Assembly (NCBI GenBank): GCA_029100885.1
Contig: JAQXPY010000130.1
Span: forward strand, 1-37,525
Source: Clostridiales bacterium
GTDB lineage: Bacteria; Bacillota; Clostridia; Lachnospirales; Lachnospiraceae
Length of the DNA stretch: 37,525 nt
Direction: 5' to 3'
Of the stretch, positions 1 to 37,525 are shown piece after piece; positions within the stretch are counted from its first letter, which is position 1; each line of letters starts with the position of its first letter. The notes below the pieces were generated by a model. The model ran no database searches. It saw nothing but the letters and a program-made list of their open reading frames with translations, and was not told the origin of the DNA. The position numbers were made by a program, and so were the translations under genes.

Positions 1-17
1 AGAGAAGGAAAAGGAAT

Positions 18-91
18 GCCTCAATAGCTCAGTTGGTCAGAGCATCTGACTGTTAATCAGGGGGTCCCAGGTTCAAGTCCTGGTTGGGGCG
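18..91 (+). tRNA. tRNA-Asn (anticodon GTT)
   Basis: Cloverleaf by eye: acceptor gcctcaa/ttggggc, D stem gctc/gagc, anticodon loop ctGTTaa, T arm ccagg-ttcaagt-cctgg, discriminator G91; CCA not encoded. Confidence 0.95.
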
Positions 92-108
92 CTTACATTA
101 ACAGCAAG

Positions 109-132
109 CACAGTCGATGACTGTGTTTTTTT
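109..132 (+). terminator. Intrinsic terminator after tRNA-Asn
   Basis: cacagtc-gat-gactgtg perfect 7-bp stem followed by TTTTTTT. Confidence 0.8.
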
Positions 133-141
133 GTGTATAGA

Positions 142-246
142 GGTAACGGTTCAGCACGGACTGAAGGACAGACGGCAGAGACATGAGCAAGAAGCGAACG
201 ACAGTGAGCGGATTTCGAATGTGATGCCGTCTGCCGAACTGTTGCC
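142..246 (+). repeat. Structured dispersed repeat, copy E1
   Basis: Closing stem ggtaacggttcagca/tgccgaactgttgcc and inner stem cagacggca/tgccgtctg; its reverse complement aligns with 27679-27836 (shared ATTCG[a/c]AATCCGCTC, TTGCTCATGT, TGCCGTCTG, GTGCTGAA). Confidence 0.7.
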
Positions 247-313
247 GGACAATAAAACTTAGAGCGGAAATGTACTCGTATATTTCCTGCCATTCAGAAT
301 AGGAGATCATTGT

Positions 314-862
314 ATGATTATATTGAACGCTGTTTTAGAGGATGCTGAGGAGCTTCTGAACATATACGCTCCTTATGTGTCAGATACGGCTGTTTCATTT
401 GAATATGACATACCTGACCTTGAGGAGTTTCGCGGCAGGCTCGTTTCAATAAGCGCTCACTATCCTTATCTGAAGGCTGTTGAGGGCGAACACATTGTAG
501 GTTACGCATATGCGTCTGCGTTTAAGAACAGATCAGCTTACGACTGGTCGGTGGAATCTACGATATATCTTAGACAGGCTGCCAGAGGCAAGGGGATCGG
601 CAGAGAGCTGTACAGCGCGCTGGAAGCAGAGCTCAGGCACAGAGGCTTCCTTAATATGAACGCATGCATTGCTGTACCGATTTCAGAGGATGATCCTTTT
701 CTGACCGATGCCAGCAGAAGCTTTCATTTGAAACAGGGCTTTTCCGAGGTCGGTATTTTTCATAAGAGCGGATATAAATTCGGTCGATGGTATGACATGG
801 TATGGATGGAAAAGCTGCTCGGAGACCATTCCGAAAGCATTTCTCGTCCGTTATTTCTTTAA
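314..862 (+). CDS. GNAT family N-acetyltransferase (phosphinothricin acetyltransferase-like)
   Basis: ORF with aggaga SD; RQAARGKGIGRELYSALE acetyl-CoA binding motif; PAT-like N-terminus. Confidence 0.85.
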   Translation: MIILNAVLEDAEELLNIYAPYVSDTAVSFEYDIPDLEEFRGRLVSISAHYPYLKAVEGEHIVGYAYASAFKNRSAYDWSVESTIYLRQAARGKGIGRELYSALEAELRHRGFLNMNACIAVPISEDDPFLTDASRSFHLKQGFSEVGIFHKSGYKFGRWYDMVWMEKLLGDHSESISRPLFL

Positions 863-1073
863 TCACGAATAAATTCTGCCGGATTCCGGATAGTTCCTTA
901 TTATCAGGGATGGTTCTTATCTCTTCATAAGCTTTCAAAATTACTTACAAAAATTAAATTATATTACTGATTTTTTTGTTCAATTGTTCTGCTTATCATG
1001 GTATCATGATATCTGAAGCTTTCATGATAATGGTTTATATATTTTTTCGATAAAGGAGAAGTCATTAAACAAG

Positions 1074-1565
1074 ATGAGCGAAACAAGCTACAGAAAAGAT
1101 CTATGGAGACTTTCGGACAGGAATGAGTGGCTCGGCAGCTATGCTGAGATGGTTAATCGTGAGGACCTGGTTCATTTTGATAAAATGTATTCAGGCTCCG
1201 GCAGAGGTACCTCTCTGTCTGCTTCATTCAGAACCGGCTCCCGTGTCGGCAGCGGTGCCGGACAAGGGCAGGGATTCGGCTATGGTTTTGGGTACGGGCA
1301 GAGTTCAGGAAGAGGCTCCGGATATTTTTTGGGATTTAGTTCCGGTCGTTTTGGTTCAGGGTCAGGATATTTCAGAACAGGATCATTTCGGTCAGGTTTT
1401 ATTGGAGGCTCCTACAGATCCGGTTCTGTCAGGACAGGCTCTGGCCCGGGACCGTATTTTGTCGGCTCGGGAGCATATAGAGCATCCTGTCGTCAGGACA
1501 TGACATATGGTATGAATGTTGAGCTCGGTGTCTGCGGTCTCGGCTATGGCATCGGACTTCTTTGA
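1074..1565 (+). CDS. Gly/Ser/Arg/aromatic-rich low-complexity protein of unknown function
   Basis: 163-aa ORF; long (G/S)-(Y/F)-(G/R) rich tract, non-repetitive N-terminus and a distinct C-terminal tail CRQDMTYGMNVELGVCGLGYGIGLL; aaaggaga about 15 nt upstream. Confidence 0.6.
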   Translation: MSETSYRKDLWRLSDRNEWLGSYAEMVNREDLVHFDKMYSGSGRGTSLSASFRTGSRVGSGAGQGQGFGYGFGYGQSSGRGSGYFLGFSSGRFGSGSGYFRTGSFRSGFIGGSYRSGSVRTGSGPGPYFVGSGAYRASCRQDMTYGMNVELGVCGLGYGIGLL

Positions 1566-1575
1566 GGCTCGTTCC

Positions 1576-2442
1576 ATGAGGGCGTTTCATTCCTTCTGGT
1601 CCGAGCCTAACAGATCCAGACACAACGGAAGCATCGTATTCCCTGATTTTGAGCAGCTGACCGCTATTCTGTCTGCTTTGGAATGGAGATCTCATTCCGG
1701 TCCTGTCTGTATGATAACCGACAGTGACGGCGCCGAATATTTCAGGAGAGCAGGGCTGTCGGTTTTCTGGGATTCGACGGAGACGGCTTTGGATGATCTT
1801 TCCGGCAAGACTGATCCGTTTCTCTTCTGGGCCGCGGGCAAGCTGTACAGCCTTAAGACCATGAAGGCTCCTTGTGTAATGCTCGACACGGATATCATTA
1901 TCTGGAAGGATATCCGGGATATGCTTTCTGCCGATGTGGTCGCAGCTCATCCTGAGCAGTTAAATGAAAATGTTTATCCTGACAGAGCTGTTTTCAGGCT
2001 GAAGAACGGGTATGAGTTTCCTTCAGAATGGGATTTTTCATTGGATGCTGCAAATACCGCATTTTTGTATATCAGGAATCAGGATTTTTTGGAGCATTAT
2101 GTGGATCGGGCTGCGGAGTTTTTCGCAAACGTTGAAGCAGAAGGCTTAAACCCTGTTACAGCTATGTGCTTTGCGGAACAGAGAGTGCTGCCGATGTGCG
2201 CGGCTGCAAAAAAACAGTCCATAGGATTTCTGTTTGATATTTGTGATGCGGATATTCAGGACATCGCCACTCATACATGGGGCTTCAAGCAGGTTCTGGA
2301 GGAGCTGCCGGAGTCCAGATATCAGTTCTGTATGAGATGCGTTCGCAGGATAGCTGTGGATTTTCCTGAATTTGCGGACAGATTGAAGCAGTGCCCGGAT
2401 CTTGCTGCATATTATGAGGATTATTGCAGAGAGCCTAAGTAG
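1576..2442 (+). CDS. Glycosyltransferase-like protein of uncharacterised family (GT-A-like DTD motif)
   Basis: MRAFHSFWSEP... with MLDTDIIIW; start chosen at ATG 1576 rather than 1516 because gagg at the end of the upstream ORF gives an SD and avoids overlap. Confidence 0.65.
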   Translation: MRAFHSFWSEPNRSRHNGSIVFPDFEQLTAILSALEWRSHSGPVCMITDSDGAEYFRRAGLSVFWDSTETALDDLSGKTDPFLFWAAGKLYSLKTMKAPCVMLDTDIIIWKDIRDMLSADVVAAHPEQLNENVYPDRAVFRLKNGYEFPSEWDFSLDAANTAFLYIRNQDFLEHYVDRAAEFFANVEAEGLNPVTAMCFAEQRVLPMCAAAKKQSIGFLFDICDADIQDIATHTWGFKQVLEELPESRYQFCMRCVRRIAVDFPEFADRLKQCPDLAAYYEDYCREPK

Positions 2443-2559
2443 AACGGCTTGCGAATAGTCTTGCCGGGTGCTGAACGGCAGCAAAATTTCTAAGCAGCAA
2501 TAAGAATCCAAAGCGGCAGCATAAATCCAAGGCAGCATGTGACTGAAATAATGCGGTCT

Positions 2560-3987
2560 TTACTGCCTCAGTGTTATGCTGCCGTCTTCGTCTATATTCA
2601 GGGAGCATCCGAAAAATGCCGTCATCGCGTCGATAAGATATCTCGTATCTTTTACTCCTGCGGTCTCGTAAGGTGAATGCATGGCAAGCTGCGCTGCTCC
2701 GATATCAGCAGAATAGACGGATACGTGAGAACCTGAAATACTGCCGAGAGTAGAGCCGCCCGGAATGTCGGAATTGTTTACATACTCCTGAAAAGGAATA
2801 CTGTTTCTCAGGCACAGCTCTCTGAATACGGATGCCGAGACGGCGTTTGTGGTATATTTTCCTGCGGCACTGTGCTTGATCAGGATCCCATGGTTCATGT
2901 ATACATGATTTGTAGGGTCGTTCTTGTCAATGTGGTTCGGATGCACCGCATGACCGTTATCCGCTGAGAGCATGAAGCTTCGGGACAGCATGCACAGAGA
3001 CTGCTCATGTGAGATACAAAGACAGGAAAGGATCCTGTCCATCACTGTCTTAAGATATTCGGAATCGGCTCCGTTCATCGTGCAGCTGCCGATTTCCTCG
3101 CTGTCGAAGATGCAGCACACGGAAATGCTGTCTGATTTCTCAGCAGACAGCAAGGCTTCGATGGAAGAAAAGACACACATGAGGTCATCAAGGCGAGGAG
3201 AGGAAATATATTCCCTGTCAGCTCCCCAAATGCAGGGACGGCTGCGGTCATACAGGAACAGGTCGTAGCCAAGTATATTTTCAGCCTTTGTCCGTGCCTC
3301 TTTTGCCAGCATATCTTTAAAACGTCCGTGTATCTCCTCCGATCCCATCAGAGGAAGCATATCGGACTGTATCCTGAATGCGGTACCTTTGTTTGCTTCA
3401 CGGTTTAAATGAATTGCAAGGCTTGGAAGCATGACCAGATCCCTGTCGAAGCTTATCAGTTCGGATCTCAGTCTTCCTTCGCCATCCCTTACGGTCAAAC
3501 GGCCGGCTATGGAAAGCGGGCGGTCAAACCAGGGAGCACACAGCATTCCTCCGTATTTTTCAACATTCAGCTCTGTATATTTGCCGTCGCGAAGTATCTC
3601 GCAGTTTTCCTTCAGCTTAAAGGATGGAGAATCACAATGTGATGCTGTCATATGAAAGCTGTGTGCCGTGCCCTCAGGCAGCCTGAAGGCTATCAGAGAC
3701 GAGTCCGCTCGAATCGTATAGTAGCTTTTTCCGGGAACAAGATGCCATTCTTTTTCGTAACAAAGCTTCTCATAGCCGGCATCATCCAGCCTCCCGGAAA
3801 TATTTTTTACGGTATGAAAGCAGGTCGGCGATGCCTGAATGAAATCAAGCAGCCTTGAAGCCACAGCTTCAAAATCCTGTGCCGAATACTTCTGCGCCGA
3901 ATACTCCTGAGCCGAATACTCCTGAGCCGAAAGAGTATCCGGCTCATTTCCTTGCTTTATATTATTATTATTATTATTATTATTCAT
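2560..3987 (-). CDS. M18 family aminopeptidase
   Basis: ASHCDSPSFKLK, DSEEIGS, SADNGHAVHPNH and HSPYETAG motifs of the M18/DAP family; SD aaagga upstream of the start. Confidence 0.9.
   Translation of the reverse strand: MNNNNNNNNIKQGNEPDTLSAQEYSAQEYSAQKYSAQDFEAVASRLLDFIQASPTCFHTVKNISGRLDDAGYEKLCYEKEWHLVPGKSYYTIRADSSLIAFRLPEGTAHSFHMTASHCDSPSFKLKENCEILRDGKYTELNVEKYGGMLCAPWFDRPLSIAGRLTVRDGEGRLRSELISFDRDLVMLPSLAIHLNREANKGTAFRIQSDMLPLMGSEEIHGRFKDMLAKEARTKAENILGYDLFLYDRSRPCIWGADREYISSPRLDDLMCVFSSIEALLSAEKSDSISVCCIFDSEEIGSCTMNGADSEYLKTVMDRILSCLCISHEQSLCMLSRSFMLSADNGHAVHPNHIDKNDPTNHVYMNHGILIKHSAAGKYTTNAVSASVFRELCLRNSIPFQEYVNNSDIPGGSTLGSISGSHVSVYSADIGAAQLAMHSPYETAGVKDTRYLIDAMTAFFGCSLNIDEDGSITLRQ
3881..3984 (-). 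repeat. Coding tandem repeats: (AAT)8 and about four copies of a 15-bp unit encoding SAQ(E/K/D)(Y/F)
   Basis: Direct reading; (att)8 on the + strand at 3961-3984 and gccgaatactcctga-type repeats in the preceding ~60 bp. Confidence 0.9.
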
Positions 3988-4109
3988 TTCATTCCTTTTT
4001 TGATACTGTCGTTATTGTTATGTGCTACTTTCGTTATTGATAGATGCAATATATAATTATGGCAATTTTACCGGGAAGAATCAAGACGATGTGAATAAAT
4101 GGAGCAAGT

Positions 4110-4481
4110 ATAGTAAGGCTTTTGCCGGTTGAAGAAGTTGAAGAAGTAAAGCAATTCTACTCGGAGGTGCTTGAAATGCCTATGCTGAGGAGCTGGGGCG
4201 AAGAGGGAACCGAGTCATACGGAATGATGTTTGATACAGGAAGCGGAGTGATTGAGGTGTTTGCCGAGGCTAAGGAACAGCTTTTGCAGGGAGCGATAAG
4301 ACATTTTGCGCTTTCTACGGAGGAGGTTGACAGATGTGTGGAAAAGGTAAGGGCTGCGGGCTATAAGATCACTATGGAGCCTAACGATATCGTTATAGGA
4401 TCCCAGCCTCCGCTTCCGGCAAGAATAGCGTTTGTTATCGGACCTGTCGGAGAAGAGATAGAATTTTTCTGTGAGAAGTAA
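4110..4481 (+). CDS. VOC (glyoxalase/bleomycin resistance) family protein; start uncertain (ATA 4110 or TTG 4122)
   Basis: LPVEEVEEVKQFYSEVLEMP... is VOC-like; in-frame TGA at 4092; GGAG at 4100-4103 lies 6 nt before ATA 4110. Confidence 0.7.
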   Translation: MVRLLPVEEVEEVKQFYSEVLEMPMLRSWGEEGTESYGMMFDTGSGVIEVFAEAKEQLLQGAIRHFALSTEEVDRCVEKVRAAGYKITMEPNDIVIGSQPPLPARIAFVIGPVGEEIEFFCEK

Positions 4482-4486
4482 ATTAT

Positions 4487-4539
4487 GAGGAGATTGTCAA
4501 AGATATTAAAGGCATCATTGATGATCTCCTCTTTTTTTT
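4487..4539 (+). terminator. Intrinsic terminator after the VOC gene
   Basis: gaggagat ... atctcctc stem followed by TTTTTTTT. Confidence 0.75.
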
Positions 4540-4649
4540 ATTTTATAAGAACCCTGTTTTAATCTAATTGGCAGGATCGGACTCCTGGCCTGACCTGCTG
4601 TGCTTCCAAATTGTAATCCGGCGCAGCGCTCCGGGGATCGGATCATAAG

Positions 4650-4719
4650 CCGTATGTGAAAAATATGTAAACATATGTAAACATATGTAAGCATATGAAA
4701 TCATATTTTTTACATACGG
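4650..4719. repeat. 18-bp inverted repeat enclosing 10-bp tandem ACATATGT-type repeats
   Basis: ccgtatgtgaaaaatatg (4650-4667) / catattttttacatacgg (4702-4719), one mismatch; acatatgtaa at 4671 and 4681 plus degenerate copies at 4661 and 4691. Confidence 0.9.
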
Positions 4720-4758
4720 TTCTTATTATATCTAATGGTTTCCATAAAAAATAATGTG

Positions 4759-4787
4759 TCGACAGTATTAGGAAATAGTTGTATAAT
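4759..4787 (+). promoter_or_regulatory. Putative sigma-A promoter for the glg operon (TCGACA-17-TATAAT)
   Basis: -35 TCGACA 4759-4764, 17-nt spacer, -10 TATAAT 4782-4787. Confidence 0.65.
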
Positions 4788-4888
4788 AATTACAAAATAG
4801 TCCGAAAAACAAATTGAATAATTTGTGAAAACGACCAATTTCCGTATTGTTCATGCGGGGATTGAGTTATTGTATATAAGGAGAGAAT

Positions 4889-6967
4889 ATGGCGGAAAAA
4901 TGGGCGGAGCAATTCAGAGCCGGCGAGCTGACTGACGGCTGGCACTATTTCGGAGCACATCCGTGTGAAAAGGATGGTATGAAGGGCTGGAATTTCTGCG
5001 TTTGGGCACCGAATGCAAGAGCAGTTTCTGTTGTGGGAGACTTTAACGGATGGGAGCCGGGGGTCAATCCGCTTGAAAATGAGCTCGGTATCTGGCAGGG
5101 CTTTATCCCGAGGCTGGAGCAGTATGCGGTGTATAAATTTGCGATAGAGGCTCAGGACGGCACTGTCAGGTTTAAGGCGGATCCTTATGCCTTTCATGCC
5201 GAGACACGGCCTTCAAACGGCAGCAAGCTCTACGGGCTTAAGGCTTTTGACTGGTCCGACGAAGAATATATCAGGTCGAGAAAAGACCGCAGACTGTATG
5301 ACGGTCCGCTTAATATCTATGAGGTCCATATCGGATCATGGAAGCAGCGGAGCAACGGGGATTTCTTTGATTACAGGTCATTTGGATATGAGATTTCCAA
5401 ATACGTCAAGGAGATGGGCTTCAATGCGGTGGAGCTGATGCCTATCACAGAGTATCCTCTGGATGATTCGTGGGGATATCAGGTCACCGGATATTTTGCA
5501 CCTACATCAAGATACGGAACTCCCGAGGATGCAAAATGGATGATAGATTATCTCCACAAGGAGGGAATCGCAGTCATTCTTGATTGGGTACCTTCACATT
5601 TCTGCAAGGACGGCTTCGGTCTTATAGACTTTGACGGAGGAAGCTGCTACGAATATGCCGACCCGAACAAGAAGGAGCATGCTTCATGGGGTACCAGAGT
5701 GTTTGATTTCGGAAGACCTGAGGTGATCAGCTTTCTCTGCTCGTCCGCAAGATACTGGCTGGAGGAGTTTCATGTGGACGGCCTCCGTGTGGATGCGGTA
5801 GCATCGATGCTCTATCTGGATTACGACAGGCCTGACGGACGCTGGAGTCCTAACAAGTACGGTGGAAAGGAAAATATCGAGGCCATAGAGTTCCTCAGAA
5901 AGCTCAACAGGATGGCGTTCTCGGTCAATCCGTATGTGATGATGATAGCCGAGGAGTCAACGGCATGGCCTATGGTTTCAAAGCCGGTGGAGTCGGGCGG
6001 ACTCGGATTTAATTTCAAATGGAATATGGGCTGGATGAACGACATGTGCCATTATCTGAAAATGGATCCGTTCTTCCGCAAAGACAATCATAATGACATT
6101 ACCTTTTCTCTTATGTATGCCTTCAGTGAGAATTTCATTCTCCCTATGTCACACGATGAGGTGGTGCATATGAAGGGCTCCCTTGTCAACAAGATGCCGG
6201 GAGCATATGAGAACCAGCTGAAATGTGTAAGAGGCTTTTACTCATACATGCTCACGCACCCTGGCAAAAATATGCTCTTTATGGGTCCGGAGATAGGACA
6301 GTGGCATGAGTGGGATTCCAAGGGTCAGCTGGACTGGTATCTGCTGGACAACAGGCTGAACAGGCAGCTTCAGACATTCTTCAAGGAGATTAACAGATTT
6401 TATCTGGAGAGTCCTGAGCTGTGGGAGGTGGATTACGAGCAGAGCGGCTTTGAGTGGCTTGTGACAGACGATACCCGCAATAATATGGTCGTATTTTTGA
6501 GGAAGGACAAAAAGGGCAATGATCTGCTCTGCGCGGTAAATTTCTCACCTAATGAGATAAGCAATTATCGAGTCGGCGTGCCAGAGCGCAGAAGATATGT
6601 GCCTGTATTTAATACCGATAAGGAAGAGTTCGGAGGCACAGGCTTTGGAGATACGCAGCCGGTAAAGGTCGAGAGGATAGAATCAAACGGCAGAAACGCC
6701 TCTGTTTCCATCAGGATCCCTGCCTTCAGCGGAGTGTTTTTCAGAGGAGAGGGCAAGCTTCCTAAGCTCAGAAAGAAAAAAACATCTTCAGAGACAGCTG
6801 CTGCAGAGAAAAAATCAGCAGTCGAAAAGAAGGCGTCAGCCAAAAAGGAAGCGTCAGCCGTAAAGAAAGCTGCAGGAAAAAAATCAGCAGTCGAAAAGAA
6901 GGCGGCAGCCGGGAAAAAGACAGCACAAGGTAATATCCAGGAAAATAACACAGCCGGGATCGTATGA
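4889..6967 (+). CDS. glgB: 1,4-alpha-glucan branching enzyme with a Lys/Ala-rich C-terminal tail
   Basis: CBM48 + GH13 motifs (DGLRVDAVASM, MIAEEST, LPMSHDEVVH); SD aaggaga. Confidence 0.95.
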   Translation: MAEKWAEQFRAGELTDGWHYFGAHPCEKDGMKGWNFCVWAPNARAVSVVGDFNGWEPGVNPLENELGIWQGFIPRLEQYAVYKFAIEAQDGTVRFKADPYAFHAETRPSNGSKLYGLKAFDWSDEEYIRSRKDRRLYDGPLNIYEVHIGSWKQRSNGDFFDYRSFGYEISKYVKEMGFNAVELMPITEYPLDDSWGYQVTGYFAPTSRYGTPEDAKWMIDYLHKEGIAVILDWVPSHFCKDGFGLIDFDGGSCYEYADPNKKEHASWGTRVFDFGRPEVISFLCSSARYWLEEFHVDGLRVDAVASMLYLDYDRPDGRWSPNKYGGKENIEAIEFLRKLNRMAFSVNPYVMMIAEESTAWPMVSKPVESGGLGFNFKWNMGWMNDMCHYLKMDPFFRKDNHNDITFSLMYAFSENFILPMSHDEVVHMKGSLVNKMPGAYENQLKCVRGFYSYMLTHPGKNMLFMGPEIGQWHEWDSKGQLDWYLLDNRLNRQLQTFFKEINRFYLESPELWEVDYEQSGFEWLVTDDTRNNMVVFLRKDKKGNDLLCAVNFSPNEISNYRVGVPERRRYVPVFNTDKEEFGGTGFGDTQPVKVERIESNGRNASVSIRIPAFSGVFFRGEGKLPKLRKKKTSSETAAAEKKSAVEKKASAKKEASAVKKAAGKKSAVEKKAAAGKKTAQGNIQENNTAGIV

Positions 6968-7089
6968 ACCGTCGGAACCGCCGCAGCAGCCGTAACAGTC
7001 GCAGCAGCTGTAATGGTCCGGCAGACCGGCGCTTTCGGATCAGATATGTTATAAAAAGGGTTTATATATTTAGATAAGGAGAGAAGCTT

Positions 7090-8295
7090 ATGAAGAAGGA
7101 ATGTGTTGCTATGCTTTTAGCGGGCGGACAGGGCAGCCGTCTTTATGTCCTGACCGGCAGTGTAGCAAAACCTGCAGTTTCATTTGGAGGAAAATACCGC
7201 ATTATTGACTTTCCGCTGTCAAACTGCACCAATTCCGGTATTGATACAGTAGGCGTGCTTACACAGTACAGACCTCTGGAGCTCAACAGCTATATCGGAA
7301 GCGGTCAGGCCTGGGATCTTGACTCGTCCGTCGGCGGAGTACATATACTGCCACCGTACATGGGATCCTCAGGAGGCTCATGGTATAAAGGAACAGCTAA
7401 TGCCATCTACCAGAATATCGGCTTTGTGGATATGTATGATCCGGATTATGTGGTTATCCTTTCGGGAGATCATATCTATAAGATGGATTATGCAAAGATG
7501 GTCGATGCCCACAAAAAGGCAGGAGCAGCCTGCACGATCTCCGTTATGGAGGTTCCGTGGGCTGATGCCTCCAGATTTGGAATCATGAGCGTTGATGCCG
7601 ATATGAACATCACAGAGTTTGCCGAAAAGCCGAAGGAGCCAAAGAGTAATCTGGCATCGATGGGAATCTATGTATTCTCATGGAAGGAACTCAAGAAGTA
7701 TCTGAATGAGGACGAGGCAGATCCGGCATCCGAGAACGATTTCGGAAAGAACATTATTCCTAATATGCTCAAGGCAGGGGAGAAAATGCTGGCATACCGC
7801 TTCGAGGGCTACTGGAAGGATGTAGGAACCCTCGAGTCCCTTTGGGATGCTAATATGGATATGCTGACACCTGACAGCGGACTGGACCTTCTGGACAATT
7901 CATGGCCGATATATGCTCAGACGGTTGCCGCTCCTGCAGCATTTATAGGAACGGAATCAGAGGTCATTCACAGCGCCTTCAACAGAGGTGATGATATAGA
8001 GGGCAAGGTGGAGGAATCCGTTCTTTCCCAGAATGTTACAATTGAAAAAGGAGCTGTTGTGGATCATTCCGTTCTTTTCCCGGGCGTCAAGGTCGAGGCC
8101 GGAGCGGTTATAAGCTATGCGATCATCGGTGAAGGCTGCGCTATCGGAAAGGACTGCCGTATAGGAGAAGCACCGGGCAAGTCAGATGGAGAGTGGGGAG
8201 TTACCGTTCTCGGACCGGGCTGCAGTGTTGAAGCAGGCAGAGTGATCAAAGCAAAGAGAATGCTCGACAGCGAGGGTAAGGAGATAGCAAGATGA
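7090..8295 (+). CDS. glgC: Glucose-1-phosphate adenylyltransferase
   Basis: [37 protein letters not shown] aaggaga. Confidence 0.96.
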
Positions 8296-9404
8296 TTGGA
8301 ATTCACGGTATAGTTTTTGCATATCAGAAACGAAATAATCTTCAGGAGCTTGTATCCATGCGTGCATCCGCATCCGTTCCGTTCGGCGGCAGATATCGTG
8401 CTATCGACTTTGCGATATCAAATCTGGTAAACGCCGGAGCGAAGGACGTCGGGGTACTGGTTCAGGAGAGATATCAGAGTCTTCTTGACCATATCGGAAC
8501 CGGAAAGGATTTTGATCTGTCCAAGAAGAGAGGAGGACTGCGTATACTGCCTCCGTTCTCCATCAGAGACGGTCATGGCTCGGATACCTTCCGCGGCAAG
8601 ATGGAGGCCCTCTGCGGCGTCAGGTCATATATTGCGGACATCCGTCAGGAATATGTCGTAATGATGGACGGAGACCTTGTTACAAATCTTCCTCTGCGTC
8701 AGATAGTTGACAACCACATCAAGAGTGATGCGGATATCACGGTGGTCTGCGGAAATGACAGCTTCTATGTGGACAGCGGAACGTATTTCCAGACAGATGA
8801 AACAGGCAGAGTTAATGATGTTCTTTACAACATACATACTCCGAGGGGAAGAAGAGGACTGGAGGTATATATCCTTTCCAAGAAGCTGCTTCTGGAGATA
8901 GTTGATGACTGTCTGTCACATGACAAATACAGCCTGCGCCGCGATGTGCTTCAGGCCAAGAAGGACGAGCTTGTTATAAAGACGTATGTATGGAACGGCT
9001 TTGCCGCACAGGTAAGATCTGTCAAGGAGTATTTCGAGCGCAGCATGCAGCTGCTCAATCCGGCCATCAGAAAAGAACTGTTCTGTGAGGAAAGACCGAT
9101 CAGGGCTAAGAGTGCGGACAAGTCTTCGGCATATCTGGCACCGGGAGGAAGTATTCACAATTCGCTTATTGCCGACGGCTGCAGCGTTGCGGGAACCGTT
9201 GAAAATTCCATTCTGTTCCCGGGCGTAGTAGTTGAAAAGGGTGCGGTTGTCAGAAACAGCGTACTGTTCAAGGAGACCTATGTCGGAGAAAGAAGCGAGA
9301 CTGCATTTGTTATTGCCGATAAGAGAGTATCACTCTCTGCAGGAAGCACCATAATAGGAAGCGCATCATATCCTATTGCCATTGCCAAGGAGAGCAAGAT
9401 CTGA
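8292..9404 (+). CDS. glgD: GlgD subunit of glucose-1-phosphate adenylyltransferase
   Basis: GlgC-like fold with degenerate N-terminal motif ([16 protein letters not shown]); ATGA overlap with glgC. Confidence 0.94.
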
Positions 9405-9432
9405 TAAACATCAGCGCGATGCTGAAAAAGAG

Positions 9433-9474
9433 ACCGGGAGACGGAGCAAAAAGCTTTCGTTTCCCGGGTTTTTG
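9433..9474 (+). terminator. Probable intrinsic terminator between glgD and glgA
   Basis: Imperfect hairpin accgggagacggagc...gctttcgtttcccgggt followed by TTTTT. Confidence 0.55.
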
Positions 9475-9558
9475 CTTCCCTGCCCTTTTACTAAGGCTTC
9501 ACGGAACACCGGATTTATGGTAGTATTAAAAAATAGGTGAGTAATATAAGGAGGAAGC

Positions 9559-10995
9559 GTGATGAAGGTTTTATATGCAGCCTCAGAAGCAGTACCATTT
9601 TGCAGGACGGGAGGATTGGGCGATATTGCCGGATCTCTGCCGCCGGCTCTCGCGGCATCAGGGATCGAGACAGCGGTCGTTCTGCCATTGTATCAGACGA
9701 TCAGGGAGCATTTTTCGTCCCAGATGGAGTTTGTCGTAGCGGATCATGTGATGCTGTCCTGGAGAAGAGCATACTGCGGCCTGTTTAAGATGGTCAGAAA
9801 CGGTATCACGTTCTATTTCATAGATAACGAGCAGTATTTTGACAGAGAAGCCCTGTACGGACATATCGATGACGGGGAGAGATTTGGTTTTTTCTCCCGG
9901 GCGGTGGTCTCCATGCTCATGTATATGGATTTTAAACCGGATATCATTCACTGCAACGACTGGCAGACATCCCTGATACCTGTTTATCTCAGAGTGGAGG
10001 GAGAAAGGGAGCCATGGCTGCGTTCCATCAGAACGGTGCTCAATATACATAATATTGAATATCAGGGACAGTTCGGACCGTATACTCTCGGAGATATCTT
10101 CGGTCTGTACAGGACTTCGGTCGATGACGGCACGATGATCATGAACGGCAGTGTCAATCTGCTCAAGGGTGGGATCGTCTGCGCCAATGCGGTCATCACT
10201 GATTCTCCGACATACGCCAACGAGATCAGGCTGGAGTATTTCGCTCATGGACTGGAATCGGTGGTACAGAGAAATTCCTTTAAAATAAAGGGTATTTTGA
10301 ACGGTTTGGATATTGTGAAGTACAACCCTGAGATTGACAAACTGCTTGCCGTTAATTACAATTTAAACTCTATCGAAAAAAAGAAAAAGAACAAGGCTCA
10401 TCTCCAGTCTGTTATGGGACTCAAGCAGAAGGAGGATATCCCGGTCATCGGTATTGTATCCAGGTTAGTGGGACACAAGGGCTTTGATCTCGTCTGCGAG
10501 GCCTTCGGTGACATCATGAAGCTGGGAGTCCAGCTGGCAGTCATCGGACAGGGCGAGACCAGATATGAGAACTTCTTCAGATGGGCCTCGGAGCAGTATC
10601 CGGGCAGTGTCGGATATAAGCATGGCTTTAGCGACGATACGGCGGTAGCGATCTACGGAGGCTCCGATCTGTATCTGATGCCTTCAAGATCCGAGCCGTG
10701 CGGTCTGTCACAGATGATAGCCATGAGATACGGTGCTATTCCTGTAGTCAGAGAGACGGGAGGACTGAAGGATACCGTTAAGCCTTATGAGGCCATGAGA
10801 GATATCGGAACAGGCTTTGTGTTCAATTCCTATACCCCGGGAGACATGTTCTTTATGATCAATCAGGCGGTCGAGCTCTACAGACATAATCCTGAGGCGT
10901 TCCTCCATATGCAGAAGAGAGATATGGCTCAGGATTTCAGCTGGGACAGCAGCGCCGCAAAGTATAAAGAGGTATATGAGTCGATCATGCACTGA
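9559..10995 (+). CDS. glgA: Glycogen synthase (GT5)
   Basis: TGGLGDIAGSLPPAL, HCNDWQTSL, SRSEPCGLSQMIAMRYGAIPVVRETGGLKDTV; SD aaggagg. Confidence 0.95.
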   Translation: MMKVLYAASEAVPFCRTGGLGDIAGSLPPALAASGIETAVVLPLYQTIREHFSSQMEFVVADHVMLSWRRAYCGLFKMVRNGITFYFIDNEQYFDREALYGHIDDGERFGFFSRAVVSMLMYMDFKPDIIHCNDWQTSLIPVYLRVEGEREPWLRSIRTVLNIHNIEYQGQFGPYTLGDIFGLYRTSVDDGTMIMNGSVNLLKGGIVCANAVITDSPTYANEIRLEYFAHGLESVVQRNSFKIKGILNGLDIVKYNPEIDKLLAVNYNLNSIEKKKKNKAHLQSVMGLKQKEDIPVIGIVSRLVGHKGFDLVCEAFGDIMKLGVQLAVIGQGETRYENFFRWASEQYPGSVGYKHGFSDDTAVAIYGGSDLYLMPSRSEPCGLSQMIAMRYGAIPVVRETGGLKDTVKPYEAMRDIGTGFVFNSYTPGDMFFMINQAVELYRHNPEAFLHMQKRDMAQDFSWDSSAAKYKEVYESIMH

Positions 10996-11107
10996 TCGGG
11001 ACTGCGGGATTCATTGCAGCGACAATATAATAAACCGGTTTTGATCTTACCGTTGCTGCCATAACCGGGCAGCAGAAAAGATAAAATAATATGGGGAAGG
11101 TTAATAA

Positions 11108-13534
11108 ATGACAATTTCAAGTACAGTCGAAATGGAAAGAGCCTTAGTTGATAAGCTGATGATCCACTTTGGCAAAACTGCTGAGGAAGCAAGTGATTCC
11201 GAAATGGTCAAGGCCTGTGCTCTGGTGATCAGAGATCAGATGGCAGTCCGTGAGGTTGAGACAAGAAAGAAGACACTTAAGGATAAGAAGAAGCAGGTGC
11301 ATTATCTGTCTCTGGAGTTCCTGATGGGACGCAGCCTGATGAAGAATGCATTCAATCTGGGTATACTGGATACGCTTAAGGATGCCCTCCGGAATCTTGG
11401 ATTTAATGCATCCGATATTTTTGAGACAGAGCCTGATGCGGCTCTCGGAAACGGCGGTCTGGGAAGACTGGCTGCCTGCTATCTTGAGTCGATGACAACA
11501 CTGGAAATCCCGGCAACAGGATATTCTATCTGCTACGAGCTCGGTATCTTCAAGCAGAAGATCATTGACGGTCAGCAGGTCGAGCTGCCGGATAACTGGC
11601 GTTCTATAGGAGATGCCTGGCTTCTGCCTAAGCCTGAGGAGTCGGAGGAGATTCTTTTCGGAGGAGAGGTACATGAGTACTGGGAGAACGGAAAGAACAG
11701 AGTTGTACTTGAAAACGCCACAAAGGTTACAGCCGTTCCATGCGACATGATCATTGCCGGCTACAATACCAGACATTCAAATGTTCTTCGTCTCTGGGAT
11801 GCCAAGTCCTCCAATCCGGTAGATATGTCCTTCTATTCCAGAGGAGAGTATGTCAAGGCGGTCGAGGAGCAGGCCATGGCCGAAAGTATTGCCAAGGTAC
11901 TTTATCCTGAGGACAAGCATTCGGAGGGTAAGTCCCTGAGACTTAAGCAGCAGTATTTCTTTGTGTCTGCTACTATTCAGAGCATAGTACGCAAGCATCT
12001 TGCCGTATACGGAACACTGGACAATTTCCATGAGAAGAATGCGATCCAGATCAACGATACCCATCCTACTCTGGTCATTCCTGAGCTTATGCGTCTCTTT
12101 ATGGATGAGCACGGAATGTCATGGGATAAGGCATGGAGCATAACCACCAAGTCCGTGGCCTACACCAATCATACGGTAATGTGGGAGGCGCTGGAGCGAT
12201 GGCCTCAGGGACTTATTACCAGAAGGCTTCCTCGTATATGGCAGATCATTGTTGAGATCGCAAAGCGCTGGCAGAGGCAGTGTGAGGAGTTTTACCATGA
12301 CGACTCCAAGGTTAAGGAGCTGGCTATCATCTGGGACGGAGAGGTGCGCATGGCAAACCTCTGCGTTGCAGGCGGCATGGCCGTTAACGGTGTCAGTGCT
12401 CTCCACTCGGATATTCTGAAGAATGACGTATTCAAGTATTTCTATCAGATGACTCCGGAGAAGTTCCAAAATGTCACAAACGGTATCGATCATCGCCGCT
12501 GGCTCGGTGAGATTAATCCGGGTCTTGACAAGCTGGTTCGCGAGCGTACAGGCGGCGGCAATTATCTGAGTGTACCTTCGGAGCTCAGAAAGCTGGATAA
12601 GTATGCCGATGACAAGGAGGTTCTGGACAGGCTCGAGAAGGTCAAGCTTGAAAACAAGAAGTCCTTTGCAGATTACATTTTCAAGGAGCAGGGTGTTGTC
12701 CTTGATCCGAATTCCATCTTTGATGTTCAGGCCAAGAGACTTCACGAGTATAAGCGTCAGCTGCTCAATGTCATGCATATCGTGTATCTGTATCAGAGTC
12801 TGCATGAGGATCCGAATGTGATAAGCACTCCGCAGACCTTCCTTTTCGGAGCCAAGGCGGCTCCGGGCTATGATGTGGCAAAGCGTATCATTCGCCTTAT
12901 CAACTCACTGGCAGCTGCTATAGACAAGGATCCTGTCTGCAAGGACAGGCTGAAGGTGGCATTCCTGGAGAACTACAGAGTTTCTCTGGCAGAGCATCTT
13001 ATGCCGGCAGCGGAGGTTTCCGAGCAGATCTCAACAGCCGGAAAGGAAGCCAGCGGAACCGGAAACATGAAGTTCATGATAAACGGAGCGCTTACCATAG
13101 GCACACTTGACGGAGCCAATGTTGAAATGCATGAGGTTCTCGGAGACGAGAACATGTTCCTGTTCGGACTTCATGCGGACGAGGTCGTATCTCTCAAGAG
13201 AGAGGGCTACAATCCGCAGAGGATATATTCACAGGACGAAAGGATCCGCAGAGTCTTAGACAGGATCAGAGACGGCTTCGGAGACGGAGAGCGGTATGAG
13301 GATCTTTACAACAGGCTGCTTATGGGAGCCGGCGGCAGCAGTGCTGATGACTTCATGCTTATAGCGGATTTCAACAGCTATCTGGATGCACAGCATCGCA
13401 TGCAGGAGACATATCTTGACAGAGAGCTGTGGAACAGAATGAGTCTTCACAATATTGCGCGTGCGGACATTTTTGCCGCAGACCGCGCTATTGCACAGTA
13501 TGCAGATAACATCTGGCATGTAAATCATAAATAA
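11108..13534 (+). CDS. glgP: Glycogen/starch/alpha-glucan phosphorylase (GT35)
   Basis: LGNGGLGRLAACYLES, AKRLHEYKRQLLN, ISTAGKEASGTGNMKFMINGALTIGTLDGANVE. Confidence 0.97.
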   Translation: MTISSTVEMERALVDKLMIHFGKTAEEASDSEMVKACALVIRDQMAVREVETRKKTLKDKKKQVHYLSLEFLMGRSLMKNAFNLGILDTLKDALRNLGFNASDIFETEPDAALGNGGLGRLAACYLESMTTLEIPATGYSICYELGIFKQKIIDGQQVELPDNWRSIGDAWLLPKPEESEEILFGGEVHEYWENGKNRVVLENATKVTAVPCDMIIAGYNTRHSNVLRLWDAKSSNPVDMSFYSRGEYVKAVEEQAMAESIAKVLYPEDKHSEGKSLRLKQQYFFVSATIQSIVRKHLAVYGTLDNFHEKNAIQINDTHPTLVIPELMRLFMDEHGMSWDKAWSITTKSVAYTNHTVMWEALERWPQGLITRRLPRIWQIIVEIAKRWQRQCEEFYHDDSKVKELAIIWDGEVRMANLCVAGGMAVNGVSALHSDILKNDVFKYFYQMTPEKFQNVTNGIDHRRWLGEINPGLDKLVRERTGGGNYLSVPSELRKLDKYADDKEVLDRLEKVKLENKKSFADYIFKEQGVVLDPNSIFDVQAKRLHEYKRQLLNVMHIVYLYQSLHEDPNVISTPQTFLFGAKAAPGYDVAKRIIRLINSLAAAIDKDPVCKDRLKVAFLENYRVSLAEHLMPAAEVSEQISTAGKEASGTGNMKFMINGALTIGTLDGANVEMHEVLGDENMFLFGLHADEVVSLKREGYNPQRIYSQDERIRRVLDRIRDGFGDGERYEDLYNRLLMGAGGSSADDFMLIADFNSYLDAQHRMQETYLDRELWNRMSLHNIARADIFAADRAIAQYADNIWHVNHK

Positions 13535-13542
13535 ACAGGGTA

Positions 13543-13596
13543 CTCCGGCAGTTCACACAATTATATAGCAGGCTGAACTGCCGGAGTTTTATTTTT
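13543..13596 (+). terminator. Intrinsic terminator after glgP
   Basis: Perfect 13-bp stem ctccggcagttca / tgaactgccggag followed by TTTTATTTTT. Confidence 0.9.
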
Positions 13597-13623
13597 CTGC
13601 AGTTCATATGGATTTATCAAAGC

Positions 13624-16600
13624 ATGAACTGCCGGTATTTATTATATATGGAAGCATATCATAACAGCAGAGAGAAAAGATTCCGCACACCCTTCGGGGC
13701 ATTGCAGGCGGGACAGAAAACAGAGATACAGATAGATATCTGGAACGGCGACCCTGAGTCGGCGACTTTCAGACTGTGGAACGACAGGACCGGAGAGCTG
13801 CGCATACCTATGAGGCTTGTCAGGCGTGCAGGCGGCTACACAGCATATTCGGAATTCTGTCCTGAGGAGCCGGATCTGTTCTGGTACAGATTTGATATAA
13901 GAGACAGAAACGGAGAGATGTATTTTTACGGACCTGTATCGGGAAAAACCGGAGGTACGGGAAGACTGTACACAGATGCTGCTCAGTGCCCGTCCTATCA
14001 GATAACGGTGAGCCGCAGGAGGAAAGTTCCGGAATGGTACAGGAAGGGAATCGTATATCAGATATTTCCTGACAGATTTTCCCGTTCAAAGGACGATACT
14101 GAAAAGAAGCTGGAAGCAAGACTTGAGGGACACAAGAAGGGACCGAAAAGAAGGATCGTTCCATGGAACAGACCTGCCGCATATGAAAAGAAAAAGGACG
14201 GCAGTATAGCCGCATGGGATTTTTACGGAGGCAGTCTTAAGGGTGTAGAAGAAAAGCTCCCGTACCTTGAACAGCTGGGAATTAGTGTTATCTATCTGAA
14301 TCCGATCTTTGAAGCCGCAAGCAATCACCGCTATGATACAGGAAACTACAACAGGATCGATCCGCTCCTTGGAAACGAGGAGGATTTTGTCAGGCTGTGT
14401 GCGAAAGCGAAGGAACATGGTATTTCCGTGATACTGGACGGCGTTTTCAATCATACCGGCTGCGACAGCATATACTTTAACAAGTACGGCAACTACCCGT
14501 CAGTTGGGGCATATCAGAGCGAGACTTCCGAATACAGGGACTGGTTCAGCTTTAATCCGGAGGTTCCGGACGGCTATGACAGCTGGTGGGGAGTTGGAGA
14601 TCTGCCGAATATCAGAGAGGAAAATGAGAGCTACCGCAGCTTTATTTTCGGAGGTCCCGAAAGCATTGTCAGAAAATGGATGAGGCTGGGAGCTAAGGGC
14701 TGGAGACTGGATGTGGCGGATGAACTCCCTGATGATTTTATCGCAGAGATCAAAACAGCCATGCTTAAGGAAGCTAATGACGATGCGCTTCTGATGGGCG
14801 AGGTATGGGAGGATGCGTCCCGCAAGGAGGCCTACGGAGTTAAACGCAGATATTTCCAGGGTGATGAACTGGACTGTGTAATGAACTATCCGTTCAGAGA
14901 CGGAATATGCAAATATCTGACGGGCGGCTGCACTGCGGAGGATTTTGCTGAGGTCAATTATTCCCTGTATGAGAATTATCCGGCGGAAGCCTTTTATGCC
15001 GGGCTCAATCTGATCGGAAGCCATGACAGGATGAGGATACTCAGTATTTTAGGGGAGGCACCTGCAGAGAACACGCTGACCGAAAAGGAAAAGACAGTAT
15101 TCAGACTGGACGAGGAGAGCAGAAAGCTTGCCAAGGCCAGGCTGTGGCTGGCAGTGCTTATTCAGATGACCATGCCGGGTGTTCCGTGTATTTATTACGG
15201 AGACGAGGCCGGTATGGAGGGCTATTCGGATCCTTATAACAGAGGCGCATTTCCTTGGGGACATGAGGATGAGGACTGTCTTAACATATACAGAAACGCT
15301 ATAGGCATAAGACGCTCTCACCGCATTTTTACCGATGGAGATTTTGAACCGTTTGCCCTGAATGAGGATGTATTCGCTTTCAAAAGGACTCTGGAAAATG
15401 AGACCGTTGTCGTTATCATCAACAGGAATGCGGGTGAAAAGCATAGGATAAGGATCAGAAAATACGGAGAATACTGCGCGGATCTCCTAAGCGGCAGAGA
15501 ATATACATCAGCCCAGGGGGACGACGACAGCATAGAGCTTGAGCTGGATAAGACAGGCTCTGCTGTGATCTACTTTTCTCCGAGGCAGAGACTGGGCAGA
15601 CTCCTCGAAAACGGTACCGGAGTTCTGTGTCACATTACAAGCCTTCCGAATGACGGAAGGCAGGGAGTGATCGGACCGCAGGTATTCAGGTTTCTCAATA
15701 TTCTTAAGGAGCATGGAGAAAAATACTGGCAGATACTTCCTCTCAATCCTGTCGATCCTACAGGCAGTCCATATGCCGGAACCTCAGCATTTGCAGGCAA
15801 CATGAATCTGCTGCCGTATTCGATGGAGGAGCTGAAAAGGCAGCACAGCGTTTATCTGATGCGTACAGGAGTAGTGCGCTCTGCCGGAATGTGCAGTGAA
15901 AAGGGAGATGAGTATGAGCGGTTCCTCAGAAAAAACTCCTACTGGATAGACGGCTATGCCATGTACTGTGCGATAAATGAGGAACGCTCAGGAAACGGAA
16001 AAAGGACCAAAGGCGGCAAAGGCAGCAGGGGCAGAAAGCAGGAAAGGCTTCCCGACAATGCTGTATACACAGAGACTCTCTGGGAGGATAAGAAGCTTTC
16101 GGAGAAGGCAGATCTATACAGATACATCCAGTTTATGTTTGATAAGAGCTGGCAGGAGGTAAGAAAATACGCTGCTTCACTCGGAATCAGCATAATAGGC
16201 GATATGCCTCTGTATGTAGCCGGGGATTCTGCGGATGTATGGCAGCATCCGGAGCTTTTTACCCTTAAAGAACAGGGAGCAGCCTCTGACAGCAAGGCGC
16301 CGGCGCTTGTCGCCGGGGTACCTCCGGATTATTTCAGCAGGGAAGGTCAGCTGTGGGGCAATCCTCTGTACAGATGGGATAAAATGAAAGAGGACGGTTT
16401 CGAATGGTGGATGCACAGATTTGAAAGAGCCTTCAGTCTGTATGATGTGGTAAGGCTGGATCATTTCAGAGGCTTTGAGGCATACTGGGCTATTCCGGCA
16501 GGGAAAAAGGCAGTCGAGGGCTGCTGGATGCCTGGACCTGGAAGAAGGCTGTTTGAAGAGGCCTTCAGAAGATTCGGTCCGCTGCCGGTGATTGCGGAGG

Positions 16601-17259
16601 ATCTCGGCTTTATTACTCCGGGAGTTCATTCCCTTATAGCCACGACCGGATTTCCGGGTATGGATATCATGGAGTTTGCAGACAGGGATCCGAGGACGGG
16701 CTATGAACCTTCCCGCGACAGAGTGGCCTATACCGGGACCCATGACAATGAAACCCTGCTCGGCTGGTGTATGAACAGATATAAGGATGAGATAAGCGCT
16801 GAAGAAGCCGAAGAGGATACAGGAACGGATAACGGAGCGGAGTCGAAAAAGCATGACGGAGAAAAAACGGAATTGACTGCCGGCAGAGGAACTGAAAACC
16901 ACGGCGGATCTGATTCGGAAAAGTATGCGGCAGCGGAAGTCGAAATGCCTGTCGGTAAAATGCCGACGGCTGCCGCGGAGGTCATTGACAAGTATATCCG
17001 CAGTAAAAATGAGACCAGAGAGGAGCTCGCGGTAAGGAAAAGGAAGCAGCTTGAGGAAAAAAGAGCTGTAAGAATATCCGAGGAGCTGCTGAAGAGGTTT
17101 TACAGCTGCGGCGCCCTTATCAGGATCGTTCCGCTTCAGGATCTGCTGGGTCTCGATAATTCTGCAAGAATGAATATTCCGGGAACTGTGGGAGGAAACT
17201 GGTCCTGGCAGGCTGAGGAGCCGATAGGCTGGAAAAAGTATGGAGAAAAAAATAACTGA
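13624..17259 (+). CDS. Fusion: GH13 alpha-glucosidase/amylopullulanase-type domain + GH77 4-alpha-glucanotransferase (MalQ)
   Basis: GH13 motifs GWRLDVADE, LMGEVWED, LIGSHDRMR; GH77 motifs RLDHFRGFEAYWAIPAG, VIAEDLGFITPGV, YTGTHDNETLLGW, NIPGTVGGNWSW. True start could be ATG 13648. Confidence 0.92.
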   Translation: MNCRYLLYMEAYHNSREKRFRTPFGALQAGQKTEIQIDIWNGDPESATFRLWNDRTGELRIPMRLVRRAGGYTAYSEFCPEEPDLFWYRFDIRDRNGEMYFYGPVSGKTGGTGRLYTDAAQCPSYQITVSRRRKVPEWYRKGIVYQIFPDRFSRSKDDTEKKLEARLEGHKKGPKRRIVPWNRPAAYEKKKDGSIAAWDFYGGSLKGVEEKLPYLEQLGISVIYLNPIFEAASNHRYDTGNYNRIDPLLGNEEDFVRLCAKAKEHGISVILDGVFNHTGCDSIYFNKYGNYPSVGAYQSETSEYRDWFSFNPEVPDGYDSWWGVGDLPNIREENESYRSFIFGGPESIVRKWMRLGAKGWRLDVADELPDDFIAEIKTAMLKEANDDALLMGEVWEDASRKEAYGVKRRYFQGDELDCVMNYPFRDGICKYLTGGCTAEDFAEVNYSLYENYPAEAFYAGLNLIGSHDRMRILSILGEAPAENTLTEKEKTVFRLDEESRKLAKARLWLAVLIQMTMPGVPCIYYGDEAGMEGYSDPYNRGAFPWGHEDEDCLNIYRNAIGIRRSHRIFTDGDFEPFALNEDVFAFKRTLENETVVVIINRNAGEKHRIRIRKYGEYCADLLSGREYTSAQGDDDSIELELDKTGSAVIYFSPRQRLGRLLENGTGVLCHITSLPNDGRQGVIGPQVFRFLNILKEHGEKYWQILPLNPVDPTGSPYAGTSAFAGNMNLLPYSMEELKRQHSVYLMRTGVVRSAGMCSEKGDEYERFLRKNSYWIDGYAMYCAINEERSGNGKRTKGGKGSRGRKQERLPDNAVYTETLWEDKKLSEKADLYRYIQFMFDKSWQEVRKYAASLGISIIGDMPLYVAGDSADVWQHPELFTLKEQGAASDSKAPALVAGVPPDYFSREGQLWGNPLYRWDKMKEDGFEWWMHRFERAFSLYDVVRLDHFRGFEAYWAIPAGKKAVEGCWMPGPGRRLFEEAFRRFGPLPVIAEDLGFITPGVHSLIATTGFPGMDIMEFADRDPRTGYEPSRDRVAYTGTHDNETLLGWCMNRYKDEISAEEAEEDTGTDNGAESKKHDGEKTELTAGRGTENHGGSDSEKYAAAEVEMPVGKMPTAAAEVIDKYIRSKNETREELAVRKRKQLEEKRAVRISEELLKRFYSCGALIRIVPLQDLLGLDNSARMNIPGTVGGNWSWQAEEPIGWKKYGEKNN

Positions 17260-18259
17260 TGTTTACGCTGCTGCGGATATCGGCGGTACTTCCGTCAAGC
17301 TGGGGCTGTTCAGCGAAAAAACAGAGCTCCTGAAAAAGTGGGAGATCAGAACAGACAGGTCTCAGGGAGGAAAAAATATTCTTCCTTCACTGTGCAGCTC
17401 CCTGATAAGCACTGCAGGCAGCCTGCACATAAAAGGACTTGGTATCGGTGTGCCGGGAGCGGTAAACGAGAGGTCCGAGGTACACGGCTGTGTGAATCTG
17501 GGCTGGGGATATACCGATCTGAGAGCAGAGGTGAAAAGGCTGATGCCGGATACAGAGAGGCTGGCCTTTGCCAATGATGCCACTGCCGCAGCCCTCGGCG
17601 AGCTGTACTTCGGAGCAGGAAAGGGCTATGACTCGGTCTGTCTGATGACGCTCGGAACGGGAGTGGGAGGCGGCTTTGCTCTGAGGGGCAGGGTGATAAA
17701 CGGAGCCCACGGAGCAGCAGGCGAGATCGGACATATCAAAATAAATCCCTTTGAGACCGTGAAATGCTCCTGCGGAGGAAGAGGATGTCTTGAGCAGTAT
17801 GCATCGGCGGAAGGTCTGGTAAGACTGGCACAAAATATTCTTGCTTTAAAAGAAAAAGGAAGGCAGTCTCGGCACCGGGAGACTCTGCATATAGAAAGAC
17901 TGTTTAACACAGACATTCCATCAGATGCTTCGCCTCTTGAGGGTATGCAGAGCTTCAGCTCCAGAGATATCTGCGGTCTGGCAAAGGAGGGAGATCCGCT
18001 TTGCGGCTGTATTATGCAGCTTTGGGGAAGGTGCATGGGGCTTGCCATGAGCAGCATTGCCTGCAGCGTGGATCCGAGGGTGTTTATCCTCGGCGGAGGA
18101 ATGAGCGCTGCCGGAGAGCTCCTCACAGACTGCATAGCTCCGTATTTCAGAGAATATGCTTATCCGGATTGCGCGGATACAGGGATCCTCCTTGCAGATC
18201 TCGGAAATGATGCAGGAATATACGGCTGCGCCGCTCTTGTATCTGAAGGAACGATCTGA
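17240..18259 (+). CDS. ROK family protein, probable glucokinase
   Basis: AADIGGTSVKLGLF; zinc motif CSCGGRGCLEQYASA; overlaps the upstream CDS by 20 bp. Confidence 0.9.
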   Translation: MEKKITDVYAAADIGGTSVKLGLFSEKTELLKKWEIRTDRSQGGKNILPSLCSSLISTAGSLHIKGLGIGVPGAVNERSEVHGCVNLGWGYTDLRAEVKRLMPDTERLAFANDATAAALGELYFGAGKGYDSVCLMTLGTGVGGGFALRGRVINGAHGAAGEIGHIKINPFETVKCSCGGRGCLEQYASAEGLVRLAQNILALKEKGRQSRHRETLHIERLFNTDIPSDASPLEGMQSFSSRDICGLAKEGDPLCGCIMQLWGRCMGLAMSSIACSVDPRVFILGGGMSAAGELLTDCIAPYFREYAYPDCADTGILLADLGNDAGIYGCAALVSEGTI

Positions 18260-18312
18260 ACAGGATCGAGGGAGAATAATGTTAATATTCGGCAAGGAAA
18301 AAAAGCGAATAT

Positions 18313-19071
18313 ATGGATGACAGAGAACTGCTGAAAAAGAGAATAACAGAAGCAGACAGAACCGCGTACGAGAGAAGCATTCTTAAGGTATGCGGTTTTT
18401 TGTCTGCTGAGGAACAAGGTGAGTATTACAGGCTGGAACGAGGCTTTGTGTCGGAACAGCATTTTCTGAACGGAGGACATCCGGAGGCTGAAAGACAGAT
18501 GGCATTTTTTGTTCCGGAATATATGGATAAGGATGAAGCGGTAGCCGAAAAGATCAGCATATTGAAGATCACGCCTGTAAATACCAGGTTTTCCGAGGAA
18601 CTGAATCACAGGGATTATCTCGGGGCACTTATGAATCTTGGAATAGAACGGGAATGCACAGGTGATATAATAGCTGATAGAGACAGGTGTTTTGTATTTG
18701 TATATAAGGAACTGGAGGAAATGATCTGCAGGGAGCTGACACGTATCAGACACACCACTGTCAGCTGCGTTCCCGCAGATGAGGCGCCGGAGACCATACT
18801 GCCGACCTTTGAAAAGCTATGCATCAATATTGCTTCGGAAAGAATAGACGCGGTAGCTGCAGCGGTATTCAGGGCGTCAAGACAGAAGGCTGCCGCAGCA
18901 GTCTCTTCGGAAAGAATACTTATCAACGGAGTTTTGACTCTGTCGCCCTCCAGACAGCTTAAGCCGGGAGACCGGGTATCGGTCAGAGGAGCGGGAAAGT
19001 TTATATATGACGGTATCAGCGGCAGCTCCAGAAAGGGCAGACTGTTCGCGGATATCAGAAAATATGTGTAA
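18313..19071 (+). CDS. YlmH-like S4 domain RNA-binding protein
   Basis: NTRFSEELNHRDYLGALMNLGIERECTGDIIA plus C-terminal S4 domain (RISSERILINGVLTLSPSRQLKPGDRVSVRGAGKF-like). Confidence 0.85.
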   Translation: MDDRELLKKRITEADRTAYERSILKVCGFLSAEEQGEYYRLERGFVSEQHFLNGGHPEAERQMAFFVPEYMDKDEAVAEKISILKITPVNTRFSEELNHRDYLGALMNLGIERECTGDIIADRDRCFVFVYKELEEMICRELTRIRHTTVSCVPADEAPETILPTFEKLCINIASERIDAVAAAVFRASRQKAAAAVSSERILINGVLTLSPSRQLKPGDRVSVRGAGKFIYDGISGSSRKGRLFADIRKYV

Positions 19072-19115
19072 CCGGAAATATAACGAAAAACGGGGACGGA
19101 AAGGAGAATATCAGG

Positions 19116-20306
19116 ATGGATACCGACAGAAGAAAGGAATCTGTTGTTGCCGCCGCATACTGCGGCAGTTATGATGAAGAAGAAGTATACAATGCTGTTA
19201 AGGCCTGTACGGATGCGCTGGGAGGCATAGCGGCCTTTGTGAGAAGAGATGAAAAAATACTTGTGAAGCCAAACTTTCTTACAGCCTCCGATCCTGAGCT
19301 GGCGATAGTGACTCATCCGTCAGTGACGGGAGCTGTGCTTAGGCTTCTTCATGAGGAGGGCTGTACGAATGTGGTTTGCGGGGATTCGCCGGGTCACGGA
19401 AGCCCCGAGTCTGCCGCGGAGAAGGCGGGACTCCCGGAATTGTTTAAAAGATACGGTGCAAGGCAGGCCGACATGTCCACCGAGGTGAGTGTGGATTATC
19501 CCGGGGGAGCGGCAGCCGATCGGTTTTATCTTACAAAGGACGCCGCGGAGGCAGATGCCATAATCGGTGTATGTAAAATGAAGACACATGCTTTAGAACG
19601 TATCACCGGTGCAGTCAAAAACATGTACGGGCTTGTCTGCGGTTACAGAAAGGCAGCAGGACATGTCAGGTTTCCGAATGCCGTGATATTTGCCAGAATG
19701 CTGGCCGATATCCATAATCTGAGAAAACCGAGACTGCATATCATGGACGGCATTGTGGCTATGGAGGGCAACGGCCCCGGCTCCGGTGATCCGGTACAGA
19801 TGAATATCATTCTTGCGTCAGCGGATCCTGTAGCCCTGGATACCGTATTCTGCCAGCTGATAAATATGGATCCGGAGCTGATACCTACAAATGTTCAGGG
19901 AGAGCTGCTGGGAGTCGGCTGCAGCCACCTTGACAAAATACGGATAATCGAAACAGAGCCTGCAGCCGTAAAGAACAGGGGAGAAAGGGAGATATCGGCT
20001 GATGAGCTGTTTAAAAAATACGGCAAAGCGGATTTTGATGCGGACAGGACCGGAACGAAAAAGACCTTTCTCAGCAGATTTTCAGATGCCATGACTGCTA
20101 TAGCAAAAAGACCGTTTATCTCCGCAGAGCTGTGTGTAAAATGCGGCATATGTGTGGAGCATTGTCCAGTGCCGGGAAAGGCAGTCAGCTTTAAAAACGG
20201 GAAAACAGAACCGCCGGTATATGATTACTCAAAATGCATCAGGTGCTATTGCTGTCAGGAAATGTGTCCGCAGAATGCAATAAAGGTCAAGGGTCACGGA
20301 AGATAA
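19116..20306 (+). CDS. DUF362 domain protein with C-terminal 2x[4Fe-4S] ferredoxin domain
   Basis: KPNFLTASDPE, CKMKTHALERITGAVKNMYGLVCG; CVKCGICVEHCPV and CIRCYCCQEMCP. Confidence 0.9.
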   Translation: MDTDRRKESVVAAAYCGSYDEEEVYNAVKACTDALGGIAAFVRRDEKILVKPNFLTASDPELAIVTHPSVTGAVLRLLHEEGCTNVVCGDSPGHGSPESAAEKAGLPELFKRYGARQADMSTEVSVDYPGGAAADRFYLTKDAAEADAIIGVCKMKTHALERITGAVKNMYGLVCGYRKAAGHVRFPNAVIFARMLADIHNLRKPRLHIMDGIVAMEGNGPGSGDPVQMNIILASADPVALDTVFCQLINMDPELIPTNVQGELLGVGCSHLDKIRIIETEPAAVKNRGEREISADELFKKYGKADFDADRTGTKKTFLSRFSDAMTAIAKRPFISAELCVKCGICVEHCPVPGKAVSFKNGKTEPPVYDYSKCIRCYCCQEMCPQNAIKVKGHGR

Positions 20307-20338
20307 ACAGTACGGGATAAACAGTACGGGAGAAACAG
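20303..20338 (+). repeat. 14-bp tandem duplication ataaacagtacggg x2 plus a partial copy
   Basis: Direct reading 20303-20316, 20317-20330; first copy includes the upstream TAA stop. Confidence 0.9.
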
Positions 20339-20341
20339 AGG

Positions 20342-20914
20342 ATGAATGATATAACAACCAGAAAAAACGAGGTAAGAAAGCAGCTGAAGGAGATCACGAG
20401 GGGACTTTCCGAAGAGTATATGAGCAGTGCCTCAGATATCATAGCCGGAAAATGCATTGAAAGCAGCGAATTCAAAAATGCCGACAGGATTTTCATATTT
20501 GTTTCAATGAAGGGAGAACCGGATACTACGAAGGTAATTGAGAGGGCTCTTGAGGACGGAAAAGCGGTATATGTGCCGAGATGTCTCGGAAACGGTATTA
20601 TGGAGGCTATAAGGCTTCGTTCCTTTGAGGATCTGGAACCGGGGCATTACGGCATACTTGAGCCGCGGGCCGGGCTTAAGCCTGCGGAGCCTTCAGAATA
20701 TGATTCAGAAACCGCGGCGGCCTTTATTCCGTGTGTTGCCGCCGCGAAAGACGGAAAGCGGCTCGGTCACGGAGCAGGCTATTACGATCGCTTTCTGGAG
20801 GGACGCAGTATGAAAAAGCTTATGCTGGTATACGGAAAACAGCTGCTGGATGACATCCCCTGCGACAGTCATGATCTGGTCATGGACAGAGTCATAAGCG
20901 AACTGGACGAGTGA
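20342..20914 (+). CDS. 5-formyltetrahydrofolate cyclo-ligase
   Basis: R..V...L at the N-terminus, KRLGHGAGYYDRFLEG signature; SD agagg. Confidence 0.92.
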   Translation: MNDITTRKNEVRKQLKEITRGLSEEYMSSASDIIAGKCIESSEFKNADRIFIFVSMKGEPDTTKVIERALEDGKAVYVPRCLGNGIMEAIRLRSFEDLEPGHYGILEPRAGLKPAEPSEYDSETAAAFIPCVAAAKDGKRLGHGAGYYDRFLEGRSMKKLMLVYGKQLLDDIPCDSHDLVMDRVISELDE

Positions 20915-21044
20915 AGCCGAGGGTTCAGTGTAAACAGGTCCGGAGCGTGAAAATGTCAACAACCCCGGAGGCTCGGGACTTATGCAAAAGATGCAGAAAG
21001 GATGATCTTCAGCGGATATAGGGGAAATTAAATAAATATCAGTC

Positions 21045-21090
21045 TTATTGAGGTGCATATATTTAGCTTAATGCTGAAATATGCGCCTTA
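21045..21090 (+). terminator. Hairpin, possible terminator after the cyclo-ligase gene
   Basis: aggtgcatatatttagc ... gctgaaatatgcgcct; no clean U-run directly after. Confidence 0.4.
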
Positions 21091-21176
21091 GTTGTTTACA
21101 ACTTTTTCTTGAATCATCAAAAAAAATGATGAAAAAAGGCATAAAAACCCTTGCGCTTCGGAAAGTTGTTTACAAC
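21090..21176 (+). promoter_or_regulatory. Two identical operator-like sites GTTGTttACAAC (21091-21102 and 21165-21176)
   Basis: Palindromic, 74 bp apart, fit the GT(N)nAC pattern of GntR/FadR-type operators; TATAAT at 21202-21207. Confidence 0.65.
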
Positions 21177-21246
21177 CGGTAACATTTGTTCGCCGTTTAC
21201 ATATAATTGCCGAAGAGAAAAAAAGGAAAAGGCAGGTGGAATTACA

Positions 21247-22578
21247 TTGAAGATTCCAAAGGTCATAAAAGCTGTTCAGCATTATAAGGAGGTTCCGAGA
21301 GTTGAGGATCCGAGGGGAGAGATCAGCAGTAAGCTGGCTCAGTTCGGTCTTGCAGAAAAGATAAGACCGGGGATGAGGATAGCCATCACAGCCGGAAGCC
21401 GGGGTGTGGACGGAATGGTGGAGGTCATTGCCCAGATCGTTCAGGAGGTCAAGAACTGCGGAGGAGATCCGTTTATCTTTCCTTCGATGGGAAGTCATGC
21501 GGGAGCTACCAGCGAGGGACAGCTCAACATGCTCAGAAGCCTTGGATATACAGATGACGTGATAAAATGCCCTATTCTTTCGGAGATCACACCGGTCTGC
21601 ATAGGAGAGACAGAGCTTGGCACCCCGTGCTATATCGATAAGAACGCATGGGAGGCAGACGGGGTTATCGTTGTCAACCGTATTAAGAAGCACACAGATC
21701 ATAACAATAAGACCGAAAGCGGTCTGCTCAAGATGATGACCATCGGTATGGGCAAGAGGGTCATGGCATCATATGTTCATGCCCAGGGAGTATGGGGACT
21801 GACAAATATCATTCCGGCAAACGGAAAATTTGTCTGCCGCAATCCGGAGGTCAATGTCATATGCGGAGTAGCACTGCTTGAAAATCAGGAGGACAAGCTC
21901 GGCTATCTGGAGGTCGTCAACGGCTGGGACATCCCGGACAGGGAACCGGAGCTCTTCAAGCTGGCAGACAGGCTGTTTCCTCATCTTCCGTTCAGAACCT
22001 GTGATTTCCTCATAATAAGAAGAGGAGGCAAGGAGATAAGCGGAACCGGTGTCGACTGCAACATGATCGGACGATACGGAGTATGGGGACTGTATGAGCC
22101 GGAGAAGCTGTTTGCCGCAGGGGAAAACGAGGATTTCAGAGGAGATCCTCTTATCGACAAGATAGCTCTGCTGGATCTGACGGAGATAAGCCACGGCAAT
22201 GCTATCGGAGTCGGACAGGTAGACCTTATTACAAAGAAATACTACGACAAGATAGATTTCAATGCCACATATACAAACGGTCTTACTACGACCTTCCTGC
22301 AGAAGATCAAGATACCGTATGTTGCACCTACGGATAAGGATGCGATACAGACAGGAATGAACTGCCTGAACGGACTGATCAGACTGGAAGGAAAGAAGAA
22401 TGACGATACGGTGAAGGTATGTGTCATTGACAGCACTCTTCACGAAGGAAAGTTCCTTGTTTCAAAGGGTCTTTACGATGAGCTTAAGAAGAGGGATGAT
22501 TTTGAGTTTATCGGAGACTTTGAGGAGCTTGAATTTGATAAAGACGGCAATCTGCTCAGCAATCCGCTGAAGGACTGA
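21247..22578 (+). CDS. LarA/DUF2088-like protein (nickel-dependent racemase superfamily N-domain-like)
   Basis: TTG start 21247 with upstream aggtgga SD; PSMGSHAGATSEG, VNRIKKHTDHNNKTESGLLKMMTIGMGK. Confidence 0.75.
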   Translation: MKIPKVIKAVQHYKEVPRVEDPRGEISSKLAQFGLAEKIRPGMRIAITAGSRGVDGMVEVIAQIVQEVKNCGGDPFIFPSMGSHAGATSEGQLNMLRSLGYTDDVIKCPILSEITPVCIGETELGTPCYIDKNAWEADGVIVVNRIKKHTDHNNKTESGLLKMMTIGMGKRVMASYVHAQGVWGLTNIIPANGKFVCRNPEVNVICGVALLENQEDKLGYLEVVNGWDIPDREPELFKLADRLFPHLPFRTCDFLIIRRGGKEISGTGVDCNMIGRYGVWGLYEPEKLFAAGENEDFRGDPLIDKIALLDLTEISHGNAIGVGQVDLITKKYYDKIDFNATYTNGLTTTFLQKIKIPYVAPTDKDAIQTGMNCLNGLIRLEGKKNDDTVKVCVIDSTLHEGKFLVSKGLYDELKKRDDFEFIGDFEELEFDKDGNLLSNPLKD

Positions 22579-22694
22579 TACCGGCACTAACGGCGGTATT
22601 CGTTCTGAAGTACCGTGCTGTTAAAAGGTTTATGGGTAAGCAGGCAGATCCCTACCCGGGGTCTGTTAAGCAATATATTAATCAGGAGGGAAAA

Positions 22695-23771
22695 ATGAAA
22701 AAGAGAATTTTTGCAGGCATCATGGCTGCTGCCATGGTTGCATCACTGACTGCATGCGGCGGCGGCTCATCCAGCACAGCTTCAACAACAGCTGCTCCGG
22801 CAGAGACAAAGGCTGAGGCTGCAGCAGAGACAGAGGCTCCGGCAGAGTCTGCTGATCAGGTGGTTACACTTAAGCTCGGACATATCCAGAACGAGCAGGA
22901 TATCTGGCATCTTTCGGCAGAGGTTCTTGCTGAGAAGGCTAAGGAGTATTCAAACGGAACTATCAATATCGAGATCTATCCTAACTCCACACTCGGCGGA
23001 GACCGTGACCTGGCAGAGGGAATGCAGATGGGTACTGTAGATATGGCTCTTATCGCAGGTGTTCTTTCAAACTTCGATGAGTCTATCTCACTCCTTGAGA
23101 TCCCTTATCTCTTCCACAGCAACGAAGAGTTCGAGAAGATCGTTTACGGACCTTGCGGAGAAGAGATCGCTGCAAACGTACTTGAGAATTCAGGCATCAA
23201 GATCCTTGATTGGTGGGAGAGAGGTCCTCGTCTCATTACATCAAGCAGACCTATCAACAGCGTTGAGGATATGAAGGGTCTTAAGATCCGTCTTCCTGAG
23301 ATCAAGGCAATGCAGGAGGTATTCACAGCATGGGGTGCAGCTCCTACAACAATGAGCTGGTCTGAGGTTTATCCAAGCCTTCAGCAGGGCGTTATCGAGG
23401 CTCAGGAGAACCCTATTCCGTTCTTCTACTCAGGCTCGATCTTCGAGGTTAACAAGTACATCGCTAACACAGAGCATAAGTATGAGTATGTATGCATCAC
23501 AATTGCCGGCGATTCCTGGGACAAGCTGAGCGCAGCACAGCAGGAAGCTCTTATGAAGGCAAGCGCAGAGGCTACAGAGTATCACAACAGCCATGTAAGC
23601 GATATCGCTGCTGAGGATCTCAAGGACATGGTAGACAACCATGGCGTAACAGTTACAGATCCTGATACAACAGGCTTCATCGCAATAGCTGAGGAAGTTG
23701 CTCCTAAGTATGCAGAGAGCATCGGATATCTTGATCTCTACAACAAGATTCAGGCTGAATTAGGCCGTTAA
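22695..23771 (+). CDS. TRAP transporter substrate-binding lipoprotein (DctP family)
   Basis: Lipobox SLTAC; RLPEIKAMQEVFTAWGAAPTTMSWSEVYPSLQQGVIEAQENP; SD caggaggg; ATG 22695 preferred over 22632. Confidence 0.95.
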   Translation: MKKRIFAGIMAAAMVASLTACGGGSSSTASTTAAPAETKAEAAAETEAPAESADQVVTLKLGHIQNEQDIWHLSAEVLAEKAKEYSNGTINIEIYPNSTLGGDRDLAEGMQMGTVDMALIAGVLSNFDESISLLEIPYLFHSNEEFEKIVYGPCGEEIAANVLENSGIKILDWWERGPRLITSSRPINSVEDMKGLKIRLPEIKAMQEVFTAWGAAPTTMSWSEVYPSLQQGVIEAQENPIPFFYSGSIFEVNKYIANTEHKYEYVCITIAGDSWDKLSAAQQEALMKASAEATEYHNSHVSDIAAEDLKDMVDNHGVTVTDPDTTGFIAIAEEVAPKYAESIGYLDLYNKIQAELGR

Positions 23772-23788
23772 TCAAAGCTTTAGCTCAC

Positions 23789-23825
23789 AGAGGCGGAGAT
23801 GGGGCTATCCTGTCCCGCCTCTTTA
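23789..23825 (+). terminator. Hairpin between dctP and dctQ (attenuating or mRNA-stabilising)
   Basis: agaggcgg ... ccgcctct followed by a weak T tract. Confidence 0.55.
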
Positions 23826-23886
23826 TATAGACGGCAGTCATAAGGAAAGAAGGGTTTCGGACTGCCGGGCTGTCAGGAGGTTCTTA

Positions 23887-24363
23887 ATGAAAAAAGTTGA
23901 AGGAGCTATTCTGAAGGTATTAGGATGGTTTATGGCGCTGCTGATATTTGCCATGATGGTGGATATTTTCGCTGCGGTACTGTCAAGATACATTTTCCGT
24001 TTCTCTATTCCGTTTGCCGAGGAGCTGGGAAGGTATCTGTTTGTATGGATCACCTTTACAGGAATGGCAAGATGTGTAGCGGACGAAAAGCACGTAGCTT
24101 TGGATCTTATTTCACATGTTCTTAAGGGGCCTGTCAAGAAGGGCTGGAAGCTGGCTGTATATGCCATTACAGCATTTTTCTTTGCGGCTCTTACACGCTC
24201 GGGCTATGCTCTCTGCCTGGTTGGACTTAAGCAGAAGAGCCCGACCATGAGGATTCCGATGCAGTATATGTATATGATAATACCTATCTGCGGAGTTCTC
24301 AGTCTGTTCTTTATTGTGATGAGAGTTATTGATCTTTTGAGAAAGGAGAATGAGGAATCATGA
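23887..24363 (+). CDS. TRAP transporter small permease (DctQ family)
   Basis: Four hydrophobic segments, AEELGRYLFVWITFTGMARCVADEKHV; next to dctP and dctM. Confidence 0.93.
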   Translation: MKKVEGAILKVLGWFMALLIFAMMVDIFAAVLSRYIFRFSIPFAEELGRYLFVWITFTGMARCVADEKHVALDLISHVLKGPVKKGWKLAVYAITAFFFAALTRSGYALCLVGLKQKSPTMRIPMQYMYMIIPICGVLSLFFIVMRVIDLLRKENEES

Positions 24364-25622
24364 TAGGCATCTTATTATTCACAATATTCTTGATTTTCCT
24401 TTTCTTCGGTCTTCCTGTAGGCTTTGCCCTCGGTATCGCAAGCCTTGGAGGTATCGCATACGGAAGCTACCCTATAAGCGTTATGGCACAGCGGTTCTTC
24501 ACGGCTGTTGACTCATTCCCGCTTATGGCTATTCCGCTTTTCATGCTGGCCGGAGCTCTTATGAGTCACGGAGGCATTACAAAGAGAATTATTGACTTCG
24601 CGCTCTGCTTTGTAGGTCATATCAAGGGCGGCCTTGCAATGGTAGTGGCGATCACAGGTATCATCATGGGAGGTATTTCCGGTTCGGGAGTTGCCGATGC
24701 AGCGGCTATCGGTGCGATCATGGTTCCGGAGATGAGCAAGAGAAAATATGACAGAGCCTTTTCGGGTGCGCTTTGTGCATGCTGCGGCTCTATCGGACTC
24801 ATCATTCCTCCGTCAATTGCCATCATTATTTTTGCATGTACAGCCAATGTATCGATCGGTGACCTGTTTATGGCAGCATATGCTCCGGGCATCTGCATCG
24901 GTCTGGGCTTCCTTTTATACTGCTATATCATCGCCAGGATCAAGAATTATCCTAATGAGGAAAAGATCCAGGCAAAAGAAACGATCAGAAGGTTCAAGGA
25001 TGCTATCTGGGCGCTGATCATGCCGCTGATCATCGTAGTCGGCATCAGAGGCGGTATTTTCACCGCTACAGAGGGAGGAGCCGTTATATCGATATACGGT
25101 CTTCTTGTCGGCATGTTCATATACAAGGATATCAAGATAAAGGATCTTCCGGCTATCCTGCTGGAGGCAGCAGAGAGCACAGCTACTATCGGAACGATCA
25201 TCTGTGCAACTACTCTTTTCAGCTGGCTGCTTACCAGTGAGCAGATTCCGGCCAAGATCACAACATGGCTTATCAGCCTTACGGACAATAAGTTCCTGCT
25301 GCTTTTCCTTATAAATGTCCTGCTGCTTATTACAGGTATGTTTATCGACAGCGGCCCGGCGATCATGCTTCTGGCGCCTATCCTGTGCCCGGTAGCCACA
25401 TCTCTCGGTGTGAATCTTGTTCAGTTCGGTCTTGTGATGGTAATGAACCTTACTATCGGACTTCTTACTCCTCCGGTAGGAACGGCTATGTATGTAGGCT
25501 CTAATGTCTCAGGTGTTCCGATCAAGGACATTAGCCGAGCCTTGCTTCCGTTTATAGGAATCATGTTCGCGGCTCTTATGCTTGTGACATATGTTCCTGC
25601 ATTCACAAGCTGGGCTTATTGA
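24360..25622 (+). CDS. TRAP transporter large permease (DctM family)
   Basis: FVGHIKGGLAMVVAITGIIMGGISGSGVADAAAIGAIMVPEM; ATGA overlap with dctQ. Confidence 0.96.
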   Translation: MIGILLFTIFLIFLFFGLPVGFALGIASLGGIAYGSYPISVMAQRFFTAVDSFPLMAIPLFMLAGALMSHGGITKRIIDFALCFVGHIKGGLAMVVAITGIIMGGISGSGVADAAAIGAIMVPEMSKRKYDRAFSGALCACCGSIGLIIPPSIAIIIFACTANVSIGDLFMAAYAPGICIGLGFLLYCYIIARIKNYPNEEKIQAKETIRRFKDAIWALIMPLIIVVGIRGGIFTATEGGAVISIYGLLVGMFIYKDIKIKDLPAILLEAAESTATIGTIICATTLFSWLLTSEQIPAKITTWLISLTDNKFLLLFLINVLLLITGMFIDSGPAIMLLAPILCPVATSLGVNLVQFGLVMVMNLTIGLLTPPVGTAMYVGSNVSGVPIKDISRALLPFIGIMFAALMLVTYVPAFTSWAY

Positions 25623-25635
25623 TAACAGTGCTTTA

Positions 25636-25689
25636 TTTTAGGGCTGAGCCTTAAGGGTAAATATGATCCTTAAAGCCTCAGCCCTAAAA
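25636..25689. terminator. Intrinsic (possibly bidirectional) terminator between dctM and the gntR gene
   Basis: ttttagggctgagccttaagg / ccttaaagcctcagccctaaaa near-perfect inverted repeat with flanking T/A tracts. Confidence 0.8.
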
Positions 25690-25706
25690 ATTACAGAGGA
25701 ATACTG

Positions 25707-26483
25707 ATGGATAACAAGGAAGAACGCTACGGACTGATACTTGATAAGGTCATCAGCATGATCTATGACTTGAATATCAGAAGCGGAGACAAGATGTTTT
25801 CCGAAAACAGGCTGGCAAAAGCACTAAATGTTTCGAGAGCAAATGTCAGAGAGATATACAGCGCATTGAATATCCTCGGCATTCTTGAGAGCAGAAGGGG
25901 AGAAGGGACATTTTTCAGAGGTGCGGACAACAGTATTATCTTCAAGATACTTATGCTCGTTATATATGATGATTCGGCTGACGTCAGCGAGATCATGGAG
26001 GTAAGAAAGATCATTGAGATAGGAATCGCCGAGAAGGCAGCTGTAAACAGAAGTCAGGAGGATGTCAGAAAGCTTAAGAAATGTATAAACGACATGGAAA
26101 ACTGCTCTGACGGAAACCGGCTCAGCGAACTGGACAATGAGCTGCATTCTATTATAGGCAGAGCCTGCGGAAACACGCTTCTGTCGAATATGTCCGAGAT
26201 CATTTCCAGCCTTGTCATCAGATCGATCAGGGAACACTGGAACTATATTCTGTCGGATAAGAAAAGAGATACAAAGCAGATCACCTTTGAACAGCACAAG
26301 GAGCTGGCGGAAGCAATAATTCACAAAAAGCCGTACATTGCAAGAGTTGTTGCGCAGGAGCACCTTGAGTTCGTTTCTAACAGTCTGGAAAGGTATAAAA
26401 AGGAGTATTCCGAGCATCTGTTGTTGATATCCGATTCAAAAGATGAGAGGCCAAGGTTAAAATACCGGCAGTATCATTCCTGA
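25707..26483 (+). CDS. GntR family transcriptional regulator, FCD (FadR-type) effector domain
   Basis: N-terminal wHTH (FSENRLAKALNVSRANVREIYSALNILGILESRRGEGTFF), C-terminal all-helical FCD-like domain. Confidence 0.9.
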   Translation: MDNKEERYGLILDKVISMIYDLNIRSGDKMFSENRLAKALNVSRANVREIYSALNILGILESRRGEGTFFRGADNSIIFKILMLVIYDDSADVSEIMEVRKIIEIGIAEKAAVNRSQEDVRKLKKCINDMENCSDGNRLSELDNELHSIIGRACGNTLLSNMSEIISSLVIRSIREHWNYILSDKKRDTKQITFEQHKELAEAIIHKKPYIARVVAQEHLEFVSNSLERYKKEYSEHLLLISDSKDERPRLKYRQYHS

Positions 26484-26528
26484 GATTGTATAAAATAAAT
26501 ACAGAAGATTGATAAAACTCTGTCGTGA

Positions 26529-26557
26529 TTGACAAAAAGTTGTCAGAATAATAAAAT
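26529..26557 (+). promoter_or_regulatory. Promoter TTGACA-17-TAAAAT overlapped by inverted repeat tgacaa-aaag-ttgtca
   Basis: Direct reading; -35 26529-26534, -10 26552-26557, inverted repeat 26530-26545. Confidence 0.65.
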
Positions 26558-26674
26558 CACATAGCAGGATCAATTATTCAGAATTATAATGCCAGAATAT
26601 GTGGATTTTGCTGAAATTGATTCCGGGTATAAAACTAAATATAAGACAGGATCGTTTATGTTGGGGGTATATCA

Positions 26675-27616
26675 ATGAAGATTACTATGATGGGCGCCGG
26701 CGCCATGGGAGGCATGATCGGCGGCAGACTTGCAGCGGCAGGCAACGACGTATGGCTTGTTGATACCTGGGCGGAGCATGTTGACAGTATGAAGCAGAAT
26801 GGTCTCATTCTTGATACCAGAGAGGGAAGACAGATACTTAAGGTCAATGCTACGACAAATGTTTCAGAGGTCTATGAAGCCGACGGCTATATGGAGCTTG
26901 TAATAATCTTTGTCAATACCAACTTCACGGATCAGATCACAAGGGATGCTCTGGCAGTGATAGGACCGGACACATATGTGCTGACGGTTCAGAACGGTGT
27001 AGGAAATGCCGATATCATTGCAAGATATGTTAAGAAGGACAGAATCATCCTCGGAACAACTCTTGCTGCGGGTGTCGTTGAGGGACCGGGACATGTAAGA
27101 GATTCCGGAACAAACACATTTACACAGATAATGCCTATGGAGGGACCGGTAACGCCGGTGGTGGAGAAGATCTGCGCCACTTTGAGCGACGCCGGACTTC
27201 AGACTGAGGCAACACCTGAAGCCGAGACAGCCATCTGGCGCAAGCTGTGCGTCAACTGCTGCACCTGCGGCATCGGAACAGTAACAAGACTTACCTGCGG
27301 ACAGGTCTGTGAAGAGCCGGACGGTGCTCCGCTGGTTCGTGAGATCATCAGAGAGGTATGCGCCGTTGCCAACGCAAAGGGGCTTAAGCTTGATTACGAG
27401 ACGGAGGTCAGTCATTTCTTTGAGGTGTATACACCGAGTACCCATTATGCGTCAATGGTTCAGAATGCAAAGAAGCATATCAGGACCGAGGCGGAGACGA
27501 TTATGGGAGCGGTAGTGCATGAAGGAGAGAGACTGGGAATTCCTGTTCCGTACAACACTACTATCTATCATCTTGTGAGAATGATCCAGGATCATTACGA
27601 GGATCAGATGTATTGA
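26675..27616 (+). CDS. Ketopantoate reductase (PanE/ApbA) family oxidoreductase
   Basis: MGAGAMGGMIGGRLAAAGNDVWLVDTW dinucleotide fold; TVQNGVGN; WRKLCVNC; SD gggggt. Confidence 0.88.
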   Translation: MKITMMGAGAMGGMIGGRLAAAGNDVWLVDTWAEHVDSMKQNGLILDTREGRQILKVNATTNVSEVYEADGYMELVIIFVNTNFTDQITRDALAVIGPDTYVLTVQNGVGNADIIARYVKKDRIILGTTLAAGVVEGPGHVRDSGTNTFTQIMPMEGPVTPVVEKICATLSDAGLQTEATPEAETAIWRKLCVNCCTCGIGTVTRLTCGQVCEEPDGAPLVREIIREVCAVANAKGLKLDYETEVSHFFEVYTPSTHYASMVQNAKKHIRTEAETIMGAVVHEGERLGIPVPYNTTIYHLVRMIQDHYEDQMY

Positions 27617-27637
27617 TCGGAACATTTCCGTTTTGGA

Positions 27638-27688
27638 ATAAACTATTTAAATACACTATTTAAATAAACTATTAAATAAACTATTCAG
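27638..27688 (+). repeat. Tandem ~13-bp repeats ataaactatttaa-type leading into the E2 end
   Basis: 27638-27650, 27651-27663, 27664-27675, then 27676 onward merges with the E2 left arm. Confidence 0.8.
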
Positions 27689-27836
27689 CACGGCAAAAGG
27701 CCATTCGCAATCCGCTCGTGGTTTTTCGCTGATTGCTCATGTTTTTGCCGTCTGCTCCTCAGACCAATCCTTGGTACAAACAGGAAAAAATGTAAACACT
27801 TTTTCCTGATTGTACCAGGTCCGGTGCTGAATAGTT
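27679..27836 (-). repeat. Structured dispersed repeat, copy E2, with extra internal hairpin
   Basis: Closing stem aactattcagcac/gtgctgaatagtt (13 bp perfect); inner cggcaaaa/tttttgccg; extra hairpin ggtacaa-a-caggaaaaa / tttttcctg-a-ttgtacc (27773-27816). Confidence 0.8.
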
Positions 27837-27890
27837 AAGTTGTTTTTCAGATAACAGAGTAAATTTTTATATATTTAACAGGGGGTAATT

Positions 27891-29597
27891 ATGGCACATT
27901 TCAGAAGTGCGGACCTTATGCAGCTTTCCTATAAGGGCTATTTTAAGGCAATGGGATACTCAGATGACGAGCTTTCAGAGAGAAAGCCGAGGATCGGTAT
28001 CGCAAACTCATGGAATCAGCTTGTTCCTGGTCACTACAATCTCAACCAGGTAGCTGAGTATGTTAAGAGGGGCATCTATGAGGCAGGCGGTACAGCATGC
28101 GAGTTTGGTGTAATGGCATGCTGCGACGGCATTGCTCAGGGACATGTAGGTATGAGCTACATTCTTCCTTCAAGAGAGATCATCTGCGACTCTGTTGAGC
28201 TTATGGTTCAGGCTCATCAGCTGGATGCGGTGGTTCTGCTTGCTTCCTGCGACAAGATCGTTCCGGGCATGATCATGGCAGCAGCAAGACTTAACGTTCC
28301 GGCTATCCTTATCAACGGCGGTCCTATGCTCAGCGGTATTGAGTTTGACGGAAGAAAGTCAGACGGAACAGCACCGGATGAGGCTATGGGTATGCTTTCG
28401 GCAGGCAAGATCACACAGGAAGATCTGGATACACTTGTTGATGCATGCTGCCCTGGCTGCGGATCGTGCTCATTCTTCGGAACAGCAAATACAATGGGAT
28501 GCGCTATCGAGGCTCTCGGTATGTCACTCTCAGGCAGCGCTGTTATTCCGGCAGTATATTCAGACAGACTCAGATATGCATTCAAGACAGGTCAGAAGAT
28601 CGTTGAGCTGACAATGAAGGACATTCGTCCTCGCGATATCATCACAAAGCAGTCCATCAGAAACTCCATTATCGCTACAATGGCAGTCTGCGGATCAACA
28701 AACGCATGTCTCCATCTTCCGGCTATAGCTATGGAAGCAGGCATCAAGGATTGGGATGTTATTGACGAGTTCGACAAGCTCAACAAGAAGACTCCTCAGC
28801 TTGCACGTATTTATCCGGCATCCGACTGGTCGCTTGAGGACTTCTATAAGGCAGGCGGTATGCAGAGAGTAATGCGCAACCTCGGCGATCTTCTTGATAC
28901 AAGCGTTATGACAGTTGACTGCTGCACTCTCGGAGAGGCTCTTTCAAAGGCTAAGTTCATCTATCCTGAAAATCCTGACCTCATTAAGACAAGAGAGAAT
29001 CCGTTTGCACCTACAGGCGGAATTGCAGTGCTCAGAGGAAATATCTGTCCGGATACAGGTATCACAAAGCCGGGTGCATATGATCCTTGCATGTATGACT
29101 TCACAGGTACGGCTATCTGCTTTGACTGTGAGGAGGATGCTGAGGAGGCTATCCTTGCGGGTAAGGTTAAGCCGGGTCATGTTGTGGTAGTAAGATATGA
29201 GGGTCCTAAGGGCGGTCCTGGTATGAGAGAGATGTACAAGGCTATGAAGTATCTCTATGGACAGGGCCTCAACAAGTGTACAGCACTTATCACAGACGGA
29301 CGTTTCTCCGGAACAAACAACGGATGCTTTGTTGGTCATATTTCTCCTGAGGCAGCTGACGGCGGTCCTCTGGCTCTGCTTAAGGACGGAGATACTATCC
29401 ACCTTGATGTTATGAACGGCATCCTGGAGGCAGTTGATGTTACTCCTGAGGAGTTTGCAGAGAGAAAGAAGAACTGGAAGAGGCCTGCAAAGGACATCCC
29501 TAACGGATATCTCAGGCTCTATTCAAAGGTTGCTTCTTCAGCAGCTAAGGGTGCTGTGATCGACGAGGAACAGATCTACTCAAAGGCAGAGGGCTGA
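27891..29597 (+). CDS. IlvD/Edd family dehydratase (dihydroxy-acid or sugar-acid dehydratase)
   Basis: ASCDKIVPGMIMAAARL, CCPGCGSCSFFGTANTM, DGRFSGTNNGCFVGHISPEAADGGPL; SD aggggg. Confidence 0.88.
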   Translation: MAHFRSADLMQLSYKGYFKAMGYSDDELSERKPRIGIANSWNQLVPGHYNLNQVAEYVKRGIYEAGGTACEFGVMACCDGIAQGHVGMSYILPSREIICDSVELMVQAHQLDAVVLLASCDKIVPGMIMAAARLNVPAILINGGPMLSGIEFDGRKSDGTAPDEAMGMLSAGKITQEDLDTLVDACCPGCGSCSFFGTANTMGCAIEALGMSLSGSAVIPAVYSDRLRYAFKTGQKIVELTMKDIRPRDIITKQSIRNSIIATMAVCGSTNACLHLPAIAMEAGIKDWDVIDEFDKLNKKTPQLARIYPASDWSLEDFYKAGGMQRVMRNLGDLLDTSVMTVDCCTLGEALSKAKFIYPENPDLIKTRENPFAPTGGIAVLRGNICPDTGITKPGAYDPCMYDFTGTAICFDCEEDAEEAILAGKVKPGHVVVVRYEGPKGGPGMREMYKAMKYLYGQGLNKCTALITDGRFSGTNNGCFVGHISPEAADGGPLALLKDGDTIHLDVMNGILEAVDVTPEEFAERKKNWKRPAKDIPNGYLRLYSKVASSAAKGAVIDEEQIYSKAEG

Positions 29598-29637
29598 TCT
29601 GAGAGGTCTCTCGGTCATTGGTCCGAATATTGAAAAC

Positions 29638-29695
29638 ATACTCCGCTATGTAAAAGCTGTTATTGCTTTTTTAATAGCGGAGTATTATTGTTTTT
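29638..29695 (+). terminator. Intrinsic terminator after ilvD-like gene
   Basis: atactccgctat ... atagcggagtat (12 bp perfect) plus inner aaaagc/gctttt, then TATTGTTTTT. Confidence 0.85.
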
Positions 29696-29720
29696 ACAGC
29701 AGCAGGTATAGTAACAGTAA

Positions 29721-30674
29721 ATGGATGATCGTTTGAAAGGCAGGAAGAATATCTGTATGATGACCAAGACTTGTTGGGTACTCAGGAAAGTACTGTGCTC
29801 TTTTCTTTTTGCGGCAGTCGGTTTATGGACTTTGAATGCGAATATGCTGCATGTACAGGCGGAAACAGCCGGGAATGTGATCTATGCATTCGAAAAAACT
29901 GATGAAGTCAGCATACCCGTCAAAGCGAGTACGGATAATATTATATATGCATTTGAGTACTCGCAGAACGGGCCGGGAGGCGGATGGAAGGATCAAGGAA
30001 ACGGGATCTGGAAATTCGTAAAGAACGGATCCGAGCTTTCCGACTGCTGGGAGCTGATAGATGGAAAATGGTATCTTTTCGGGACGGACGGCAGGATGCT
30101 GACAGGCTGGCAGACTGTGAACGGAGTGCAGTATTATCTGTCAGAAAACAGCACCGCGGGACATCCTATGGGCTCCTGCTATATCGGTGAGAAGACTCCG
30201 GACGGCTGCACGGTGGATGAAAGAGGGGCCATGATCCATAACCCTAATACCCTGACGGAGGGTCTCGTCAGGGCAAATCCTTACGGAAATCAGACATGTG
30301 TCGAGCTTTCCCTGTCCGAGCAGAGGATATATGTTTATCAGGGAGCCGAGCTGGTTCTGACCTCGCCTTGTGTTACCGGAAATGTTGCAGGAGGACATGC
30401 CACACCTGCCGGTGATTATAAGATCTTTGCCAAAGAGGAAAACAGAACGCTCAGAGGCTATAACGACGACGGAACAAAATATAATGCCTTTGTGAACTTC
30501 TGGATGCCTTTTAACGGGGGAATAGGCTTTCATGATGCTAACTGGAGAAACAGCTACGGCGGAGACATATATGTATCCGGAGGCTCCCACGGCTGTGTAA
30601 ACCTGCCTTACGACAGAGCGGCCGCACTTTACGGCATGGCCTACATAGGCATGCCTGTTCATGTTCACAACTGA
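29721..30674 (+). CDS. Secreted L,D-transpeptidase (YkuD) with cell-wall-binding repeats
   Basis: Signal-like N-terminus, GWKDQGNGIWKFVKNGSELSDCWELIDGKWYLFGTDGRMLTGWQ repeats, catalytic GGSHGCVNLP. Confidence 0.9.
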   Translation: MDDRLKGRKNICMMTKTCWVLRKVLCSFLFAAVGLWTLNANMLHVQAETAGNVIYAFEKTDEVSIPVKASTDNIIYAFEYSQNGPGGGWKDQGNGIWKFVKNGSELSDCWELIDGKWYLFGTDGRMLTGWQTVNGVQYYLSENSTAGHPMGSCYIGEKTPDGCTVDERGAMIHNPNTLTEGLVRANPYGNQTCVELSLSEQRIYVYQGAELVLTSPCVTGNVAGGHATPAGDYKIFAKEENRTLRGYNDDGTKYNAFVNFWMPFNGGIGFHDANWRNSYGGDIYVSGGSHGCVNLPYDRAAALYGMAYIGMPVHVHN

Positions 30675-30722
30675 AAAGCAATATAAGATTCAAATTAATA
30701 ATTATAAGAAATCAACAGCATA

Positions 30723-30803
30723 TTCATGATCGAAGAACGGAACAGTATGTTCATGATCAAAGAACAGAACGTCATGTTCGTGATCGAAGAACGGATGTAT
30801 ATG
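30723..30803 (+). repeat. 27-bp tandem repeat, 3 copies
   Basis: ttcatgatcgaagaacggaacagtatg / ttcatgatcaaagaacagaacgtcatg / ttcgtgatcgaagaacggatgtatatg. Confidence 0.92.
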
Positions 30804-30834
30804 CTATAAAACAAAATTGTCTGTATAAATATTT

Positions 30835-31758
30835 ATGTCGGAATTCAACAATCTGATTGAGCTTCAGATGATGATGTGTCTGCTTATGGCAGTCGGAGCT
30901 CTGTTTAGAAAGATCAACCTGATAACAAAAGAAGGAAAGTCGGTGCTGACGGACCTGATCATATACTACCTGCTTCCGTGCAGCATCATCCGGTCCTTCT
31001 GGGTGGAGTTTGACAGCACCATTATCAGCGCAGGACTGACAGTGTTTCTGATGTCTGTCGGAATACAGGTGGGCTGCAGCCTCGTAAGCGCATTCTGTTA
31101 TAACAGTATTCAAAAGGAGCAGAGGGTCATAATGCAGTACGGAACCATTTGCTCCAACGCAGGCATACTGGGCAATCCCTTAGCCGAAGGTCTGTACGGT
31201 CCGCTGGGTCTGCTGTATGCGTCCATATATACGATTCCCCAGCGAATAGCTATGTGGTCCGAGGGAGTCTCGTTTTTTACCGAATCGCCGGACAAGCTGA
31301 CACTGGTAAAAAAAGTCATTACCCATCCGTGTGTTATTGCATGTATGATCGGAATCGTAATGATGCTTTCGGGAATCCGTTTTCCGGGCTTTGTTTCCAG
31401 AGCGGTGGATGCTTCCGCCGACTGTCTGACAGCGGTCTCAATGATATTTGTCGGGACGGTTCTCTACGAAGCCGGACTTAAAAATGTGATATCCGCTCTT
31501 TCTTTGCTGTACTCGGCAATAAGGCTTTTTATCATACCGCTTATTACCATGGCTGTGTGCATGGTGATAGGCACAGACAAGTTAGCGGGAAGCGTCTGTG
31601 TCATACTGGCAGCCATGCCGGCAGGCAACACTACAGCTATCATGGCCGCAAAATACGGCGGAGATGAGGAATTTGCCACCCAGCTCGTTCTGCTTACAAC
31701 AGTGCTTTCCATGGTTCTGCTCCCGGTATGGAGTCTGGTACTGGATAAGGTGCTGTGA
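30835..31758 (+). CDS. AEC family (auxin efflux carrier-like) transporter
   Basis: Multiple TM segments; GILGNPLAEGLYG; AAMPAGNTTAIMAAKYGGDEEFATQLVLLTTVLS. Confidence 0.88.
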   Translation: MSEFNNLIELQMMMCLLMAVGALFRKINLITKEGKSVLTDLIIYYLLPCSIIRSFWVEFDSTIISAGLTVFLMSVGIQVGCSLVSAFCYNSIQKEQRVIMQYGTICSNAGILGNPLAEGLYGPLGLLYASIYTIPQRIAMWSEGVSFFTESPDKLTLVKKVITHPCVIACMIGIVMMLSGIRFPGFVSRAVDASADCLTAVSMIFVGTVLYEAGLKNVISALSLLYSAIRLFIIPLITMAVCMVIGTDKLAGSVCVILAAMPAGNTTAIMAAKYGGDEEFATQLVLLTTVLSMVLLPVWSLVLDKVL

Positions 31759-31797
31759 GCCCTGGGGCATGGACACAGAATAAAACAAAAAATCCAC

Positions 31798-31826
31798 TTG
31801 AACTTATCTTTGGGGTTTGTTAGTAT
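31798..31826 (+). promoter_or_regulatory. Possible carAB promoter TTGAAC-17-TAGTAT
   Basis: Direct reading; moderate match to consensus. Confidence 0.4.
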
Positions 31827-31950
31827 AGTCGGAAGAATACACGAGCGGTCAGATGAGTATTATTCTAAAAGGAATAAATATACGGGCGGCTGAATATTAT
31901 TCTAAAACGAAATCAGTTTTATATTGTATTAATTATGGAAGTAGTTACAA

Positions 31951-31985
31951 AGAGGTAACAGCGTCTGCTGTTATCTCTTTTTTTA
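31951..31985 (+). terminator. Intrinsic terminator/attenuator in the carA leader
   Basis: agaggtaacagc-gtct-gctgttatctct (12 bp, one G-U) followed by eight T, ending about 17 nt before the carA ATG. Confidence 0.8.
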
Positions 31986-32001
31986 TGGCTGGGGGTAAAA
32001 G

Positions 32002-33078
32002 ATGCAGAAGGCATATCTTGTGTTAAGCAACGGAAGGATCTTTGAAGGAAAACGAATCGGCGCAGACAGGGATTCGATCGGAGAGGTCGTATTCACCACC
32101 GGTGTCGAGGGATATCTTGAGACATTGACAGATCCGAGCTATGCGGGGCAGATGATCGTTCAGACATTTCCTCTCATAGGAAATTACGGAGTCATAGAGG
32201 AGGATTTTGAGGGCGGAACCTTCGCCAGAGGATATATTGTAAGAGAGCTCTGTGATACACCGTCCAACTTCAGATGTCAATATACGCTGGAGGAGTTTCT
32301 TAAGAAGAAGGATATTCCCGGGATCGCCGGAATAGATACGAGAGAGCTTACCAGGATCATCAGAGAAAACGGCTGCATGAACGCGGCTATTCTGAGTGCG
32401 CCTCCTTCAGAGACCGATATGCAGAAAATAAACAGCTATAAGGTATCCGGAGTGGTGGAGGAGACCGGGATTCGGGAGAAGCAGGTTCTGCCGTCGGAGT
32501 GCGGGGAAAGCTTCAGAGTCACACTTATCGATTACGGTGCCAAGCGAAATATCGCCAGATCCCTCTGCAGGAGAGGCTGCTGCGTGACAGTTGTTCCTCA
32601 CACCATGACTGCAGAGGAAATACTTGCCGATGCACCTGACGGTGTAATGCTTTCGAACGGCCCGGGAGATCCGGCTGAAAATACCTTCTGCATAGAACAG
32701 ATAAAGAAGCTGATAGGAAAGCTGCCGATCTTCGGAATATGCCTCGGTCATCAGCTTACAGCCATTGCCATGGGCGGAAGCACAGTGAAGCTGAAATACG
32801 GTCATCACGGTGCAAATCAGCCTGTAAGAAGGCATGACGGCTCACGAACCTACATAACAAGTCAGAATCATAACTTTGCAGTGGTGTCTGACAGCCTTGC
32901 CGGGGTAGGAAAGGAAATATTTTCAAATGCCAATGACGGCAGCTGTGAGGGAATGGAATACCCCGGAAAAAAATGCTTTACCGTCCAGTTCCATCCCGAG
33001 GCCTGCGGAGGACCTAAGGATACGGAGTTTCTGTTTGACAGATTCATTGAGATGATGGAGGAAGAAAAAAATGCCTAA
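32002..33078 (+). CDS. carA: Carbamoyl-phosphate synthase small subunit
   Basis: FTTGVEGYLETLTDPSYAGQM, GICLGHQLTAIAMG, VQFHPEACGGPKDTEFLFDRF; SD gggggt. Confidence 0.96.
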   Translation: MQKAYLVLSNGRIFEGKRIGADRDSIGEVVFTTGVEGYLETLTDPSYAGQMIVQTFPLIGNYGVIEEDFEGGTFARGYIVRELCDTPSNFRCQYTLEEFLKKKDIPGIAGIDTRELTRIIRENGCMNAAILSAPPSETDMQKINSYKVSGVVEETGIREKQVLPSECGESFRVTLIDYGAKRNIARSLCRRGCCVTVVPHTMTAEEILADAPDGVMLSNGPGDPAENTFCIEQIKKLIGKLPIFGICLGHQLTAIAMGGSTVKLKYGHHGANQPVRRHDGSRTYITSQNHNFAVVSDSLAGVGKEIFSNANDGSCEGMEYPGKKCFTVQFHPEACGGPKDTEFLFDRFIEMMEEEKNA

Positions 33079-36000
33079 GGATAAAACGATCAGAAAGGTT
33101 TTGATGATAGGCTCAGGACCAATTATCATCGGACAGGCAGCGGAGTTTGATTATGCGGGAGCCCAGGCCTGCCGCGTACTCAGGGAGGAAGGAATAAACG
33201 TCGTCCTCGTCAACTCCAATCCGGCGACCATCATGACAGACAAGGATCTGGCAGATGAAATATATCTTGAGCCGCTCAATATGGAAACGGTGGAGCGTAT
33301 TATAGAAAAGGAGAGACCGGACGGAATACTTGCCGGTCTAGGAGGACAGACCGGTCTCACCATTGCAATGCAGCTGAAAAAATCCGGTGTTCTGGACAGA
33401 TATAATGTCAGACTGCTGGGCTCAGACATAGATGCTATCGAAAAGGCGGAGGACAGAGAGTTGTTCAAGGAGACGATGAATGCCATCGGTCAGCCTGTGG
33501 TTCCTTCCGATATAGCGGTCTCACCGGAGGAAGCCCTTGCCATTGCAGAAAGGATCGGTTACCCGGTAATAGTACGTCCCGCCTATACGCTCGGAGGAAG
33601 CGGAGGCGGAATCGCACAGAATGAGGATGAGCTCCGGGTGATAGCAGTAAACGGTCTGGATATGTCTCCGATCACCCAGGTCCTTATCGAAAAATGCATC
33701 TCGGGATGGAAGGAGATCGAGTTTGAGACCATGAGAGATGCATTGGGCAATGTCATCGCTGTCTGCTCGATGGAAAATCTCGATCCTGTTGGCATTCACA
33801 CGGGAGACTCGATAGTAACCGCTCCGGCACTGACCCTTTCGGACAAGGAATATCAGATGCTGAGGTCCGCATCACTCGATATGATCAGCGCACTGGGAAT
33901 AGTGGGAGGCTGCAACTGTCAGTTTGCGCTTGATCCGAATAGCTTTGAATATGCTGTAATAGAGGTGAATCCTCGAGTATCCAGATCCTCGGCTCTTGCC
34001 AGCAAGGCTACCGGATATCCTATAGCCAAGATCACCACAAAGATAGCTCTCGGCTATTCTCTTGATGAGATAATGAACGACATTACTAAAAAGACCTGCG
34101 CATGCTTTGAGCCTACGCTGGATTATGTTGTCGTAAAATTCCCAAAGTGGCCGTTTGACAAATTTATGGGCTCCAGCAGAAAGCTTGGCACTCAGATGAA
34201 GGCCACAGGAGAGGTAATGGCGATAGCCAACAGCTTTGAAATGGCTTTGATGAAGGCGGTCAGAGGCTCGGAGACAGGCTTCGATACGTTAAATGCTCCG
34301 CCGCTCAGTGATAAGCCTGTAATGGAGAGGGTGGCAGAGCAGAATGACCGCAGGATATTTACAATATTTGAGGCATTAAAGGCAGGACATACGCCGGAAG
34401 AGATCCATGAACTCACCCTGATAGACATGTTCTTCTTGAACAAGCTTAAGAAACTGGCGGATTTTGAGCTTGCCATAGAGGGAAGAGCTGAGGACAAAGC
34501 TGCCGGGGCACAGCTTACCGGTGAGGAGTATGAGCTGGGAAAGAGATATGGATATACGGATGCGGCTCTGTCAAGGCTCAGCGGTATTCCGCAGCCGCAG
34601 CTTCCGGGCAAGGCCTTCAGCTATAAGATGGTGGATACCTGCGGCGCCGAATTCGATGCGGCTACCCCGTATTTTTATTCCACGACGGATACGGAATGCG
34701 AGTCCCGCAAATTTACAAGGAGCAGCAAGGAAGTGGTAATGGTACTGGGCTCCGGACCTATCAGAATAGGTCAGGGAATAGAGTTCGATTACTCCTCCGT
34801 ACACTGTGTATGGACCCTGCAGCAGCTGGGTTATGATGTTGTCAGAGTCAACAACAATCCGGAAACCGTATCTACCGATTATGACACGGCGGACAGACTG
34901 TATTTCGAGGCTCTTACCCCTGAGGATGTTATGAACATCATCAATGTGGAAAAGCCTATCGGTGTTGTGGTGGCATTCGGCGGACAGACTGCCATCAAGC
35001 TGACTAATTATCTGGATTCCAGGGGGATCAGGATCCTCGGAACCAGCGCAGAGGGAATCGACACCGCCGAGGACAGGGAGAAGTTTGACAGGCTGCTTGA
35101 AAACTTCGGCATTACAAGGCCTAAGGGAATGGGCGTTAATTCGGTTCAGGAGGCCGTGGACGCGGCCGAAAAGCTGGGATATCCGGTGCTGCTTCGACCA
35201 AGCTACGTTATCGGCGGACAGAATATGACGATATCCTATGATGACGAGCATACCAGAAGGTACATGGAGACTATCTTAAGCGGCGGCATTGAAAATCCTG
35301 TACTGGTAGATAAATATATGCCGGGAACCGAGCTGGAGGTGGATGTTATCTCCGACGGTGAGGATGTACTTATTCCGGGAATAATGGAGCATATCGAGAG
35401 AGCGGGAGTACATTCGGGAGACTCCATTGCCGTATATCCACCGTACAATCTGAGTGATAAATTCCTGAAGATCATCTGCGAAAGCTCGGAAAAGCTGGCT
35501 CTGGCACTGGGAACAAGGGGACTTGTAAATATTCAGTATCTTATATATGACGGAAAGCTATATGTAATCGAGGTGAATCCAAGAGCCTCCAGAACAGTGC
35601 CTTACATCAGCAAGGTAACAAATGTTCCGATGGTCGATCTGGCCACAAGAGTCATGCTTGGAGCAAAGCTGAAGGATCTGGGATACGGAACCGGACTTTA
35701 CAGGACGCCGCCTTACTGCGCCGTAAAGGTTCCTGTATTCTCCTTTGAAAAGCTCACGGATGCCAACTCCATTCTCGGTCCGGAAATGAAATCCACCGGA
35801 GAGGTGCTGGGAATAGGCAAGACCATATCCGAGGCATTGTACAAGGGACTCATAGCGGCAGGCTTTACTGTTCCTCCGGCTGACAGCAGAACGAAGCCGG
35901 GAGTGCTGCTGTCCGTTGAAGCAAATGATTATCCGGAGATCATGGGAGTAGCAAAGAGATTTTACGATCTGGGCATGGAGCTGTATGCCACCTCCGGAAC

Positions 36001-37147
36001 TGCTAAGGTGATCAGGCAGATGGGCATTACGGTCAAGGCTGTGGAGAACGCCTCGGAGAGCGGAGATATTTACGACCTGATCGAGAACAAGCGTCTCAGT
36101 TATATAATCTATACCGGAACTGACAGGGACGAGAGGATAGGAAGCTATACGGCGCTCCACAGGAAGGCGATGGCGACAGGGATTCCTTGTCTGACAAGTC
36201 TGGACACCGCAGGAGCGCTGGCGAAGATGCTGGAAAGCCGATTCAGCATTTACAACACGGAGCTTGTTGATATAAACAGCATGCGCGAAGAGCATCTCAA
36301 GGTGCATTTCACAAAAATGCAGGCCGCAGGAAATGATTATATATTTATCGAGAACTTTGACGGCAGCATAACCTGCCCTGAGTCCCTCTGCGTTAATCTC
36401 TGCACACAGCACTATGGCATCGGAGCGGACGGAATAGTTCTCATAGAGAATTCAGAGCTCTGTGATGTATCCATCAGAACCTTCAACCGTGACGGAAGCA
36501 ACGGAGGAATGGCCGGAAACAACATGCGCTGCGTCGCAAAATACCTGTATGACAACGGCATAGTCGACAGCTCAAGGGAGACGGTGACCATCGAGATGTC
36601 AGGAAAGGCCCATGAACTGTATCTAAACTTCAGGGACGGAAAGGTAAGCTCGGTGACAGCGGATATGGGAAGCATCAGCTTTGAGGCAGATAAGGTTCCG
36701 GTAGTATTCAGGGACGGAAGTCCTAAGGTCATCAACAGACTGATAAGAAAGCTGGATGAGGATTTCAGGATCACTTGTCTTTCGGTGGGAAATCCGCATT
36801 GTGTTACCTTCTGCGACAACATAGATAATCTGGAGCTGGAGAAGCTGGGACCTTCCTTTGAATACGCGGGAATTTTCCCTGAGAGGGTCAATACCGAATT
36901 TGTAAGGGTGGTAAACAGAAATACCCTGCGAATGAGGGTATGGGAGCGAGGAAGCGGAGAGACTCTGGCCTGCGGAACAGGCGCCTGTGCCGCCGTGGCT
37001 GCCGCAGCCGTAAACGGATATTGTGACGAGGGAACCGATGTGACTGTAAAGGTACTCGGAGGAGACCTTGTTGTAAACTATACACCCGAGCGAGTCCTGC
37101 TGACAGGCTCCGTGGTCAAGGTATTCGAGGGAGAGTTTGAATACTGA
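33071..37147 (+). CDS. carB: Fusion: carbamoyl-phosphate synthase large subunit (CarB, ~1-1070) + diaminopimelate epimerase-like domain (DapF, ~1071-1358)
   Basis: CarB duplicated ATP-grasp domains and MGS-like domain ending DTAGALAKMLES; then KMQAAGNDYIFIE, YGIGADGIVLIE, GNPHCVTFC, ERGSGETLACGTGACAAVAAA of DapF, in one uninterrupted frame. Confidence 0.94.
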   Translation: MPKDKTIRKVLMIGSGPIIIGQAAEFDYAGAQACRVLREEGINVVLVNSNPATIMTDKDLADEIYLEPLNMETVERIIEKERPDGILAGLGGQTGLTIAMQLKKSGVLDRYNVRLLGSDIDAIEKAEDRELFKETMNAIGQPVVPSDIAVSPEEALAIAERIGYPVIVRPAYTLGGSGGGIAQNEDELRVIAVNGLDMSPITQVLIEKCISGWKEIEFETMRDALGNVIAVCSMENLDPVGIHTGDSIVTAPALTLSDKEYQMLRSASLDMISALGIVGGCNCQFALDPNSFEYAVIEVNPRVSRSSALASKATGYPIAKITTKIALGYSLDEIMNDITKKTCACFEPTLDYVVVKFPKWPFDKFMGSSRKLGTQMKATGEVMAIANSFEMALMKAVRGSETGFDTLNAPPLSDKPVMERVAEQNDRRIFTIFEALKAGHTPEEIHELTLIDMFFLNKLKKLADFELAIEGRAEDKAAGAQLTGEEYELGKRYGYTDAALSRLSGIPQPQLPGKAFSYKMVDTCGAEFDAATPYFYSTTDTECESRKFTRSSKEVVMVLGSGPIRIGQGIEFDYSSVHCVWTLQQLGYDVVRVNNNPETVSTDYDTADRLYFEALTPEDVMNIINVEKPIGVVVAFGGQTAIKLTNYLDSRGIRILGTSAEGIDTAEDREKFDRLLENFGITRPKGMGVNSVQEAVDAAEKLGYPVLLRPSYVIGGQNMTISYDDEHTRRYMETILSGGIENPVLVDKYMPGTELEVDVISDGEDVLIPGIMEHIERAGVHSGDSIAVYPPYNLSDKFLKIICESSEKLALALGTRGLVNIQYLIYDGKLYVIEVNPRASRTVPYISKVTNVPMVDLATRVMLGAKLKDLGYGTGLYRTPPYCAVKVPVFSFEKLTDANSILGPEMKSTGEVLGIGKTISEALYKGLIAAGFTVPPADSRTKPGVLLSVEANDYPEIMGVAKRFYDLGMELYATSGTAKVIRQMGITVKAVENASESGDIYDLIENKRLSYIIYTGTDRDERIGSYTALHRKAMATGIPCLTSLDTAGALAKMLESRFSIYNTELVDINSMREEHLKVHFTKMQAAGNDYIFIENFDGSITCPESLCVNLCTQHYGIGADGIVLIENSELCDVSIRTFNRDGSNGGMAGNNMRCVAKYLYDNGIVDSSRETVTIEMSGKAHELYLNFRDGKVSSVTADMGSISFEADKVPVVFRDGSPKVINRLIRKLDEDFRITCLSVGNPHCVTFCDNIDNLELEKLGPSFEYAGIFPERVNTEFVRVVNRNTLRMRVWERGSGETLACGTGACAAVAAAAVNGYCDEGTDVTVKVLGGDLVVNYTPERVLLTGSVVKVFEGEFEY

Positions 37148-37180
37148 TACTTCTGAATAACCGGTATCTCCGAAATAAAA

Positions 37181-37236
37181 ATGCCGCAGAGAGAATGCCG
37201 CAGAGAGAATGCCGCAGAGAGGATACTGCAGAGAGT
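37181..37236 (+). repeat. 14-bp tandem repeat, 4 copies (atgccgcagagaga)
   Basis: Copies at 37181, 37195, 37209, 37223; the first two identical, the last degenerate. Confidence 0.9.
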
Positions 37237-37237
37237 A

Positions 37238-37266
37238 TTGACATTTGCACTGAAAGCTCTGATTAT
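37238..37266 (+). promoter_or_regulatory. Putative promoter TTGACA-17-GATTAT
   Basis: Direct reading, directly after the 14-bp repeats. Confidence 0.5.
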
Positions 37267-37270
37267 CGAT

Positions 37271-37308
37271 TACCCTTTACTAAGGCGGAAAAAAGGGGTA
37301 TTATTTTT
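37271..37308 (+). terminator. Terminator-like hairpin in the leader of the PLP enzyme gene
   Basis: taccctttactaaggcggaaaaaaggggta followed by TTATTTTT. Confidence 0.5.
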
Positions 37309-37347
37309 AGGAAAATCATTCGCTGAAAAAACGGAGGAAAACCAGCA

Positions 37348-37525
37348 ATGTCAGACTACAGAATGGGAACAAAGTGTGTGCAGGGAGGCTACAGACCCGG
37401 AAACGGAGAGCCGAGACAGATACCTATCGTCCAGAGCACCACATTCAAATATGCCACAAGCGAGGATATGGGCAGACTTTTTGATCTTGAAGCATCGGGC
37501 TATTTCTACACACGTCTTCAGAACC
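37348..37525 (+). CDS. Cys/Met metabolism PLP-dependent enzyme (O-acetylhomoserine sulfhydrylase / cystathionine-lyase-like), truncated by window end
   Basis: MSDYRMGTKCVQGGYRPGNGEPRQIPIVQSTTFKYATSEDMGRLFDLEASGYFYTRLQN; SD ggagga. Confidence 0.85.
   Translation, partial: MSDYRMGTKCVQGGYRPGNGEPRQIPIVQSTTFKYATSEDMGRLFDLEASGYFYTRLQN

Follow-up and report, generated by a model that had tools for sequence, protein, structure and literature searches.

The repeat element E2, which lies between a panE-like and an ilvD-like gene in the window (the whole stretch of DNA analysed, 37,525 nucleotides), is very probably a non-autonomous MITE of the IS66 type that was inserted between these two genes, whose interior is a conserved cloverleaf and whose long hairpin, P4, is the element's own. 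This reading is based on terminal repeats, target duplications and a matching IS66 transposon, all recognised by sequence, from which mobilisation in trans is inferred. Regulation of ilvD by E2, which the initial annotation had proposed because of an operator-like loop in a hairpin thought to be peculiar to this copy, is unsupported.

Anatomy and Folding of E2

E2 is complete and occupies positions 27677..27838 (162 bp). It is assigned to the minus strand, which is antisense to ilvD, folds better and, in sister copies, is the strand on which the Clostridiales-1 fold is matched. The left terminal inverted repeat, TAAACTATTCAGCACG (27677..27692, plus strand; family consensus GTAACTATTCAGCACC), forms the 5' arm of the closing stem P1, and the right terminal inverted repeat (27823..27838, minus strand) forms the 3' arm. 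Within this stem the 13-bp pairing of AACTATTCAGCAC (27679-27691) with GTGCTGAATAGTT (27824-27836) is exact, as had been claimed, but the element is larger than the segment 27679-27836 to which it had been confined. P1 encloses hairpin P2 (GGCAAAAGGCCATTCGCAATC...GATTGCTCATGTTTTTGCC, 27692..27749), the short hairpin P3 (GTCTG-CTCCT-CAGAC, 27750..27764) and P4 (27769..27819), the last being the 16-bp "extra hairpin" of the initial annotation, which was indeed found and consists of 7 + 9 bp with a single A.A mismatch between them. The apex of P4 is TGTAAACA (27791-27798), where the family has TGCAAGCA; the sequence is present as first reported, although what was taken for a loop is mostly base-paired (TGT/ACA).

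The fold of E2 is far beyond chance on both strands. The folding energy of the whole element is -68.6 kcal/mol on the plus strand (z -9.5 relative to shuffled sequences) and -75.3 kcal/mol on the minus strand (z -10.9), and P4 by itself has a folding z of -7.5. The P2 motif on the minus strand, AUGAGCA...UGCGAAU including a tandem GA/GA internal loop, is shared with the Rfam family RF01699 (Clostridiales-1 RNA).

E2 appears to be an old or disturbed insertion, since its own target duplication is unrecognisable (2/8 flank positions are equal) and four 13-bp repeats stand at its left end. The repeats are tandem copies of AATAAACTATTTA at 27637..27688 (plus strand), the last of which overlaps the left terminal repeat, and the outermost bases of E2 are degenerate (TAAAC/GTTAA). 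The array looks as if the tip of the E2 terminal repeat had been amplified.

Copies of the Element in the Host Genome

The host genome, G000, is a MAG of 1.96 Mb in 183 contigs that is 93% complete. A search of this genome places the E2-family element at more than 40 dispersed sites, which are mostly intergenic; relative to the element, the gene downstream is codirectional at some sites and opposed at others. Full-length copies have a common anatomy consisting of the ends GTAACTATTCAGCACC / GGTGCTGAATAGTTAC, P2 (ATTCGCAA...TTGCTCAT), P3 (GTCTG-CTCCT-CAGAC) and the long P4. All 20 full-length copies that were aligned possess P4, whatever their neighbour genes. An E2-specific hairpin is thus ruled out, and P4 is the family norm; the initial annotation had itself named the presence of the hairpin in all family copies regardless of neighbours as a finding that would count against its proposal, and the family alignment that it called for gave just this outcome.

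The other copy in the window, E1 (143..245, minus strand), is a shortened one that retains P1, P2 and P3 remnants without P4. It does match E2 internally (78% identity over 158-221), and the difference of about 50 bp between the two is real, but it had been read the wrong way round in that E1 has lost P4 rather than E2 having gained it. Tandem arrays of the left half of the element (end, P2 and P3, no P4) with a period of about 77-92 bp also occur, and left-half duplications or arrays of this kind are seen at L002/L014, L016/L022, L028, L032 and G000:C103:20-364. Several contigs of this genome terminate within element copies.

Evidence for Mobility

IS66 elements are characterised by inverted repeats that begin with GTAA and by an 8-bp direct repeat (PMC11946415). 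The terminal repeats of the E2 family are 16 bp long (GTAACTATTCAGCACC) and begin in this way. Among the copies in the host genome for which both flanks are available, 11/25 have 8-bp flanks that are equal at 6 or more of the 8 positions, compared with 0.55 on average and never more than 5 in 10,000 permutations; exact examples are AAGCCTTT/AAGCCTTT and TATGAATT/TATGAATT. The duplication is therefore a property of the family, though it is unrecognisable at E2 itself. Like other MITEs, E2 is short (162 bp) and multicopy and has no transposase ORF.

The same ends are found beyond the host genome. A perfect match to the 16-bp end is present in 8 of 299 family genomes, with 22 occurrences each in two other genera, and the reversed pattern used as a control gave zero matches. 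The full end-to-end pattern was found in 65 stretches of public Lachnospiraceae/Clostridiales MAGs, and the flanks of elements from other genera are equal at 6 or more of 8 positions in 37 of the 51 cases where both are available (25 are exact). A genome-wide search with the E2-type interior as the pattern returned 0 outside matches, because the interior diverges fast.

What identifies E2 as an IS66-type MITE is an intact-looking IS66 transposon of 1,796 bp with the same ends as the family and a perfect 8-bp duplication (CTATGGCA), located at positions 645-2440 of the viral contig L231. Its protein matches DDE_Tnp_IS66 (PF03050) with 135.8 bits. Of the viral-contig matches to the 16-mer, L231 alone contains an IS66 element, and most of the others seem to fall in unrelated coding sequence. 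A truncated IS66 start lies behind the same end in G079, as judged by similarity to the N-terminus of the L231 protein (it gives no Pfam match). No IS66 transposase (PF03050) was found in the 93% complete host MAG, and the family ends were not seen within the flanks examined of the IS66 genes that Pfam detects in G018, G079 and G123. The initial suggestion of a mobile or structured element is nevertheless well borne out by the more than 40 copies, the terminal inverted repeats, the 8-bp duplications, an empty site in a congener (see below) and the IS66 element with the same ends. In the mechanism that we propose, an IS66-family (tnpC-only) transposase supplied in trans would recognise the 16-bp GTAACTATTCAGCACC ends and insert the element with an 8-bp target duplication.

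Conservation of the Cloverleaf and Its Relation to Clostridiales-1 RNA

The interior of the element forms a conserved cloverleaf in which the ends provide the closing stem P1, followed by P2, P3 and P4, and which compensatory changes maintain. In 17 aligned copies, 20/59 pairs have changed on both sides, and the covariation score lies above all slid controls and all 500 shuffles (0/500 reach it). Fourteen representatives from other organisms show compensatory changes at 36/60 consensus pairs, and in 14/14 of these representative clusters the fold is a four-way junction from which three internal hairpins branch. Fifteen copies have a C-G pair at the P4 apex; in two others, one of them E2, the pair is T-A, and the apex tip of E2 reads TGT-AA-ACA in place of the family TGC-AA-GCA. 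Judged from the alignment, the E2 sequence TGTAAACA is a base-pair-preserving, compensated variant of the family apex TGCAAGCA.

Read on the strand antisense to ilvD, the cloverleaf appears to be akin to the core of Clostridiales-1 RNA. The RF01699 model gives full-length matches (model 1-166) at the element in 16/20 sister loci with scores up to 47.1 bits; all of the matches at these 16 loci are on the strand opposite to ilvD, and L010 was likewise matched. E2 itself scores 13.1 bits. None of the family copies reaches the gathering cut-off of 48 bits, so the family is regarded as related to RF01699 and is not filed as a member of it. The P2 motif is conserved residue by residue in the RF01699 alignment of L015, and E2 retains AUGAGCA/UGCGAAU in P2 while having GUUUAC where the conserved P4 apex is GCUUGC. 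The link between the element and RF01699 rests on the RF01699 model together with these shared motifs. Neither a search of canonical RF01699 copies with a model built from the elements of other genera (R1) nor a search of G101/G256-type elements with RF01699 gave a match, and the link is therefore limited to the genus of the window and a few relatives.

RF01699 is described in its published source only as a probable RNA that is non-cis-regulatory and occurs in Clostridiales and the human gut (PMC2864571). It is possible, though we consider it unlikely, that the element is in the first place an RNA gene of the Clostridiales-1 type, whose product acts in trans or in its own interest and is transcribed antisense to ilvD, with the IS66 ends as a mere vehicle. 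The confinement of the RF01699 matches to one strand is consistent with this explanation, as are the grading of RF01699 as a probable RNA (PMC2864571) and the conservation of the apex GCUUGC and of the tandem GA/GA motif, the latter being present in P2 on the opposite strand in about 10/14 clusters (by reading). The strand opposite to ilvD is also the more stable one in 20/20 of the host's own copies and in 13/14 of the other clusters, but the copies are related, so this strand test is not an independent one. Against an RNA gene are the RF01699 scores below the Rfam cut-off and the fact that no promoter or terminator was identified in E2.

RF01699 was matched in 83/150 Lachnospiraceae-family genomes, often with at least 10 copies per genome. 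Among 30 canonical copies (L241-L270), 16 have an exact repeat of the 5-bp left flank within 60 bp to the right, often directly behind the ACATCA end, compared by simple counting with 3.5 (maximum 11) in shuffles. This pattern is a lead rather than more, by which the canonical RF01699 family looks to be mobile as well, with different ends. One could then imagine Clostridiales-1 as the cloverleaf core of a mobile Lachnospiraceae superfamily that uses at least two unrelated types of transposon end (GTAAC of the IS66 type with an 8-bp duplication, and TGATACC...ACATCA with a duplication of about 5 bp) and whose RNA is selected on one strand to serve the spread or maintenance of the element. We advance this wider proposal tentatively, as a serious possibility that falls somewhat short of being probable.

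The ilvD Locus

The genes around E2 are all on the plus strand for GntR (25707..26483, a regulator with GntR and FCD domains), panE (26675..27616, a panE/ApbA-like gene) and ilvD (27891..29597, an ilvD/edd-family dehydratase, PF00920), and the order is TRAP transporter (22632-25622), GntR-FCD gene, panE-like gene, E2 and ilvD-like gene. The ilvD start is 54 bp from the closing stem and 52 bp from the end of E2, in agreement with the distance of about 55 bp given initially. Elsewhere in the window, a 1358-aa ORF (33071-37147) combines a carbamoyl-phosphate synthase large chain with a C-terminal diaminopimelate epimerase domain and is an apparent CarB-DapF fusion.

In the congener G004 panE likewise adjoins ilvD, the gap being 57 bp with no element compared with 274 bp here; the spacer at this empty site is alignable in part only. 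The element is also absent upstream of the ilvD orthologues of G010, G001 and G024, and of G015 over the 80 bp checked. A promoter, TTGACA-17-TAAAAT (11/12 matches to sigma-70), overlaps the palindrome TGACAA-AAAG-TTGTCA at 26529..26557 (plus strand), downstream of gntR and upstream of panE. Because this near-consensus promoter sits before panE, ilvD is probably transcribed through E2, and 26529 is the likely start of a panE-(E2)-ilvD transcript. No intrinsic terminator or convincing promoter was found between E2 and ilvD. A scan of the whole window with Rfam at the gathering threshold returned tRNA alone and no riboswitch or T-box leader. MicroRNA matches are dismissed as chance matches to a hairpin.

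A cis-acting role of E2 in the panE-ilvD transcript, whether as RNA leader, as attenuator or as a determinant of mRNA stability, is improbable. The element is very stable in the sense orientation and close to the ilvD start codon, and repeats of the bcr1 type are often found within UTRs and operons (PMC3446304), where an effect on mRNA stability has been discussed (PMC3446304). However, the sense strand is the less stable of the two, there is no U-tract terminator, the family has no orientation bias towards downstream genes, and no element is conserved beside ilvD in congeners. The most economical reading is that the insertion is tolerated in the spacer between the cistrons, where it may modestly affect mRNA stability. 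The MITE has come to lie between panE and ilvD, which adjoin without it in the congener, and is thus probably a passive passenger between the two cistrons of the transcript from 26529.

The P4 Apex, an Unlikely Operator

A second regulatory possibility is that E2 brought a DNA operator, so that the GntR protein would bind the apical TGTAAACA and control ilvD. Two observations led to this idea, namely the GntR-FCD gene 1.2 kb upstream and the occurrence of TGTAAACA in palindromic sites at 21091 and 21165 (minus strand, 21093-21100 and 21167-21174). The sequence is indeed common to P4 and these sites, but the E2 copy is without their TTG..CAA flanks (TTGTTTACAA). Nor is it supported that the hairpin delivers an operator to this gene in particular: the aligned full-length copies beside unrelated genes have P4 as well, and because TGTAAACA is the compensated apex of the family TGCAAGCA, it is no evidence of a GntR operator. 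No palindrome shared by E2 and the gntR or panE promoters was found, no site of this type lies at either promoter, and a different palindrome overlaps the panE promoter. On these grounds control of ilvD through the apex is very unlikely, and the palindrome at 26529-26557 is a better candidate operator for the adjacent GntR regulator. P4 is a component of the element and no switch acquired for ilvD.

At 21091-21102 and 21165-21176 the palindrome GTTGTTTACAAC stands in two identical copies at a distance of 74 bp, with a Lar_N/DUF362 gene and a TRAP transporter operon downstream. These sites are likely to be genuine operators that have nothing to do with E2. In the window TGTAAACA occurs 8 times (0.5 expected), part of the excess coming from a tandem repeat at 4660-4700. 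That region is included in a strong hairpin (4645-4725, z -9.6) upstream of a glgB-like gene, and the tandem ATATGTAAAC inside it accounts for two of the matches.

Comparison with Known Systems

A REP/BIME-type palindromic repeat moved by a RAYT (HUH) transposase, which E2 would resemble in being palindromic, intergenic and present in many copies, can hardly be entertained given the long terminal inverted repeats, the IS66 partner with the same ends, ends that begin with GTAA instead of the GTAG/CGTC REP tag (PMC3733652), and the 8-bp target duplications, which contradict it.

With E2 recognised as an IS66-type MITE, an explained mobile element takes the place of a regulatory account specific to one gene, and there is a handle on RF01699, an orphan Rfam family that has no assigned function and whose loci it would be misleading to annotate as independent sRNA genes. 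Repeats of the E2/RF01699 kind break assemblies. If selection does maintain the core as RNA whichever transposon ends it travels with, it would be a testable case of RNA serving mobile DNA. IS66 ends and MITEs are already known as kinds; as far as the literature without most subscription journals extends, no description was found of a conserved cloverleaf that has IS66 ends and is also akin to an orphan Rfam RNA.

E2 shares GTAA ends and the 8-bp duplication of its family with the IS66 family (tnpC-only, ISBst12-like) and its MITEs, and the 16-bp end is identical in L231 and G079. It differs from IS66 elements in its lack of coding capacity, its length of 162 bp, its conserved cloverleaf and the failure to find a transposase in its own genome. 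By description, E2 resembles bcr1-bcr3 of the Bacillus cereus group, which are MITE-like, high-copy intergenic repeats often transcribed in UTRs or operons (PMC3446304), although their host group is unrelated to that of E2. With RF01699 the family shares a closing stem with hairpins, the P4 apex GCUUGC, the P2 sequence AUGAGCA-GAAGC...GCGGA-UGCGAAU, and the full-length alignment of sister copies on a constant strand. The third hairpin of the E2 family is reduced and stands in a different order, and its scores are sub-threshold (at most 47.1, E2 13.1). Canonical RF01699 copies have the ends TGATACC...ACATCA and duplications of about 5 bp, whereas the E2 family has the ends of IS66.
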